Shown here in pieces: positions 1 to 64,000 of a stretch of 64,000 nucleotides of DNA. The notes below the pieces were generated by a model, which saw nothing but the letters and a program-made list of their open reading frames with translations, did not search any database and was not told where the DNA came from. Origin of the DNA: Akkermansia sp. (lineage in GTDB: Bacteria > Verrucomicrobiota > Verrucomicrobiia > Verrucomicrobiales > Akkermansiaceae). The stretch is from NCBI GenBank assembly GCA_030531305.1, contig JAUNNT010000002.1, positions 1 to 64,000 of the forward strand. Reading direction: 5' to 3'. Both the position numbers and the translations under genes were made by a program. Every line of letters begins with the position of its first letter. The first letter of the stretch is position 1.

Positions 1-3000
1 ACCACCGCCATCAACGTGACCACCATCAACGTCTCCGGTGCCACCTACACCTTCACCGGCGGCCAGAACCTCAACATCACCAACGGCATCAGCGTCACGG
101 ATTCCGGCGTGGCCACCTTCGACAAGGTGGCGGGCGAGCTCAAGAACGTCTACATCGCCGGAACCGCAAGCAAGCTCACCATCAGCAGCGGTGACGTCAC
201 CGTGAACGCCTTCTCCAGCGAGGGCACGTTCACCACGGTCGGCAGCCTCGCCATCAAGAGCGCCGTGGCCAACGGCGGCAGCGTGGTGGCGGGCGGCAAC
301 GTGACGCTGGCCAGCGGCTCGGAGAACGTGTTCGGCTCGCTGAACGCCACCGGCAAGGTGACGGGGGCCTCCAAGCTCACCGTGGGCGGTGCATCCGCCA
401 TCGGCAGCGTGGAGGGCATCGGCACGCTCGCGCTCAACGGCGGCACGCTCAGCCTCGGCAACGCCTCCGGGCTTGCCAACACCCAGCTGGGCGGCGCGCT
501 CACCCTCACGGGCGAGGCCGTGAACCTGGGCAGCGTCACCATGACCAATGGATCCTCCATCTCCAGCTCCAAGGTGGTGGTGGCCAACGGCATCACCGTT
601 TCCGGCACGGGCACAGTGAAGGGCGGTGCCACGCTGCAGACCGCCTCCGTGGGCGGCACGGGCACGCTGGCCGTGGAGGACGGCACCGTGGGCATCGCCT
701 CCGGCTCCACCATGTCGGTTTCCGGCGTGCTGGACGTGAAGTCCGGCGCGCACATCTCCAACTCCGGCACGCTGGCCGTGACCAACTCGGGCCGCGTGAT
801 TGCCGGCAACGGCGTGAGCCTGGGCACCGTGGACGCCAAGGGCGCCGTTGAGCTGGACGGCGCGGCCGTCTCCGCCACCGGCGGCAGCATCGCCGCGCTG
901 GACATGGGCTCCGGCGAGACCCTGACGGTTGCCAACGACCTGGCGCTCGCCTCCACCACCGGCGGCAACGGCGGCTCGCTCAACGTGGCCGGGGCCCTCA
1001 CCGTGGGCGGTGCGGCCACCATCGGCAACGTCACCGCCGGAACGCTTGAGCTCACCACCGCCGGAACCCTCACCGCCAGCGGCACGCTGGATGCGGGCAC
1101 CATCACGCTGGACCGCGTGAGCAAGACGGACCACTACCTCACCGCGGGCGGCCTCTCCGAGTCCACCACGGCCTTTGTGGTGGACAAGGCGCTCATCGAG
1201 GCCCTGAACGTGAGCGCCGGGCAGATCATCACCCTGGCGGACCTTGACACCGTGCACACGGGTGCCGCGAACCTCACCATCAACGGCGCCAAGTACATCA
1301 CCGACACGCACGACCTCGGCTACCACATCGCCCAGGACAGCGTCACCAAGGACATCATCCTCATCGCCCGCAACCAGGAGAGCAACTACGTCTGGGTGGG
1401 CGTGAACGAGAACTGGAGCGACGCCGCCAACTGGTCCGGCGGCATGGTGCCGGACGAGACCAGCTGGGTGCAGTTCAACGGCGGCGAGCAGTCCATCCTG
1501 CTTGACCAGCTCGTGCAGACCCGCCGCCTGACGGTGTCCGCGGGCACGCACGACACCATCTACGGCGACCAGAACCTCCTGCTCTCGCAGTCGCTGGAGG
1601 TGGACGGCAATGCCTCTCTCAACGTGGGCGACGGCAGCACAGAGACGATGGTCTCCGCGCCCGAGGTCCAGGTTACCGGCGAGCTGAACGTGCAGGCGAA
1701 CGCGTTTGTGGATGCCGAGCACACCACCATCAAGGGCGGCGCGCTCAACGTGGCCGACGGCGGTTCCTACTTCACCGGCGTGGTTGACATGACCGAGGGC
1801 GGCAGCCTCTACACGGAGGGCGAAGCCTCGATTGCCGCCGAACAGCTCAACGGCGACAGCGATTCCACCGTGGGCGGCAACGTGACCATCTACGGCAACG
1901 GCGGCCGCTACTCCGGCGGGTATGACGGGGCGCACATCAGCGTGGTCCAGGATGCCAACGCCACGCTCTACGCGGGCGAGGGCCTCACCCTCCACGGCGA
2001 CGGCACCGCCAAGCTCCTGTACACCGGCAACACCGCCATTGACGGCGTGGACGCCGACGACCTGGACATCGTCCTGAACGACACCACCGCCAGCAGCATC
2101 GGCAGCACGCTCATCCTGGAGAACGCCTCCCGCATGGCGGCCGGCAGCATCTCCTTCGGCATGTCCGCCGTGGACAGCGCAGCCACCATACGCTCCCAGC
2201 GCATCCCGATTATCCTGGCGGCAGATGACTTCGCCGTGGGCGACGAGACCACCGTGGTGGTCAGCCAGGACAGGATCAAGGACACGGGCATCGCCATGGC
2301 GGTGTGGAACGACGACTACACGCAGGACCTGGTGCTGGCCCGCGTGGGCGCGGACAACACCGACACCGAGAGCGTGGTGCTGGACGGCTACCTGTACAAC
2401 AAGTACTACAAGAACGCCCGCATTGAGCACGGCAACCTCACCGTGGACATGCGCGACGACTTCTACACCACCATCAGCGGCGCCCACACCCCCGCGGGAA
2501 TCTCCGGGGCGGGCATGCTGGACAACGCGTTCGTGGAGCTCAACCCGCAAATCTCCAACCCGAACGGCGACCTCGCGGCCGTCATGACCTCGCTGGAGTA
2601 CGGCACCATCCCCGCGGAGAAGGTGGACAGCGTGCTGGCCGCCATGAGCGGCACCTCGCACGCCGCCATGGGCACCGCCTGGAGCCATGACGTGGACCGC
2701 CAGCTGCGCGCCATCCGCAACCGCACCACCTCCATGGGCGTGGGCGAGTGCGTGGTGAACGAGGACATGCCCTTCGTCAACGCCTGGATCAACGCCGAGG
2801 GCGACTACTCCAAGTTCAACAACGACGGCACCCTCGCCGGGTACAAGCTCTCCAGCTGGGGCGGCACCTTCGGCGTGGATGTGGACTGCACCAACCGCCT
2901 CACCATGGGTCTGGCCGTCACCGCCATGAACGGCGACTTCACCGCCCTGGGTGATGACAACGCGGAGGGCGACCTGGACCGCATGTACGTCTCCGTGTTC

Positions 3001-3621
3001 GGGCGCTACGCCCGCGGCTCGTGGACCCACACGCTTGTGGCCACCGTCGGCATGGCGGACACCAACCTGAAGCGCACGGTGGACTACGGCACGGGAAGCT
3101 ACGCCACGGAGTCCAGCTCTGACGGCACGGCCTACGGCGTGATGTACGAGGCCGGCTACGCCATCGCCCTCAACGAGAGCGCCAGCACCTGCCTGCAGCC
3201 CGTGTTCAACGTGAGCTACCGCCACAGCTCGCTGGACGGCTTCACCGAGACGGGCGACACGGATGCCGCCCTGCGCGGCGGTGACGCCGCATCGGATGTG
3301 GTCTCCATCGCCGTGGGCGCGCGCCTGCAGAGCATCGTGGGCACGAGCGTGTACAACCGCTCCTCCATCTTCGAGGGCCGCGTGCTGTTCAAGTTCGACG
3401 CCGGGGACCGCGACACCGCCATGCACAGCTCCTTCATGGACGTGCGCCGCGTGCAGGACGTGCGCAGCGCAGAGATGGGCTGCTTCGGCCTGGAGCTCGG
3501 CGCGGGCATCGTGGTGCCGGTGGCAGAGGACGGCGGTTCCTTCTTCTTCGATGTCACCGCGGAACTCCGCGACAAGTACACCGAGGTCAACGGAACAGCC
3601 GGATATAGGTACAACTTCTAA
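1..3621 (+). CDS. Autotransporter adhesin, 3' part (5' end outside window)
   Basis: The frame is open from base 1, so the start lies upstream. The passenger is a long Gly/Ser/Thr/Asn-rich parallel beta-solenoid of short strand repeats. A W-containing autotransporter-associated module (YVWVGVNENWSDAANW) lies around nt 1387-1435. From about nt 2770 to the end the sequence switches to alternating amphipathic strands (PFVNAWINAEGDYSKF onward) and finishes GYRYNF, with the terminal aromatic residue used by the BAM machinery. This is a type V autotransporter barrel that should sit in the outer membrane and expose the passenger. No catalytic motif was seen, so adhesion or a structural surface role is inference. 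The TAA stop is the first unit of a heptanucleotide repeat, followed by a strong hairpin terminator. Confidence 0.9.
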   Translation, partial: TTAINVTTINVSGATYTFTGGQNLNITNGISVTDSGVATFDKVAGELKNVYIAGTASKLTISSGDVTVNAFSSEGTFTTVGSLAIKSAVANGGSVVAGGNVTLASGSENVFGSLNATGKVTGASKLTVGGASAIGSVEGIGTLALNGGTLSLGNASGLANTQLGGALTLTGEAVNLGSVTMTNGSSISSSKVVVANGITVSGTGTVKGGATLQTASVGGTGTLAVEDGTVGIASGSTMSVSGVLDVKSGAHISNSGTLAVTNSGRVIAGNGVSLGTVDAKGAVELDGAAVSATGGSIAALDMGSGETLTVANDLALASTTGGNGGSLNVAGALTVGGAATIGNVTAGTLELTTAGTLTASGTLDAGTITLDRVSKTDHYLTAGGLSESTTAFVVDKALIEALNVSAGQIITLADLDTVHTGAANLTINGAKYITDTHDLGYHIAQDSVTKDIILIARNQESNYVWVGVNENWSDAANWSGGMVPDETSWVQFNGGEQSILLDQLVQTRRLTVSAGTHDTIYGDQNLLLSQSLEVDGNASLNVGDGSTETMVSAPEVQVTGELNVQANAFVDAEHTTIKGGALNVADGGSYFTGVVDMTEGGSLYTEGEASIAAEQLNGDSDSTVGGNVTIYGNGGRYSGGYDGAHISVVQDANATLYAGEGLTLHGDGTAKLLYTGNTAIDGVDADDLDIVLNDTTASSIGSTLILENASRMAAGSISFGMSAVDSAATIRSQRIPIILAADDFAVGDETTVVVSQDRIKDTGIAMAVWNDDYTQDLVLARVGADNTDTESVVLDGYLYNKYYKNARIEHGNLTVDMRDDFYTTISGAHTPAGISGAGMLDNAFVELNPQISNPNGDLAAVMTSLEYGTIPAEKVDSVLAAMSGTSHAAMGTAWSHDVDRQLRAIRNRTTSMGVGECVVNEDMPFVNAWINAEGDYSKFNNDGTLAGYKLSSWGGTFGVDVDCTNRLTMGLAVTAMNGDFTALGDDNAEGDLDRMYVSVFGRYARGSWTHTLVATVGMADTNLKRTVDYGTGSYATESSSDGTAYGVMYEAGYAIALNESASTCLQPVFNVSYRHSSLDGFTETGDTDAALRGGDAASDVVSIAVGARLQSIVGTSVYNRSSIFEGRVLFKFDAGDRDTAMHSSFMDVRRVQDVRSAEMGCFGLELGAGIVVPVAEDGGSFFFDVTAELRDKYTEVNGTAGYRYNF

Positions 3622-3647
3622 TTTACAATTTACGATTTTGTAAATTA
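3620..3647. repeat. Heptanucleotide AT-rich repeat overlapping the stop codon
   Basis: AATTTAC occurs twice, then GATTTTG and TAAATTA, a strict 7-bp period. The TAA stop of the autotransporter falls in the first unit. The trailing TTAGGCGGCGG resembles the bases after the heptads at 19208, which suggests a shared dispersed element. Confidence 0.7.
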
Positions 3648-3668
3648 GGCGGCGGTGCCGCGGATTTC

Positions 3669-3703
3669 AAATCCCCATCCGGCGGAAAGCCGGGTGGGGA
3701 TTT
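3669..3703 (+). terminator. Intrinsic terminator after the autotransporter
   Basis: A 15-bp stem (AAATCCCCATCCGGC paired with its near-perfect complement, one G-T pair) encloses a GGAAA loop. It lies 48 bp after the stop codon. The T-run is short, so termination may also work from the other side. Confidence 0.75.
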
Positions 3704-3742
3704 AACCTTTCATCACCGCATACCGTGTGGTATGCTTGTTGC

Positions 3743-4534
3743 ATGGCCACCATTCGGGAGTTGACTGTGGAGAGCCTCGCGCATTTGCAGGCGCAGGGAC
3801 AGACGCGCGCCGTGGTGGACGAGGGCGCGCGGGCCATCCTGCGGGACTGGATGCTGCACCCGCGGCAGGCCGCGCCGAAGGAAGCCACGCCTAGTGGCAC
3901 CGCCATGAGCGTGGAGGAGAAGCTGGCGTACCTGCGGGAGCGCGCGGCGGATTGGAAGCCCACGCGTGCGCTCGGCACGCTGCGCGAGAAGATGGTGTTT
4001 GCCGTGGGCGACCCGCATGCGCGGCTCATGCTGGTGGGCGAGGCTCCCGGCTACGACGAGGAGCGCCTGGGCGAACCCTTTGTGGGGCGCGCCGGGCAGA
4101 AGCTCAACCAGGTGCTCCAGGCCATGGGGTTGAAGCGGGAGGACGTGTACATTTCCAACATCTGCAAGTGGCGTCCCTCCATGGGGGACAACCAGGGCAT
4201 GGCCAACCGCGCGCCCACGCCGCAGGAGATTGCAGCATGCGTGAAGATTGTGCTGGCGGAGATACGCGCCATCGGCCCGCAGTGCATCGTGTGCCTGGGC
4301 GGCACGGCGGGCAACGGCTTGCTGGGGCTGCAGGGTGCCTCTGTGGGAGCCCTGCGCGGCAAGTGGCACGAGTGCCAGGGCGTTCCCGTGCGCGTGACCT
4401 ACCACCCCAGCTACCTGCTGCGCAACGAGGCGCTTTCCTCACGCCGCGCGGTGTGGGAGGACATGCTGGCCGCCATGGAGCTGCTGGGCATGCCCATCTC
4501 CGACAAGCAGCGCCGCTATTTCACCCAGCCATGA
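3743..4534 (+). CDS. Uracil-DNA glycosylase superfamily protein (family 4-like, iron-sulfur cysteines missing)
   Basis: Predicted to excise uracil from DNA in base-excision repair. The 263-residue product has the family-4 motif GEAPGYDEE (99-107), the PFVGRAGQKL segment (112-121) and the late HPSYLLR motif (221-227). Family-4 enzymes normally bind a 4Fe-4S cluster through four Cys. Here the N-terminal CxxC is absent (RERAADWKPTRAL at that place), and the usual KCRP is CKWRP, so the Cys is shifted (C141); only C166 in QEIAAC is in place. The protein may therefore be a cluster-free variant or have another substrate. The ATG at 3743 is chosen over an in-frame GTG at 3725 because a -10-like TATGCT (3731-3736) lies 7 bp upstream, the spacing seen at other leaderless starts here; its -35 is weak. 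The stop overlaps the next start (ATGA). Confidence 0.85.
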   Translation: MATIRELTVESLAHLQAQGQTRAVVDEGARAILRDWMLHPRQAAPKEATPSGTAMSVEEKLAYLRERAADWKPTRALGTLREKMVFAVGDPHARLMLVGEAPGYDEERLGEPFVGRAGQKLNQVLQAMGLKREDVYISNICKWRPSMGDNQGMANRAPTPQEIAACVKIVLAEIRAIGPQCIVCLGGTAGNGLLGLQGASVGALRGKWHECQGVPVRVTYHPSYLLRNEALSSRRAVWEDMLAAMELLGMPISDKQRRYFTQP

Positions 4535-5184
4535 AACGCGCCGCCGCCATCCTTGTTGCCCTGGCGCTCGCCGCCTGCCACCACAACGAGCAACTGGCCG
4601 ATGCCGCGGCAGAGGGCAACGCCGCCGCCCAATACGAGTATGGACGCCGCCTGCTGGGCGGTGAAAAGGGGCTTTCCGCCAACCCGCACCAGGGCGCGCT
4701 CTGGCTCACGGCGGCGTCCCTGCGCGGGCACGCCAAGGCGCAATCCCTGCTGGGCTGGTGCTACGCGGTGGGGCGCGGCGTGGAGAAATCACCCGCCGAA
4801 TCCCGCAAGTGGTACGAGGCCGCCGCCAACCAAGGCAGCGCGGTGGCATGCCTGGAGCTCGCCAAGGCCGGCCTGCAGGAACACCGCGAGGCCGACGCCG
4901 CCCGCTGGCTGCGCCCGCTCGCGGAGGCGGGTTTCGACGGCCCGCAGAACATCCTCGGCAAGCTGCTGCTGCTCAACAAGGGCGGCGCCATCCCGCAATC
5001 TGAGGCGCAGCGCTACCTGCGCTTCGCCGCCATGAACGGGGATGCAGAGGCCTGCCTGCTCATGGGCTACTGCTATGCCAAGGGCATCGGCGTGCCCAAG
5101 AACACCACCCTCATGAACAGCTGGCTCCGCCTGGCCGCGCAGCAGGGCGGCCCGGAGGCATCAGGGCTGATTCATGTTGACTGA
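4531..5184 (+). CDS. Sel1-repeat (TPR-like) lipoprotein
   Basis: A 217-residue protein with a lipobox (LALAAC, Cys15), so probably a lipid-anchored envelope protein. The mature part is built of Sel1-like helical hairpins with repeated A-Q-Y-x-x-G/A-x-x-L, GWCYAVGRGV and GYCYAKGIGV motifs, a scaffold fold for protein contacts. The start overlaps the stop of the glycosylase gene by 4 bp, so the two are translationally coupled. The partner is unknown. A second short Sel1-like protein lies at 18843. The ATG at 4531 is the only start that yields a signal peptide; upstream sequence in this frame is antisense-like noise. Confidence 0.8.
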   Translation: MKRAAAILVALALAACHHNEQLADAAAEGNAAAQYEYGRRLLGGEKGLSANPHQGALWLTAASLRGHAKAQSLLGWCYAVGRGVEKSPAESRKWYEAAANQGSAVACLELAKAGLQEHREADAARWLRPLAEAGFDGPQNILGKLLLLNKGGAIPQSEAQRYLRFAAMNGDAEACLLMGYCYAKGIGVPKNTTLMNSWLRLAAQQGGPEASGLIHVD

Positions 5185-5197
5185 CACCACATTCCGC

Positions 5198-5225
5198 TTG
5201 AAAAAGGCGCGGGGATGTGTATACT
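5198..5225 (+). promoter_or_regulatory. Promoter of asd-ispA-lipA with a 5'-end hairpin
   Basis: TTGAAA (5198-5203), a 16-bp spacer and TATACT (5220-5225). The leader is about 42 nt. It begins with a 9-bp hairpin, CACACGCGC (5226-5234), loop TTGCG, GCGCGTGTG (5240-5248), followed by an A-rich AGAAAG ahead of the start codon. This is one of the few genes here with a real leader. Confidence 0.65.
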
Positions 5226-5273
5226 CACACGCGCTTGCGGCGCGTGTGGCCGCAAAACGCTAGAAAGAAACGC

Positions 5274-6287
5274 ATGATGAAGAACCCGAGAGTCGCGATA
5301 GTGGGCGCCACCGGAGCGGTGGGCGTTGAGATCCTGTCCTGTCTGGAAAGCCGCAACTTCCCGCTGGCTTCCCTGAAGCTGCTGGCATCCCATCGTTCCG
5401 CCGGAAAGCAGGTGGCCTTCCGCGGTGAAATGCTCACCGTGGAGGAGCTGACCCCCGAATCCTTCCACGATGTGGACCTGGCGCTCTTCTCCGCCGGGGG
5501 CGACATCTCGCGCGAGTTCGCGCCCATCGCCGCCGCGGCGGGCACAGTGGTGGTGGACAACTCGTCCGCGTTCCGCCAAGAGGCGGACGTGCCGCTGGTG
5601 GTGCCGGAAATCAACGGCGAGGCCGCCTTCAACCACCCGCGCAACATCATCGCCAACCCCAACTGCACCACCATCGTCACCCTCATGGCCCTGTACCCGC
5701 TGCACGTGCGCTACGGGCTGAAGACCATCATCGCCAGCAGCTACCAGGCGGTGTCCGGCAGCGGCCAACACGGCATCGCGGAGTTGGAGAACCAGGTGCG
5801 CGCCATCGTGAACGGATGCCCCGTGGAAATCTCCACCTACCCCCGCCAAATCGCCTTCAACGTGCTGCCGCAGATCGACAAGTTCGCGGACAACGGCTAC
5901 ACCAAGGAAGAGCTCAAGATGCTCAACGAGGGCCGCAAGATCCTTTCCCTGCCGGAGCTGAAGGTGTCGTGCACCTGCGTTCGCGTGCCGGTGTACCGCA
6001 GCCACTCCATCTCCTGCGTGGCGCAGTTCGAGAAGCCCGTGGACGTGGCGGGCGCGCAGGCCTGCTACGAGGGACGTCCCGGCGTGCGCCTGGTGGACGA
6101 CCCCGCCGCCAACGTGTGGCCCACGCCGCTGGATTCCACCAACGGCGACGACTGCCTGGTGGGCCGCATCCGCCTGGACAGCGCCATCGACAACGCCCTG
6201 AGCCTCTGGGTGGTGGGCGACCAGGTGCGCAAGGGCGCGGCCCTGAACGCCGTGCAGATAGCAGAACTTCTTGTGAAAGGAAACTGA
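5274..6287 (+). CDS. asd: Aspartate-semialdehyde dehydrogenase
   Basis: Reduces aspartyl phosphate to aspartate semialdehyde for lysine/diaminopimelate, threonine and methionine synthesis in the cytosol. 337 residues, the normal family length. It has the NADP-binding GATGAVG near the N-terminus (11-17), the catalytic Cys in NPNCTTIV (Cys131) and SSYQAVSGSGQ. The start ATG (5274; a second ATG follows at 5277) has AGAAAG just upstream. It heads a tight cluster with ispA (1-bp gap) and lipA. Function is certain from the motifs; the choice between the two ATGs is open. Confidence 0.96.
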   Translation: MMKNPRVAIVGATGAVGVEILSCLESRNFPLASLKLLASHRSAGKQVAFRGEMLTVEELTPESFHDVDLALFSAGGDISREFAPIAAAAGTVVVDNSSAFRQEADVPLVVPEINGEAAFNHPRNIIANPNCTTIVTLMALYPLHVRYGLKTIIASSYQAVSGSGQHGIAELENQVRAIVNGCPVEISTYPRQIAFNVLPQIDKFADNGYTKEELKMLNEGRKILSLPELKVSCTCVRVPVYRSHSISCVAQFEKPVDVAGAQACYEGRPGVRLVDDPAANVWPTPLDSTNGDDCLVGRIRLDSAIDNALSLWVVGDQVRKGAALNAVQIAELLVKGN

Positions 6288-6288
6288 C

Positions 6289-7176
6289 ATGAACGCGATA
6301 GCCGACCTCATCAAGGAAACCGCCGCGCGCGTTGAAGCGCGGCTCAACGAGCTGCTGCCCGCGGAGGACGTGCAGCCCGCCACGCTCCACAAGGCGATGC
6401 GCTACAGCATCTTCGCCGGTGGCAAGCGCATCCGCCCCCTGCTCTGCCTGGAATCCGCCAAGGCATGCGGCGGTGATGAGGACGACGCCCTGAACGCCGC
6501 CTGCGCGCTGGAAACCCTGCACACCTACACGCTCATCCACGACGACCTGCCGTGCATGGACAACGACGACATGCGCCGCGGGCGCCCCACCAACCACAAG
6601 GTGTTCGGCGAGGGAATCGCCGTGCTGGCGGGCGATGCGCTGCTCACGGAGGCCTTCGCCATCCTGTCGCGCGTGCCGTCCAACGAGCGCTACACCGTGG
6701 GGGACTACGTGGCGGAGTTCGCGTACCGCACGGGCAGCCTGAACCTGGTGGGCGGCCAGGTGCTGGATTTGGAGGGCGAGGGCCGCGCGCTTTCCGTGGA
6801 CGAGCTGCGCGCCATCCACAACGGCAAGACCTCCGCGCTCATCATGGCCTCCACCCGCCTCGGCGGCATGGTGGCAGGCTGCACACAGGAGCAGCTGGAC
6901 GCCCTCACCGCCTACGGCCGCGATTTGGGGCTGGCGTTCCAGATCATCGACGACATCCTGGACATCACCTCCTCCCCGGAGGTGCTGGGCAAGAGCATCG
7001 GCAAGGACGCCGCGGAGCACAAGGCCACCTACCCCGCCCTGGTGGGCATGGAGCAGGCGCGCCGCGAGGCGCGCGACCTGACGGCATCCGCCCGCGCGGC
7101 GCTGGAGGTGTTCTCCCCGAAGCGGCGGGAGGTGCTGCTGGCCATCAACGACTACCTGCTCAACCGCGACTATTGA
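6289..7176 (+). CDS. ispA: Polyprenyl (farnesyl/geranylgeranyl) diphosphate synthase
   Basis: Condenses isopentenyl diphosphate with allylic diphosphates to make C15/C20 isoprenoid precursors for quinones and undecaprenyl carriers. The 295-residue product has GGKRIRPLL near residue 44, the first aspartate-rich motif in HDDLPCMDNDD (from about 84) and the second in IIDDILD (about 220). Motif spacing and length fit the short-chain IspA group; product length cannot be told from sequence alone. A GAAAGGA lies about 10 bp ahead of the ATG. It is the second gene of the asd cluster. Confidence 0.93.
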   Translation: MNAIADLIKETAARVEARLNELLPAEDVQPATLHKAMRYSIFAGGKRIRPLLCLESAKACGGDEDDALNAACALETLHTYTLIHDDLPCMDNDDMRRGRPTNHKVFGEGIAVLAGDALLTEAFAILSRVPSNERYTVGDYVAEFAYRTGSLNLVGGQVLDLEGEGRALSVDELRAIHNGKTSALIMASTRLGGMVAGCTQEQLDALTAYGRDLGLAFQIIDDILDITSSPEVLGKSIGKDAAEHKATYPALVGMEQARREARDLTASARAALEVFSPKRREVLLAINDYLLNRDY

Positions 7177-7177
7177 T

Positions 7178-8095
7178 ATGAGCGAGGAGATGACGCGCAA
7201 GCCGGCGTGGCTGAAGGTGAAGATGCCCAAGGGGCGCGCCTTCACAGAGGTTTCCCACCTCATAAAAGACAACGAGCTGGTGACCGTGTGCCAGGAGGCC
7301 ATGTGCCCCAACCGCGGTGAATGCTGGAGCCACGGCACCGCCACCTTCATGCTCTGCGGCGAGGTCTGCACCCGCGCCTGCGGCTTCTGCGCCACACGAA
7401 CCGCCAAGCCCAAGCCCCTGGACCCCGAGGAGCCCCGCAAGGTCGCCGAGGCCGTGGCCCACATGAAGCTCAACCACACCGTCGTCACCATGGTCACGCG
7501 AGACGACCTCAAGGACGGCGCCGCCGCGCACATCGCCGCCGCCATCCGCGCCATCCGCCGGGCCAGCCCCTCCACGGTGATCGAGGTGCTCACCTCCGAC
7601 TTCAACGGCAACGAGGATGCCCTCGCCGCCGTGATGGACGCCCGCCCGCACATCTTCAACCACAATTTGGAAACCGTGGAGCGCCTGTCGCCCATCGTGC
7701 GTTTCCGCGCCAAGTACCGCCAGTCGCTCCACGTGCTGCAGCGCGCCGCGGAGATGGCCCCCGGCATGGTGGTCACCAAGAGCGGCATCATGCTCGGCCT
7801 CGGCGAGACTCGCGAGGAAATCGCCCGCACCATGGACGACCTCCGCGAGCACGGCGTCACCGTGCTCACCATGGGGCAGTACCTGCGGCCGTCCCCGCGC
7901 CACCTGCCCGTGATGGAATACATCCGCCCGGAGGTGTTCGACGAGTTGCGGGAGCTGGCGCTCTCCAAGGGCTTCCTCCACGTGGCCAGCGGCCCGCTCA
8001 TCCGCTCCTCCCACCATGACGCCAACTTCCGCCCGGAGCAGGACATCCTGGAGGCCATCAACGCCGATCTGCGCGCCCGCGGCGAGCTGGCGTGA
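7178..8095 (+). CDS. lipA: Lipoyl synthase
   Basis: Radical-SAM enzyme that inserts two sulfurs into octanoyl groups on lipoyl domains of 2-oxoacid dehydrogenases and the glycine cleavage system. 305 residues. The auxiliary-cluster cysteines are in CQEAMCPNRGEC (C38, C43, C49), the radical-SAM cysteines in CTRACGFC (C64, C68, C71), and the C-terminal serine ligand in RSSHHD. All ligands are present. It starts 1 bp after the ispA stop. No lipB or lipM is in the window. Confidence 0.97.
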   Translation: MSEEMTRKPAWLKVKMPKGRAFTEVSHLIKDNELVTVCQEAMCPNRGECWSHGTATFMLCGEVCTRACGFCATRTAKPKPLDPEEPRKVAEAVAHMKLNHTVVTMVTRDDLKDGAAAHIAAAIRAIRRASPSTVIEVLTSDFNGNEDALAAVMDARPHIFNHNLETVERLSPIVRFRAKYRQSLHVLQRAAEMAPGMVVTKSGIMLGLGETREEIARTMDDLREHGVTVLTMGQYLRPSPRHLPVMEYIRPEVFDELRELALSKGFLHVASGPLIRSSHHDANFRPEQDILEAINADLRARGELA

Positions 8096-8131
8096 TTTTA
8101 CTCCCTCCCTGATTGAAACGGCGGTTTATGG

Positions 8132-8160
8132 TTGACTCTCCCACGCGCGGGTGATACAAT
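8132..8160 (+). promoter_or_regulatory. valS promoter (leaderless configuration)
   Basis: TTGACT (8132-8137), 17-bp spacer, TACAAT (8155-8160). The ATG is at 8170, 9 bp after the -10 hexamer, so at most 2-4 nt of leader would be transcribed and no ribosome-binding site can fit. Confidence 0.75.
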
Positions 8161-8169
8161 ATCCGCGAT

Positions 8170-10845
<2,676 letters not shown>

Positions 10846-10864
10846 CATCCAACGCACCGTACAT

Positions 10865-11755
10865 ATGAGCGACGAAGTCCTGAAAACGTTACCGGAAGCG
10901 GAGCAGAAGGCCCTCACCCTCTGCGGTATCACAGATGCCCGGCAGCTCGCGAAAATCAGCCCGCAAGACCTGCACCGGGAGCTGGAACAGGCGCGCTCCT
11001 TTTTCCATGGCGACATCCCCGACAGCTTGCTGGACGAGGCGCACCTCGCGGAGCTTTGCACCGCCGCCTCCCAAGCCACCTCCACCTTCCCCGACACGGC
11101 GGAGCAGGAGAGCGAGATGCTGGCCGCCGAACGCATCCGCCCCAACGTCACGGTCTACGGTGCCCGGCCGCAGCAAGGGAACGATGATTTCTTCGTGCGC
11201 CACCAGCCCACGGAATCCGCGTTCCTCAAGGATATCAAGCAAACCAAGGACCCCGTCACCAACCTGGACCCCGCCAAGGCGGAGCGCGGCAAGAGCATGC
11301 GCTTCAGCACCATCCGCTGCGGCCACCCCGTTGTTGTGTACGTGGGAGCCTTCGCCACCATCATGCTGATACCGGCGGCCCTCATTGTCATCACCCTGCT
11401 CTGGCAGGTCGTCACCCAAGGCAACCAGCTCCCCCCGGAGCGCCTGGGAACCGGCATGGCCGTTGTCCTGGCAATACTGGCGTTCTACTTACTGATGAAC
11501 TTCCACGCGCGCTGCACGGTGTGCCACATCCACATCTTCTCCCTGCGCAAGTACCCGCGCAACAAGTATGCCTACCGCATTCCCCTGCTGGGCTACAGCA
11601 TCTCCTCCGCCCTGCGCGTCTTCTTCACCTTGAAGTTCACCTGCCCTGCCTGCGGCACCAAGCTCAAGCTTGCCGGCCACAACAAGCACCACCACCACCG
11701 CAGCCGCGAGAACGAACTCTACGGCACCCGCCGCGACCATCACCGCACGCATTGA
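10865..11755 (+). CDS. Unknown membrane protein with HhH-like N-terminus and zinc-ribbon cysteines
   Basis: A 296-residue protein not assigned to a characterised family. The N-terminus (ALTLCGITDARQLAKISPQD) resembles the helix-hairpin-helix-like DUF4332 domain. The middle has two hydrophobic spans (about 158-182 and 195-215). Two CxxC pairs (RCTVCHIH and FTCPACGTK) flank a basic loop and would form a split zinc site. The C-terminus is His-rich (HNKHHHHR), so metal binding is possible. It starts 19 bp after valS and may be co-transcribed with it. The ATG at 10865 is chosen because upstream in-frame sequence is the antisense-like alternate frame of valS. Confidence 0.7.
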   Translation: MSDEVLKTLPEAEQKALTLCGITDARQLAKISPQDLHRELEQARSFFHGDIPDSLLDEAHLAELCTAASQATSTFPDTAEQESEMLAAERIRPNVTVYGARPQQGNDDFFVRHQPTESAFLKDIKQTKDPVTNLDPAKAERGKSMRFSTIRCGHPVVVYVGAFATIMLIPAALIVITLLWQVVTQGNQLPPERLGTGMAVVLAILAFYLLMNFHARCTVCHIHIFSLRKYPRNKYAYRIPLLGYSISSALRVFFTLKFTCPACGTKLKLAGHNKHHHHRSRENELYGTRRDHHRTH

Positions 11756-11769
11756 GGATTCCACGCCAT

Positions 11770-12180
11770 ATGCGCGCCCTACTCACCACGCTACCCCTGT
11801 TGATTCTGCTGTCGGCCCCCGTGACCGCGCAGGATGCGGCAGCACCGACGGCCAGCCTGGAGAGCCACCGCGATTTGGCGCACGCCGTCACCGACTTCCT
11901 TTCCCGCACGGAAGTGTGCCTGCGGGGATGCACGGATGCAGCGTCCGTGCAAGCCGCCCTGCCGAAGCTGCGCGAGCTTGCGCAGGAAGCGCGCCGCCTG
12001 GCGGATGCGCAGGCTGCCCTGCCGGAACCCACCATGCAGGACTACATGGCCTCCCAAGAGCTAGCCCTGCAGTTCCTGCCCATATGGAAAGCCATCCGCG
12101 CCCATGTGGAGCGCTTGGAGAAGGACGGCCTCATGACGGACGAGTTGCGCACCCTCCTGCAGGCCGGTCTGGGGGAATAA
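11770..12180 (+). CDS. Small secreted protein of unknown function
   Basis: 136 residues with a clear signal peptide (MRALLTTLPLLILLSAPVTAQ, cleavage after VTA or TAQ). The mature part is predicted alpha-helical, with two nearby Cys (EVCLRGC) that may form a disulfide, and charged heptads (LPKLRELAQEARRLADAQ). It starts 14 bp after the preceding gene and probably shares its transcript. No family was recognised. Confidence 0.65.
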   Translation: MRALLTTLPLLILLSAPVTAQDAAAPTASLESHRDLAHAVTDFLSRTEVCLRGCTDAASVQAALPKLRELAQEARRLADAQAALPEPTMQDYMASQELALQFLPIWKAIRAHVERLEKDGLMTDELRTLLQAGLGE

Positions 12181-12334
12181 TCCCAAAAACCACACCCTAC
12201 CCTCAACTTTTTTGAAGAAATTTCATTTTTAGGCAACCACAAGATATAGTGGTGTCGTCCGCCCATCCCCACCAGATGCTCTGACCGCATGAATTCGGGG
12301 GTGTTTTCCCGCCGCCGCCGCCGAATTTTTATGC

Positions 12335-12362
12335 TTGCAAAAGGTCAGCAAAACCTTACTAT
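12335..12362 (+). promoter_or_regulatory. marR promoter with an inverted repeat in the spacer
   Basis: TTGCAA (12335-12340), 16-bp spacer, TACTAT (12357-12362). AAGGT (12341-12345) and ACCTT (12353-12357) form an inverted repeat with a 7-bp gap inside the promoter, a plausible autoregulatory operator. Upstream, 12181-12334 shows only AT-rich runs and a GCC-repeat stretch. Confidence 0.55.
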
Positions 12363-12385
12363 CACGGCAACGGAAAGGTCTACTT

Positions 12386-12847
12386 ATGAAAAACGATACT
12401 TCCAACCAAAGCAAGCTCACGACCGACGAGGTGCAGAACCTTGCGGACTTCGTGCTGTTCTCCCAGCGCAGCTGCATCCTGAGTCTCTCCCCGGTGCTGA
12501 CGCGCGGCAAGGTTTCCTACCCGCAGTTCTTCCTGCTGGCGTACCTGGCGGAGGAGGACTGCCTGTCCATGAGCAGCATCGCGCGCATGATGGGGCACTC
12601 CACGGCGGCGGCCACCGGCATGGTGGACAAGTTGCAGACGCTGGGGCACCTGAAGCGCTACACGGCGGCGGCAGACCGCCGCAAGATCATGGTGCGCATC
12701 ACGGAGCGCGGGCGCGAGCTGGTGGCGCAGATGCGCAACAACATCGCGCAGGAGCTCTCCCAGCTGATGGCGCATGAGGACCGCGCGGAGAAGATGGATG
12801 CCGCGCACCGCGTGATATCCCGCCGCGCCGCCAAGGCGCAGGACTAA
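12386..12847 (+). CDS. MarR-family transcriptional regulator
   Basis: A 153-residue DNA-binding protein. The winged-helix core runs from YPQFFLLAYLAEEDCLSMSSIARMMGHSTAAATG (recognition helix) to the wing TAAADRRKIMVRITERGREL with the family DRR motif, and is flanked by dimerisation helices. MarR proteins usually repress their own and adjacent genes and are released by small ligands. A good Shine-Dalgarno (GGAAAGG, 12372-12378) precedes the ATG, unlike most genes here. The inverted repeat in its promoter is the likely operator. The genes downstream (YfiH-like, cyclo-ligase) are candidate co-regulated genes. Confidence 0.9.
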   Translation: MKNDTSNQSKLTTDEVQNLADFVLFSQRSCILSLSPVLTRGKVSYPQFFLLAYLAEEDCLSMSSIARMMGHSTAAATGMVDKLQTLGHLKRYTAAADRRKIMVRITERGRELVAQMRNNIAQELSQLMAHEDRAEKMDAAHRVISRRAAKAQD

Positions 12848-12869
12848 CCCGCACGCACACCCTGCAGCC

Positions 12870-13556
12870 ATGAGCCAGTACAGCCCGGAATACCTCGCCA
12901 AGCTCAACGCCATCCCCGGCAACTTCGCGCGCTTTGTCACGCGCGTGCCGGGCGTGCCCACCACCACGGACCGCGCGGCGGTCATCACCGCGCTCACGCC
13001 CACGCATGAGAAGGTGCTCGCGGAGGTGGGCATCGACCCCAAGATGTTGCGTCGCGCGCAGCAGGTGCACGGGAACAAGGTGGCACTGGTGGGAGACATC
13101 GGCTGCTCGTACCCCGTGGAGGGGGTGGACGGCCTGTTCTGCGGGCGCAAGGCGGACTGCTGCCTGGGCATCTACGTGGCGGACTGCGCGGCGGTGTGGC
13201 TGTACGACACGGTGACGGGCACGCGCGGGCTGGTGCATTCCGGCAAGCTGGGCACGCAGCAGAACATCGTGGGCGAGGCCCTGTCCGCCATGAAGAAGAT
13301 TTTGGGCGTGCAGCCCATCAACTGCCTGGCCGTCATCTCCCCCTGTATCCGCCCGCCGCACTACGAGGTGGACATCGTCACCCGCATCAAGGAGGAGCTC
13401 ACGGAAGCGGGGCTCCTGCCGGAGAACATCACGGACAGCGGGCTGGACACCGCGGACGATCTGAAGACCTTCTACTCCTACCGCATGGAAAAGGGAAACA
13501 CCGGGCGCATGCTGGCGCTCTTCGGCCGCATCCCGGAACCCGGCGGCAACGATTGA
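12870..13556 (+). CDS. YfiH/laccase-domain protein (LACC1/PgeF family)
   Basis: 228 residues. The zinc-site residues of the YfiH family are visible: His in QVHGNK, Cys in YVADCAAV and His in LVHSGKLGT. The usual HAGWRG is VHSGKLG, so the W-R pair is missing while the metal ligands remain. The late ISPCIRPPHYEV segment matches the family. Members have been described as purine nucleoside phosphorylase/adenosine deaminase-like enzymes and as a peptidoglycan-quality factor (PgeF); which applies here is not known. It follows marR by 22 bp and overlaps the next gene (TGATG). Confidence 0.85.
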   Translation: MSQYSPEYLAKLNAIPGNFARFVTRVPGVPTTTDRAAVITALTPTHEKVLAEVGIDPKMLRRAQQVHGNKVALVGDIGCSYPVEGVDGLFCGRKADCCLGIYVADCAAVWLYDTVTGTRGLVHSGKLGTQQNIVGEALSAMKKILGVQPINCLAVISPCIRPPHYEVDIVTRIKEELTEAGLLPENITDSGLDTADDLKTFYSYRMEKGNTGRMLALFGRIPEPGGND

Positions 13557-14101
13557 TGCAACCCACCAAGCAAGAGCTGCGCCGCACCATGCTTTCCACG
13601 CTGAAGGCCGCGGCGGCGCAAGACCCCACAGGGCGGCGTTCAGCCGCCCTGCGCCGTTTGCTGGCTCCCCTGCTCTGCTGTGAAAAGCCGCTCACGGTGG
13701 CGGTGTACGCCGCATTGCCGCACGAGGTGGACCTGCTGCCGCTGCTGGAGGAGTACCCACGGCACCGCTTCTGCTTCCCGCGCTGCGGCGCGCGGCACCG
13801 CATGGCGTTCCACCACGTGACCGACCCCGCCGCGCAGCTGGTGCCCGCCGCGCTCGGCATCCCCGCGCCCGCGGAGGATTTGCCGGTGGTGGCGCCGCAG
13901 GAGTTCAACCTGGTGCTGGTGCCGGGGCTTGCCTTCACGGAGGCGGGCGCGCGCCTGGGCTACGGCGGCGGGTACTACGACCGCTTCCTGCCGCTCTGCA
14001 CGCACGCGCACATAGCCGCCGCCGCCTTCGCGGAGCAGATGCTGCCGCATGTGCCCACCGATGAACACGACGTCGCCATCCCGCACATCATCCACCTGTA
14101 A
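13556..14101 (+). CDS. 5-formyltetrahydrofolate cyclo-ligase
   Basis: Converts 5-formyl-THF to 5,10-methenyl-THF with ATP, recycling a folate storage form. 181 residues, normal for the family. The N-terminal TKQELRRTMLSTL helix, VAVYAALPHEVDLLPLL, and the signature RLGYGGGYYDRFL near residue 140 are present. The ATG overlaps the stop of the upstream gene by one base, indicating coupled translation. Confidence 0.92.
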   Translation: MQPTKQELRRTMLSTLKAAAAQDPTGRRSAALRRLLAPLLCCEKPLTVAVYAALPHEVDLLPLLEEYPRHRFCFPRCGARHRMAFHHVTDPAAQLVPAALGIPAPAEDLPVVAPQEFNLVLVPGLAFTEAGARLGYGGGYYDRFLPLCTHAHIAAAAFAEQMLPHVPTDEHDVAIPHIIHL

Positions 14102-14113
14102 CCCCTCCCCGCC

Positions 14114-15010
14114 ATGAAAACCCTGCTCACCTGGTCCATCATCCTCTTTGTCGCCCTGTGGGGCGCCCTGTGCACGCAGATGCCGCCGGAAGCCGCGCTG
14201 CGCTATGCGTGGCTCGTGATTCCGGTGGTGCTGTGCATCCAGCCGCTTCTCTACTACATCTGGGCGCCGCTGGTGGAGGCGTGCGCCCCCGTCTGCTTCT
14301 GCGACGGCGAGACGGCGGAGGATCCCGCGCCCGCGGAGGGCGAGAAGGGTGTGAAGCTCACCGCCGTACCCGTGCCGCCGGGGGATTGCCTGCTGGTGCG
14401 GGACGAGGCGTACACCGCCGGCTACACGGAGTTTGAGGACAGCAAGCTGCGCAAGGGCACGCAGATGCTGCTCTCCTGGCGCTACTGGTACATGAGCCGC
14501 CGCTGCGGGCTGACCCTGCTCACCCGCTTCTCCAACCCTGATGACAGCCCCCGCACGCACGAGGTCAACATCACCTCCAACGACCCCGACGAGTACTTTC
14601 ACGTCATCACCCTGGAACCCGGCCAGCGCTACTACGTCACCCCGGCGGACATCGTGGCCGTCTCCGGCGGTGTGGAGCTTCACGCACGCTGGCGGCTGTG
14701 GCTGCCCGCCTGGTGCATGGGGCAAATCCGCGCGTATGTGGCGAGCGGGCGCGGCACCGTGGTGGTGCGCGCCGTGGGCGGCATCACCGCAGACACGCTT
14801 GATCCGGGACAGGTGACGGTCCGCAAGCTGCACAGCCTCATCTGCGCCTCGCAGGGCGTGCAGCTGCATGTGCGCCGCACGGAAACGCTCATTCCCTACC
14901 TGTTGGGCAAGGCCACCCTGTTCGACCTCCGCCTGCAGGGGCACGGCTCCTACTGCATCCGCAACACCTTCTCCCACTCCACCGCGCTGGGGCGGCTGCT
15001 CGGGTTCTAG
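14114..15010 (+). CDS. Membrane-anchored protein, faint AIM24-like C-terminus
   Basis: 298 residues with two N-terminal membrane spans (about 5-20 and 30-50), then a soluble beta-rich part. The C-terminal half (VVVRAVGGITADTLDPGQ, then VRKLHSLICASQGVQLHV and LQGHGSYCIRN) resembles the AIM24/TIGR00266 beta-trapezoid proteins, but the match was made by eye and is weak. The function is unknown. It starts 12 bp after the cyclo-ligase and probably ends that operon. Confidence 0.65.
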   Translation: MKTLLTWSIILFVALWGALCTQMPPEAALRYAWLVIPVVLCIQPLLYYIWAPLVEACAPVCFCDGETAEDPAPAEGEKGVKLTAVPVPPGDCLLVRDEAYTAGYTEFEDSKLRKGTQMLLSWRYWYMSRRCGLTLLTRFSNPDDSPRTHEVNITSNDPDEYFHVITLEPGQRYYVTPADIVAVSGGVELHARWRLWLPAWCMGQIRAYVASGRGTVVVRAVGGITADTLDPGQVTVRKLHSLICASQGVQLHVRRTETLIPYLLGKATLFDLRLQGHGSYCIRNTFSHSTALGRLLGF

Positions 15011-15073
15011 GAATGCTCTCCTTTTTTTCATCATTTTGCCCATGCCGTGCATTATAGGGGGTAGAGAAACGCC

Positions 15074-15205
15074 GTGAAACGCTTGCTTGCCATAGCCGTA
15101 TTACTGGCCCTGCCCACCTGGAGGGACGCCGCCGGCTCGCCCACGGCTTCCGCGTGGGCTTCGGGTGCGCATTCTAACCGCGCAAGCTGGACATTGGGGC
15201 GGTGA
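15074..15205 (+). CDS. Possible 43-residue secreted peptide
   Basis: GTG start preceded by GTAGAGAAAC. The product begins with a signal-peptide-like MKRLLAIAVLLALPTW, then a short Ser/Ala-rich tail. It lies in the 213-bp gap between two genes and overlaps the promoter of the helicase. It may be a real small peptide or the remnant of a lost secreted gene. Only the hydrophobic start supports it. Confidence 0.25.
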   Translation: MKRLLAIAVLLALPTWRDAAGSPTASAWASGAHSNRASWTLGR

Positions 15206-15216
15206 TTTGGTAAAGT
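15188..15216 (+). promoter_or_regulatory. Promoter of the NERD-helicase gene (leaderless configuration)
   Basis: TGGACA (15188-15193), 17-bp spacer, TAAAGT (15211-15216). The ATG at 15224 begins 8 bp after the -10. Confidence 0.65.
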
Positions 15217-15223
15217 GGAGCGC

Positions 15224-17008
15224 ATGGCGCAAATCTTTCCTCCATTCAAGTCGCATGGCGACCAGCGCGGCGAGCGCATCGTCTTCGACGTCCTGCAGAA
15301 GCTGCCGGACGATTGGATGGTGTTCTACGACTACTGGGCGCTGTACCAGGTGAAGGACGACTATGTGAACTTCGAGGCGGACTTCATCGTGCTGGTGCCC
15401 GGGCGCGGGATTGTGACGGTGGAGGTGAAGGACTGGCGCAATGCTCGCATCCGCAACGGGATTTGGGAGCACCAGCCCGGCGGGGACGGCGCCGCGTGGG
15501 TGTCGCTGGGCAAGAAGCAGAGCCCGCTCAACCAGGCGTTCCTGTGCAGCAAGCGCCTGATGAAGGGCCTGGTGGAATCCAAGGTGGTGTCCGAGGATTC
15601 CAAGTACCAGCCGGAGTTCCGCTGCATGGCCGTGCTCACCAACTGCGTGCCTGTCAACTTTGCGGAGGATGCCATTGCTCAGGACCAGGCCATCAGCAAC
15701 AAGAGCAACGTGCCGCTGGACACCCTCTACGTGTGCGGCACGGCGGCGCTGCACGACAACCTGGAGGCGCGCATCGACTCCCTGTTCGTACACAAGGGGC
15801 GGTTCGGAAAGAACATGACGCCGGAGCTGATGCAGGCGTTGAAGAACTACCTGGCGCCGTCCATCATGTTCCGGCGTGATTTCGAGAGCTACCTTCAAAT
15901 CATGGAGGATGCGGGGGCGGACATCGCGAATCTGCTGCCGCTGCTGGAGGAAAGCACGGGCGGGGTGCGCGTAGAGGGTTGCGCGGGTTCCGGCAAGACC
16001 GTGATGGCGTGCCGCGAGCTGGCGCGCTTGGCTGCGCTGCACGGGGAGGGCAAGCGCTTCCTGATGCTCTGCTACAACCTGAACCTGTGCGACTCCCTGC
16101 GGCGAGACCCCGCCTTGCACGAATTCGAGGGCCGCAACCTCACCATCTCCAACTTCCACGAGTACTGCATCGAGCACGCACTCATCCCCGCAGGGCGGCA
16201 GGACCTCATCTCCACCGCCGACAAGGCGCGATTCTTCGGCGAGGACGCCTACCCCGCCATTAAAGAGTACCTTTCCGCGCAGACGCCGTACGACTACATC
16301 TTCGTGGACGAGGCGCAGGACTTCAAGGAGGCGTGGTGGGACATCGTGCGCGCCTGCCTTGCGCCGCAGGGCAGGCTCTACATCTTCGCGGACGCCAACC
16401 AGAGCATCTACGACCACCGCAGCCCGCTGCCGGAGCTGCCCACGCGCGTGCGCCTGCGCCGCAACCTCAGAAACGCGCAGGAGATTGCCGCATTCAGCGC
16501 CGCCATGCTGCCTGCGGGCGAGACCATGGAGCCGCTCAAGCTCGGCGGCGCACAGGTGCAGATCGCCCCGGGGAACGACGACCCCGCAGCGCGCGCCGAT
16601 GCCGTCCGAGCCATCATCCAGGCCATTTTGTCGCGGGACGACATCCACGCCTCGCCGAGCGACATTGCGGTGCTCACCCCGTGGCGGGTGGGCAACAAGC
16701 GCCGCTGCCTGGGCTTCCTCGCGGACGTGCTGGACATCAGCCCGGAGGAGGGCGAAAGCAACGATGAGATGTGGGCGCGCCTGGCACGCTGCACCGCCCC
16801 CGGCTCCACCCGCATCTACGGCGACACCATCAAGCGCTTCAAGGGGCTGGAGGCGCCCTTCGTCATCCTGGCGGACATCCCCGGTCTGCAGGAGAGCCGC
16901 GGGTTCGACATGGACGATTTGTACGTGGGCGCCACGCGCGCCAAGTTCGGCCTGTTCATCGTGCCCACGGTGAGCGGGGAATCCCTGGCCAGACAATTCC
17001 TGCAATGA
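15224..17008 (+). CDS. NERD nuclease-related domain fused to a UvrD-like helicase
   Basis: 594 residues. The N-terminal NERD domain has a PD-(D/E)xK-like core (FEADFIV with D53, then VEVKD with E67 and K69). It is joined to a superfamily-1 ATPase with Walker A GCAGSGKT (about 252-259), Walker B/DEAQ motif FVDEAQDF (about 360-367), a Q/N-x-x-I segment DANQSIYD, and a late motif DTIKRFKGLEAPFV resembling motif V/VI of UvrD. DNA processing or repair is likely; a defence role is possible since NERD-helicases also occur in defence contexts. The ATG at 15224 is chosen from the promoter distance; an in-frame GTG lies at 15215. The stop overlaps the next start by 4 bp. Confidence 0.85.
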   Translation: MAQIFPPFKSHGDQRGERIVFDVLQKLPDDWMVFYDYWALYQVKDDYVNFEADFIVLVPGRGIVTVEVKDWRNARIRNGIWEHQPGGDGAAWVSLGKKQSPLNQAFLCSKRLMKGLVESKVVSEDSKYQPEFRCMAVLTNCVPVNFAEDAIAQDQAISNKSNVPLDTLYVCGTAALHDNLEARIDSLFVHKGRFGKNMTPELMQALKNYLAPSIMFRRDFESYLQIMEDAGADIANLLPLLEESTGGVRVEGCAGSGKTVMACRELARLAALHGEGKRFLMLCYNLNLCDSLRRDPALHEFEGRNLTISNFHEYCIEHALIPAGRQDLISTADKARFFGEDAYPAIKEYLSAQTPYDYIFVDEAQDFKEAWWDIVRACLAPQGRLYIFADANQSIYDHRSPLPELPTRVRLRRNLRNAQEIAAFSAAMLPAGETMEPLKLGGAQVQIAPGNDDPAARADAVRAIIQAILSRDDIHASPSDIAVLTPWRVGNKRRCLGFLADVLDISPEEGESNDEMWARLARCTAPGSTRIYGDTIKRFKGLEAPFVILADIPGLQESRGFDMDDLYVGATRAKFGLFIVPTVSGESLARQFLQ

Positions 17009-18837
17009 AAACGCACCACGCCATCATGCTGGCCGCCGCGCTGGCGGCATGCCCCCTCCACGCCACCCTGCAGGAGGAGGCCGACAACCTGGACATTCCC
17101 GAAAAGCTGGACATGCTCGCCAAGCAGCTGGAGATTCCCCAAATCGACGGCACGGACGTGCGCATCATCCACTCCGACTACGAGGAAATCATCGGCCTGG
17201 ACGGCAAGGTGCACGGCCCGAACGCCAAAGTGCGCCTCAATTTCGAGCTCACGCGCGGCAGCGAGAAAGCCGTGAGCCGAGAATACGTGGTGCAGGTGGA
17301 CCCCGTGCAGCCCAAGGGCGGCAGGGCAAACGCGCCGCAAACCATCCCCCAGGTGCTGGGCTGGGGCTGCTTCCACGAGCGCCCGAAAACGCTGGACCTG
17401 GCCAAGGTGGCCAAGCGCGGCATCTCCATACCGCCGTGCATGAAGGACGTGCAGGATGACCTGCTCAAGGAGTTCACAATGCCCGCTGCGGATGCCAAGA
17501 ACGCCGCCGTGAAGCTGGAGCTCAACACGACGCCGGACCCCAGCCTGGGAAGCGAGGGGTACAATTTGACCATTCATGAAGAGGAGTTGAACCCCGGCAG
17601 CGTCACCATCATCGCCAATTCCCCCGCCGGGCTGTACTGGGGCACGCGCACGCTGCTGCAGATGCTGCGCCAGGGCCACAAGCTCACCGCCGGATACATA
17701 ACGGACATTCCCCGCTACCCCGTGCGCGGTTTCGTGTTCGACGTGGGCCGCCTGCCCGTGCCGTACGAGTTCCTCAAGCAGGTGGTGGACACCATGGCCT
17801 GGTACAAGCTCAACGACCTCCAGCTCCACCTCAACGACAATTTCATCTTCCTGGACGAGTACACCAAGGCCGGGCGCGACCCCTTCAAGGAGGCCTACGC
17901 CGCCTTCCGCATGGAATCCAAGGTCAAGGGCAAGGACGGCACACCGCTCACCGCCAAGGACGTCTCCTACACCAAGAAACAGATGCGCCGGCTCATCGAC
18001 TACGCGAAGGCGCGCGGCGTGAACATCGTGCCGGAGTTCGACGCCCCCGCGCACGCGCTGGCCCTCACTCGCGTGCGCCCGGAGCTCATGCTCAAGACCG
18101 CCGACCCCAGGAGCATCGAGGAGCTGGACGCATCCAAGCCGGAGACGCTGGAATTCATCAAGGGCCTGTGGGACGAGTACCTGCTGCCCGGCAAGTCCGG
18201 CCGCGCGGTGTTCGAAGGCTGCACCGTGCATATCGGCGCGGACGAGTTCAAGGGCGACAGCGAGGACTACCGCAGGTTCACGGATGCCATGCTCAAGCAC
18301 ATCAAGTCCCGCGGCTACACGCCGCGCCTGTGGGGCAGCCTCACCATGAAGAAGGGCAGCACACCCGTCACCGCGGAGGGCGTGCAGATGAACATCTGGA
18401 GCAAGGATTGGAACCTCCCCTGGCCCGCCATCAACGAGGGATACGACATCATCAACACCATGGACAGCCAGCTCTACATCGTCCCCTTCGCCAACTACTA
18501 CCGCATGGACAAGAACCTGAAGGGACTGTACGAGAACTTCGTGCCCAACCAGATCGGCGCGCAGGGGCGGCCGCTGGCCGAGCGGCTTCCCGCCGGGCAC
18601 CCGCAGCTGCTCGGCGCCGCCTTCGCCGTGTGGAACGATATGATCGACCTCCGCTCCAACGGCTACACCTATGAGGACCTGCGCGGCATGATCGCCGAAA
18701 CCGCCGCCGCGTTCGCCCAGAAGGCCTGGGGGCCGGAGGAGCTGCCACGCAGTTTCGAGGACCACCAGAAGCTCCGCCAAGCCATCGGCGACGCCACCCA
18801 CGGCGTCTCCGTCAAACCAAACTCCAAGAAACATTGA
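17005..18837 (+). CDS. Secreted beta-N-acetylhexosaminidase (GH20)
   Basis: 610 residues with a signal peptide (MKTHHAIMLAAALAACPLHA; a Cys at 16 could make it a lipoprotein). An N-terminal GH20b-like alpha/beta domain precedes the TIM barrel starting at RYPVRGFVFDVGRLPVP. The catalytic Asp-Glu pair is in VHIGADEF (D413-E414), and YAKARGVNIVPEFDAPAHA matches the substrate-distorting region. It should remove terminal GlcNAc/GalNAc from glycans such as mucin O-glycans by the substrate-assisted mechanism. The start overlaps the helicase stop, an unexpected pairing that suggests read-through transcription rather than a shared role. Confidence 0.92.
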   Translation: MKTHHAIMLAAALAACPLHATLQEEADNLDIPEKLDMLAKQLEIPQIDGTDVRIIHSDYEEIIGLDGKVHGPNAKVRLNFELTRGSEKAVSREYVVQVDPVQPKGGRANAPQTIPQVLGWGCFHERPKTLDLAKVAKRGISIPPCMKDVQDDLLKEFTMPAADAKNAAVKLELNTTPDPSLGSEGYNLTIHEEELNPGSVTIIANSPAGLYWGTRTLLQMLRQGHKLTAGYITDIPRYPVRGFVFDVGRLPVPYEFLKQVVDTMAWYKLNDLQLHLNDNFIFLDEYTKAGRDPFKEAYAAFRMESKVKGKDGTPLTAKDVSYTKKQMRRLIDYAKARGVNIVPEFDAPAHALALTRVRPELMLKTADPRSIEELDASKPETLEFIKGLWDEYLLPGKSGRAVFEGCTVHIGADEFKGDSEDYRRFTDAMLKHIKSRGYTPRLWGSLTMKKGSTPVTAEGVQMNIWSKDWNLPWPAINEGYDIINTMDSQLYIVPFANYYRMDKNLKGLYENFVPNQIGAQGRPLAERLPAGHPQLLGAAFAVWNDMIDLRSNGYTYEDLRGMIAETAAAFAQKAWGPEELPRSFEDHQKLRQAIGDATHGVSVKPNSKKH

Positions 18838-18842
18838 CCGCC

Positions 18843-19199
18843 ATGCCCACACCCGATGAGGAATACGAAATGGCCGCTGCCGAATTCAAGGCCGGAAACG
18901 CCGCACAAGGCGCGCAGCACCTCCGCAACGCCGCCTTCAACGGCCACTCCGCCGCCCAGGACCAGCTCGCACGCGTCTATTTCGCCCAGCTCAAATCCCG
19001 CGCCGACGTGGCGGACCTGGAGGCCGCCGCCCAATCCGGCGATCACGTCGCCCTCTTCGTCCTCGCCATGTGCCTGATAGAAGGGCGTCTCATCGACAAG
19101 GACACCGAAAAAGCCGTCACCGCCCTCCAACACGCCGCCGCACAAGGCAACCGCATGGCCCAAGCCATGCTCAATTTACAATTGACGATTGACGATTGA
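18843..19199 (+). CDS. Short Sel1-like repeat protein with a repeat-encoded C-terminus
   Basis: 118 residues without a signal peptide. Helical Sel1/TPR-like hairpins are visible: EEYEMAAAEFKAGNAAQGAQ, NGHSAAQDQLARVYF, SGDHVALFVLAMCLIEG and AAAQGNRMAQAML. The last nine codons, including the stop, are made of the AATTTAC/GATTGAC heptads, giving NLQLTIDD. The original C-terminus was probably altered by arrival or expansion of that repeat. It starts 5 bp after the GH20 gene and likely shares its mRNA. Confidence 0.7.
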   Translation: MPTPDEEYEMAAAEFKAGNAAQGAQHLRNAAFNGHSAAQDQLARVYFAQLKSRADVADLEAAAQSGDHVALFVLAMCLIEGRLIDKDTEKAVTALQHAAAQGNRMAQAMLNLQLTIDD

Positions 19200-19334
19200 C
19201 AATTTGTAAGTTAGGCTCCGCCGCCGCTAAAGCTATGGCGTGACACGGCGCGGCGAACTTTCCAAATTGCTTGCCTCGGCGTAGCCCCGCAGGGGCGAAG
19301 ACGGGTAAATCGTAAATTGTAGATTGTAAATACA
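19173..19334. repeat. 162-bp element with inverted heptanucleotide arrays at both ends
   Basis: The left array (19173-19214) holds AATTTAC, AATTGAC, GATTGAC, GATTGAC, AATTTGT and AAGTTAG. The right array (19307-19334) holds AAATCGT, AAATTGT, AGATTGT and AAATACA, which is the same motif family on the opposite strand. The interior is GC-rich and non-coding. A second element of almost the same length and layout lies at 27545-27708, on the other side of the giant surface-protein gene. Confidence 0.7.
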
Positions 19335-19335
19335 A

Positions 19336-19358
19336 CTACAGTATTCCCAATACTGTAG
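19336..19358. promoter_or_regulatory. Perfect inverted repeat, candidate operator upstream of the giant gene
   Basis: CTACAGTATT, CCC, AATACTGTAG. The half-site GGGAATACTGTA recurs at 19502-19513, inside the spacer and -10 of the promoter of the giant gene. Shared half-sites suggest one regulator binding at both places. The rest of 19359-19488 shows only AT-rich and CGG-containing sequence. Confidence 0.5.
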
Positions 19359-19488
19359 GACTGTTGGAGCGCGCAACGCGTTGAAAATGCCCCTTCCGCC
19401 GCCCACAGTGCCCCGTAGCGGAATTTGGCGGATTTTCGCGGAATTTGCCGCAACCGATAAAATTTTCAACCTTTTTGCAAAATTCGGC

Positions 19489-19517
19489 TTGCATAAGGTT
19501 TGGGAATACTGTACACT
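19489..19517 (+). promoter_or_regulatory. Promoter of the giant surface-protein gene
   Basis: TTGCAT (19489-19494), 17-bp spacer, TACACT (19512-19517). The leader would be about 76 nt and contains a small hairpin CGCGTG (19530-19535) / CACGCG (19543-19548). No clear Shine-Dalgarno precedes the ATG. Confidence 0.5.
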
Positions 19518-19599
19518 CCCCGCACATCTCGCGTGTGTGTAGCACGCGGAAACCTCTTCGACATCAACCGAAAATCAACCTCGAACCTAAGCAACCATC

Positions 19600-22500
19600 A
19601 TGAAACTTAGACTTCCCAACAAGCTCCAAGCAGCCCTCGTCGCTGCCATCGCTTCCGTGTCCTTCACGACACTCAGCACCGGCACCATCGCCGTTGCTAC
19701 CGGCGCCGCCCTCCTCGCAGGGCAGCGGGCACAGGCATTCGAGGATGCCACGTGGACGTTTGAGAGCAGCATGTCTGCCGACACGAAGATTTCCGGCCCC
19801 GCCCTCACCTATGAATGGAAAGGCAACGGCAGCGCCACATACGTGGATTCCTACATGGTTAAGGGTACACAGGTTGGCAACTATTGGCTGGATGCCGATT
19901 TGGGCAAGGCCATCACCTTTGCGGACGGCCAGTACATCAAGGTTGGTACGAACCCCTACTGGACTTCGGGAGCAGGCAACCTGAACACCGGCAACAATGA
20001 GCATAACAGCTACACTGTGATGGCTTGGGTGAAGTTGGATTCCACCTCTGGCGAGCAGGAATTTTTCGGCACGGGCGACGGTGTGGAAAAAGGTATGGGA
20101 TTTGGTCTCAATGGCGGGAAGGCCGACATTCTGACCAAGTGGATAGCGCACAACAATTATGATGCCCTGACCGTCAGTGCCGGGCAGTGGGTGAACGTTG
20201 CGTTCACGTACGACATGGATTCCAACACGGGTAAGGCGTACATCAACGGCGAGCTCGTAGGGAGCAAGACGATTGGGAACTCCAACATGCCCGGCGGTGA
20301 ATGTTCCTATATCGGCGCCAGCGCCGCGAATAACAACCGCGACAATTTCGCCGGTCAGATTGCCGAGTTGAAGGTTTTGAGCGGAGCGTACGACCAGGCG
20401 CAAATCATGGCGGCAGCCCACTTGACCAGCACGGCCCCTGCCCCTGTGGAAGGCTTGGTGTGGGCGGGAAACGCCACCAGCAGCGAGTGGAACACTACGG
20501 ACCAAAATTGGAGTAAAGGAGCAGAATCGGCTGCCTTCACCACAGGAGACAACGTTGCATTCGACAACACAGCCGATGTCAAGAAGGTAACTCTCGGCGA
20601 CAACATCACGGCAGGTGTCGTCACAGTGAACGCTGCCGCCTACGAGTTCGCCATGGAAGGCAATACTCTGACTGCCACCAAGCTTGCGCTGAGCGGCGAC
20701 AACGCCTCCCTCTCCCTGACGGGTGCGGGCACGGTGTCCGCCGGCAGCATCAGCGCGAGCGACAAGACCATCAACATTGGCAAGGACGTGGTACTGCAGG
20801 GCGGTTCAACCGCCGCGGCCACGCTGGCGGGCACCGGCACGTACGCGCTGGAAAACGGTTCATACGCCAAGGGTTCGATTAATCTCGGCGGCAACTGGAC
20901 TGGCACGGTGCGCGTCACCGACCTCGACGCCAACGGATCCCGCGACATGAGCGGGTTGCGCACCTCCCTGTCCACGCTGGAGCTGAAAGGCTTCAACGGC
21001 TGGATGAGCAATTGGACGGGCACGCTCGACTACAACATCAAGCTGACCAACGGCAGCGCCGGCTATGGCTGGAGGAACGGAGCCTTCGGCAACGAGGGCA
21101 ATGTAATGAACAATACCGGCATCTGGTCCGGCAACGGCAAGTTCGTGGCGGCGGTCAACAGCGGTCGCTATATGGACTACACCTACAGCGGCAACATCTC
21201 CGCGTGGACCGGTGAATTCGAGTTGCTCAACGGCACCACGAAGCTGAAGTTCTCCTCCAACGCCACCGAGGTGAAGGCGAAAATCACCCAAACGGGCGGC
21301 GCTTTGAAGCTTTACGCGGACACGGACGTCGCCTTCTCGAATACCATAACCGTCACTTCCCTGGACGTGACCGCCAACAAGCAGGCCACGTTCGGCGGCA
21401 CCACAAACATTGCCAACGGCGTGACGCTGAACAGCGGGTCCACGCTGGTGAACACCGGTGCCATGACCCTGGGCGGCACGATCGTATTCGGTGAGAACTC
21501 CATCCAGAACAACGGCAGCGGCACCATCAACTTCGGCAGCAACATCCACTTCGATATCACCAACCTGGCTTTCTCCGAGTTGGAGGGGGTCACCACCTAC
21601 ACGCTCTTCTCCGGTAACGCGGTTGACTTGAGCGGGTACAACACCAACAACATCACCGTGGCGGGCGGCACCGCCGGCAAGGAATGGACGTTCGGCGAGG
21701 ACGGCACCATCTCCTTCCAGCTCTCCCGCTCCGTTGACTGGAACAACGGGGCCGACACCGGAAAGTGGAACTACACGGATGCCAACTGGAGCGAGGGCCG
21801 CAAGTTTGAATCCGGCATGGTTGCCAACTTCTTCACGAATGCGGAGGCTACCGTCTCCGAGAACGTGGTGGCGGGCGGCATTGTGGTGGGCAAGGCGGAT
21901 GCAGAGGCTCCCACCGTGACCATCGCTGCGGAAGGCGGCAGCACCCTGACTGCCGGTTCCCTGGATGTGGTGAAGGGCACCCTCACCACCGGCACGGCAA
22001 TCCTGGGCCTGGAGAGCGTGAACATTGCCTCCGGCACCACGTGGAACATCAACGCCGACCAGACCTTGGACGCGGGCGCGTACGCGGGCGCCATTAGCGT
22101 GGGAGCCGGCCACACGGTCACGCTGAGCGATGCGGGCAACGCAAGCAGCCTGCTCAAGGGCATCTCGGGCGACGGCAACATCACCCTCACGGTGAACACG
22201 GATTTAGAGGGTGTGCTGAATGACAAGGAGCATGCCACCCGCACACAGGCGACCGGCACGCTGACGCTCCAGGGCATAACCCTCAGGCTCGGCAAGATGA
22301 GCACGAGCGGGGGCTACCAGAAATGGTATGTGGACCTGAGTTCCTTTGACACGATTGCCCTGGATGGCGGCACCCTCTGGGTACACTCCCCCGAGACGGT
22401 GGTGAACAACGTGACGGTCGACAACCACGCCGGCACCATCCACGTCCGGGATTCAGACAACGACCAGCAGGCAGGCAAACCGGACACACTCAAGATTGCC

Positions 22501-25500
22501 GGCAAGCTCACCCTGAATGCAAACCTGACCATCGAAAGCACATGGAAAAACAAGGTAAGCATTGCTGAGCTGGCGGGCGCCGGCAAGCTCACCCTCTCTG
22601 GCGGTGACAACCAGGTGATCAACATCGGCGGCGGTACCGTGGGTTCCATGGAGTTGACCACCGCGCAAACCCATGCAACGGTCACAGGAAACCTGACGGT
22701 ATCCTCCGGAGCTTTGACGCTTAGCAACGGCACGCTGAATGTCACCGGCTCCGTCACGGTGTCCTCCGGAGATTTGACGCTTAGCCACGGCACGCTGGAT
22801 GTCGCCGGCTCCGTCGCGGTGAACAAGGCCTTGGATCTCAGCGTTGGCGGCGGTTCCAACGCCACCCTGAACATCAAGGGCGGCGGCACGGTGACGCTGG
22901 CGAACACCGGCAACGCCTCCTTCTGGGGTGACGACGGCTCCCACCTGAACCTGGAGGAGGGCGGCACGCTGGCGCTGGACAAGTACGGCCTGAGCATCAC
23001 CGGCCTTGCCGGCGGCGGCTCCATCACCTTCCCCAACAACACCCAGTACGGCATCGGTAAAGACGGTATCACCATCACGGGCGCAAACGTGACCGTGACG
23101 GCAGCAGGCACGGGCGCAGTCACCATCGGCAACAAGCTCACCAACAGCAAGCTGACCACCGGCTCCCATGAGGTGACGCTGAGCCACGCGGAGGACTCCC
23201 TGGTGGGCCTGACCATCAGCAACGGCGGCTCCTTCACGCTCAACAACACGAGCCCGGTGGATGTCGCCGACATCGACATTGAGGCCGGCGGCACGCTTGT
23301 GCTGGGGGCAGAGAACCTGATTAGCGGCGAGTACACCGTGGACGCAGGGACGCTGAACCTGGGTGCCGGAAGGCAGAGCTCCCTCACCACCCTGACCATC
23401 AACGACGGCGGCATGGTGATTTCCTCCCGTCAGGGGCAGGCATCCGGCTTCCTGGCGAACAACGGCACGGTCGTTATCAACGGTAGCGGTGTCCTCAAGT
23501 TCACCGGCAACAACGATGCCCTGGGCTGGGGCGGCGGCCACGTTGCATCCGTAACCCTGAACGGCACGGATGCCGAGCATGTGGCCACGCTTGACCTGTC
23601 CGCGCAGAGCGGCAGCGAGACCATGGCGTCCAACCTGGTCCTCAACGGTTACTCCCTTATCACGAAATCCTCCAACAACCGCGGCTTCAACACCTATGGC
23701 GGCAGCATCACCGTCACCGGCACGGAGAACGAGATTGAGAGGATGGAGGTCCGCGCCAACGCCACCATCAACGTGGTGGGCGCGGCGGACACACTCTCCG
23801 TGGGCGTCATGGCCCTTGGCGCGGACGGCGGCAAGGAGCTGACCAAGACGGGCGCGGGCACGCTCACCTTCACGGAGAGCGCCGCTTCCACGAACCTGAC
23901 CGTCAGCGAAGGCGCCGTTGTGAGCAAGGGCACCGCCACGCTGGGGGCGCTCAACCTGCAGGGCGGCAGCTACACGGTGGAAGCCGGAAGCACAACCGTC
24001 ACCGGTCTCACCACCATGACGAACAGCGCCACGCTGGCGAACGCCGGGGAGCTCACGCTCAACAGCCTCACCATGGGTGCGGCCAACACGCTCACCAACA
24101 CGGGCGCGCTCCAACTGAACGGCACGGTGCTGTTCGGCACGGCGGGCATTGCCAACAATGGTACGGGCTCGGTCGCATTCGCGGACGACATCATCTTCAA
24201 CATCTCCCAACTGCAGGAGGGTGAGGGCCACACCTACACCCTCTTCACGGGCGACAGCGCGGTGGACCTCACCGCCCTCACCGCCACCGCGGCGGACCAC
24301 ATCACCGGCGTCACCGTGACCGGGCGCGCCTGGACCTTCTCCAACAACGGCCAGCTCAGCTATGAGATCCTTTCCCGCAACCTCGTGTGGAACGGCGGCG
24401 CGGGCACCTGGACCACCGACACGGAGACCACCCCGTGGCACGTCGACGGTTCCGAGGAGCCGGTCTCCTTCGCCACGGGCGACGCGGCCCGCTTCGCGGC
24501 CTCCGGGACATCCGCAGAGGTGACGCTGGGCTCGAATATCACCGCCGCCGGCATCACGGTTGACGCCGGGGCCATGGTGACCGTGAATCCTGAGGGACAC
24601 ACCCTGAGCGCGGACGTGGCGAACATCGACGGCGTGCTGACCTCGGCACTGGCGACGCACTCCGTCACCATCGGGGAAAGCGGCGTGTGGAACATGGCCG
24701 GCGGCACCCTGAACGTGGCCGATGTCTCCATCTCCAACGAGGGCCTCATCCACCTGATGGACGGCGCCAAGGTGACGGCCACCAAGGACAACGTGTCCAC
24801 CCTGGGAGCGGTGAGCGCGGAGGGAACCGGCACGCTGGAAGTCGGCGGTACCGGAGCCTACACCTTCGCCGGGCAGGAGAGCGACCCCTTCGCCGGGCGC
24901 CTGATCTACAACATCGGCAGCACCGGAGGGCACGACAGCAGCATCCGCCTCTCCAACTTCGAGGGCACGCTGGAAATCCGCGGGCGCGTGAACTACAGCA
25001 ACTCACAGTTCGGCAACATGTCCAAGCTGGTGTTCAACGGAGACCGCTCCAGCAACACCACGGGGCTCTGGAACACCGGAGTCGCCAACATTGGCGTGGA
25101 CCTGGATATCATCGGCGACCAGCTGGTGGACTTCTATGCCTCCAACACCATCAACGTGAACGGCAACATCAACGCCGCCGGCGTGCAGGGCCACCTGGGC
25201 AAGGAGAATGACCAGACCATGAACCTGAACGGCATCACCAACCTGCTCAGCCTGAGGGTCAAGAACGGCACGGTGAACCTGAAGGACGGCACCATCGGCA
25301 CGATTGTCGTCAACGGCGGCAAGACGGTCAACTTCAACGGCGCGCTGGCGGTGACGGACTCCCTGGAGGCCAACGTGAACACCAACCTGACGGTGGGCGC
25401 TGAAGGCGTGCTGGACATTGCGGGCATTTCCATTGCCGGTACGGCTCAGGGCACCACCATCACCACCTCCGCCAACAACTCGGTGTACAGCCTGGGGAAT

Positions 25501-27126
25501 GAGAGCTACACCATCACCAACGCCGACATCACCGCCAAGCAGGATGTCGAGATTGCCAACAAGCTCACCAACTCCATGGTGTACACCGATGACAAAGCCG
25601 TCACCCTCTCCAACATCGACAACGTCGTTGCCGGTGCCACGGTGGGTCTCGGCAGCTTCGGCATGACCGGCGGCACCCTGAGCAACGCCATCACCAACGC
25701 CGGCACCGTCAGCCTCACCGAAGTCACCCTGGGTGGCGGCTTCAGCGAGGTTGCGGAAGATGTGCACTTCGACCTCAACGGCGATGTGGTGACCGATATG
25801 AACGCCAACTACTACCTGGGCGTTGAAGAGTACGTGCAGGTGGTGAACGGCGGCACCATCACCGGTGGTTCCACCGCCCGGTGGGCCGACCATAGCTATG
25901 GTGTCCAGTCCAACGGCCGCATCATCCTTGAAGAAGCCTTAGCCGACTACACCACCTACTTCGTACAGTCCGGTGATGTTTCCGTTGGCGAGGTCCTTGA
26001 CCTCCACGAGCTGACCAACACCTTCTATGTCTCCGGCGGCACGCTGTATATAGATGGTGCATATTCCAACCTCAACATCACGGTGACGGACTCCGGCACC
26101 ATCAGCGGCTACACCACCCCGGCCGAGGTGACCATCGTCCCCGAGGCGGAAGTCACGTTCGAGGAGGGCATCGAGGATACGAACAACGGCGTGACGTTCA
26201 GCTCCAGTGAGGGCGGCGTCGTTGTCAAGAACACCGACGGCCCTGCCGGCGGCGAAGCTTTCAAGTACACCATTGATCAGACGTCCGCCCAGGTGACGGC
26301 CGATGTGCTCAGGGTGAATTCCGAAGAGGATGTGACCATTGCCAACCAGCTTGATGTGACCACCATCGTGAACGAAGCTGCGGACGGCGAAAGCACGCTG
26401 AAGCTGACGCATTCCTCCGCGGCGGAGAACGTGGAGAACGTGCGTGCCATCCGAGGTGACATCGCGTTCGCGAACGTTGAAGAGGAAGCCTCCATCGAGC
26501 TCAAGGAGCTGACCATCGGCACGAACAAGACGGTGGGCTTCAACACCTCCGAGAATGTGTTCGACGAGACCCACGAAGCAACGGTCGTCATCGCCGCCGC
26601 CACCGCTCCCGAAGCGCAGGATGGCGGCGTGTTGAACGTGCTTGAAGGCGCCACGCTGAACGCCAACCTGGTGATGGAGGCCGGCTCCACGCTGGACGTG
26701 AGCTACGCGCAGGACAGTCACGGTCTCATCATGGGTTCCAGCGTCACGCTGAAGGAAGGGGTCTTGCTGCAGGACAGCTTGCACGTGGGACCCAGTCAGG
26801 ATATGAACGCCTTCCTGTTCGATTACTTCAAGGGAGAAGGCGCCCCCGAGTACTACTACCTGTACGACAGCGTGGAGGAGCTCTACATCCAGCAGGGTGC
26901 CGAGGTCAAGCGGTTTACCCAGCTTGATTTCGTGAATTGGCGCAACTTCGACATGGATGCCAGCCGCGTCTTCACCGAGCTGGACGAGAACACCTACGCG
27001 CTGGTGTACAACTGGGATCCCATCCACAAGAACGTGGTGGCCCTGCGCTTGCTTCCGGAGCCGACCACAGGCACGCTGTCCTTGCTTGCGCTCTGCGCGC
27101 TGGCCGCGCGCAGGCGCCGCAAGTGA
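19600..27126 (+). CDS. Giant LamG/beta-solenoid surface protein with PEP-CTERM-like end
   Basis: 2,508 residues. A signal peptide (MKLRLPNKLQAALVAAIASV, with likely cleavage near QRAQA) is followed by a LamG/concanavalin-like domain (about 40-285, with WVNVAFTYD and KAYINGELVGS). Then comes a very long beta-solenoid with autotransporter-associated strand modules that begin with W-rich segments at about 287, 712 and 1595. The segment FNISQLQEGEGHTYTLFTGD near 1540 repeats an earlier FDITNL...TYTLFSGN near 650, showing a large internal duplication. It ends LLPEPTTGTLSLLALCALAA plus RRRRK, a PEP-CTERM-like sorting tag, and has no outer-membrane barrel. Surface attachment through an exosortase-type system is inferred. 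The LamG domain suggests glycan binding. Confidence 0.88.
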   Translation: MKLRLPNKLQAALVAAIASVSFTTLSTGTIAVATGAALLAGQRAQAFEDATWTFESSMSADTKISGPALTYEWKGNGSATYVDSYMVKGTQVGNYWLDADLGKAITFADGQYIKVGTNPYWTSGAGNLNTGNNEHNSYTVMAWVKLDSTSGEQEFFGTGDGVEKGMGFGLNGGKADILTKWIAHNNYDALTVSAGQWVNVAFTYDMDSNTGKAYINGELVGSKTIGNSNMPGGECSYIGASAANNNRDNFAGQIAELKVLSGAYDQAQIMAAAHLTSTAPAPVEGLVWAGNATSSEWNTTDQNWSKGAESAAFTTGDNVAFDNTADVKKVTLGDNITAGVVTVNAAAYEFAMEGNTLTATKLALSGDNASLSLTGAGTVSAGSISASDKTINIGKDVVLQGGSTAAATLAGTGTYALENGSYAKGSINLGGNWTGTVRVTDLDANGSRDMSGLRTSLSTLELKGFNGWMSNWTGTLDYNIKLTNGSAGYGWRNGAFGNEGNVMNNTGIWSGNGKFVAAVNSGRYMDYTYSGNISAWTGEFELLNGTTKLKFSSNATEVKAKITQTGGALKLYADTDVAFSNTITVTSLDVTANKQATFGGTTNIANGVTLNSGSTLVNTGAMTLGGTIVFGENSIQNNGSGTINFGSNIHFDITNLAFSELEGVTTYTLFSGNAVDLSGYNTNNITVAGGTAGKEWTFGEDGTISFQLSRSVDWNNGADTGKWNYTDANWSEGRKFESGMVANFFTNAEATVSENVVAGGIVVGKADAEAPTVTIAAEGGSTLTAGSLDVVKGTLTTGTAILGLESVNIASGTTWNINADQTLDAGAYAGAISVGAGHTVTLSDAGNASSLLKGISGDGNITLTVNTDLEGVLNDKEHATRTQATGTLTLQGITLRLGKMSTSGGYQKWYVDLSSFDTIALDGGTLWVHSPETVVNNVTVDNHAGTIHVRDSDNDQQAGKPDTLKIAGKLTLNANLTIESTWKNKVSIAELAGAGKLTLSGGDNQVINIGGGTVGSMELTTAQTHATVTGNLTVSSGALTLSNGTLNVTGSVTVSSGDLTLSHGTLDVAGSVAVNKALDLSVGGGSNATLNIKGGGTVTLANTGNASFWGDDGSHLNLEEGGTLALDKYGLSITGLAGGGSITFPNNTQYGIGKDGITITGANVTVTAAGTGAVTIGNKLTNSKLTTGSHEVTLSHAEDSLVGLTISNGGSFTLNNTSPVDVADIDIEAGGTLVLGAENLISGEYTVDAGTLNLGAGRQSSLTTLTINDGGMVISSRQGQASGFLANNGTVVINGSGVLKFTGNNDALGWGGGHVASVTLNGTDAEHVATLDLSAQSGSETMASNLVLNGYSLITKSSNNRGFNTYGGSITVTGTENEIERMEVRANATINVVGAADTLSVGVMALGADGGKELTKTGAGTLTFTESAASTNLTVSEGAVVSKGTATLGALNLQGGSYTVEAGSTTVTGLTTMTNSATLANAGELTLNSLTMGAANTLTNTGALQLNGTVLFGTAGIANNGTGSVAFADDIIFNISQLQEGEGHTYTLFTGDSAVDLTALTATAADHITGVTVTGRAWTFSNNGQLSYEILSRNLVWNGGAGTWTTDTETTPWHVDGSEEPVSFATGDAARFAASGTSAEVTLGSNITAAGITVDAGAMVTVNPEGHTLSADVANIDGVLTSALATHSVTIGESGVWNMAGGTLNVADVSISNEGLIHLMDGAKVTATKDNVSTLGAVSAEGTGTLEVGGTGAYTFAGQESDPFAGRLIYNIGSTGGHDSSIRLSNFEGTLEIRGRVNYSNSQFGNMSKLVFNGDRSSNTTGLWNTGVANIGVDLDIIGDQLVDFYASNTINVNGNINAAGVQGHLGKENDQTMNLNGITNLLSLRVKNGTVNLKDGTIGTIVVNGGKTVNFNGALAVTDSLEANVNTNLTVGAEGVLDIAGISIAGTAQGTTITTSANNSVYSLGNESYTITNADITAKQDVEIANKLTNSMVYTDDKAVTLSNIDNVVAGATVGLGSFGMTGGTLSNAITNAGTVSLTEVTLGGGFSEVAEDVHFDLNGDVVTDMNANYYLGVEEYVQVVNGGTITGGSTARWADHSYGVQSNGRIILEEALADYTTYFVQSGDVSVGEVLDLHELTNTFYVSGGTLYIDGAYSNLNITVTDSGTISGYTTPAEVTIVPEAEVTFEEGIEDTNNGVTFSSSEGGVVVKNTDGPAGGEAFKYTIDQTSAQVTADVLRVNSEEDVTIANQLDVTTIVNEAADGESTLKLTHSSAAENVENVRAIRGDIAFANVEEEASIELKELTIGTNKTVGFNTSENVFDETHEATVVIAAATAPEAQDGGVLNVLEGATLNANLVMEAGSTLDVSYAQDSHGLIMGSSVTLKEGVLLQDSLHVGPSQDMNAFLFDYFKGEGAPEYYYLYDSVEELYIQQGAEVKRFTQLDFVNWRNFDMDASRVFTELDENTYALVYNWDPIHKNVVALRLLPEPTTGTLSLLALCALAARRRRK
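22696..22815 (+). repeat. Recent 60-bp tandem duplication inside the giant gene
   Basis: Two in-frame 60-bp units (22696-22755 and 22756-22815) differ at only a few bases and encode TVSSGALTLSNGTLNVTGSV and TVSSGDLTLSHGTLDVAGSV. This shows that the solenoid grows by in-frame slippage or recombination. Confidence 0.85.
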
Positions 27127-27130
27127 TTTA

Positions 27131-27158
27131 CTAGGTACTATGTACTAGGTACTATTTG
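27131..27158. repeat. CTAGGTA/CTATGTA heptads just after the giant gene
   Basis: CTAGGTA, CTATGTA, CTAGGTA, CTATTTG in strict 7-bp register, beginning 4 bp after the TGA stop. The units are a different sequence from AATTTAC but share period and position at a gene end. Confidence 0.7.
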
Positions 27159-27192
27159 AAAATTCGGCGCGCTTTGCGCGCGGAGATTGAGC

Positions 27193-27219
27193 AAGGCCCA
27201 GCCGGTACGGCTGGGCCTT
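27193..27219 (+). terminator. Intrinsic terminator of the giant gene
   Basis: Perfect 12-bp stem AAGGCCCAGCCG, loop GTA, CGGCTGGGCCTT, then TCTTGCT. Confidence 0.8.
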
Positions 27220-27299
27220 CTTGCTACAAACTGCCCATGCGGCGGGAGCGGGGGAGGCGGAGGATGAGCCGGGCGAAAACGCGGCGCATCCAGCGGGGC

Positions 27300-27494
27300 T
27301 CAATGGAGGGGAGCGCTTTCATCGTCGGTGGTCAGGGTGTCGCCGCACTCGTAGTAGAGGAGGCTCATCACGTTGAGGGGGTAGCCCAGGGAGCGCTCGG
27401 TTAGCTCTCCCGCCAGCTGCAGGGAACCCGCGGGACACCCGCGGAACAGCGTGCGGTTGAAATCCCCGATGGTGGTGTTTTCTTCATCGTCCAT
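27300..27494 (-). CDS. Small hypothetical protein, possibly 5'-truncated by a repeat
   Basis: 64 residues from the ATG at 27494 (MDDEENTTIGDFNRTLFRGC onward), with no family recognised. The same frame stays open upstream through LLPNAHGRPGVIVR and runs into the heptad array at 27545-27579, so an earlier start may have been cut off. Composition is protein-like (mixed acidic and hydrophobic) rather than the Arg/Pro-rich pattern of shadow frames. The flanks 27220-27299 and 27495-27544 show nothing else. Confidence 0.35.
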   Translation of the reverse strand: MDDEENTTIGDFNRTLFRGCPAGSLQLAGELTERSLGYPLNVMSLLYYECGDTLTTDDESAPLH

Positions 27495-27544
27495 GCGGAC
27501 AATGACACCCGGGCGACCGTGAGCGTTGGGTAACAGGGAGGAGT

Positions 27545-27708
27545 AATTTACAATTTACAATTGACGATTTACAATTGTATAGATTAGTGCGCCTGGCGGC
27601 GCAATACAACTCAGCCCATCTGGCAGAATGCCAGATGGGCTTTGAAATTGCCGCGCGCGGAGCGTGCGCTCTCTTTCAAAATCGTCAATTGTCAATCGTA
27701 AATTGTCA
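27545..27708. repeat. 164-bp element with inverted heptanucleotide arrays at both ends
   Basis: The left array (27545-27579) holds AATTTAC, AATTTAC, AATTGAC, GATTTAC and AATTGTA. The right array (27681-27708) holds ATCGTCA, ATTGTCA, ATCGTAA and ATTGTCA, the same family on the opposite strand. The interior carries a perfect hairpin. The right array contains the stop codon of the sialate esterase (TCA, 27706-27708). Confidence 0.75.
27613..27641. terminator. Hairpin terminator inside the repeat element
   Basis: Perfect 13-bp stem AGCCCATCTGGCA, loop GAA, TGCCAGATGGGCT, with TTTG next on the plus strand and CAAAG on the other side. It lies downstream of the minus-strand esterase and can serve that gene. 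Confidence 0.65.
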
Positions 27709-29211
27709 ATTCTTCTTGCCTTTTTTGGACTTCTTGTCCATGCCGGCGTAGGGAACGGCGGGGAGCTTGGCGTCGTTGACGAGGTTGGGCTCGAAGAATA
27801 CCTTCCAGCCGTAGCGTACCTTGACAGGCTTCTTCACGCCGGGGGCGGAGAGCTCCACGGTGTCGCCCTTGAGGGTGGCGGTGGCGTCCTCGAACTTGCC
27901 GTTGCTGCCGGCAATCTCAAATCCGGTGGGGGCGGAGCCGTTGGTGGTGGTGAGGCCCTTGGCGTGCTTGAAGGTGACCTTGAGGGTGCTGCCTGCGGGC
28001 TTGGCGGAGGCCACCTGCGGGCCGCTGTACTCCACGTCCTTGCCGTAAACCTTGGCGGCGGCCACATAGGCGAGGCGCTGGCCCACCTCGGTCTTGCGTG
28101 CGGGGTGGACATCGCTGTTGGTGGAGCCGAGGTCCACGGTGGCGACGGTGTAGACGCCGGGGATGTTGTCCTGGGACTGCTGCTGGACCTCGCGGAACTC
28201 CGGCCAGTAGGCGCGCAGCGGGGTATTGTCGTTGATGCGTGGCAGCTGCACCTGGATCCACGGCATGTCGGGCTTTTTGAACTCCGCGCGCCAGCCGCCG
28301 ATGAGGTCGGCCAGCAGCTCGTAGTTCTGCTTCATGTCCTGGATTTCCGCATCGGATTCACCCTGGTACCAGATGACGCCCTTCATGGGGAAGTCCACCC
28401 AGTCCTGCACGCCGGACTTGAAGAGGTACCCGGGCTTGTAGGGGTGCGGCATGTTCAGGTCGCCGCCGATGTTCTTGCGGGCGCGTCCGCGCACCCAGTC
28501 GCTCATGTAGCGGCTGTCCAACCACTTGGCGCTCATGCAGTCGTGGTACTTCTTCTTGAGCACGGTCTCGGGAATCCAGGCCATCATCTCGGAGCCGCCG
28601 AGGGAGGCGTGGACGATGCCCACGGGGACGCCCAGCTGCTTCTGAAGCTCCTGGGCGAAGTACCAGGCCACGGCGGACATGCGGGGCGTGGTTTCCGGGG
28701 CGCTGACGGCCCACTTGCCCACGTACATGGCGTTGTTGTTGAGGATATCCTTCTCCTTGGCGCCGTAGGTGGAGTTGCCGGTGTGCACTTGGGGTTCCGC
28801 ATGGAAGAAGCGGATGTCCTTGTTGCCGGAGGCGGGGATGGCCGTGCCCTTGTCCGCCATCTCGTCCATGCGGCGCAGCATGTTGGACTGGCCGGAGGCG
28901 AACCAAACCTCGCCCACCACCACGTCCTTCAGCTCGGCGGAGTCGCCGCCCTGCTGCACGGTGAGGCTCTCGCCGTTGGCGTTGGCCTTCATGGCGGGCA
29001 GCACGGCCTCCCAGCGCTTGCCGCTCTTCTTGGCCTTCACGGTGGTGCCGCCGAAGGTGAGGGTGACGTCGCCGCCGCCGGTGGCCTCGCCGCGCACGGG
29101 GATATCCTGCCCCTGCTGGAGCACCATGTGGTCGCCGAACGTGTGGTCGAAACTCACCGCCGCCCAGCACGTGGCGGAGCCCAACAGCATGCCTATCAAT
29201 GCAGATTTCAT
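27706..29211 (-). CDS. Secreted sialate O-acetylesterase (SGNH-type)
   Basis: 501 residues with a signal peptide (MKSALIGMLLGSATCWA). It has FGDHMVLQQGQDIPVRG near the start, the catalytic Ser in WFASGQSNM (Ser109), GVIWYQGESD in the middle and the Asp-His pair in STNSDVHPA. These match the SIAE family, which removes acetyl esters from sialic acids so that sialidases can work. The C-terminus is Lys-rich (KKSKKGKKN), and its last codon and stop lie in the heptad array. The ATG at 29211 is chosen from the promoter: TTGCCA-17-TACGCT ends 7 bp before it. Confidence 0.92.
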   Translation of the reverse strand: MKSALIGMLLGSATCWAAVSFDHTFGDHMVLQQGQDIPVRGEATGGGDVTLTFGGTTVKAKKSGKRWEAVLPAMKANANGESLTVQQGGDSAELKDVVVGEVWFASGQSNMLRRMDEMADKGTAIPASGNKDIRFFHAEPQVHTGNSTYGAKEKDILNNNAMYVGKWAVSAPETTPRMSAVAWYFAQELQKQLGVPVGIVHASLGGSEMMAWIPETVLKKKYHDCMSAKWLDSRYMSDWVRGRARKNIGGDLNMPHPYKPGYLFKSGVQDWVDFPMKGVIWYQGESDAEIQDMKQNYELLADLIGGWRAEFKKPDMPWIQVQLPRINDNTPLRAYWPEFREVQQQSQDNIPGVYTVATVDLGSTNSDVHPARKTEVGQRLAYVAAAKVYGKDVEYSGPQVASAKPAGSTLKVTFKHAKGLTTTNGSAPTGFEIAGSNGKFEDATATLKGDTVELSAPGVKKPVKVRYGWKVFFEPNLVNDAKLPAVPYAGMDKKSKKGKKN

Positions 29212-29218
29212 GCCGTAC

Positions 29219-29247
29219 AGCGTACCACCTGCGCGCGCGCATGGCAA
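29219..29247 (-). promoter_or_regulatory. Promoter of the sialate esterase (leaderless configuration)
   Basis: On the minus strand TTGCCA (29247-29242), 17-bp spacer, TACGCT (29224-29219), then 7 bp to the ATG at 29211. Confidence 0.65.
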
Positions 29248-29296
29248 GGACGCCGCGCGCCCGCAAAATATTTTTTCACAAATTTCCAGATTGAGC

Positions 29297-29325
29297 TTGA
29301 CAAAAAACCGCGGGTGGTGTAAATA
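29297..29325 (+). promoter_or_regulatory. rpsN promoter
   Basis: TTGACA (29297-29302), 17-bp spacer, TAAATA (29320-29325). The leader to the ATG at 29341 would be under 10 nt, and no Shine-Dalgarno is present. Confidence 0.65.
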
Positions 29326-29340
29326 CTCCGCACACAAATT

Positions 29341-29610
29341 ATGGCTAAAAAGAGCTGGATAGAGAGAAACAAGAAGAAGGCAGCCGTCGCGGCCCGCTAT
29401 GCGGAGCTCCGCGCCAAGCTGAAGGCAGAAGGCGACTACGTGGGTCTGACAATGCTCCCGCGCAATGCATCCCCGGTTCGCCAGGTGAACCGCTGCGAGC
29501 TGACGGGCCGCCGCCACGCTTTCCTGCGCCGCTTCCACCTTTCCCGTATCGCTTTCCGCGAGCTCGCCAACGCCGGCATGATTCCCGGCGTGACGAAGTC
29601 TAGCTGGTAA
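29341..29610 (+). CDS. rpsN: 30S ribosomal protein uS14
   Basis: 89 residues, the short zinc-free form of S14. It has an N-terminal basic [15 protein letters not shown] and the conserved [20 protein letters not shown]. The CxxC pairs of the zinc-binding form are absent (one Cys only). It is placed alone with its own promoter and terminator rather than in the spc operon, as is usual for stand-alone zinc-free paralogues. Confidence 0.96.
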
Positions 29611-29646
29611 GCCCGGGCGAGTTGAGGCAGCAATAAAAAACTTTTC

Positions 29647-29678
29647 TGCGGGCTATTCAACGAGTAGCCCGCAATTTT
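29647..29678 (+). terminator. rpsN terminator
   Basis: TGCGGGCTA (29647-29655), 9-nt loop, TAGCCCGCA (29665-29673), then ATTTTC. Confidence 0.75.
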
Positions 29679-29699
29679 CGTCTTCACGAACAAGCGCGC

Positions 29700-29960
29700 A
29701 TGCCCATCTACGAATACATCTCCGAGCACCCGGAGGACCCGCACCGCTCCTGCGCGATGTGCCGGAAGGGCTTTGAACTGATGCGGCCGGCGGACCGCGA
29801 GCCGCTGACGCGCTGCATGTACTGCAAGAACCCGGTGCGCAAGAAGATCGGCAACGTGAACGTGCCGAAAATCACCGCCCCGCTCTCCATCACCGATGCC
29901 AAGAAGGCCGGGTTCACCGTGCTGCAGCGTCGCGACGAGGGCACCTTTGAAAAGCTGTAA
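29700..29960 (+). CDS. FmdB-like zinc-ribbon protein
   Basis: 86 residues. MPIYEYISEH is the standard start of the FmdB/CxxC small zinc-ribbon family. Two Cys pairs follow (SCAMC and RCMYC), then a basic linker (VRKKIG). FmdB-family proteins are small zinc-ribbon proteins, often named regulatory, but a molecular role is not established. The next gene starts 9 bp later, so the two form an operon. Confidence 0.85.
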   Translation: MPIYEYISEHPEDPHRSCAMCRKGFELMRPADREPLTRCMYCKNPVRKKIGNVNVPKITAPLSITDAKKAGFTVLQRRDEGTFEKL

Positions 29961-29969
29961 CCACCACCC

Positions 29970-31361
29970 ATGAACCTGTTCCTGAGCGCGGAGGAAGCGG
30001 CGCAAGTCACCTGGAGCTTCCCGAGCCTGTCGTCCATCCTGCTGTTCATCATCGGGATTGTGTTTTTCCTGTTCGTGAACGCGTTTTTCGTGGCGAACGA
30101 ATTTGCGAGCGCGCGCGTGCGCGAGAGCCAGCTGCTGGAGACGGAGGGCGACAGCAAGGGCGCGGCCAAGCGCCGCAAGACCGCACTGCACATCGTGCGC
30201 CACCTGGATGCCTACCTCTCCGCCAACCAGGTCGGCATCACCATCGCCTCCCTCGCCCTCGGCAACATGGGCGAGCCGTTCATCGAGGAGCTCATTGCCC
30301 CGCCGCTGGCGTACTTCTGCCACCTGGCGCCGCAGGCGGTGAGCGTCATCTCGTACGTGGTGGCGTACTCCCTGTTCACGTTTGCGCACGTGGTGCTGGG
30401 CGAGCTGGTGCCCAAGAGCCTGGCCATCCGCAAGCCGCTGGAGGTGGCGCTGCTCACCGCGCCGTGGATGAAGCGCTTCGCCAAGCTCACCAAGCCACTC
30501 GTCTACCTCTTCAACAACACCGCCAACTTCATCGCGCACCACCTCTTCGGCGTGGACCCCCACTACGTGCCCAACACCACCCACAGCGCGGAGGAAATCG
30601 CCCTCATCGTGGAGGAGAGCGGCCGCAGCAACGAGGTCACCGAAACCGAGGCGGAAATCTCCAAGAACGCCCTGGAGCTCAACGACCGCTCCGTGCGCGA
30701 CATCCTGGTGCCCCGCGGCAGCGTGGAGATGCTGGACATCAACGACGGCTTCCAGCACAACCTGGAGCTGGTGAGCAAGAGCCCGCACAGCCGCTTCCCG
30801 CTGGTGGACGGCCACCTGGACGCGCTGCAGGGCTGGCTGCACGTGAAGGACATGCTGAAGCTGGCCACCATGCCGGAGCCGGACGTGATGAAGGTGAAGC
30901 GCGAGCTGAAGGTGGTGCCGGAGACGATGAAGCTGGACACGCTGCTCAACTTCTTCTCCAAGGAGAAGACGCACTTTGCGCTGGTGGTGGACGAGTACGG
31001 GGACGCGCTGGGGCTGGTGTTCCTGGACGACGTGCTGGAGGAGATAGTGGGCGCGGACATCCAAGACGAGTTCGAGGCGGACTCCGCGCGCGACTTCTTC
31101 CCGATTGCGCCGGGGCAGTACATCGCCAGCGGCGCGCTCGCGCTCTTCGACCTTTCCGAGTACCTGCCGGACATCGGCGAGATTGAGCCGGAATCCGGCG
31201 TCTCCACCCTCGGCGGCTACATCACGGACCAGCTGGGCCACCTCCCCTCCTGCGGCGAGAAGCTGCGCATCAAAGACTACCTGGTCACCGTCACCGGAAC
31301 GGACAAGCGCAAGGTCACCCAGGCGCATTTGGAACACGCCCCGCTGCAGGAGGAAGAGTGA
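29970..31361 (+). CDS. CNNM/CorC-type transporter-associated membrane protein
   Basis: 463 residues. The N-terminal DUF21 transmembrane domain (spans near 17-40, 100-125 and 130-150; FLFVNAFFVANEFASARVR is the family signature) is followed by two CBS domains (RDILVPRGSVEML...RFPLVDGHLDALQGWLHVKD and THFALVVDEYGDALGLVFLDDVLEEIVG). It ends in a CorC_HlyC domain (SARDFFPIAPGQYIASGA to the end). Members act in magnesium or cobalt homeostasis; the older hemolysin name is not informative. Confidence 0.92.
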   Translation: MNLFLSAEEAAQVTWSFPSLSSILLFIIGIVFFLFVNAFFVANEFASARVRESQLLETEGDSKGAAKRRKTALHIVRHLDAYLSANQVGITIASLALGNMGEPFIEELIAPPLAYFCHLAPQAVSVISYVVAYSLFTFAHVVLGELVPKSLAIRKPLEVALLTAPWMKRFAKLTKPLVYLFNNTANFIAHHLFGVDPHYVPNTTHSAEEIALIVEESGRSNEVTETEAEISKNALELNDRSVRDILVPRGSVEMLDINDGFQHNLELVSKSPHSRFPLVDGHLDALQGWLHVKDMLKLATMPEPDVMKVKRELKVVPETMKLDTLLNFFSKEKTHFALVVDEYGDALGLVFLDDVLEEIVGADIQDEFEADSARDFFPIAPGQYIASGALALFDLSEYLPDIGEIEPESGVSTLGGYITDQLGHLPSCGEKLRIKDYLVTVTGTDKRKVTQAHLEHAPLQEEE

Positions 31362-31388
31362 CCGCTTCCGCCTGACGGCGCAAGCGGC

Positions 31389-31451
31389 ATTAGGATTAGG
31401 AATTAAGATTAGGAAAGGGGACGCTGTTTCATTCTTCCTAATCCTAATTCC
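31389..31451. repeat. Inverted ATTAGG hexamer arrays forming a long hairpin
   Basis: ATTAGG, ATTAGG, AATTAAG, ATTAGG on the plus strand face TTCCTAATCCTAATTCC. The arms 31399-31415 and 31435-31451 pair over 17 bp with one mismatch, around a 19-nt GC-containing loop. It lies between the CorC-type gene and rnz and may act as a terminator. It uses the hexamer seen at 50972-51013. Confidence 0.7.
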
Positions 31452-31515
31452 AATTTCGGTTGCGGCGGACATTGGACTTGAAAACGGGCTGGCGGTATGG
31501 CAGTATGAAGCCGCA

Positions 31516-32427
31516 ATGCTAGACGTATGCCTGCTGGGGACGGGCGGCACGCTGCCGCTGACCAACCGGTGGCTCACCTCGCTGATGGTGCGCTACCAGG
31601 GGCACGGCGTGCTCATCGACTGCGGGGAGGGCACGCAGATAGCCGCGCAGGAGGCGGGGCTGAGCCTGAAGCCCGTGGACCTGGTGCTGCTCACGCATCT
31701 GCATGCGGACCACGTGAGCGGCATGCCGGGCCTGCTGCTCACCATGGGCAACATGGGGCGCACGGAAGAGCTGCACATCGTGGGGCCCGCGGGCACGGAG
31801 CGCGTGGTGAACGCGCTGCGCGTCATTGCCCCCAACCTGCCTTTTGAAATCCGCACCACCGAGCTGAAGGCGCAGGACGAGGAACTGGAGTTCCTGGACT
31901 GCCGCATCCACGCGTTCAAGGTGCTGCACGGCGTCATCTGCTACGGCTACTCCATCTCGCTGCCGCGCGCGGGCAAGTTCGACCCCGCCGCCGCGCGCGA
32001 GCGCGCCATCCCCCTGCCCCTCTGGAGCCGCCTGCAGAAGGGCGAGACCATCGAGCAGGACGGCACGACCTACACGCCGGACATGGTGATGGGCCCGCCG
32101 CGCGCCGGGCTGAAGGTGACCTACTGCACGGACACGCGCCCCGTGCCCGCCATATCCGCCGCGGCGGCGGATTCCGACCTGTTCGTGTGCGAGGGGATGT
32201 ACGGGGACGTGGACATGCAGCTCAAGGCGCTGGAAAACCGGCACATGCTCTTTGCAGAGGCGGCACAGCTGGCGGTAGACGCCGGAGGCGTGAAGCGCCT
32301 GTGGCTCACGCATTTCAGCCCGTCCATGCCCAACCCGGGGCACTTCAAGGACTACGCCCGCCGCATTTTCGCGGACACGCACATCCCCAAGGACGGGGAG
32401 AGCGTTACCCTCGCGTTCGAGGACTGA
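31516..32427 (+). CDS. rnz: Ribonuclease Z
   Basis: Endonuclease that trims tRNA 3' trailers, needed here because the tRNA gene in the window does not encode CCA. 303 residues. Metallo-beta-lactamase fold with LTHLHADHVSGMPGLL (zinc-binding HxHxDH), GTGGTLPLTNRW at the start, and late metal ligands CTDTRP and LTHFSPS. The exosite region GVICYGYSISLPRAGKFD is present. The ATG at 31516 gives the canonical N-terminus; longer in-frame sequence overlaps the previous gene and the repeat. Confidence 0.95.
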   Translation: MLDVCLLGTGGTLPLTNRWLTSLMVRYQGHGVLIDCGEGTQIAAQEAGLSLKPVDLVLLTHLHADHVSGMPGLLLTMGNMGRTEELHIVGPAGTERVVNALRVIAPNLPFEIRTTELKAQDEELEFLDCRIHAFKVLHGVICYGYSISLPRAGKFDPAAARERAIPLPLWSRLQKGETIEQDGTTYTPDMVMGPPRAGLKVTYCTDTRPVPAISAAAADSDLFVCEGMYGDVDMQLKALENRHMLFAEAAQLAVDAGGVKRLWLTHFSPSMPNPGHFKDYARRIFADTHIPKDGESVTLAFED

Positions 32428-32439
32428 CGGGGCGCGGCA

Positions 32440-32727
32440 TCAATACTCCTGCGCCTCCACAAAGCGGATGTGGAACACCTCCGCGCCCCCGTTGTACAGG
32501 TGGATTTCAATGCAATCCGAGCGGTGGCGCACCATGTAGGCGTCATGCTCCTCCGGCGGGCGCGGGGAGAAGCGCCCGATGCGCTCCGGCGTGAGCACCG
32601 CGCTGCGCAGCACGCCTATCAGGCGCGCGTTGCTCATGCCGACCATCTGCACATAATCCGTGGTCGGCAGCGTCAGCAGCGGTATCTTGTTCGTTCCCAC
32701 GGCCGCAGAGGATACCAGCGGATGCAC
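32440..32727 (-). CDS. Hypothetical protein, 95 residues
   Basis: The GTG start at 32727 gives a protein with no recognised family. It contains LLTLPTTDYVQMVGMSNARL and ends IHLYNGGAEVFHIRFVEAQEY, a plausible mixed alpha/beta fold with ordinary amino-acid composition. A later in-frame GTG (at V of VGTNK) is possible. It is convergent with rnz, 12 bp apart, and divergent from lspA. Confidence 0.55.
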   Translation of the reverse strand: MHPLVSSAAVGTNKIPLLTLPTTDYVQMVGMSNARLIGVLRSAVLTPERIGRFSPRPPEEHDAYMVRHRSDCIEIHLYNGGAEVFHIRFVEAQEY

Positions 32728-32755
32728 GCTTTGTCAAGTCGGGCGGCATTTGCGC

Positions 32756-32784
32756 TTGCGCGCGCGGGGGGCTTGGGCTATCAT
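32756..32784 (+). promoter_or_regulatory. lspA promoter (leaderless, GTG start)
   Basis: TTGCGC (32756-32761), 17-bp spacer, TATCAT (32779-32784), then 6 bp to the GTG at 32791. Confidence 0.65.
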
Positions 32785-32790
32785 ACGCGC

Positions 32791-33402
32791 GTGTCCGCAG
32801 CCAAGAATAACAAGCTCACCGTCTTCCTGGTCATCCTCATCGTGGTCCTGTACGCGCTGGACCAGGCGAGCAAGTGGTACATTGTGCTCAACTTCCCGTA
32901 CGACTGGGCAACGGACCTCTGCCTGCGCATCGACCGCGTGATAGCGGACAGCGGCATCATGAACTTCAACATCGTGCGGGTGCACAACACGGGGGTGGCG
33001 TTCGGCACGGGCAACGGCACGGCGTGGGCGCCGTTCCTGTTCCTGGGGGTCCAGGTGGTGGCGCTGGTGTGGCTGTTCTGCCTGTACCGCAAGGGCTTTT
33101 TCTCCACCACGGTGCTGAAGTTCGCATGGGCGCTCATCACGGTGGGCGTGCTGGGCAACATGACGGACCGCCTGGTGCAGGGTTTCTTCCGCCCCGGCGC
33201 GGAATCGCTGGGCTTCTTCCAGAACCTGGTGAACGGGTACGTGGTGGACTTCCTGGACTTCTCGTTCCCGTGGCTGGACCACTACCACTGGCCGTCCTTC
33301 AACGTGGCGGATTCCTGCGTGTGCGTGGCGGCCGTGCTGTTCCTGATATCCTGCTTCACCATGCCGCGGGAGGATAAGGACAAGGAGAAAGGCAAGGCAT
33401 GA
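32791..33402 (+). CDS. lspA: Signal peptidase II (lipoprotein signal peptidase)
   Basis: Cleaves prolipoproteins at the lipobox Cys in the inner membrane. 203 residues with four membrane spans. Conserved blocks are LDQASKWY, VRVHNTGVAFG, GNMTDRL (catalytic Asp126) and FNVADS (catalytic Asp174). About 20 residues between the last two blocks are longer than in E. coli (insert around FRPGAESLGFFQN). The GTG start is supported by the promoter 7 bp away and by the basic MSAAKNNK start before span 1. The stop overlaps the next gene (ATGA). Several lipoproteins in the window are its likely substrates. Confidence 0.95.
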   Translation: MSAAKNNKLTVFLVILIVVLYALDQASKWYIVLNFPYDWATDLCLRIDRVIADSGIMNFNIVRVHNTGVAFGTGNGTAWAPFLFLGVQVVALVWLFCLYRKGFFSTTVLKFAWALITVGVLGNMTDRLVQGFFRPGAESLGFFQNLVNGYVVDFLDFSFPWLDHYHWPSFNVADSCVCVAAVLFLISCFTMPREDKDKEKGKA

Positions 33403-34004
33403 ACGCTCTGCAAGCCATCATCCTGACCGCCGCCTGCGCGCTGCCCGCGCTCGCCGCCTTCCCGCAGCCCCAGCAGAGCGTCAAGCTCGCCTACTCCCAA
33501 CAAACCGCCGTGGTGGAGTTCACCACGGACGGCCCCGCCGTCACCAAGGCCAAGCCCCTGTGCGACTGCACCACCGTCACCATCCAGGGCAACAAGCTCA
33601 TTGCCACGGTGGACACCTCCAAGTTCGACCAATCGGTGGCCAAGCAAATCGACGCCACCACGGCGGACGGCAAGACCACGCGCCTGACGATGAACTTCGA
33701 GGTGCCGCCAGCCATCATCCTCTCCGCGCGCAGCCTGGTGTGGCAGCACGGAAGCACCCCCGCGCCGCAGGTGCTCACCATCACCCTGCCCAAGGGCTCC
33801 CCCGTCACGGACATCAAGGAGGCCGGGCTGAGCGGCGACGCCTTCGACTACGTGCCGCACAAGGTCAAGGACGGCCGCGAGTACACCGTGACCGTCACCC
33901 CGCGCTCCACGGACAAGCCCGCGCTCAACCGCCTGGTGCTCACCATGGTTTCCAAAGACCCCCGCTTCGCCAAGCAGATTGTCTACCTGCAGGTGAAGAA
34001 GTGA
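33399..34004 (+). CDS. Secreted DUF1573-like protein
   Basis: 201 residues with a signal peptide (MNALQAIILTAACALPALAA). It carries the KPLCDCTTVTI motif (Cys-x-Cys) and beta-sandwich strands ending LKVTVTPRSTD-like segments, resembling DUF1573 proteins, which have an Ig-like fold and a conserved C-x-C. The function is unknown. It is coupled to lspA by a 4-bp overlap. Confidence 0.7.
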   Translation: MNALQAIILTAACALPALAAFPQPQQSVKLAYSQQTAVVEFTTDGPAVTKAKPLCDCTTVTIQGNKLIATVDTSKFDQSVAKQIDATTADGKTTRLTMNFEVPPAIILSARSLVWQHGSTPAPQVLTITLPKGSPVTDIKEAGLSGDAFDYVPHKVKDGREYTVTVTPRSTDKPALNRLVLTMVSKDPRFAKQIVYLQVKK

Positions 34005-34008
34005 TTGG

Positions 34009-34037
34009 TTGACATCCGCCGCGGGCTTGTCTAATAT
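34009..34037 (+). promoter_or_regulatory. nadC promoter (leaderless configuration)
   Basis: TTGACA (34009-34014), 17-bp spacer, TAATAT (34032-34037). The A of the ATG at 34044 lies 7 nt after the -10, the expected transcription start. Confidence 0.78.
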
Positions 34038-34043
34038 GGGGGC

Positions 34044-34910
34044 ATGAGCAACCCCAAGGTATCCGATAACGTGGACGCATTGATACGGCTGGCGCTGGAC
34101 GAGGATTTCGGCGACGGCGATGTGACATCGACCTACTTTGTGCCGGCGGACCTGCAGGCGCGCGCGCTGCTGCGGCCTCGGACGGCGGGCGTGATTTCCG
34201 GGGTGGAGGTGGCCAAGACCGTGTTCAAGGCGGTGGACCCGACGCTGCGGGTGGAGGTGTACCTGCACGATGGTGACGAGGTGTCGCCGGAGGCCATCGT
34301 GATGATGATCGAGGGCAAGGCGCAGTCGATTTTGGGAGCGGAGCGCACGGCGCTCAACTTCATCCAGCGGCTCTCCGGCGTAGCGACGATGACGCGGCGC
34401 TACGTGAAGGCCATCTCGCACACGAAATGCCGCCTACTGGACACGCGCAAGACCACGCCGGGCTACCGCCTACTGGAGAAGGCGGCGGTGGTGCACGGCG
34501 GCGGCACCAACCACCGTCTGGGGCTGTACGACCGCGCCATGGTGAAGGACAACCACCTCATGACGGACGGCGACGTGGAGCACCTGCAGAACTGCATCAA
34601 CCGCCTGCACCAGGACAAGCCGGGCGTGGAGGTGGAGCTGGAGGCCGACAACCTGCAACAGGTGGAATCTTTCCTGAAGCTCACGGGCGTGGACTACATC
34701 CTGCTGGACAACATGAGCAACGACGACATGCGGCGCGCGGTGGAGATGCGCGGGTCCGCGGCGAAGCCGTACTTCGAGGCTTCCGGCGGGCTGACGCTGG
34801 CCACGGCGCCCGCGGCGGCGGAAACCGGGGTGGACTTCATGAGCTTCGGCTGCCTCACGCACTCCGTGCCGTCGCTCGACCTGGGGCTGGACTTCACGGT
34901 GGAACGCTGA
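34044..34910 (+). CDS. nadC: Nicotinate-nucleotide pyrophosphorylase (quinolinate PRTase)
   Basis: Makes nicotinate mononucleotide from quinolinate and PRPP in de novo NAD synthesis. 288 residues. The N-terminal ALDEDFGDGDVTS, TALNFIQRLSGVATMTRRYV, LLDTRKTTPGYRLLEKAAVVHGGGTNHR and VEVELEADNLQQ blocks are all in place, as is LLDNMSNDDMRRAV. It starts at a leaderless promoter and is followed by dprA after 2 bp. Confidence 0.96.
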   Translation: MSNPKVSDNVDALIRLALDEDFGDGDVTSTYFVPADLQARALLRPRTAGVISGVEVAKTVFKAVDPTLRVEVYLHDGDEVSPEAIVMMIEGKAQSILGAERTALNFIQRLSGVATMTRRYVKAISHTKCRLLDTRKTTPGYRLLEKAAVVHGGGTNHRLGLYDRAMVKDNHLMTDGDVEHLQNCINRLHQDKPGVEVELEADNLQQVESFLKLTGVDYILLDNMSNDDMRRAVEMRGSAAKPYFEASGGLTLATAPAAAETGVDFMSFGCLTHSVPSLDLGLDFTVER

Positions 34911-34912
34911 CC

Positions 34913-36025
34913 ATGCAGGAGCTCACCCCCAGGGAGGCGCTGATCACCCTCAACCTCATCCCGGGGCTGGGCTCCATCCGCATCCAGAGCCTGCTGGAGC
35001 GCTTCGGCTCCGCGGAGCTGGCGCTCGCCGCACCCGTCAACATGCTGCAGCAGGTGCCGCGCATCGGTGCCGCGCAGGCCGCCGCCATCGCAGACTGGCA
35101 GAGCTGCACCAACGTGCATGCGGAGATGGACGCCGCGCAGCAGTTGGGCGTGCGCATGGTCACCCTGCAGGACGAGGACTACCCCGCCGCGCTGCGCCGC
35201 ATGGCGGACCCGCCCGTGGTGCTGTACGTGCGCGGAGCTTGGCAGGAGAGCGACGGCACGCGCGGCGTGGCCATCGTGGGCACGCGCCGCGCCACGCCCT
35301 ACGGCGTCACCGTGGCGCGCAAGTTCGCCCGCGAGCTGGCGGACGCCGGGTGCACGGTCGTCTCCGGCCTTGCGCGCGGCATCGACACCGCCGCCCACAC
35401 GGGCGCGCTGGACGCCGGGGGGCGCACCATCGCCGTGGCCGGGTTCGGCCTGGCGGACCTCTACCCGCCGGAAAACGCGGAGCTGGTGGAGCGCATCCTG
35501 GACGGCCACGGGGCGCTGGTGAGCGAGTTCCCGCTCTACATGCCGCCCAACCGCAACACCTTCCCGCAGCGCAACCGCATCGTGGCCGCATGGAGCCGCG
35601 CCACCCTGGTGGTGGAGGCCCCGGAGCGCAGCGGCGCCCTGCACACCGCCGGGCTGGCCGCCGGCCACTACGGCAGCAACGTCTTCGCCGTGCCGGGAGC
35701 CGTCACCCAAACCTCCTCCGCCGGCTGCCACCGCCTCATCCGCGAGGGCGCCATCCTCTGCACCTCCGCCCATGAGCTCATCGAGGACATGGGGTGGGGC
35801 GAGCCCAAGCAGCTGAACCTTTTCGACCGCGAGCCCTCCCAGGCCGACCTGCCGGATTCCCCGGAGAGCCGCCTCATAGAGGCCATCCGCGCGGGGCACG
35901 ACACGCTGGACACCCTGTGCACGGCGCTCGGCGCGGGCGCGGGGGAAATCACGCCCCTGCTTATGCGGCTGCAGGTGGAGCGCCGCATCCAGGCCCAGGC
36001 CGGAGGGCGCTTTTCGGCGGTGTGA
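34913..36025 (+). CDS. dprA: DNA-processing protein DprA
   Basis: Loads RecA on incoming single-stranded DNA during natural transformation. 370 residues. An N-terminal SAM/HhH-like region (IPGLGSIRIQSLLERFG) precedes the Rossmann core with VAIVGTRRATPYGV, VVSGLARGIDTAAHTGAL, LYPPENAELVERI, FPQRNRIVAAWS and VEAPERSGALHTA. It ends in a winged-helix DprA C-terminal domain (ESRLIEAIRAGHDTLDTL). With comEC at 43893 it suggests the organism can be transformed. Co-transcribed with nadC. Confidence 0.95.
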   Translation: MQELTPREALITLNLIPGLGSIRIQSLLERFGSAELALAAPVNMLQQVPRIGAAQAAAIADWQSCTNVHAEMDAAQQLGVRMVTLQDEDYPAALRRMADPPVVLYVRGAWQESDGTRGVAIVGTRRATPYGVTVARKFARELADAGCTVVSGLARGIDTAAHTGALDAGGRTIAVAGFGLADLYPPENAELVERILDGHGALVSEFPLYMPPNRNTFPQRNRIVAAWSRATLVVEAPERSGALHTAGLAAGHYGSNVFAVPGAVTQTSSAGCHRLIREGAILCTSAHELIEDMGWGEPKQLNLFDREPSQADLPDSPESRLIEAIRAGHDTLDTLCTALGAGAGEITPLLMRLQVERRIQAQAGGRFSAV

Positions 36026-36040
36026 GCGCGCCGAATTTGC

Positions 36041-36069
36041 TTGACTTTTGTCCCGTCCCGTGGTATAGG
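36041..36069 (+). promoter_or_regulatory. rmuC promoter (leaderless configuration)
   Basis: TTGACT (36041-36046), 17-bp spacer, TATAGG (36064-36069), then 7 bp to the ATG at 36077. Confidence 0.72.
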
Positions 36070-36076
36070 AATCCCC

Positions 36077-37390
36077 ATGAACCCTATGAATCTGACCAAC
36101 GAACAAATGATGATAGCCGCGGCGGGCGTGCTGGCGCTCGCGTTCCTGATTGCCTGGCTGCTCAGCCTGCGAACCTCCGCCCGTCTCCGCGTGGAAAACG
36201 CCGCCGCCATCCAGCGGCAGGACGCCCTCCGAGTGGAGAAGGAGCAGGCCGTTGCCAACGCGCAGAAGCTCCATGAGCAGGACAGCAGGAACTGGCAAGA
36301 GAAGCTGCGCCTGCTCAACGATGCCCACGAGCGCGAGAAGCGCGAGCAGGAGAACCGCTGGAACGAGAGCCGCAAGGCCATGGTGGAGCAGTTCAAGACC
36401 CTCGCCACCGACACCCTCACCGAGCGCAGCAAGCAGCTCAAGCAGGCCAACGGCGAGCAGATGGACGCCATCATCAAGCCCCTCCAGAAGCAGCTGGAGG
36501 GACTCGGCAAGGCCGTGGCCGACGCACGCGAGGCCGAATCCAAGAACAAGGCCTCCCTGGATGCCGTCATCCGCGAGATGATGAAGCAGACCCAGAAAAT
36601 CGGCACGGACGCCGTCAACCTCACCCACGCCCTCAAGGGGGATTCCAAGAAGCAGGGCGACTGGGGCGAGATGATTCTGGAGCAGATGCTGGAGAACAGC
36701 GGGCTCAAGCGCGGCGAGCACTACGTCATCCAGGAGGAGGTGCGCGACGAGGACAACCACCGACTGCGCCCCGACGTGGTGGTGCGCTTCCCCCGCGAGC
36801 GCAGCGTCGTCATCGACTCCAAGGTCTCCCTCACCGCCTACGCCCGCTATATGGCCGCCGACAACGACGCCGAGCGCGAAGCCGCCCTCAAGGAGCATGT
36901 GGCATCCGTCCGCAAGCATGTGGACGAGCTGGCAACCAAGGACTACTCGCGCGTGGTGCAGGACAGCATCGGCTACGTGCTGATGTTCATCCCGAACGAG
37001 GCGAGCTACATAGCGGCGGTGCAGGCGCAGCCGGAGCTGACGAACGAGGCGTACCGGCGCGGCGTGCTCATCGTGAGCCCCACCAACCTGCTCATGGCGC
37101 TGCAGCTTGCCTTCAACCTGTGGCAGAACGAGGCCCGCGTGCAGAACGTGGAGGCCATCTTCAAGCGCGCGGGCGACCTCTACAACAAGTTCTCCGACTT
37201 CTATTCATCCTTTGAGGACGTGGGCAAGAAGCTCACGGACGCCACGCGCGCCTTCAACCAGGCGGAGGACCGCCTGTGCCGCGGCAAGGGCAACTTTGTG
37301 CGCCAGGTGGACATGCTGCGCGAGATGGGCGCACGCCCCAAGCCGGACAAGCTGCTCAAAACGCAGGATGAGCCGGCGGAGCTTGAGTGA
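36077..37390 (+). CDS. rmuC: DNA recombination protein RmuC
   Basis: 437 residues. One N-terminal membrane span (MMIAAAGVLALAFLIAWLLS), a long coiled coil (about 40-190), then the RmuC nuclease-like domain with KKQGDWGEMILEQMLENSGL, RPDVVVRFPRERSVVIDSKVSL and YVLMFIPNEASYIAA. RmuC limits recombination at inverted repeats in E. coli, of interest given the inverted arrays in this window, though any link is only inference. An AGGAA lies before the ATG but would be part of the -10. Confidence 0.93.
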   Translation: MNPMNLTNEQMMIAAAGVLALAFLIAWLLSLRTSARLRVENAAAIQRQDALRVEKEQAVANAQKLHEQDSRNWQEKLRLLNDAHEREKREQENRWNESRKAMVEQFKTLATDTLTERSKQLKQANGEQMDAIIKPLQKQLEGLGKAVADAREAESKNKASLDAVIREMMKQTQKIGTDAVNLTHALKGDSKKQGDWGEMILEQMLENSGLKRGEHYVIQEEVRDEDNHRLRPDVVVRFPRERSVVIDSKVSLTAYARYMAADNDAEREAALKEHVASVRKHVDELATKDYSRVVQDSIGYVLMFIPNEASYIAAVQAQPELTNEAYRRGVLIVSPTNLLMALQLAFNLWQNEARVQNVEAIFKRAGDLYNKFSDFYSSFEDVGKKLTDATRAFNQAEDRLCRGKGNFVRQVDMLREMGARPKPDKLLKTQDEPAELE

Positions 37391-37398
37391 AGCCGCGG

Positions 37399-38460
37399 CT
37401 AGTTTCTCCTGCCCTTCGTGGCGGTTTCCAGCAGGGCCACCAGGGCATCGTCCTTGTCAAGCTTGAGCGCCGCTTGCAGCGGAGTCCAGTCGGCGATATC
37501 CCGTGCATGGGAATTGGCACCGTGTTGCAGGAGCAGGCGGGCAACAGGCGCGCTTTGGGCATGGAAAAGGGCGGTCCACTCGTCCGCATCCGCCACCTCA
37601 GTGTCGGCGCCGTGCTCCAGCAGAAAGCGTACCATATCCGCATTGTCCTCCCTTGCGGCAACCATGAGGGCGGTGCTGCCGCCCTCATAGGGAACGGCGT
37701 TGATATCCGTGCCGTGGCGCAGCATGAGCTCCACCATGGGCAGGTTCCCCATCTCCACGGCAAGGGCAAGCGGAACCTGCCTCAACGAGGTCGGCGTAGA
37801 GGAATTCACGCCACGCTGCAAGAGGCACTCGGCGGCTTGCAGGCTGTTGTGGCTGACAGCGGTTTCCAGGGGTGTGCAGTCGTCGGCATCGCGAGCCTCA
37901 ACCGAGATACCGCGGTCCAGCAGCCATTCGCACATGTCAACATGCTCGCCTCGCACGGCGGCATGCAGGGCGGCGGGGCGATCCTTCACGCACACCCCGG
38001 CCTGCTCCAGCAGGGCTGCCGCATCCAGCCGCCCGAAGAGGGCGGCCCACTCCAGGGGAGCCATTCCCTCGGCATCCGTCTCCGTGGGGTCTTCCCCCGC
38101 ATCCAGCAGGGATTGCACCTCATCCATCCGATTGCGCACAATCGCGTAGCTGAGCGGCGGCAGCTCATCCGGCGGCATGGCACCCAGCCCGGCCAGCAGT
38201 TCCACCGTCTCCGCGTTTCCGGAGAGGCATGCTGCGTACAGCAGATGCCGCGCATCATCCTTGGAGAAATCGAACTCCACACCGGATTCCAACAGCAGGC
38301 GGGCCACGGCGGCATTGCCGCATTCCACCGCCCTTGTCAGAGCCGCTTCACCATACTCGGCTACAGCCCGTGCATCGGTACCGCCCGCAAGCAGGCATTG
38401 CACTCTCATGCGGTCGCCGCGGTAGGCCGCCTCCAGCAATTCCTGGTCAAGAGTCCCCAT
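37399..38460 (-). CDS. Ankyrin-repeat protein
   Basis: 353 residues made almost wholly of about ten ankyrin repeats, with repeated G-x-T-A-L/P-L-x-x-A and hydrophobic LLL-x-x-G-A motifs (for example GGSTALMVAAREDNADMVRFL). No signal peptide or extra domain is seen, so it is a cytosolic protein-binding scaffold with unknown partners. An in-frame ATG at 38478 exists, but TTGCAA-17-TACTCT ends 6 bp before the ATG at 38460, so that start is chosen. Convergent with rmuC, with stops 8 bp apart. Confidence 0.85.
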   Translation of the reverse strand: MGTLDQELLEAAYRGDRMRVQCLLAGGTDARAVAEYGEAALTRAVECGNAAVARLLLESGVEFDFSKDDARHLLYAACLSGNAETVELLAGLGAMPPDELPPLSYAIVRNRMDEVQSLLDAGEDPTETDAEGMAPLEWAALFGRLDAAALLEQAGVCVKDRPAALHAAVRGEHVDMCEWLLDRGISVEARDADDCTPLETAVSHNSLQAAECLLQRGVNSSTPTSLRQVPLALAVEMGNLPMVELMLRHGTDINAVPYEGGSTALMVAAREDNADMVRFLLEHGADTEVADADEWTALFHAQSAPVARLLLQHGANSHARDIADWTPLQAALKLDKDDALVALLETATKGRRN

Positions 38461-38466
38461 GCCGCC

Positions 38467-38495
38467 AGAGTATTCCATGCGGTGGCGTCTTGCAA
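38467..38495 (-). promoter_or_regulatory. Promoter of the ankyrin gene (leaderless configuration)
   Basis: On the minus strand TTGCAA (38495-38490), 17-bp spacer, TACTCT (38472-38467), then 6 bp to the ATG at 38460. Confidence 0.65.
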
Positions 38496-38517
38496 GTGAA
38501 AAAGCCGCAAAATGAGC

Positions 38518-38546
38518 TTGAAACCGCGCGGCGGCGGGGGGATAAT
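38518..38546 (+). promoter_or_regulatory. Promoter of the DUF362-lar operon
   Basis: TTGAAA (38518-38523), 17-bp spacer, GATAAT (38541-38546). The leader is about 28 nt and lacks a clear Shine-Dalgarno; a second -10-like TATATC sits directly before the ATG. Confidence 0.6.
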
Positions 38547-38580
38547 GTAGGCGTCTTTCAGAATTTCACCCCATTATATC

Positions 38581-39564
38581 ATGAACAAGAAAGCATTATC
38601 TGCATTCATCATCGGTTGCGGCATGGCACTTGCCGCATGCACGCCCAAGGAGGCGGACAAGACCAAGGAGGCGGCTCCCGCCCCGGAACCCACGGTGCAG
38701 CAAGAGGTGCCCAAGGTGTACTTCACCCGCGAGCTCACCCCCGAGGCACTGGTGAAGATGTACCAGCTCGTCAACCAGGAGATGACCGGCAAGGTGGCCA
38801 TCAAGCTGCACACGGGCGAGAAGAACGGCCCCAACATCATCCCGCGCGACATGGTGAAGGCCCTGCAGGCCACCATCCCCGACAGCACCATCGTGGAGAC
38901 CAACACCCTCTACGACGGCGACCGCTACACCACGGAGGAACACCTGGAGACCATCAAGGTGAACGGGTGGGACTTCTGCCCGGTGGACATCATGGACTCC
39001 GAGGGCACGGTGAACCTGCCGGTGAACGGCGGCAAGCACTTCAAGGAGGTCAGCATGGGCGGCCACATCGTGAACTATGATTCCATGCTGGTGCTCACGC
39101 ACTTCAAGGGCCACGGCATGGGCGGGTTCGGCGGCTCCATCAAGAACATCGCCATCGGCTGCGCGGACGGCAAGGTCGGCAAGGCACAGGTGCACCAGGG
39201 AGGCACCGGCAAGAACATCATGGGCGCCGCCTTCATGGAGAACATGGTGGAATCCGCGAAGGCCACCTGCGACCACTTCGGCAAGCACATCACCTTTGTC
39301 AACGTCCTGCGCAACATGTCCGTGGACTGCGACTGCGCGGGCGTGAACGCAGCTCCCGTGAAGTGCCGCGACATCGGCATCCTGGCCTCCACGGACATCG
39401 TGGCCATCGACCAGGCGTCGGTGGATCTGGTGAAGACGCTGCCTGACGATGAGAAGCACGACCTGCTGGAGCGCATCGAGAGCCGCGAGGGCATGCGCCA
39501 GGTGGAGTACGGCGAGGAAATGGGGCTTGGCAGCCGCAAGTATGAGCTCATCGAAGTCAAATAA
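38581..39564 (+). CDS. DUF362-domain lipoprotein
   Basis: 327 residues. A lipobox (GMALAAC, Cys20) and an acidic/Ala-Pro linker precede a DUF362 domain (from KVYFTRELTPEALVK). Conserved blocks are VAIKLHTGEKNGPNIIP, IVETNTLYDGDRYTT, GWDFCPVDIMD, LTHFKGHGMGGFGGSIKNIA and NMSVDCDC. No ferredoxin CxxCxxC cluster is present. The function of DUF362 is unknown. It is first in the operon with larB, larC, larE and a permease, so a link to the nickel-pincer cofactor is likely. The exported, lipid-anchored form contrasts with its cytosolic neighbour. Confidence 0.85.
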   Translation: MNKKALSAFIIGCGMALAACTPKEADKTKEAAPAPEPTVQQEVPKVYFTRELTPEALVKMYQLVNQEMTGKVAIKLHTGEKNGPNIIPRDMVKALQATIPDSTIVETNTLYDGDRYTTEEHLETIKVNGWDFCPVDIMDSEGTVNLPVNGGKHFKEVSMGGHIVNYDSMLVLTHFKGHGMGGFGGSIKNIAIGCADGKVGKAQVHQGGTGKNIMGAAFMENMVESAKATCDHFGKHITFVNVLRNMSVDCDCAGVNAAPVKCRDIGILASTDIVAIDQASVDLVKTLPDDEKHDLLERIESREGMRQVEYGEEMGLGSRKYELIEVK

Positions 39565-39567
39565 ACC

Positions 39568-40431
39568 ATGAGCAAGGTATACTTTACGCGCGAGCTCACG
39601 CCGGAGGCACTAGTGAAGCTCTACAAGCTGGTGAACGCCGATATCACCGGCAAGGTGGCCATCAAGCTGCACACCGGTGAGAAGCACGGCCCCAACATCA
39701 TCCCGCGCGACATGGCCATGGCCCTGCAGCGCGAAATCCCGAACAGCGCCATCGTGGAGACCAACACCCTCTACGAGGGCGACCGCTACACCACCGAGCA
39801 GCACCGCGAGACCCTCAAGGTGAACGGCTGGGACTTCTGCCCCGTGGACATCCTGGACGCGGAGGGCACCGTGAACCTCCCCGTCAAGGGCGGCAGACAC
39901 TTCAAGGAGGTCAGCATGGGCGGCCACATCACGAACTATGATTCCATGGTGGTGCTCACGCACTTCAAGGGGCACATCATGGGCGGGTTCGGCGGCTCCA
40001 TCAAGAACATCGCCATCGGCTGCGCGGACGGGCAAATCGGCAAGGCGCAGGTGCACGGCCACTCCAAGGATAACCCGTGGGGCGCCACCCTCTCCCCCTT
40101 CATGGAGAACATGGTGGAATCCGCCAAGGCCACCATCGACCACTTCGCACCGCACATCACCTACCTCAACGTCATGCGAAACATGTCCGTGGACTGCGAC
40201 TGCATGGGCGTGGCCGCGGAACCCGTCAAAGCGCGCGACGTGGGCATCCTGGCCTCCACGGACATCGTGGCCATCGACCAGGCGTGCGTTGATTTGCTGC
40301 ACAAGCTGCCGGAGGAGGAGAAGCACGACCTGGTGGAGCGCATCGAGACCAAGGAGGGCATGCACCAGCTGGTGTACGGCGCGCAGATGGGCATCGGCGA
40401 GCGCGAATACGAACTCATCGAAGTGAAATAA
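39568..40431 (+). CDS. DUF362-domain protein, cytosolic paralogue
   Basis: 287 residues starting directly at the domain (MSKVYFTRELTPEALVKLYK) with no signal peptide. It is closely similar to the preceding lipoprotein along the whole domain, including GWDFCPVDILD, HFKGHIMGGFGGSIKNIAIG and MSVDCDCMG, and both end YELIEVK. The main differences are an insertion near GHSKDNPWGATLSP and scattered substitutions. This is a tandem duplication with a change of compartment. Gap to the upstream gene 3 bp; its TAA overlaps the larB ATG by one base. Confidence 0.85.
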   Translation: MSKVYFTRELTPEALVKLYKLVNADITGKVAIKLHTGEKHGPNIIPRDMAMALQREIPNSAIVETNTLYEGDRYTTEQHRETLKVNGWDFCPVDILDAEGTVNLPVKGGRHFKEVSMGGHITNYDSMVVLTHFKGHIMGGFGGSIKNIAIGCADGQIGKAQVHGHSKDNPWGATLSPFMENMVESAKATIDHFAPHITYLNVMRNMSVDCDCMGVAAEPVKARDVGILASTDIVAIDQACVDLLHKLPEEEKHDLVERIETKEGMHQLVYGAQMGIGEREYELIEVK

Positions 40432-41117
40432 TGTCTGAGAAGCTACTGGATATCGACGTGGCGAAGCTGGACCTGAGCCGCCCGGACCGCACCGGGCAGC
40501 CGGAGAGCGTGTTCGCCCAGGGCAAGACCCCGGAGCAGCTGCTGGCCATCCTCAAGGCGTTCCAGAAGCGCAAATGCGCCGTGCTCGCCACGCGCTGCAG
40601 CAAGGAACAGGTGGACTACCTGAAGAAGCACCGTCTCAAGGACTTCGTGTACCACGAGCAGGCGCGCGTCCTCACCCTTGGCAAGAACCGCGACTACCCC
40701 CTCTGCCACACCGTGGCCATCTGCACCGGCGGCACGGCGGATATCCCCGTGGCGGAGGAGGCGGCCGTCACCGCGGAGTTCTTCGGGGCGCGCGTCTTGC
40801 GGCACTACGACGTCGGCGTGGCGGGCATCCACCGCCTGTTCGCATGCCTGGATGAAATCCAGCTGGAGGCGGATGCGGTGATAGCCGTGGCGGGCATGGA
40901 GGGCGCGCTGGCGAGCGTGCTGGCGGGTTTGGTAAGCGTTCCTGTGATAGCCGTTCCCACGAGCGTGGGGTACGGCGCGTCATTCCAGGGACTCGCGCCG
41001 CTGCTGAGCATGCTCAACTCCTGCGCGGAAGGCGTGGGCGTGGTCAACATCGACAACGGCTTCGGCGCGGCATCCATGGTATGCCGCATGTTCCGCGGCA
41101 GACCTGTTCCGTTCTGA
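40431..41117 (+). CDS. larB: Nickel-pincer cofactor synthesis protein LarB
   Basis: Carboxylates nicotinate adenine dinucleotide at C5 and cleaves the phosphoanhydride to give P2CMN, the first step to the nickel-pincer nucleotide. 228 residues. AIR-carboxylase (PurE)-like core with VAICTGGTADIPVAEEA, RHYDVGVAGIHRL, AVAGMEGALASVLAGLV, VPTSVGYGASFQGLAPL and NSCAEGVGVVNIDNGFGAA, all typical LarB signatures. It is the third gene of the operon. Confidence 0.95.
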   Translation: MSEKLLDIDVAKLDLSRPDRTGQPESVFAQGKTPEQLLAILKAFQKRKCAVLATRCSKEQVDYLKKHRLKDFVYHEQARVLTLGKNRDYPLCHTVAICTGGTADIPVAEEAAVTAEFFGARVLRHYDVGVAGIHRLFACLDEIQLEADAVIAVAGMEGALASVLAGLVSVPVIAVPTSVGYGASFQGLAPLLSMLNSCAEGVGVVNIDNGFGAASMVCRMFRGRPVPF

Positions 41118-41118
41118 T

Positions 41119-42327
41119 ATGGGCAAGTTCATCTACTTTGAAGGCCACAGCGGCATCAGCGGCGACATGGCGGTGGCATCCCTGCTGGATCTGGGCGCAA
41201 ACGCCGCCAAGCTGGACGCCGTGCTGAAAACGCTTCCCGCGGAGTTCACCCACTCCGTGGAGCGCGGGCATTCCTACAGCATGGCCGGATGCTGCTTCAA
41301 CGTCCACCACCATCACGACCACCCGCACGAGGAGCATTATCACGCTCACGCCCACCACCACCATCATGAACACCGCCATCTGGCGGACGTGGAGGCCATC
41401 ATCGACGCCGCATCCATGACCGACTCGGCACGCGCGCTAGCCAAGCGCATCTTCCGCATCGTGGCGGAGGCCGAGGCGGAGGCCCACGGCGTGCCGGTGG
41501 ACGAGGTGCATTTCCATGAGGTGGGCGCCATCGATTCCATCGTGGACATCGTTGCCGCCGCCGTGCTGCTGGATGATTTGGGCGCGGACGGCTGCATCGT
41601 GACGGGGCTGAGCGAGGGCAGCGGCACCGTGATGTGCCAGCACGGGGAGCTTCCCGTGCCCGTGCCGGCCGTGATGAACATCGCGCGCGCCCACGGCATC
41701 ACGCTGCGGCCCACAAGCACGCAGGGGGAGATGGTCACGCCCACGGGCATCGCCATTGCCGCCGCCGCACGCACGCGCGACACCATGCCCGCCGCGTACA
41801 AAATCCTGAAATGCGGCGTGGGGCTGGGCAAGCGGGATTTCGGGCGCGCCAACTTCCTACGCACCTTCCTGATTGAGGACGCCGCCGACCCCGAGCAGAT
41901 TTTCGAATGCGCGTGCAACGTGGACGACTCCACGCCGGAGGCGCTGGGTTACGCGCTGCAGAAGGTGCTGGAGGCGGGTGCGCGCGATGCGTGGTTCACC
42001 CCCTGCTACATGAAGAAGAACCGCCCCGCCGTGCAGGTGGGCGCGCTTGCGGACGCGGAGCACCTGCAGGCGGTGGAGGATGCCCTGCTGCGCCACACCG
42101 GCACCATCGGCGTGCGCCGACATGCCGTGGAGCGCACCACCATGGAGCGCCGCATCGTCACCGTGCAGACCCCGTACGGACCCGTACAGGTGAAGGAGTG
42201 CCGCCTCGGCGACATCATCCGCCGACAGCCGGAATACGACAGCGCGGCAGCAGCCGCGGAACGCGAGGGCGTGCCGCTGGAGGCGGTCTTCCAAGCCGCG
42301 CGCAACGCCGCCGGACACGACGCATGA
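41119..42327 (+). CDS. larC: Nickel insertion protein LarC
   Basis: CTP-dependent nickel insertase that completes the pincer cofactor. 402 residues in one frame (in Lactobacillus plantarum LarC is made by ribosomal frameshift between two frames; here no frameshift is needed). N-terminal GHSGISGDMAVASLLDLG, a dense His tract at residues 63-87 for nickel binding, VHFHEVGAIDSIVDIV, and the C-terminal CTP/metal region with CNVDDSTPEALGYAL and TPCYMKKNRPAVQV. One bp after larB, with a 4-bp overlap into larE. Confidence 0.96.
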   Translation: MGKFIYFEGHSGISGDMAVASLLDLGANAAKLDAVLKTLPAEFTHSVERGHSYSMAGCCFNVHHHHDHPHEEHYHAHAHHHHHEHRHLADVEAIIDAASMTDSARALAKRIFRIVAEAEAEAHGVPVDEVHFHEVGAIDSIVDIVAAAVLLDDLGADGCIVTGLSEGSGTVMCQHGELPVPVPAVMNIARAHGITLRPTSTQGEMVTPTGIAIAAAARTRDTMPAAYKILKCGVGLGKRDFGRANFLRTFLIEDAADPEQIFECACNVDDSTPEALGYALQKVLEAGARDAWFTPCYMKKNRPAVQVGALADAEHLQAVEDALLRHTGTIGVRRHAVERTTMERRIVTVQTPYGPVQVKECRLGDIIRRQPEYDSAAAAAEREGVPLEAVFQAARNAAGHDA

Positions 42328-43151
42328 CGGAGCGCGCGCCAGACGAGCTGTTGCAGCGGCTGCGGGATGCCATCCGCCCCATGCTGGAGGGCGGGATTGC
42401 GCTGGCGTACTCCGGCGGGGTGGACAGCACGCTGCTGCTCGCCGTGTGCGCGGAGCTGGCGCGCGAGAACGGCGGGCGCGTGGTGGCGCTCACCGCGCAC
42501 ACCCCCATGCACAGCGATGCCGAGATTGCCCGCGCGCGCGAGCTGGCGCAGTCGTTCGGCGTGCCAATAGAAGAGTTCCCCATCAACCCGCTGGAGCTGG
42601 AGGCCGTGCGCCTCAACCGCCCCGACCGCTGCTACCACTGCAAGCGCGCCCTGTTCCAGCGCTTCACCGACTACGCGGACGCGCACGCGCTGCGCACCGT
42701 GGTGGAGGGTTCCCACGCGGACGACGCCAAGGCGTACCGTCCCGGCCGCCGCGCCATCCAGGAACTGCTGGTGCGCTCGCCGCTCGCTGAGCTGGGCTTC
42801 ACCAAGGCGGACGTGCGCGCCGTTTCCGCCGCGCTGCAACTTCCCACGGCGGATGCGCCCGCCAAGCCCTGCCTCGCCACGCGGTTCGACTACGGCACGG
42901 AGCTTACGGACACCCTGCTGCGCCGCGTGCAGGAGGGTGAGGACTTTTTGCACACCGCCCTGCCCTGCGCCGCGGATGTGCGTCTGCGCGTGCACGGCGA
43001 CCTGGCGCGCATCGAGCTGCCACCCGCGCAGTTCCCCGCCGCCGTGGAGCGCGCGGATTCCATCACCGCTGAATTGAAAAAACTCGGCTTCCGATTCGTC
43101 ACCCTAGACCTGCAGGGCTTCCGCTCCGGCAGCTTCGACACGCCAAGATGA
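42324..43151 (+). CDS. larE: Sulfur transferase LarE (three-cysteine, iron-sulfur type)
   Basis: ATP-dependent sulfur insertase that thiolates P2CMN to the dithio acid. 275 residues. PP-loop ATPase motif YSGGVDSTLL (29-38). It has C103 and C106 in DRCYHCK and C183 in KPCLATRF. L. plantarum LarE uses only the last Cys and sacrifices its sulfur. LarEs with all three Cys, such as that of Thermotoga maritima, bind a 4Fe-4S cluster and turn over catalytically. This protein is therefore expected to be the cluster type (inference from the Cys pattern). Overlaps genes on both sides by 4 bp. Confidence 0.95.
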   Translation: MTERAPDELLQRLRDAIRPMLEGGIALAYSGGVDSTLLLAVCAELARENGGRVVALTAHTPMHSDAEIARARELAQSFGVPIEEFPINPLELEAVRLNRPDRCYHCKRALFQRFTDYADAHALRTVVEGSHADDAKAYRPGRRAIQELLVRSPLAELGFTKADVRAVSAALQLPTADAPAKPCLATRFDYGTELTDTLLRRVQEGEDFLHTALPCAADVRLRVHGDLARIELPPAQFPAAVERADSITAELKKLGFRFVTLDLQGFRSGSFDTPR

Positions 43152-43891
43152 AAGCCCTCTCCGCAGCCGCCGTGCTCATAGCCGGAATCGTGTGCCTGGT
43201 GCTGGCCGTCGGGCACGGCGACTTCCTGCACACGCACCGCGCGCTTGTGGCGCTGTGGCTCAGCGCGGCGGGCGTGGCGGCCATCCACACCCTGGCGGGG
43301 CCGGACCACTACCTGCCGTTCATCGCCATTGCCAAGAGCCGCGGGTACGGCCTGGGCAAGACCCTGCTGTGGACCGCCCTGTGCGGCGTGGGCCACATAG
43401 GCAGCGCGCTGCTGATAGCGGCGGCGTTCAGCGTGTTCGCCAAGTGGCTGGCCGCGGAGAACTTTGAGTGGCTGCAGGAGAACCAGAGCGATTTGGCGGC
43501 GTACCTGCTCATCGGCATCGGCGCGGCATACCTGCTGCACGCCCTGCGCCACCGCTGGCTCCACCGCCATGCCGAGGGCCACGAGCACATGCACAACCTC
43601 CGCCAGAACGGCAACAGCATCACCATCTGGGTCGTCTTCATCGTCTTCATCCTCGGTCCCTGCGAGGCCCTCTTCCCCGTCCTCGCCGCCGCCACCGTCA
43701 TGGGTACGGGTGCCGTCGTCTCCTCCACCCTCATCTTCTCCGGCGTCACCATCGCCACCATGCTCGCCGCCGTTGCCGCCGGCATGCTCGGCCTCCGCGC
43801 CGTCCACTCCCAAGCCATCCAGAACTACGCCCACGAAATCGCCGGCGCCACCATCGCCGCCTGCGGTATCGCCATCCTCTGCGGTCTGTGA
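43148..43891 (+). CDS. Predicted nickel/cobalt permease
   Basis: 247 residues with about six membrane spans. AIHTLAGPDHYLPF and the later GVGHIGSALL, with FILGPCEALFP, resemble the histidine/acidic metal-binding motifs of NicO/UreH/RcnA-like transporters. A His-rich loop (HRWLHRHAEGHEHMHN) lies between spans. Substrate and direction are inferred from its place as last gene of a nickel cofactor operon; a TauE/DsbD-like exporter is the alternative. Translation is coupled to larE by a 4-bp overlap. Confidence 0.75.
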   Translation: MKALSAAAVLIAGIVCLVLAVGHGDFLHTHRALVALWLSAAGVAAIHTLAGPDHYLPFIAIAKSRGYGLGKTLLWTALCGVGHIGSALLIAAAFSVFAKWLAAENFEWLQENQSDLAAYLLIGIGAAYLLHALRHRWLHRHAEGHEHMHNLRQNGNSITIWVVFIVFILGPCEALFPVLAAATVMGTGAVVSSTLIFSGVTIATMLAAVAAGMLGLRAVHSQAIQNYAHEIAGATIAACGIAILCGL

Positions 43892-43892
43892 T

Positions 43893-45983
43893 TTACAGTT
43901 GGAAGATGCCCGTGCCGTGCAGTGGGACGAGTTCCGCCTGCGGAGCCACATCCCCGGGCTGAAGGGGAGATGCCGCGTGCGGCAGCAGGATGACCCGCTT
44001 GGCCCCCGTGGAGCGGATGAGCTCCGGGTCCATCAGCGGTTGGAACGGGTGGCGGCCGATGACGATGGTGTCGGCATGGCGCTCATCCGGCGGCACGGAG
44101 AGGAAGGTGTCCACGGAGGCGTCGCCCACGTACAGGATGCGGCGGGCGTTTCCCTGCCAGAGGACGACGGGCGCGCGGTTGGAGTCCGCGCGGTTGGGCG
44201 TGCTCTCCACAGCGGGGAAGATGCGGTACTCTCCGGCGGATGTCGTGTAGGTGAAGCCGCCCTCCGGCAGGGAGTTGTACCGCAGCACGGCCATGCGCGG
44301 GAATGCCTGGCGCAGGGTGTCGGCCCCGCCGCCGAGGGAGGTGGGCTTGCCGCCCACCAGCAGCGCAGCCGGCTGGAAGCCGGAATGGAAGAGCGCGGGC
44401 TGCACTGTGAACTCGGCGGTCTTGGCGCTGCCGCAGTTCACGAGCAGGCCGTGGTTGCCGAGGATGCAGACGCTGCCGCTCGGGCGCGTGAGGATGGCGG
44501 CGGAGTCGGGCGGCTGCGGCGGGCACGCGGCCATGTAGGCGTGCGGCAGTCCTGCGAAAAAGCCCACCACGGCGATCAGCGCGCCGCTGCATTGCAGCGC
44601 GCACCACTCCAGTGCCGCACCCAGCAGAGGCACGCCGCCCAACAGCATGAACAGGATGCCGCAGAGCATCACCGGCAGCAGCAGCGCGGTGATGGCGATG
44701 TTGGTAAGCACGGAGTACGGCGTGATGGTGTGGAAGAAGCACACGGTGACGGGTAGCGCGACCAGCCACGCGCTCAGCGACACCACCACGCAGGCACGCA
44801 CGTTGCGCTCCCACAGGTCCAGCTTGCGGTGCCGCCATCTCCACAGGCGGCGCGGCAGATAGGGGTCGGGATGCACCAGCGGGGCGTCGTTGCGGCAGAA
44901 ATGCACGCCCAGGCAGATGCCCGCGTACACGCTGAACGACAGCAAAAATCCCGCATCGAACAGGCGCGACGGCGCGAACAGCAGCGCCACGAGCGCGGCG
45001 AAACACCAGATGTTGCCCATGCCCACGCGCCGCCGCAGCATCAGCCCCATCATCATGAGCGCGAGCATCAGGAACGCCCGCACCGCCGGGACCGCGCAGC
45101 CCGTCACCAGCACGTACACACCCACCAGCAGCAGGACGAGTGGGCGCGCCACCTTGGGACGCACCACACGCAGAATGAAAAAGAGCTTCCAGCAGATGAG
45201 GAACACCAGACCCACATGCAGCCCGCTCACCGCGAACACATGCAGGCAGCCGCCCTTGCGGAACACGTCCATCGTCTCGTCCTCAGCGGACGACTTGTCG
45301 CCCAGCACCATGGCGCAGAGCACCTGGCGGCGGGCGTCGCCCTCCGTGCCGGGCGGCATCATGCGCCGCAGCAGCGCCGAGCGGACATCCAGCCCGATGC
45401 GGCGGATATCGACCAGAGAGAAGCCGTGGCCCAGCACCGCGCCCTCCACATAATCAAGCGAAACGGCAATCCCCTGCCCTCGCCGCCAGGCCGCCGCATC
45501 AAACATGCCGCGCACCAGCGGACGGCGCTCCGCCGAGGGCACGCCGCGTACCCGCACGGTGTCGCCCAGCCCGAATCCCATGCGGTCGCGCTCGCCGCGC
45601 ACCACGATGTCGGCCTTATTCCAGCCGGGGGAGACGATGCAGCCGCGCTCCAGCTCGCGCACCACCCTGCCCTGCACCTCCAGGCTGCCGTGCGAAAACG
45701 CGCGGTCCCGCATGGCCGCGCCGCTCTCCGTCAGCATGCCTGCGTACAGCAAGACCAGCACCCCGCACAGCAGGGAGGCAAGCGATATCCGCCAAAGCCG
45801 CAAACCAGCAGCCGCCAATACCGCCGCCGCACCGAGCATCCAAGGCGACACCACAGCCCCCGCCACACCGCGCCCCTGCTCCACCGCCAGGATGCAGAAC
45901 ACCACCGCCGCCAGAGGCAACAGCAGGGGCATGGCCTGCAGGCCTTTGGCGGCTCGGGCGCGACATGGCTTCAAATTCGGCAT
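43893..45983 (-). CDS. comEC: ComEC/Rec2 DNA-uptake channel protein
   Basis: 696 residues. Inner-membrane channel for single-stranded DNA in transformation. An N-terminal OB-like DUF4131 region is followed by the Competence domain (CLHVFAVSGLHVGLV, GCAVPAVRAFLML, SFSVYAGICLGVHF) with about ten spans. A C-terminal metallo-beta-lactamase-like domain is degenerate: where HxHxDH is expected the sequence reads LVGGKPTSLGGGAD, so it is unlikely to bind metal. A -10 TACAAT on the minus strand (45997-45992) lies 8 bp before the ATG, with a poor -35 (GTGCAT). Convergent with the permease (1 bp between stops). Confidence 0.9.
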   Translation of the reverse strand: MPNLKPCRARAAKGLQAMPLLLPLAAVVFCILAVEQGRGVAGAVVSPWMLGAAAVLAAAGLRLWRISLASLLCGVLVLLYAGMLTESGAAMRDRAFSHGSLEVQGRVVRELERGCIVSPGWNKADIVVRGERDRMGFGLGDTVRVRGVPSAERRPLVRGMFDAAAWRRGQGIAVSLDYVEGAVLGHGFSLVDIRRIGLDVRSALLRRMMPPGTEGDARRQVLCAMVLGDKSSAEDETMDVFRKGGCLHVFAVSGLHVGLVFLICWKLFFILRVVRPKVARPLVLLLVGVYVLVTGCAVPAVRAFLMLALMMMGLMLRRRVGMGNIWCFAALVALLFAPSRLFDAGFLLSFSVYAGICLGVHFCRNDAPLVHPDPYLPRRLWRWRHRKLDLWERNVRACVVVSLSAWLVALPVTVCFFHTITPYSVLTNIAITALLLPVMLCGILFMLLGGVPLLGAALEWCALQCSGALIAVVGFFAGLPHAYMAACPPQPPDSAAILTRPSGSVCILGNHGLLVNCGSAKTAEFTVQPALFHSGFQPAALLVGGKPTSLGGGADTLRQAFPRMAVLRYNSLPEGGFTYTTSAGEYRIFPAVESTPNRADSNRAPVVLWQGNARRILYVGDASVDTFLSVPPDERHADTIVIGRHPFQPLMDPELIRSTGAKRVILLPHAASPLQPGDVAPQAELVPLHGTGIFQL

Positions 45984-46105
45984 TTTGTTAGATTGTAATA
46001 CAATTGGTTATGCAATGCACCCCTTTTCCACGCACCCCTCACAAAACAATGGGAAATGCGCCGCACGGCACGGAGGCCGCGCCGGTCTGATGATACAGAC
46101 GGGCA

Positions 46106-46134
46106 TTGACAGTCGCGCGCGCGTGAGGCATACT
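46106..46134 (+). promoter_or_regulatory. cysS promoter (leaderless configuration)
   Basis: TTGACA (46106-46111), 17-bp spacer, CATACT (46129-46134), then 6 bp to the ATG at 46141. The rest of 45998-46105 shows only divergent-promoter sequence. Confidence 0.7.
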
Positions 46135-46140
46135 GCGGGC

Positions 46141-47562
46141 ATGTTGAACCTATACGATACACAGTCGGGGGCAATGAAGCCCGTGGTGGCAGAAGACGGC
46201 AAGACGCTGCGCTTCTACTGTTGCGGACCGACGGTGTATGCCGCCGCGCACATCGGCAACTTCCGCACGTTCGTGGTACAGGACGTGTTCCGGCGCGTGG
46301 TGGAGCTGGGGGGGCTTCGCACCAAGCATGTGCGCAACATCACGGACGTGGACGACAAGACTATCCGCAACTCGCAGGCGCAGGGCGTGCCGCTGCAGGA
46401 GTACACGGCGAAGTGGACGGAGAAGTTCCATGCGGACTGCGCGGCGCTGAACTGCCTGGTGCCGCATGTGGAGCCGAGCGCCGTGGGGCACATTGCAGAA
46501 CAGATCGACATTGTGCAGAAGCTCATGGAGAAGGGTCACGCGTACCAGAGCGAGGACGGCTCCGTGTACTTCCGCATCTCATCGTACGCCGACTACGGCA
46601 GGCTGGCGCACCTGGACCGCCAGACGCTGGACCTGGGCAAGACCGCGGAAACGCGCGCGGACGTGGACGAGTACGACAAGGACAGCGTGGCGGATTTCGT
46701 GCTGTGGAAGGCGCGCCGCCCGGAGGACGGCCCCAACCACTGGGATTCCCCGTGGGGGGAGGGTCGCCCCGGCTGGCACCTGGAGTGCTCCGCCATGAGC
46801 CACAAGTACCTCGGCGACACTTTCGACCTGCATTCGGGCGGTGTGGACCTGGTGTTCCCGCACCACGAGAACGAGATTGCGCAGAGCCGCTGCGCATGCG
46901 GCGGGGAGAGCGCGCGCCACTGGTTCCACGTGACCCACCTGCTGGTGGACGGCGCGAAGATGAGCAAGAGCCTGGGCAACATGTACACGCTGGACCAGCT
47001 GCAGGAGATGGGCTACACGCCCGCCGCCCTGCGCTATGTGCTGGCCGGCGCCTACTACCGCCGCCCGCTCAACTTCACCCTCGCCGGCATGAAGGACGCC
47101 ACAAGCGCCCTCAACAAGCTCGGCCGCTTCGACAAGGAGCTCGCCAAGGCCGCAGGACCCGCAGCCAAGGAACCCGCCTACCGCGACCTCGTGAAAAACC
47201 GCCCGGAGCCGGGGCCGTTCCAGCCCGCGTGGGACAGCCTGGAAGACGACCTCAACACGCCGGAGGCGCTGGGCCACGTGTTCAGCGCCATCAAGGGTAT
47301 CAAGCCCGCGGAGATGGACGCCGCGCAAGCCGCGGAGCTGTGGCGGCAGTTCCGCCTCATCACGGAGGCGCTGGGCCTGCAGCTGCCGGACCCCGATGCG
47401 GACATCGAGGTGCCGGAGGACATCCGCGCCATTGCGGAGGAGCGCTGGGCCGCACGCGCCGCCAAGGACTGGGCGAAGGCGGACGAGCTGCGCGCCAAGC
47501 TCGCCGAACTCGGATGGGGCATGAAGGACGGCAAGACCGAATACAAACTGACCAAGATCTGA
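46141..47562 (+). CDS. cysS: Cysteinyl-tRNA synthetase
   Basis: Charges tRNA-Cys. 473 residues. The zinc ligand Cys in FYCCGPTVY, HIGN motif (AAHIGNFRTFVV), later zinc ligands in ECSAM and FPHHENEIAQS, and the DGAKMSKSLGN loop are all present; the C-terminal anticodon domain (DEVRAKLAELGW-like) closes the protein. The ATG at 46141 gives the standard MLNLYDTQSG start and sits at the predicted transcription start. Confidence 0.97.
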   Translation: MLNLYDTQSGAMKPVVAEDGKTLRFYCCGPTVYAAAHIGNFRTFVVQDVFRRVVELGGLRTKHVRNITDVDDKTIRNSQAQGVPLQEYTAKWTEKFHADCAALNCLVPHVEPSAVGHIAEQIDIVQKLMEKGHAYQSEDGSVYFRISSYADYGRLAHLDRQTLDLGKTAETRADVDEYDKDSVADFVLWKARRPEDGPNHWDSPWGEGRPGWHLECSAMSHKYLGDTFDLHSGGVDLVFPHHENEIAQSRCACGGESARHWFHVTHLLVDGAKMSKSLGNMYTLDQLQEMGYTPAALRYVLAGAYYRRPLNFTLAGMKDATSALNKLGRFDKELAKAAGPAAKEPAYRDLVKNRPEPGPFQPAWDSLEDDLNTPEALGHVFSAIKGIKPAEMDAAQAAELWRQFRLITEALGLQLPDPDADIEVPEDIRAIAEERWAARAAKDWAKADELRAKLAELGWGMKDGKTEYKLTKI

Positions 47563-47564
47563 TT

Positions 47565-47975
47565 ATGGAAAACAACGTCACCATACTGGGCAAACATACC
47601 GCATTCGTCGGCTCTCCCGATGATGCGAAGCTGGAATCGTTCCCGAACCGCACGCCGGGCAGGCCGTACAAAATCACGCTGGACACGCACGAGTTCTCGT
47701 CGCTGTGTCCCGTGACGGGCCAGCCGGACAGCTGCCACCTCACCATCACCTACAGCCCGGCGGAGAAGTGCGTGGAAACCAAGAGCCTGAAGTACTACCT
47801 GGCCTCCTACCGCAACTATCCCGCGTTCAACGAACAGGTTGTGAACCGCATCCTGGATGATTTGGTGGAGGCCATCTCCCCCGCGTGGATGGTGGTGGAA
47901 GGCCGCTTCGGCATGCGCGGCGGCATCCAGCTCACCTGCACCGCGGAACACCACCCGGAAAACAGGCTGCCTTGA
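47565..47975 (+). CDS. queF: NADPH-dependent preQ0 reductase QueF
   Basis: Reduces 7-cyano-7-deazaguanine to preQ1 in queuosine synthesis. 136 residues, the short unimodular form. Catalytic Cys in EFSSLCPVTGQPD and the QueF signature ETKSLKYYLASYRN are present. It starts 2 bp after cysS. queC lies two genes downstream, so this is a queuosine cluster without queD or queE. Confidence 0.95.
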   Translation: MENNVTILGKHTAFVGSPDDAKLESFPNRTPGRPYKITLDTHEFSSLCPVTGQPDSCHLTITYSPAEKCVETKSLKYYLASYRNYPAFNEQVVNRILDDLVEAISPAWMVVEGRFGMRGGIQLTCTAEHHPENRLP

Positions 47976-47981
47976 TTTGCC

Positions 47982-48944
47982 ATGATGCGCGCGCTCAAAA
48001 TAGCCTGTCTGGTGCTGCTGGCAGCCGTTGCGCTGCCCTGCCCCGCGGCATCGGACACCCTGCCCGCCAAGCTGAAGGGCAAGGTGGTGCGCATCGCCGA
48101 CGGCGACACCGTGACCATCCGCCTCAAGGACGGCTCGCAGGAGAAAATCCGCTTCTACGGCATCGACGCCCCGGAGTCCGACCAGGACTACGGCGACAAG
48201 TCGCGCGAAAAGCTGGTGTCGCTCATCGATGGCAAGACCATCACGGTGAAAACGCACAAGCGCGACCAGTACGACCGCGTGCTGGGGGAAATCTACCTCG
48301 GCAAGAAGGACATCAACCTCATCATGGTGAAGGAGGGCTGCGCGTGGCACTACGACCACTACGCGCCGGAGCTCACCGAGCTGGCGGACGCCCAGAAGCA
48401 GGCCCAGGCCGCCAAGAAGGGGCTGTGGAACGTGGAGGGCGAGCCCACCGCCCCGTGGGACTACCGCCGCGGCGGCAAGGTCGCCAAGAAGAAGCCGCAG
48501 AAGAACCCCGCCGCCGACGTGGTACCGGATTCCGGCAAGATATACGGTCAGGTGGTGCGCGTGACGGACGGCGACACGCTCACCGTGCGCATGGAGAACG
48601 GACGCGAGGAGAAGGTGCAGCTGCTGGGCATCGACGCCCCGGAAATGGACCAGGACTACGGGCAGGAGGCGCGGCAGCGGCTGTTCCAGCTGGTGCAGGG
48701 AAAGCATGTGGACGTGGTCTATCCCGGCCGCGAGGGGCTGGGACGCATCAACGGCAAGGTGTACTTCCACGACCAGTACATCAACCTCATCCTGGTGCAG
48801 GAGGGCTGCGCCTGGCACTCCGAAAAGTACGGGCCCGACGAAGCCGACCTGCGGGAGGCCCACCAACAGGCCAAAGAGGCCAAGAAGGGACTGTGGACCA
48901 ACCCGGACGCCAAGGAACCCTGGAAACACAGAAACGGATATTGA
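47982..48944 (+). CDS. Secreted protein with two tandem thermonuclease (SNase) domains
   Basis: 320 residues with a signal peptide (MMRALKIACLVLLAAVALPC). Two SNase OB-fold copies follow (about 30-150 and 180-305), each with a VVR-x-x-DGDT start, GIDAPE, and an EGCAWH...AKKGLW end. In the first the active-site Arg (KIRFYGIDAPE) and the later Arg (YDRVLG) are present. In the second the first Arg is Gln (KVQLLGIDAPE), so this copy may be inactive or only bind. Likely an extracytoplasmic nuclease for scavenging or processing DNA. Placed between queF and queC by 6-bp gaps. Confidence 0.88.
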   Translation: MMRALKIACLVLLAAVALPCPAASDTLPAKLKGKVVRIADGDTVTIRLKDGSQEKIRFYGIDAPESDQDYGDKSREKLVSLIDGKTITVKTHKRDQYDRVLGEIYLGKKDINLIMVKEGCAWHYDHYAPELTELADAQKQAQAAKKGLWNVEGEPTAPWDYRRGGKVAKKKPQKNPAADVVPDSGKIYGQVVRVTDGDTLTVRMENGREEKVQLLGIDAPEMDQDYGQEARQRLFQLVQGKHVDVVYPGREGLGRINGKVYFHDQYINLILVQEGCAWHSEKYGPDEADLREAHQQAKEAKKGLWTNPDAKEPWKHRNGY

Positions 48945-48950
48945 AACGCC

Positions 48951-49607
48951 ATGAAAGTAGCCGTACTCCTCTCCGGCGGACTTGATTCCACCACCGCGCT
49001 GCACTGGGCGAAAAACCGGCACGAGGTGGCCTGCGCCATAGCGTTCGACTACGGCAGCAACCACGGCAAGCGGGAGCTGGCGTGCGCGCGCCACCAAGCG
49101 GAATCGCTGGGCGTGCCGTACCGCGAAATCGACCTCACTGTGCTGAAACCGCACCTGGCCAGCGCGCTGCTGAGCGGGGCGGACGCCATCCCCACGGGCG
49201 ACTACGCGGAGGAAAACTTGAAGCAGACCGTGGTGCCGTTCCGCAACGGCATCTTCCTGGCCATCGCCGCGGGCGTGGCGGAGAGCGCGGGCGCGGAGGG
49301 GCTGGTGATTGCAGCCCACGCCGGCGACCACGACCTGTACCCCGACTGCCGCGCGGAGTTCATGGACGCCATGGGCGCGGCCATCCGCCTGGGCACCTAC
49401 GCGCAGCTGCAGGTGCTGGCACCGTTCATCCACGCGAGCAAGGGGGAGATAGCGGCGCAGGGCGCGCGGCTGGGCGTGGACTACGCGCACACGTACTCCT
49501 GCTACCGCGGCGGGGAGAAACACTGCGGGCAGTGCGCCACCTGCCGCGAGCGCAAGGAGGCTTTCGCCGCCGCCGGAATCCCCGACCCCACCATATACGA
49601 ATCCTAA
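48951..49607 (+). CDS. queC: 7-cyano-7-deazaguanine synthase QueC
   Basis: ATP-dependent conversion of 7-carboxy-7-deazaguanine to preQ0. 218 residues. PP-loop LLSGGLDSTTAL near the N-terminus and the C-terminal zinc motif CYRGGEKHCGQCATCRER with all four Cys. VPFRNGIFLAIAAGVAE is typical of the family. Works with QueF encoded three genes earlier. Confidence 0.96.
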   Translation: MKVAVLLSGGLDSTTALHWAKNRHEVACAIAFDYGSNHGKRELACARHQAESLGVPYREIDLTVLKPHLASALLSGADAIPTGDYAEENLKQTVVPFRNGIFLAIAAGVAESAGAEGLVIAAHAGDHDLYPDCRAEFMDAMGAAIRLGTYAQLQVLAPFIHASKGEIAAQGARLGVDYAHTYSCYRGGEKHCGQCATCRERKEAFAAAGIPDPTIYES

Positions 49608-49614
49608 CACCGCC

Positions 49615-50971
<1,357 letters not shown>

Positions 50972-50976
<5 letters not shown>

Positions 50977-51013
50977 GATTAAGATTAAGATTAGGATTAG
51001 GATTAGGATTATG
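50972..51013. repeat. Hexamer array joining miaB stop to the next start codon
   Basis: Seven units in strict 6-bp register: ATTAGG, ATTAAG, ATTAAG, ATTAGG, ATTAGG, ATTAGG, ATTATG. The first unit holds the miaB stop TAG and the last holds the ATG of the following gene. The AGGA within the units is the only possible Shine-Dalgarno. The array fills the whole intergenic space. Confidence 0.85.
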
Positions 51014-51958
51014 AAAGCGACTCTTATTGGATTGTTGATGACGTGGTGTGTTGCTCTGGCGGGGGAGTTTCCTTGGAGCGATGCGCCGGGGGCGGAGCTG
51101 AAGGCGGCAAGCGTGGCGCCGGACCGGGTGTTCACCGAGGAACCGTGCGACTGGCGGCCTGTCCTTACGCCCATGTGCAAGGAAATTGTGAAGGACTGCA
51201 AGACCGCGCGGGAGGCCGTGCTGGCGCTCTCCACGCAACTGCCGAAGGCCACGGGCGTGTACTACACCACGGAACGCCGCCGCGCGGACATGAACGCGCT
51301 GGAGGCGCTGGCGGAGAAAAAGGTGTCCTGCACCGGGCAGAGCATCCTGCTGGTGTGCGCGCTGCGGTCGGTGGGCATCCCCGCGCGCGTATGCGGGCTG
51401 CTGTCCTGGCACCACATCCAGGGCAACCACACCTGGGCGGAGGCATGGTTCGACGGAGAGTGGCACATGATCGAGTACAACGAAAAGGATTTCAACAGCG
51501 CGTGGGTCATGAGCTACATCGGCATGCTGGACCCCGACCGCAACGCCCTGGAGCGCATCAAGGCCGCCACACCCGATGGCAAGGACTTTTTCTACCCGCC
51601 CATGCTGGCGAGGCAAATCGGCAAGGAACCCGTGGCTTCTGAGGACGTGACCGCACGCTACCTCAAGCTCTCCCGCGCCTGGCACGAGCAGAAGGGCCAG
51701 CCCGCCAACGTGCAGAGGCTCATGGTGAACATCACCCCGCGCACGGAGGAGGCCCTGCCCATCGTGCTGCTGGATGAATCCGGCAAGGAGGTGGACCGCA
51801 CCACCCTGCCCACCCTCAAGGACGATGCCAACAAGTTCGCCGAGCTCAACCTGCCCCGCGAGGGCAAATTCCAAATCCGCATCGCCGACTCCCCGCAAAC
51901 CCTCCCCGTCCAGGCCACGGAAAACGCCGTGCAGATGATCTCGCTGCAGGCAAAGTAG
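51011..51958 (+). CDS. Secreted transglutaminase-like protein
   Basis: 315 residues with a signal peptide (MKATLIGLLMTWCVALAG). The transglutaminase-core triad is visible: Cys107 in VSCTGQSILLVCALRSVGIPAR, His140 in QGNHTWAEAW and an acidic residue in HMIEYNEKD. The C-terminal 90 residues are beta-rich and Ig-like. Secreted members are usually peptidases or cross-linking enzymes; the substrate is unknown. The start codon is the last unit of the hexamer array, so array length changes would move its AGGA-type ribosome-binding site. Confidence 0.88.
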   Translation: MKATLIGLLMTWCVALAGEFPWSDAPGAELKAASVAPDRVFTEEPCDWRPVLTPMCKEIVKDCKTAREAVLALSTQLPKATGVYYTTERRRADMNALEALAEKKVSCTGQSILLVCALRSVGIPARVCGLLSWHHIQGNHTWAEAWFDGEWHMIEYNEKDFNSAWVMSYIGMLDPDRNALERIKAATPDGKDFFYPPMLARQIGKEPVASEDVTARYLKLSRAWHEQKGQPANVQRLMVNITPRTEEALPIVLLDESGKEVDRTTLPTLKDDANKFAELNLPREGKFQIRIADSPQTLPVQATENAVQMISLQAK

Positions 51959-51969
51959 GAATAAGGCAC

Positions 51970-52653
51970 TTATTTCTCCCAGCGTCTGTGCTGCATGGCG
52001 TCCTTGGCGGCGGCCATTTCCGCCTTGTGCTTGCTGGGGCCCTCCGCGGCGCCGAGGAGGATGCCGCACCAGGTGACGGTGGCGCGGAACGGGCCCATGC
52101 CAGCGTCCTCGCCCACGGCCTCCACGGCGTATTCCGGGCCGCAGTTGTTGATGGCCTGCAGGGTTTCCAGCAGCGCGCCCTTGTAGTTCACGGCGGTCAG
52201 GCTCTCCACGCGGTCCAGGCTGTCGCTCAGCAAGGCGAGCGAGACCTTTCGGGCGGCGGGGTAGCCGGAATCCATCATCACGGCGCCGATGACGGTTTCA
52301 AAGGTGTTGGCGAGGACGGAGGGGGTGTTGCGGCCGCCGCTCTTCTCCAGCTGCGGGCTCATGGCGAGCTGGTCGCCCCAGCCGAGGCTGCGGCACAGCC
52401 CCGCCAGGTGCTGGCGGCTCACCACGGCGGCGCGCATCTTGGTGAGCTGCCCCTCGTCCGCCTTCGGGAAACGCGTGAACAGCTCGCGGCTCACCACCAG
52501 CTCCAGCACGGCGTCGCCCAGGTATTCCAACCTCTCGTACGCGATGTTGGTGCTGCGCTTCTGGTCCACGCTGGGGTGGGTGAGCGCCTGCTCCAGCCAC
52601 GCGGCGTCCGTGAAGGTGTAGCCCAGGCTCTTTTCCAGCACGTCTCTCTGCAT
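51970..52653 (-). CDS. rnc: Ribonuclease III
   Basis: Double-strand RNA endonuclease for rRNA and mRNA processing. 227 residues. Signature ERLEYLGDAVLEL (from residue 40), catalytic Glu in FETVIGAVMMDSG, and a C-terminal dsRNA-binding domain (NYKGALLETLQ to GAAEGPSKHKAEMAAAKDAM). Two ATGs are possible (52659 and 52653). The second is chosen because the -10 TAGAGT ends 6 bp before it. Convergent with the transglutaminase gene. Confidence 0.95.
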   Translation of the reverse strand: MQRDVLEKSLGYTFTDAAWLEQALTHPSVDQKRSTNIAYERLEYLGDAVLELVVSRELFTRFPKADEGQLTKMRAAVVSRQHLAGLCRSLGWGDQLAMSPQLEKSGGRNTPSVLANTFETVIGAVMMDSGYPAARKVSLALLSDSLDRVESLTAVNYKGALLETLQAINNCGPEYAVEAVGEDAGMGPFRATVTWCGILLGAAEGPSKHKAEMAAAKDAMQHRRWEK

Positions 52654-52659
52654 GCGCAT

Positions 52660-52689
52660 ACTCTACCACACCGCACCCCGCGCGGCGAA
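52660..52689 (-). promoter_or_regulatory. rnc promoter (leaderless configuration)
   Basis: On the minus strand a weak -35 TTCGCC (52689-52684), 18-bp spacer and TAGAGT (52665-52660). The second ATG (52653) lies at the expected +1. Confidence 0.5.
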
Positions 52690-52716
52690 CATTTTTCTTC
52701 CGGCGGGCGTATGTGC

Positions 52717-52745
52717 TTGACATGGCAGGGGCGGGGTGCAAGAAT
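52717..52745 (+). promoter_or_regulatory. Promoter of the thioredoxin-like gene
   Basis: TTGACA (52717-52722), 17-bp spacer, AAGAAT (52740-52745). The ATG at 52754 leaves a leader of about 2 nt. A GGGGA before the ATG lies mostly upstream of the expected +1. Confidence 0.65.
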
Positions 52746-52753
52746 GGGGACAA

Positions 52754-53329
52754 ATGAATAAACCGTTTGTTTCATTCGCACTGTTGGGGTTGCTGCTAGG
52801 CAGCCCCGTGTATAGCCAGGACCCCGCACCCGCAGCCGAAGACACACCCGCGGCTGAAGATACCGCCAAGGCCAAGCCCACGCCCGCGGAGCTGAAGGCG
52901 GAGAAGCTCAAGAAGAAGTCCGAGAACCTGAAGGTGAAGTGGTACAACGATGAGAAAAAGGCTTTCAAGGATGCCAAGAAGTACAACCTGCCAGTGTGGG
53001 TGCTGTACTCCAACCCCGCCACGTGCGGCGTGTGCCAGCTTCTGGACAAGGACATCATCAACTCCCGCCAGCTCAAAAATGCCAAGGGGCTGTTCATCGG
53101 GTTCCGCAGCACGTCGCCGCTGCCCAAGTACGGGTGCGACAAGGGCATGCCGATGGGCGCGCTGGTGGAGCCCAACGGCACGAAAATCTGCAACCTGAGC
53201 TACAATCCCAACATGAAGCCGGAGATGTACATCGAGCAGATCACCAACGCCCGCATCCGCATCCAGGAGGGCAAGGACGCCCCGATCATGCTGAACGGCA
53301 AGAAGATACCGCCGCCCCCCACCAACTGA
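52754..53329 (+). CDS. Secreted thioredoxin-fold protein
   Basis: 191 residues. Signal peptide (MNKPFVSFALLGLLLGSPVYSQ), a charged Pro/Ala/Lys linker, then a thioredoxin-like domain with redox pair CGVC (91-94) after VWVLYSNPAT, and a cis-Pro in KGMPMGALVEPNG. The Trp before the CxxC of true thioredoxins is absent. A periplasmic thiol-disulfide role is likely; the partner is unknown. Its stop overlaps the ATG of the next gene, and three secreted proteins follow one another here. Confidence 0.82.
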   Translation: MNKPFVSFALLGLLLGSPVYSQDPAPAAEDTPAAEDTAKAKPTPAELKAEKLKKKSENLKVKWYNDEKKAFKDAKKYNLPVWVLYSNPATCGVCQLLDKDIINSRQLKNAKGLFIGFRSTSPLPKYGCDKGMPMGALVEPNGTKICNLSYNPNMKPEMYIEQITNARIRIQEGKDAPIMLNGKKIPPPPTN

Positions 53330-54153
53330 TGAAAGGCGCCATCCTTGCACTCTCCCTGTGCCTGTGCGGCATCACCGCCGCGCAGGAGGCCCCTGCCCCC
53401 GCGGCTCCCGCAGAGGTTTCCGAGGCGGAACGCGACCAGCAGCTGCTGGATTCCTACGCCGCCCAGCCCACGCTGGAGAACGCCGCGCGCATTCTGGGAC
53501 TCGCATCGTTGGACGATGAGAACGGCACGTACCGCATGGGGTTCTGCAGCCAGCTGATACGCCAGCACAGCGCTCACCTGAACGAGCTGCTGGAGAAGGC
53601 GGGCGGCGGGGATTCACCGACCATCCGCCTGCACATCTGCACCTGCTGCTGGCTGGCGGACACCCCGGAGAGCAACAAGGCCGCCGCAACCTGGTTGAAG
53701 CACGACCCCATCTTGGAGGCGTGGTCACGCATCAAGCCCGACTCTCCCAAGCCGGATTTCACCAGGCTGGAGGAGCTGACCTCCGAGCCCATGGAGGCCA
53801 TGGCGCTGGATATGGCGTGGGGCGCGTACGATGCCACGCGCAGCCGCGACATCCTCTGCTCGTTCATCCGCTGCGGCACCCGCACCGCCGCGCCGGAAAA
53901 GCCCCGCAAGCTCTGGATGGTGACGGATGAGCAGCGGGCGCGCGCGGCAAAAGCCCCCGATGGGCTGGATGTCGTGTCCATGGCCGCCAAGTGGAGCGTG
54001 CAGAGCCGCGCGAAGGCGGATGCCGCCTTTGCCGCGGAGGTCCAGGCCTGCCTTTCCACCATGCCCGCGGATGTGCAGGGCCGCTGGAAAGCCCCCCTGC
54101 CGGACTACCCGCAGAACGAATCCGAATACACCCCGAATCCCGAATCAAACTAA
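53329..54153 (+). CDS. Secreted protein of unknown function
   Basis: 274 residues with a signal peptide (MKGAILALSLCLCGITAAQ). The mature part is helical, with several Cys (FCSQL, HICTCCW, ILCSFIRCG, QACL) that could be held by disulfides made by the upstream thioredoxin-like protein. No family was recognised. Start overlaps the upstream stop by one base. Confidence 0.65.
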   Translation: MKGAILALSLCLCGITAAQEAPAPAAPAEVSEAERDQQLLDSYAAQPTLENAARILGLASLDDENGTYRMGFCSQLIRQHSAHLNELLEKAGGGDSPTIRLHICTCCWLADTPESNKAAATWLKHDPILEAWSRIKPDSPKPDFTRLEELTSEPMEAMALDMAWGAYDATRSRDILCSFIRCGTRTAAPEKPRKLWMVTDEQRARAAKAPDGLDVVSMAAKWSVQSRAKADAAFAAEVQACLSTMPADVQGRWKAPLPDYPQNESEYTPNPESN

Positions 54154-54155
54154 CC

Positions 54156-54779
54156 ATGACCATGCGTTCCGCACTTCCTCTGTTGCTTGCGGCGGCCATG
54201 CTGCCGACCAGCGCCCAAGACAAGCCCACCGAGCCCACTCCGCCCGCCGCGCCGGCGGTTCCGGCAACTGCAGACCTGCAGCCGGAGGTGAAATCCTACG
54301 TGCTGCTGGTGACCGCCGCCATCATGGAGAAGACCGCGGAACTCTACGAGCTGGACGCAGAGGGTGACATCAAGCGCATGCTCGCGGAGGTCACCGCCGC
54401 CAACCTGGGCGTTCCCACCGACAAGCTGCCGGAGGCGCACCGCGCGTACCTGGCGGAGCGCCACGCCATGCTGCGCGCCGTGGTGCAGGAGGTGCAGGCG
54501 CTGGAAAACGCCACGGATGCGGCCGCCAAGGCCGTGGTGGACGCCCACCAGGAGGAATTCAAGGCCATTGACGCCAAATACCCGGAACCCGCCGCCGCGC
54601 TCAACGAGCGCATGCTCAACAAGACCGCCCACGAGCTGATGATTCAGGGCAACATCGGCACACAGGCCATTGCCAACGTAATGGCGCATCCGGAGATTGC
54701 CTCCAAGGGGCAGAAGGCCACCATGATTGCCTACTACAGGGAGGCGGCGCGCCTGCTGCGGGAGGCCGCCCGCCGTTAA
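54156..54779 (+). CDS. Secreted helical protein of unknown function
   Basis: 207 residues. Signal peptide (MTMRSALPLLLAAAMLPTSAQ), a Pro/Ala spacer, then amphipathic helices (EVKSYVLLVTAAIMEKTAEL to the C-terminus) with no Cys. No family was recognised. Two bp after the preceding gene, so third in an operon of secreted proteins. Confidence 0.65.
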   Translation: MTMRSALPLLLAAAMLPTSAQDKPTEPTPPAAPAVPATADLQPEVKSYVLLVTAAIMEKTAELYELDAEGDIKRMLAEVTAANLGVPTDKLPEAHRAYLAERHAMLRAVVQEVQALENATDAAAKAVVDAHQEEFKAIDAKYPEPAAALNERMLNKTAHELMIQGNIGTQAIANVMAHPEIASKGQKATMIAYYREAARLLREAARR

Positions 54780-54805
54780 TTGACACACATGCGGGAAGTT
54801 TGGGC

Positions 54806-54834
54806 TTGCCAAGGCAGCCTCCTTGCCGTACTAT
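54806..54834 (+). promoter_or_regulatory. tRNA promoter
   Basis: TTGCCA (54806-54811), 17-bp spacer, TACTAT (54829-54834). The first base of the mature tRNA (54841) is 7 nt after the -10, at the expected transcription start. Confidence 0.65.
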
Positions 54835-54840
54835 CTGCGC

Positions 54841-54913
54841 GGGGCTGTAGCTCAGCGGTTAGAGCAGAGGACTCATAATCCTTTGGTCCAGGGTTCAAAT
54901 CCCTGCGGCCCTA
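54841..54913 (+). tRNA. tRNA with CAU anticodon (elongator Met or Ile2)
   Basis: A 73-nt cloverleaf: acceptor stem GGGGCTG paired with CGGCCCT (two wobble pairs), D-arm GCTC/GAGC, anticodon arm GAGGA-CTCATAA-TCCTT with anticodon CAT, and T-arm CAGGG-TTCAAAT-CCCTG. CCA is not encoded. The body around the anticodon (GAGCAGAGGACTCATAATCC) resembles both elongator Met tRNAs and E. coli ileX. If it is Ile2 it would need TilS lysidine modification. It is not an initiator, since the three G-C pairs at the anticodon stem end are missing. Confidence 0.93.
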
Positions 54914-54915
54914 TT

Positions 54916-54964
54916 AAGCACGGAGCCTCACGGTTGCATCACCATGAGGCTCCGTGCTTTTTTG
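54916..54964 (+). terminator. tRNA transcript terminator
   Basis: 15-bp stem AAGCACGGAGCCTCA (54916-54930) paired with TGAGGCTCCGTGCTT (54945-54959), 14-nt loop and a run of T. It begins 2 nt after the tRNA, so the trailer is very short. Confidence 0.9.
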
Positions 54965-55002
54965 CCTGGTGGGAGTGAGAACCATTCGTCAGCCGGCTTG
55001 GA

Positions 55003-55050
55003 CAAAAGGGGGGGGGCGTACACCATAGTGTAACGCTGCCCCCTTTTTTG
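55003..55050 (+). terminator. Second hairpin with G9 tract and T6 run
   Basis: CAAAAGGGGG (55003-55012) pairs with CCCCC and T6 (55039-55049). An inner stem GCGTACAC/GTGTAACGC with one bulge extends it. The 5' arm has nine consecutive G (55008-55016), a tract prone to slippage. The gap from 54965 to 55104 holds nothing else. Confidence 0.6.
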
Positions 55051-55104
55051 TAAAGGGTTTTCAGCGGCGGTGCGTCACGGAGCATTGCGGCATGAACAAT
55101 GATA

Positions 55105-55133
55105 TTGCGCCCGCGCGGCGGGTGGTGTAGAAT
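55105..55133 (+). promoter_or_regulatory. hprK promoter
   Basis: TTGCGC (55105-55110), 17-bp spacer, TAGAAT (55128-55133). Expected +1 is about 55140, so the GGAGG at 55134-55138 would not be in the transcript if this promoter is used. Confidence 0.6.
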
Positions 55134-55144
55134 GGAGGCTGGAC

Positions 55145-56119
55145 ATGATGAAGGAACCCATCGTCAAGAAAGTGGAATCCATCAGCGTGGCGCGGTTCTA
55201 CGAGACGTACCGCAACACGCTGGAGCTGCAGCTGCTCAACAGCCCGCTGGGGATGACGCGCCCCATCCTGCAACCCACGCTGAACCGCCCCGGGCTGGCG
55301 CTGGCGGGGTACTTCGGGTACTTTGCGCATGAGCGCGTGCAGGTGTTCGGCGCGGCGGAGGTGGCGTACATGGCGCAGCTGGGGGACGAGGAGCGGCGCT
55401 CCCGCCTGGAGCTGCTGCTCAAGAAGGACATCCCGTGCATCGTCTTCTCCCTGGGCAACGAGGTGCCGCCGGATTTGCTGAGCATGGCGGACGAGTACCG
55501 CGTGTCGGTGTTCAGCTCCAACCTGCGCACCACCACGCTGGTGAACCGCGCCACCATCATCCTGGAGAACGAGTTTGCCGACAGCGTGACCGTGCACGGC
55601 TGCATGGTGGACGTACGGGGCGTGGGCGTGCTGCTGACGGGCGAGAGCGGCATCGGCAAGAGCGAGATCACGCTCGGTCTGGTGGAACGCGGCTCCTCCC
55701 TGGTGGCGGACGACATGGTGCGCGTGCGCAACAGCAGCGGCGAGCTCATGGCAACCTCCCCCAAGCTCAGCCGCGGGTACATTGAAATCCGCGGGCTCGG
55801 CATCATCAACGTCACCAACCTTTTCGGCTTGAAAGCCTTTAGGAACGACAAGCGCGTAGACCTCGTCATCAACCTCTTCAACGGCCAGCAGACCGAGCTG
55901 GAGCGCCTGGGCCTGGACCACCAGACCACCACCATCCTGGGGCTGGAGGTGGAGCACCTGAACCTGCCGGTGGCGCCGGGCCGCGATATGTCCCGCCTGG
56001 TGGAGGTGGCGGCGCTGGGGCGCTACCTGCGCGGCAGCGGCTACGACATGGCGGGCGAGTTCAACCGCCGCCTCAACCTGGAAATCCAGCGCAACTCACA
56101 ACCCCCTCACCAACCATGA
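55145..56119 (+). CDS. hprK: HPr kinase/phosphorylase
   Basis: Phosphorylates and dephosphorylates Ser46 of HPr-type proteins to tune carbon metabolism. 324 residues. N-terminal regulatory domain, HGCMVDVRGVGVLL, Walker A GESGIGKS (166-173), VADDMVRV and the capping signature EIRGLGIINV. No ptsH or ptsI lies in the window, so the partner must be elsewhere. The ATG at 55145 is followed by a second ATG at 55148. The stop overlaps the nif3-like start by 4 bp. Confidence 0.95.
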   Translation: MMKEPIVKKVESISVARFYETYRNTLELQLLNSPLGMTRPILQPTLNRPGLALAGYFGYFAHERVQVFGAAEVAYMAQLGDEERRSRLELLLKKDIPCIVFSLGNEVPPDLLSMADEYRVSVFSSNLRTTTLVNRATIILENEFADSVTVHGCMVDVRGVGVLLTGESGIGKSEITLGLVERGSSLVADDMVRVRNSSGELMATSPKLSRGYIEIRGLGIINVTNLFGLKAFRNDKRVDLVINLFNGQQTELERLGLDHQTTTILGLEVEHLNLPVAPGRDMSRLVEVAALGRYLRGSGYDMAGEFNRRLNLEIQRNSQPPHQP

Positions 56120-56874
56120 CACCGCTCAACGATATCGTATCCCTTCTGGACACCACCCTGCGCATTGCGGAAATCCATGATGCGCCCGTGGCCCTCAACG
56201 GCCTGCAGGTGGAGAACAACGGCTGCGTCACCAAGGTGGCGCTCGCCGTGGACGGCTCCCAGCGCACCATCGACGACGCCATTGCCGCGGGCGCGGATTT
56301 GCTCATCCTGCACCACGGCATCTTCTGGAGCGGGCTGCGGCCGCTCACGGGCTGGTGGAAAGCCAAGGTGGAGGCCGCGTTCAAGGCGAACCTGGCCATC
56401 TACGCCGCGCACCTGCCGCTGGATTTGCACCCGGAGCTCGGCAACAACGCCGGAATCGCGCACGGGCTGGGGCTCACGGACATCACGCCGGAAATCGACT
56501 ACCACGGCACCACCATCGGACTGGCGGGCAGCTACCACGGCACGGTGGGCGAGCTGCGCGACGCCTACGCCGCGCTCACAGGCACGGAGGTCACCGGCAT
56601 CGTCCACAACCCCGCCGCCCCCGCCGGGCGCATCGTGGTGTGCAGCGGCGGCGCCGGGGAGGAAATCTACCAGGTGCAGGAAAAGGGCTACACCACCTAC
56701 CTCACGGGCGAGGAGAACCACTGGGTCTCCAACGCCGCGCGGGACATGGGCATCAACATGCTCTTCGCGGGCCACTACGCCACGGAGACCTTCGGCGTGA
56801 AGTCGCTCGGAGCCCTGCTGCAGGAGCGTTTCGGGCTTCCCACCGTGTTTATCGACAACCCAACGGGCATGTAG
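56116..56874 (+). CDS. Nif3-like dinuclear metal-centre protein
   Basis: 252 residues. GTP-cyclohydrolase-I type 2/NIF3 family: LNGLQVENNG, ILHHGIFWSG, AHLPLDLHPELGNN and the late GHYATETFG with metal-binding His/Glu. A hydrolase with two metals is expected; the physiological substrate of the family is not settled. Coupled to hprK by a 4-bp overlap and followed by rluD after 3 bp. Confidence 0.92.
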   Translation: MTPLNDIVSLLDTTLRIAEIHDAPVALNGLQVENNGCVTKVALAVDGSQRTIDDAIAAGADLLILHHGIFWSGLRPLTGWWKAKVEAAFKANLAIYAAHLPLDLHPELGNNAGIAHGLGLTDITPEIDYHGTTIGLAGSYHGTVGELRDAYAALTGTEVTGIVHNPAAPAGRIVVCSGGAGEEIYQVQEKGYTTYLTGEENHWVSNAARDMGINMLFAGHYATETFGVKSLGALLQERFGLPTVFIDNPTGM

Positions 56875-56877
56875 CGC

Positions 56878-57849
56878 ATGGTCATTGTGGTGGACGACAG
56901 CAGCGGCGCGCGGCTCGACCAGTACCTGGTCGGGAAGTTGCCGAAGCTGTCGCGCGCGCGCATCCAGGCCCTGCTGAAGAGCGGGGACATCCTGGTGAAC
57001 GGCGCCGCCGCCAAGCCCAAGACCCCCGTGGAGCGCGGCATGCGCATCGAGGTCACCATCCCGGAGCCCGTGGCCGCGGAGGCCCAGCCGCAGGATATCC
57101 CCATCTCCGTGCTGTACGAGGACGCAGACGTCATCGTCATCGACAAGGAGAGCGGCATGGTGGTGCACCCCGCCGCGGGCAACCCGGACGGCACGCTGGT
57201 GAACGCCGTGCTGTTCCATTGCGGTGATTTGTCGGGCATCGGCGGCGTGGAGAGGCCGGGCATCGTGCACCGGCTGGACAAGGACACGAGCGGCTGCATT
57301 GTGGTGGCCAAGAACGATGCCGCGCATCTTTCGCTCACTACGCAGTTTGCGCGCCGCATCACCTCCAAGGTCTACCTCGCCATCGTGCAGGGCAGGCCGA
57401 AAGAAGACGAGGGCACCGTCTTCACCAACATCGGCCGCCACCCCGTCAACCGCATGAAAATGTGCGTGGTGAACCCCGGCAGCGGCAAGCCCGCCATCAC
57501 GGATTGGCGCGTGCTGCGCTATGATGCGTCCACGGATTCCACCCTGGTGATGTGCACGCTCCACACGGGGCGCACGCACCAGATCCGCGTGCACATGCTG
57601 CACCTGGGCCATCCGTTGGTGGGGGATTGCATCTATGCCCACCCGCAGCGCCAGAAAGCCAAGCCCGGCCGGCTCATGCTCCACGCCTGGCAGCTCGCCT
57701 TCAACCACCCGCAGAGCGGCGCGCGCATCGCCGTCACCGCCCCCATCCCGCCGGAATACCAGCCCTGGCTCATTGATTTGCAGCTCCCGCAGCCCGACAT
57801 GGCCGCCCCCGCCCACGCCGCAGATATCCCGGACGAGGAGGACGATTGA
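56878..57849 (+). CDS. rluD: Ribosomal large-subunit pseudouridine synthase (RluD family)
   Basis: 323 residues. N-terminal S4 RNA-binding domain (RLDQYLVGKLPKLSRARIQALLKSG), then the RluA-type catalytic domain with HRLDKDTSG (catalytic Asp134) and LHTGRTHQIRVHMLHLGHPLVGD. RluD makes pseudouridines in helix 69 of 23S rRNA; RluC-type specificity cannot be excluded. The acidic tail is Ala/Asp-rich. Confidence 0.92.
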   Translation: MVIVVDDSSGARLDQYLVGKLPKLSRARIQALLKSGDILVNGAAAKPKTPVERGMRIEVTIPEPVAAEAQPQDIPISVLYEDADVIVIDKESGMVVHPAAGNPDGTLVNAVLFHCGDLSGIGGVERPGIVHRLDKDTSGCIVVAKNDAAHLSLTTQFARRITSKVYLAIVQGRPKEDEGTVFTNIGRHPVNRMKMCVVNPGSGKPAITDWRVLRYDASTDSTLVMCTLHTGRTHQIRVHMLHLGHPLVGDCIYAHPQRQKAKPGRLMLHAWQLAFNHPQSGARIAVTAPIPPEYQPWLIDLQLPQPDMAAPAHAADIPDEEDD

Positions 57850-57897
57850 CGCGCCCGAAGCGACCACGCCTTTCCCCAAATACTGGGCGGCCTCAGA

Positions 57898-59325
57898 TCA
57901 GTCCTGCGTGACGTGGGCGCGGTGCGTTCCGGCATAGTCCACGCTCTTGCGCTCCCGCAGGAAGCGGATGAAGCAGTCCCGCCCCAGCAGGTTCAGCGCG
58001 CGCCCGGGGTCCGCATGCGGGAAACGGGCGGACGCAGCCACGAACGAGGGCACTGCCACGGTGTAGCGCTTGGCGGGGTCGATGGGCTTGCCGTCCGCCT
58101 GCAGCATTTCCGAGATATCCAGGACATTGCCCTTGTGCAGGGTGGCGCGGTAGGACATGCCGGAGACGGATGGCGCGCCGTGGTGGTCAATGAGCGGGAT
58201 GGCGGTGATGAGGGCGCGCAGCTCCTCCCCGGTGAGGGTGTAGAGCACGGTGTCGTTGCCGAAGGGATCCAGATGAAAAACGTCGCCTAGGCGGATGGGC
58301 CCGGCGGGGAAGGTGGACAGGCGGATGCCGCCGATGTTGACGATGGCGATGTCCGCGCCGGTGGACTCGCGCACGGCATCGGTGTACAGGCAGGCCAGTT
58401 CTTCGCGCGCGGTGAGCTCGCGCGCGCATTCCGCTATCTGCTCGTTGAGGACGGGGTCGTTCTTGAATTGCTTCACCAGCTCGGAGGCTCCGGCATCGGG
58501 CTCGCAGGTGGCGGTGGGCAGCAGCTCGGCGTGCTTGGAGACCACCCTGCCGTCCTGCACATCGAAGGTGATGCGGGTGAGATGGGTGGCATCGCGCCCG
58601 GTCTGAGTCACCATCACGCCACCCTCCGTGTGTGCGCCGTCCACCTTGGTATGGGAGTGGCCGCCCACAATGGCATCCGCCCACGGGCACTGCCGGGCCA
58701 GCTCCACGTCGTCCTCGAATCCCAGGTGCGTGAGCAGGATGAGCACGTCGCACCGCTCACGCAGCCACTTGTACTCCTGCGCCACTGCAAAGGGATCGCG
58801 GAAGGTAAAGCCCTTCATCTTTTCCGGCAGCGTGTCCGGCATGCCGTTGGCGCCGATTTGCAGCAGCCCCAGCACGCCGATGCGCACGCCCTTGCGCTCG
58901 AAGATGCGGTACGGCAGGATGAGGATGCGGTCTTTGTCCGACGCATATGCGTTGGCGCACACCACGCGGAACTCCGCGCTGTCGATGAGGTCGCGCAGCG
59001 GATCCATGCCGTTGTCGAAGGAATGGTTGCCCAGCGAGCTCAGGTTGAATCCCATGTAGTTCATGAGCGCCACCACGGGCCAGCCGGTGCGCTTCGCCAT
59101 ATCGCTGTACGGATTGCCGGTGCGGTTGTCGCCCGCAGCCAGCAGCAGGGCTTGCGGGTCCCGCGCGCGCTCCCGCTTCACGAGCGTGGCCAGCCGGGGC
59201 ATGTTGTCCAGCGCGGCGTGCATGTCGTTGATGCCGAGCACGGTGATCTCCTCTGCCGCGGCGGGGTGGGCCAGGCAGGGTAAGACGGCGACAAGGGCGA
59301 GAATCAAGCGGCGGAGCGGTTTCAT
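57898..59325 (-). CDS. Secreted 5'-nucleotidase/metallophosphoesterase (UshA-like)
   Basis: 475 residues with a signal peptide (MKPLRRLILALVAVLPCLAHPAAA). Metallophosphatase motifs GINDMHAAL, GDNRTGNP, LGNHSFDNG, LTHLGFEDD and GGHSHT are followed by a C-terminal 5'-nucleotidase domain (NIGGIRLSTFPAG, FGNDTVLYTLTGEELR). It should release phosphate and nucleosides from nucleotides outside the cytosol. The first Asp motif reads NDMHA instead of NDxHG. It starts 1 bp after a tiny upstream gene, so the two form an operon. Confidence 0.93.
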   Translation of the reverse strand: MKPLRRLILALVAVLPCLAHPAAAEEITVLGINDMHAALDNMPRLATLVKRERARDPQALLLAAGDNRTGNPYSDMAKRTGWPVVALMNYMGFNLSSLGNHSFDNGMDPLRDLIDSAEFRVVCANAYASDKDRILILPYRIFERKGVRIGVLGLLQIGANGMPDTLPEKMKGFTFRDPFAVAQEYKWLRERCDVLILLTHLGFEDDVELARQCPWADAIVGGHSHTKVDGAHTEGGVMVTQTGRDATHLTRITFDVQDGRVVSKHAELLPTATCEPDAGASELVKQFKNDPVLNEQIAECARELTAREELACLYTDAVRESTGADIAIVNIGGIRLSTFPAGPIRLGDVFHLDPFGNDTVLYTLTGEELRALITAIPLIDHHGAPSVSGMSYRATLHKGNVLDISEMLQADGKPIDPAKRYTVAVPSFVAASARFPHADPGRALNLLGRDCFIRFLRERKSVDYAGTHRAHVTQD

Positions 59326-59326
59326 G

Positions 59327-59509
59327 TCAGCCCTTGGGTTTGGCGGTGTAGATTTTGCGTCCGGGCTTCATCGGGCTGTCCTTGGCTATCTCGTTGCCGT
59401 AGGCGTCGTACAGCCCGGCGGCGTGATTCACGCCCGCCGCCCGCGCGGCATCCCCGGCATTCGCTCCCGTGAATACCTCCACTTCCTTGTTGTCAACGTA
59501 CACGATCAT
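59327..59509 (-). CDS. 60-residue beta-grasp-like protein
   Basis: No known family by eye. The order MIVYVDNKEVEVFTGANAG, a short helix (GDAARAAG), LYDAYGNEI and GRKIYTAK matches the strand-strand-helix-strand plan of ubiquitin/ThiS-type beta-grasp folds. It ends KPKG, without the double-Gly tail of ThiS. First gene of the operon with the secreted nucleotidase, yet it has no signal peptide. Start chosen from the promoter: TTGATT-17-TATCAT ends 11 bp before the ATG at 59509. Confidence 0.7.
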   Translation of the reverse strand: MIVYVDNKEVEVFTGANAGDAARAAGVNHAAGLYDAYGNEIAKDSPMKPGRKIYTAKPKG

Positions 59510-59520
59510 GTCTAGTTGGC

Positions 59521-59549
59521 ATGATAGCAGCCCGCGCACCGGAAATCAA
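59521..59549 (-). promoter_or_regulatory. Promoter of the small gene and nucleotidase
   Basis: On the minus strand TTGATT (59549-59544), 17-bp spacer, TATCAT (59526-59521). Confidence 0.6.
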
Positions 59550-59628
59550 TTTCTATATTTGCGGGGCGGTCGCGTCTGGCACATGTGCTCCTACGCCGTG
59601 CGTGCAGGGCTTGCCCGATTGTTTGGTG

Positions 59629-59657
59629 TTGACACGGTGGAGGGAATTTGCTCTAAT
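59629..59657 (+). promoter_or_regulatory. Near-consensus promoter of predicted RNA 1
   Basis: TTGACA (59629-59634), exactly 17 bp, TCTAAT (59652-59657). No credible coding gene follows. Confidence 0.65.
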
Positions 59658-59663
59658 GTGGTT

Positions 59664-59728
59664 GAAATCGGTGAGGGCTAGAAGCCGTATGGGACGCAAG
59701 TTATCCGCGGGATGCCCTCGCCGGTTTT
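59664..59728 (+). ncRNA. Predicted small RNA 1
   Basis: From the expected +1 the transcript folds through CGGTGAGGGC (59669-59678) and GCCCTCGCCGG (59714-59724), followed by TTTT. That gives a 65-nt RNA with a 35-nt loop region ending in a terminator-like stem. No known RNA family was recognised. Evidence is promoter spacing plus structure only. Confidence 0.45.
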
Positions 59729-59738
59729 ATATTTGACG

Positions 59739-59767
59739 TTGACGCTGCGATGCGGTGGTGGTATTTT
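59739..59767 (+). promoter_or_regulatory. Promoter of predicted RNA 2
   Basis: TTGACG (59739-59744, with another TTGACG at 59733), 17-bp spacer, TATTTT (59762-59767). Confidence 0.45.
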
Positions 59768-59773
59768 TCACCT

Positions 59774-59839
59774 TAGGAACGCCCGGCGCCATAGAGGGGA
59801 CTTCGTTTGCCCCAGTGCTGCTGGGCGTTCCTGTCTTTT
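59774..59839 (+). ncRNA. Predicted small RNA 2
   Basis: AGGAACGCCC (59775-59784) pairs with GGGCGTTCCT (59823-59832), extended inward by GGC/GCT. An inner GGGG...CCCC hairpin sits in the loop, and GTCTTTTG follows. This is a second promoter plus stem-loop cassette 110 bp after the first. Confidence 0.4.
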
Positions 59840-59868
59840 GCAGGAAAATCCGGCGGAGAGTCCAAGAA

Positions 59869-59901
59869 AGAACCGCCGGGCGTTGTGCGCCGGGCGGTTC
59901 T
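59869..59901 (-). terminator. Terminator of the RND efflux operon
   Basis: AGAACCGCC (59869-59877) and GGCGGTTCT (59893-59901) with an inner GGCG/CGCC pair; on the minus strand the stem is followed by TTCTTGG. It lies 25 bp after the stop of the outer-membrane factor. Confidence 0.7.
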
Positions 59902-59925
59902 GCATGGGGAAATGTGGTGTTCCGG

Positions 59926-61377
59926 TTACTCCTGCGGTTGCGGGATAGTGGACTGGCCGTAGGCGTCCAGGTGGTCGTTCTGCCGGTCGCGCCAGCCGCC
60001 GCCCAACTGGGTGTAGAGGGTGGGGATACAGGCGGCGTACTGGTAACGCATGGTGGCGAGCTGCGCCTGTGCGGGGAAGAGCCCCTGCTGGGCGGTGAGC
60101 ACCTCGTAGTAGTTGGAGAGGCCCTGGGTGTAGAGTTCCTTGGCCAGGCGCACGTACTCCTGATAGGCTTCCACGGCCTTCTCCTGGTTGGCCAGCGCAT
60201 CCTTGAACTTGCGGCGCTCCGTGAGGGTGGAGGAGATTTCCGACATGGCGTTGAGCACGGTCTGCTCGTAGTCCGCCTTGGCCGCCATAAAGGCCTCCTT
60301 CTTGATCTTGTAGTCGCCGATGAGCTGGCCGCCGCGGAAGAGCGGGCCGGTCACGTTGGCCTGCACGCCCCAACCGGTGCGGTGACCGCTCACCGCCGTG
60401 CGCAGGTCGGCGCTGGCATAGCCCATGGCTCCGGTGAGGCTGATTTGCGGGAAGAAGTTGGTGATGGCCACGCCGATGTCCGCGTTGGCGGCGCGCATGG
60501 CCAGCTCCTTGGAGCGGATGTCCGGGCGGCGCGCCAGCACGTGGGCGGGAATGCCCGGCGCCACGTCGCTCGCGTTCACGTAGTCGTCAAGCGTCCTGCT
60601 GCGGGGGATGGGCCCCGGCATGCGCCCGGCGAGCGTGGAGAGCGTGTTCTCCAAGGCGGCAATCTGGCTTTCCAGCTGCGGCACCTGGGCCGCAGCGGAG
60701 GAGAGCGACGCCTGGGCGGCGGCGGTCTGCTGGGAGGTGCCGATGCCGCCCTTGAGGCGGTTGTTGAAGAGGTCCAGCGACTCGGAATAGGACTGCATGG
60801 CGTTCTTGGCGATGACCAGCTGTTCGTCCAGCATGATGAGCTGCAGGTATCCGCAGGCCACGGACTTCATGAGCGAGATGCGCATGTTGTTGAAGTCCTC
60901 CTCGGCGGCCTCCGCCTGGGCCTTGGCGCTTTCCACGCGCTTGCGGGTGTTGCCCCAGATGTCCAGCTCCCAGGAGGCGCTGAGGCTGGCGCTGCCGGGT
61001 GCGGTGGTGGTGCTGGAGGTGTGCACCACCGCGGAGCCGCCGGAGTTGTTCATGCCCTTGCTGGCGCCCGCGCCGTAGCCCAGCCACGGGAAGAGCGGCG
61101 CGGCCTGCACCGTCACATAGTGGCGGGCGGCGTTCACGTTGTGCTGCATGGCCTCCAGGTTGCGGTTGTGGTTGAACACGTCGCGCAGCAGGCTCTGCAG
61201 GTCCGGGTCGGACAGCACAACCTGCCAGGGCAGGTCGGCCATGGTGCTCTCGGAAATGGAGGCGCCCCTGAATTCAGCGGGCACGGGCATGTTGGGCTCC
61301 TGCCAGCGCGGGCCGATGGCGCATGCGCTCAGCAGAATCACGGTTCCGGTCAAGGTGAGTATCGCAGTCTGTTTCAT
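59926..61377 (-). CDS. Outer-membrane efflux lipoprotein (TolC/NodT-type)
   Basis: 483 residues with lipobox (VILLSAC, Cys19). Two OEP repeats carry long coiled-coil helices (AKAQAEAAEEDFNNMRISLM, AAQVPQLESQIAALENTLST, ARRPDIRSKELAMRAANADIG). It forms the exit duct of the RND pump encoded just upstream (54 bp apart, same strand). Confidence 0.93.
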   Translation of the reverse strand: MKQTAILTLTGTVILLSACAIGPRWQEPNMPVPAEFRGASISESTMADLPWQVVLSDPDLQSLLRDVFNHNRNLEAMQHNVNAARHYVTVQAAPLFPWLGYGAGASKGMNNSGGSAVVHTSSTTTAPGSASLSASWELDIWGNTRKRVESAKAQAEAAEEDFNNMRISLMKSVACGYLQLIMLDEQLVIAKNAMQSYSESLDLFNNRLKGGIGTSQQTAAAQASLSSAAAQVPQLESQIAALENTLSTLAGRMPGPIPRSRTLDDYVNASDVAPGIPAHVLARRPDIRSKELAMRAANADIGVAITNFFPQISLTGAMGYASADLRTAVSGHRTGWGVQANVTGPLFRGGQLIGDYKIKKEAFMAAKADYEQTVLNAMSEISSTLTERRKFKDALANQEKAVEAYQEYVRLAKELYTQGLSNYYEVLTAQQGLFPAQAQLATMRYQYAACIPTLYTQLGGGWRDRQNDHLDAYGQSTIPQPQE

Positions 61378-61431
61378 TGTATCGTGCGTTTACGGGTGGG
61401 ATTATAGTTAAAAAACGATAAGAAATAAAGG

Positions 61432-64000
61432 TCAAATTCCGTCTTGCGGCGCTCGCTGTGCATCGGCGGCCAGGTAGCGGCGCGCGCCCTCCTCGTCGGG
61501 GTCCACCGAGAGGTCGTTCAACTTGAAGGTGATGCGGAAGAGGCGCATGATGAAGACGTATGAGCAGGGGATGAGGAAGACGCCGACCACGGTGGCCACG
61601 GCCATGCCCATCACCACCACGGTGCCGATGGAGCAGCGCGCCATGGCACCGGAGCCCGTGGAGAACATCAGCGGCAGGCAGCCCAGGATGAAGGCGAGGG
61701 AGGTCATGACAATCGGGCGGAAGCGCAGGCGCGCGGCCGCGAGCGTGGCTTCCATGAGCCCCTTGCCGCGCTGGATTTCCAGGTTGGCGAACTCCACGAT
61801 GAGGATGGCGTTCTTGGCGGCCAGGCCCACCAGCATCACCAGGCCCACCTGCGCGTACAGGTTGAGCTCCAGCCCCATCACCCACAGGCCCGCGTACGCG
61901 CCGGCAACCGCTATCGGCACCGTCATGAACACGGAGAGCGGCAGCGTCCACTTCTCGTACAGCGCCACCAGAATGAGGAACGCGAACACGCCGGACATGG
62001 CGAAGATTTCCAGCATGCTGGCGGAGTGGCGCACCTTGTTCTCCTGGAAGCTCATGTCCTCGTAGTCCATGCCGATTCGAGTGGTGTCCATCTCGGTGGC
62101 GTAAAGCTTCTCCAGGGCCACCATGAGCTGCTGGGTGGAGTACCCGGGCTTGGGCATGACGGTGAGCTTGGCGCCGTTGTAGATGTTGTGGTGCATCACG
62201 AACTCGGTGTCGGCCACGTCCTGCACGTTGACGATGGCGGCGAGCGGCACGCGGTCGCCCTCGCGGTTGGTGATGAAGTAGCCCTCCATCTTGTCGATGT
62301 CGGTGCGGTCGGTGCCGCGTGCCTGGAGGTAGACGGCCCACTGCTGGCCGAAGTTGTTGAAGAAGTTGACGAACAAGGAGCCGTTGTAGGTGGAGAGGAT
62401 GGCGTTGGCGGCGCTGATGTCCACCTTGTGGGAAAGGCACTTCTCCTTGTCGAGCGAGAGGAACTTCTGCGGGGTGTCCGGCATCATCATGTGCATGCAC
62501 TGGGCCACCTCCGGCAGGCGTTCCGCCGCCGCCTTGAACTTCTCCACGTTCTCATGCAGGTACGGCACGCCCTGCCCTTCCAAATCCAGCAGCACCATGG
62601 ACACGCCGTTGCACACGCCCACACCGGGGATGGCCGGCGGCTGCATCACCATGGGCAGGCCGTCCAGCCCCGCCATGTACACGCGCGCCTCGATGCGCTT
62701 CTTGACTTCCTCCAGCGTCACGCCGGGGCGGTCCTTCCAGTCCTTGAGCTCCACGAAAGCCACGGCGGCGCCGGGGGTCTGCACGAAGTTGAGGATGTTG
62801 ATGCCCACCACACTGGTGACGTGCTTGAGGGCGGGGTCGGCCTTTTCGGGTTCCTTGGCGTAGTCGCAGCCCCAGATGGCGTTCTCCAGCTTGATGGCCT
62901 GGTCGTAGGACACCTGCAGGGAGTTGTCGGGCCGCATGATGAGCGCGGCGAGCAGGAAGCCCTGGTCCTCGTCCGGCAGGAAGGCACCGGGCACCTTGTT
63001 GGAGAGCGGGTGGATGCTCGCCCAGAACAGCACCAGCAGCGGGATGGAAATCACCAGCGAGCGGGAGAGCTTGCCGCATACCATCGTGTAGGTGTTGGCC
63101 ACGCCGTTGTAGCCCTTGTTGAAGATGCGGAAGGCGAGGCCGAGCGTGGCGTCGTGCAGGCGCATGTAGATGCGTTTCAGGCGGCTGTGGCCGCTGGCGC
63201 GGTCGATGGCGCTCGGTCGCAGCAGGATGGTGCACAGGGCCGGCGAGAGCGTGAGCGCGTTGAACGCGGAAATCAGCATGGAGATGGCGATGGTGATGGC
63301 AAACTGCTTGAACAGCGTGCCTGTGATGCCCTCCAGCAGGAGCGACGGCAGGAACACCGCCGCCAGCACCAGGGCGATGGCCACCACGGGGCCGCTCACC
63401 TCCTGCATGGCGGCAAACGCGGCCATGCGCGGGTTCAGCCCCTTGTCGATGTGGTGCTGCACGGCCTCCACCACCACGATGGCGTCGTCCACCACCAGGC
63501 CGATGGCCAGCACCATGCCCAGCAGGGAGATGGTGTTGAGCGTGAAGCCCAAAATCGGGAACACCGCAAACGTGGACAGCAGCGACACCGGAACCGCAAT
63601 CAGCGGAATCAGCGTGGCGCGCCAGCTCTGCAGGAACACGAACACCACCAGTGCCACCAGCACCACGGCCTCTATCAGCGTGGCGCGGATTTCCTTGATC
63701 GACGCGCGCACGGCGGTGGTGGTGTCCAGCACCAGCTCGCCCTCCAGACCGGGCGGCATGGCGGCGGCCTGCTTCTCGAAGACTTCCTTCAGGCGGTCCA
63801 CGGTCTCGATGGCGTTGGAGCCGGGAGCCTGGAATACCACCACGCTGGCGGAGGCACGGCCGTTCACGCGGCCCGTCACGGAGTAGTTCTCCGAGCCCAG
63901 CTCAATCTGCGCGATGTCCTTGAGGTAGACAATCTGGTCCTCCTCCTGGCGCACGATGATGTCGCCGAACTGCTCCGGCGAGCTGAGGCGCCCCTGCGTG
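61432..64000 (-). CDS. RND efflux pump permease, HAE1 family (N-terminus outside window)
   Basis: At least 855 residues; the frame is open to the window edge and lacks the first transmembrane segment and part of the first periplasmic porter domain. Visible are GRLSSPEQFGDIIVRQE, the transmembrane core GLVVDDAIVVVEAVQHHI (proton-relay Asp pair), VLAAVFLPSLLLEGITGTLF and SMLISAFNALTLSPALC, a second porter region, and the later AKNAILIVEFANLEIQRGKG. It is the inner-membrane proton/drug antiporter. The membrane fusion protein is probably just beyond base 64000 on the minus strand. Confidence 0.95.
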   Translation of the reverse strand, partial: TQGRLSSPEQFGDIIVRQEEDQIVYLKDIAQIELGSENYSVTGRVNGRASASVVVFQAPGSNAIETVDRLKEVFEKQAAAMPPGLEGELVLDTTTAVRASIKEIRATLIEAVVLVALVVFVFLQSWRATLIPLIAVPVSLLSTFAVFPILGFTLNTISLLGMVLAIGLVVDDAIVVVEAVQHHIDKGLNPRMAAFAAMQEVSGPVVAIALVLAAVFLPSLLLEGITGTLFKQFAITIAISMLISAFNALTLSPALCTILLRPSAIDRASGHSRLKRIYMRLHDATLGLAFRIFNKGYNGVANTYTMVCGKLSRSLVISIPLLVLFWASIHPLSNKVPGAFLPDEDQGFLLAALIMRPDNSLQVSYDQAIKLENAIWGCDYAKEPEKADPALKHVTSVVGINILNFVQTPGAAVAFVELKDWKDRPGVTLEEVKKRIEARVYMAGLDGLPMVMQPPAIPGVGVCNGVSMVLLDLEGQGVPYLHENVEKFKAAAERLPEVAQCMHMMMPDTPQKFLSLDKEKCLSHKVDISAANAILSTYNGSLFVNFFNNFGQQWAVYLQARGTDRTDIDKMEGYFITNREGDRVPLAAIVNVQDVADTEFVMHHNIYNGAKLTVMPKPGYSTQQLMVALEKLYATEMDTTRIGMDYEDMSFQENKVRHSASMLEIFAMSGVFAFLILVALYEKWTLPLSVFMTVPIAVAGAYAGLWVMGLELNLYAQVGLVMLVGLAAKNAILIVEFANLEIQRGKGLMEATLAAARLRFRPIVMTSLAFILGCLPLMFSTGSGAMARCSIGTVVVMGMAVATVVGVFLIPCSYVFIMRLFRITFKLNDLSVDPDEEGARRYLAADAQRAPQDGI

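Follow-up and report, generated by a model that had tools for sequence, protein, structure and literature searches.

The two heptad elements that lie on either side of a giant surface-protein gene in this Akkermansia genome are two members of a very large array family found at gene ends genome-wide, and we consider it probable, at roughly 60%, that these arrays are a REP/MITE-like, non-coding, dispersed repeat whose copies spread and overwrite one another at intergenic sites. The window, the whole stretch of DNA analyzed here, comprises 64,000 nucleotides of an Akkermansia MAG of 2.3 Mb. It contains 21 matches to AATTKACRATTKAC at ≤3 mismatches, as compared with 5.5 ± 2.3 in dinucleotide shuffles, and none of 100 shuffles reached this count.

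The two elements and their surroundings

The features of the window are as follows.

3620..3660, + strand: short half-element with two full units, the fifth, partial array of the window
19173..19200, + strand: element 1 left array, AATTTAC AATTGAC GATTGAC GATTGAC, four units
19201..19244, + strand: element 1 conserved tail AATTTGTAAGTTAGG, then a GC-rich REP-like insert (CTCCGCCGCCGCTAAAGCTATGGCGTGAC, named REP-C)
19245..19332, - strand: element 1 inverted half, with tail, nested REP-B and four inverted units at 19305-19332
19270-19304, - strand: REP-B nested in element 1, reverse of CCGTCTTCGC...GAGGCAAG
27125..27221, + strand: surface gene 3'-end half-element of the TAKGTAC dialect, T|GATTTAC TAGGTAC TATGTAC TAGGTAC TATTTG
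about 27167-27184: GC hairpin in the surface gene 3'-end half-element
27193-27221: terminator-like hairpin in the same half-element
27545..27612, + strand: element 2 left half, AATTTAC AATTTAC AATTGAC GATTTAC (27545-27572), tail, GC hairpin TGCGCC-TGG-CGGCGCA
27613..27645, no strand: central terminator-like hairpin of element 2, predicted from sequence between the two halves, AGCCCATCTGGC-AGAAT-GCCAGATGGGCTTTG
27646..27711, - strand: element 2 right half, AATTGAC AATTTAC GATTGAC AATTGAC (27711-27684), GATTTTG tail, GC hairpin

The initial annotation described two paired heptad elements flanking the 19600-27126 gene. Both are present where it placed them, with + units at 19173-19200 and 27545-27572 and inverted units at 19305-19332 and 27684-27711, although the ends it gave were wrong by 2-3 bp. 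Element 1 (160 bp) and element 2 (167 bp) are each an inverted, convergent pair of one half-element, and element 1 additionally carries nested REP repeats; its REP-C insert takes the place of the usual hairpin, and copies resembling REP-C also adjoin another array, at L045:12798. Stop codons fall within or against these arrays: that of the upstream Sel1/TPR-like ORF, which extends into the element 1 left array, lies inside it at 19197-19199, that of a SASA-esterase gene (27706-27708) lies inside the first heptad of the element 2 right half, and the first heptad of the half-element at 3620 overlaps the stop codon of an ORF ending at 3621. The surface gene itself ends in TAKGTAC-type heptads (27125-27152), with the same anatomy as in the RATTKAC elements. 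An Rfam match to ylbH at 27186-27296 was sub-threshold (26 bits; cut-off, 50) and was taken as chance.

Number, anatomy, and placement of the arrays

Searching the genome for RATTKAC arrays returned 319 pattern matches, compared with 4 for the reversed control, and they are not confined to the surface gene. With the motif this frequent, finding one pair to each side of a 7.5-kb gene is unremarkable, and the bracketing of the surface gene is incidental. The remaining own-genome array statistics rest on a close reading of 987 kb of the 2.3 Mb. Within these 987 kb there are 77 arrays, exactly four units long in 61 cases, and AT-rich runs of period 7 number 105, against 0-2 at periods of 5, 8, 10, 11, and 13. 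About a quarter of intergenic gaps of ≥60 bp (93/355) hold an array of AT-rich heptads or hexads, and the array family also forms the ends of many contigs in these MAGs.

Sense ORF ends lie near 57 of the 77 arrays, and in 17 arrays the offset from the stop codon is exactly -2, so that the first heptad includes the last two bases of the stop. Altogether 27 arrays overlap the end of an ORF, these 17 among them (P = 1.7e-12 under a simple expectation of 1/12). Gene calls come from a simple codon-usage script, so a few of the distances to stop codons may be incorrect. Within the heptad, the ATT/AC core is invariant and two positions are free, and the identity of a unit depends on its position in the array. 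Close array pairs are convergent in 5 of 7 cases.

A GC hairpin begins 12-17 bases past the array in most cases, its sequence variable and its offset fixed. Alignment of the hairpin regions with RNAalifold found no consensus pairs because the hairpin sequences differ and misalign, and hairpins were therefore tested singly against shuffles and gene-end controls. Taken one by one, 50 of 69 arrays had a hairpin, compared with 21.6 in shuffles, with 28 different stems represented; hairpins were found 3' of 48/63 arrays but at only 80/192 array-free gene ends (P = 2e-6). A terminator role for the arrays was dropped, as terminators were not significantly enriched beside them (21/63 versus 52/192).

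Turnover between genomes

Comparison with sister genomes revealed arrays absent at some orthologous sites in G031 or G001, 7-bp unit changes at orthologous arrays, and whole-array swaps of dialect between RATTKAC and TAKGTAC. The variable heptad positions 1 and 5 differed at 13/120 sites versus 2/288 at the other positions, and the flanks of arrays differed at 61/1692. Sites lacking an array usually differ in the flank as well, and 54 comparisons with sister genomes yielded no empty site that was clean and showed a target-site duplication. Across the genus, pattern matches range from 0 to 438 per genome, with several species having none. Among the array-rich species, G019 has 259 TAKGTAC matches; the close pairs in its match list are convergent, mostly with spacings of 64 or 128-130 bp, and in this resemble discrete palindromic units.

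The locus in the window is one example of this turnover. In the sister species G031, whose genes are ~95% identical to those of this genome, the alignment stops precisely at 19172, the base before the element 1 left array, and an 88-bp stretch of element 1, 19244-19331, is 100% identical to another site, L142:4533-4620, located 3' of the surface gene in G031. The site of the element 2 left half is occupied in G031 too, the right-half array is identical there, and the G031 ortholog of the surface gene has AATTTAC-type heptads at its 3' end, unlike the TAKGTAC type found here.

A model for the arrays

Each bracketing feature is an inverted pair of a ~70-bp half-element, consisting in order of four tandem RATTKAC heptads, AATTTKG with a short AT-rich tail, and a GC hairpin 12-17 bases past the array, with the first unit usually beginning at or just past a stop codon. 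The family, probably a dispersed repeat of the REP/MITE-like kind, has well over 100 copies in this genome, in several heptad dialects. Array copies may move among intergenic sites and be overwritten by each other, by insertion together with non-allelic gene conversion; we infer this movement or conversion, the latter from what differs between species pairs. Copies would prefer the T|RA of stop codons, and selection would remove those inserted elsewhere in genes. Any function would be that of a putative 3'-UTR element, an AU-rich linker and hairpin past the stop codon, although a purely 3'-UTR role fails to explain several arrays that lie upstream of genes with the array end toward the start codon.

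Alternative explanations

It had been proposed that recombination between the paired elements could invert or delete the surface gene. The gene is indeed flanked by two inverted pairs, its flanking genes have other neighbors in G001 and G003, and it is shorter in G031, but no inversion was seen in G031, the closest sister genome, where the gene has the same orientation and the element 1 site lacks heptads. Moreover, arrays are everywhere, gaps with arrays show no enrichment of synteny breaks relative to G001 (25/32 versus 54/75, P = 0.63), and each arm is imperfect and just 28 bp long. Such a recombinational switch was rejected as scarcely credible, and since the elements belong to a very large family, any action as a switch for this gene is unlikely. 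It is likewise very improbable that RAYT/IS200-like transposases, which occur in the genus, mobilize the heptad elements. Nothing in the window contradicts the initial annotation's statement that no transposase lies nearby. In G031 an IS200-like (Y1) RAYT gene does occupy the site orthologous to element 1, and one of the two RAYT genes in the present genome (G000:C4) sits between inverted heptad arrays. However, RAYT units terminate in distinct palindromes of their own, the heptads around G000:C4 are part of neighboring gene ends, and the array-rich genomes G019, G025, and G026 have no match to Y1_Tnp (PF01797). Because array-rich species exist without any RAYT, RAYT is not the mover of the arrays.

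Selection rather than a mobile element might instead make and keep the arrays, with a protein binding the four post-stop heptads or with the heptads acting as an AU-rich 3'-UTR signal. The fixed four units, the invariant core with two free positions, the position-dependent units, the docking at stop codons, the fixed spacing to a hairpin of varying sequence, and a geometry preserved although dialects differ would all fit. We nevertheless regard this as possible but doubtful: dialects with little common sequence swap at one site, a change incompatible with sequence-specific binding, arrays are missing from many genes and from several species in the genus, some arrays are upstream of genes, and the 88 bp duplicated between sites include an arm. 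Still less likely is an origin as ordinary microsatellites, in which heptads arise by chance and grow through slippage of the polymerase, no element being involved, even though heptads are the most abundant long simple-repeat class in most repeat-rich bacteria (PMC4679880) and some between-species differences are of exactly one unit. A free microsatellite was rejected on the fixed unit number, without a broad spread of lengths, and the position-dependent units; a conserved tail and hairpin, convergent pairs, and several dialects on one anatomy also speak against it. The initial annotation's phrase "built from microsatellites" is thus only partly right, with four units in 79% of arrays.

Relation to known repeats

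Bacterial MITEs are short, non-coding, palindromic, and dispersed, and the arrays resemble them in these respects. The MITE-like character suggested for the two elements holds insofar as they have terminal inverted repeats, are dispersed, and are present or absent between close species, with the 88 bp identical at another G031 site; no clean target-site duplication, parent element or related full-length transposon, or mover was found. The closest known system is the GGGAATC arrays of Xanthomonas. These and the GGGGA(C/T)T heptads, reported from Xanthomonas and Nostoc, are G-rich, and their four units have been linked to G-quadruplex formation (Rehm et al. 2015, PMC4692102). The Akkermansia arrays share the period of 7, the preference for four units, the convergent pairs, and the position near stop codons, but they are AT-rich, and tandem RATTKAC has no GG or CC in any register and, never having two adjacent G or C, can form no quadruplex or i-motif. 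They differ further from the Xanthomonas and Nostoc arrays in having several dialects per genome, exact T|RA stop docking, a fixed-offset GC hairpin, and dialect swaps at orthologous sites. The TAACTGA direct repeats of Beggiatoaceae, Cyanobacteria, and Bacteroidetes (PMC4679880) are similar: they too are intergenic heptad direct repeats, number more than 100 sets in a genome, are distributed patchily among species, and have no known mover.

REP/REPIN sequences (PMC3116915) and GTAG/CGTC-tagged REPs (PMC3733652) are also short, non-autonomous, palindromic, and downstream of genes, and likewise form inverted doublets and hairpins at high copy number, and the nested REP-B begins with CGTC as the CGTC-tagged REPs do. 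REPs, however, lack a heptad array, and the conserved part here is the heptad array and tail, with varying stems, rather than a GTAG/GGAG-tagged palindrome of 20-40 bp. REPINs also accompany RAYTs, whereas heptad arrays abound in species without any.

Implications

It is an open question why the intergenic repeats of bacteria so often have units of 7 bases and why these come in fours, and the published answer, G-quadruplexes, was built on G-rich examples. AT-rich heptads with equal copy number, orientation, and placement constitute a direct test of that answer. Speculatively, Akkermansia, Xanthomonas, and Nostoc might share a process that writes or swaps 28-bp four-heptad modules at gene ends in interchangeable dialects; if it is the geometry (7 x 4, stop-docked, with polarity pointing away from the gene) and not the sequence that is conserved, the quadruplex explanation would be wrong or incomplete. 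For Akkermansia, the array family should be treated as a repeat and not as a gene-specific switch.

Heptad arrays as a genome-wide family

The initial annotation had placed two paired heptad elements on either side of the surface-protein gene at 19600-27126, and both are present, at 19173-19332 and 27545-27711, in a window where the heptad pattern is matched more often than expected by chance (21 times, versus 5.5 ± 2.3 in shuffles).

Heptad arrays of the paired elements
19173-19200 and 19305-19332: element 1, total 160 bp
27545-27572 and 27684-27711: element 2, total 167 bp

Element 1 is a convergent array pair with two nested REP-like inserts, while element 2 consists of two half-elements, each with its own hairpin, flanking a single central terminator-like hairpin. 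The pairing is not specific to the surface gene, since AWTTKACRATTKACRAT (≤2 mismatches) is matched 319 times in the genome, compared with 4 times for the same pattern backwards. The window is part of contig C85 in this genome (2.3 Mb, 109 contigs). The nearest named relatives are MAGs of Akkermansia, and two of these came from horse faeces.

Across 987 kb of the genome's own sequence, to which the array statistics for this genome (pattern matches aside) refer, there are 77 RATTKAC arrays, comprising 61 with four units, 8 with two, 6 with three, and 2 with five. The identity of each heptad depends on its position, with RATTTAC as unit 1, AATTKAC or AATCTAC as unit 2, RATTKAC as unit 3, and mainly GATTKAC as unit 4, followed by AATTTGG. 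Because most arrays have four units and unit identity is set by position, the heptad array is a polymorphic module of fixed length (40 distinct arrays among the 61) rather than a freely slipping microsatellite. AT-rich runs of period 7 number 105 in the 987 kb, as opposed to 0-2 for periods of 5, 8, 10, 11, and 13.

The fourth heptad is followed by AATTTKG and a short AT-rich tail with the approximate consensus GAAAGTTMG; next is a GC hairpin, which in most cases starts 12-17 bases past the array. Such hairpins follow 50 of 69 arrays (shuffles: 21.6) and comprise 28 distinct stems; they are more frequent behind arrays (48/63) than at gene ends without one (80/192; p = 2e-6); terminator-like hairpins next to arrays showed no significant enrichment in the same comparison. 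In the 987 kb, seven pairs of arrays lie close together, and five of these are convergent, spanning 100, 102, 133, 160, and 167 bp in total. A REP of 31-36 bp (CCGTCTTCGC...GCTACGCCGAGGCAAGC), which shares an initial CGTC with the CGTC-tagged REP class, is inserted exactly after KAC between heptads, and also in terminator loops (L142, L161, L169, and many more loci). In the closest sister genome, G031, the nested 31-bp REP-B is likewise a clean insertion between heptads, after KAC.

Docking at stop codons

A same-strand ORF ends near 57 of the arrays, 17 of which start exactly at -2, so that the array's first two bases are also the final two of the TAA or TGA stop. Overlap with an ORF end occurs in 27 arrays, and 17 of them are at -2, against a random reading-in expectation of ~1/12 (p = 1.7e-12); the remaining arrays mostly start ≤14 bases past the stop codon. 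Other arrays form a second group, upstream of genes in the opposite orientation, and here too it is the array end that faces the gene. At the 3' end of the surface gene, the order is T|GATTTAC TAGGTAC TATGTAC TAGGTAC TATTTG, a GC hairpin, and a terminator. Between this terminator and element 2, a remnant-like minus-strand ORF (27216-27544) may be a gene shortened by element 2.

The large surface-type protein encoded by the surface gene has a LamG-like domain (PF13385), and the gene contains a 60-bp in-frame repeat in two copies (22696-22821); its homologue in G031 is apparently about half as long. The C-terminal tail of the protein (PEPTTGTLSLLAL..., followed by arginines and lysine) is common to several proteins with heptad arrays at their gene ends.

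Turnover between sister genomes

Comparison with G031 (~95% identical) and two further sisters, G001 and G003, revealed many identical arrays, some that differ by a single 7-bp unit, and several that are missing from sister orthologs. In one array, 6 of 10 free positions differ, with flanks that are 97-98% identical. At two orthologous sites, the 3' end of the surface gene and L279:4073 versus G001, RATTKAC and TAKGTAC are swapped in the same 28-bp register. For 12 same-length orthologs, differences were found at 13/120 sites for the two variable positions, 2/288 for the other five, and 61/1692 in the upstream flank, the last count leaving out the flanks of three pairs with indels. Because one genome per species was compared, mobility and gene conversion of the arrays are what we infer from these sequence differences.

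The window-G031 alignment ends exactly at 19172 and picks up again at 19326. The Sel1-like gene upstream ends ...MLGQM-D/G-stop in G031 and G003, while in the window the array takes the place of its last codons. At this site, G031 carries an IS200-like transposase gene (PF01797, 2.3e-17) with palindromes of its own, and the 3' end of the Sel1-like gene resembles a hotspot for insertions. The transposase (RAYT), at C74 ~19790-20128 (L141/L142), has inverted palindromic flanks and lies exactly at the element 1 site; G003 has a REP cluster there. In G031, a 100% identical copy of an 88-bp segment of element 1 (19244-19331) lies 3' of the surface gene. The proposal that the paired elements allow the surface gene to invert was not borne out, as its orientation in G031 is that of the window. 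In G001 and G003, the genes flanking the surface-gene site have other neighbours, and synteny breaks were not commoner at gaps with arrays (25/32 broken) than at those without (54/75; p = 0.63).

Dialects, mover, and known systems

Beside RATTKAC, the genome contains TAKGTAC (35 pattern matches), GGATTTN (51), and hexads such as ATTAGG, and AT-rich arrays of all dialects occupy 93 of 355 intergenic gaps ≥60 bp. Another dialect, of hexad and 13-mer arrays, occurs in the window at 50972-51011 and 31389-31415 (ATTAGG x 6.7; ATTAAGATTAGGA). Elsewhere in the genus, G019 builds the same half-element geometry from TAKGTAC heptads (259 matches), with close pairs, among the matches listed, convergent and mostly 64 or 128-130 bp apart from start to start. 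G025 and G026 combine TATTTAC/GATTTAC/GAATTAC heptads with the tail and hairpin of our genome, and G005 has homogeneous arrays. Arrays are absent or nearly so in three Akkermansia genomes of one to three contigs each (G004, G015, G017), and also in genera of the order other than Akkermansia. Many contigs of G019 open with a minus array and close with a plus array, as if the assembly broke within palindromes. Contig ends inside arrays are also numerous in our genome and other MAGs, and the arrays probably fragment Akkermansia assemblies.

The four sisters carry 2, 5, 3, and 3 RAYT genes (PF01797), and G019, G025, and G026 have none. As these last three genomes are rich in arrays, RAYT is not required for maintaining the heptad family.

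Open-access papers on Akkermansia tandem repeats yielded no description of these arrays. TAACTGA heptads have been described upstream of genes (MacGregor, PMC4679880), and work on REPs and REPINs offers a model for the spread of palindromic doublets (PMC3116915, PMC3733652). GGGAATC heptads in Xanthomonas form ~185 arrays per genome, with a preference for four units and 70-75 convergent pairs; sense-strand arrays lie near stop codons and antisense-strand arrays upstream (Rehm et al., PMC4692102). In two Xanthomonas species, the arrays occupy the same gene pairs but differ in length and sequence, and the regions that carry them are not unstable (PMC4692102). Unit number and placement are the same in our genome. 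Rehm et al. linked the four units to G-quadruplexes (PMC4692102). GG and CC are absent from tandem RATTKAC, and the number four and the placement of the arrays in our genome therefore call for another reason.
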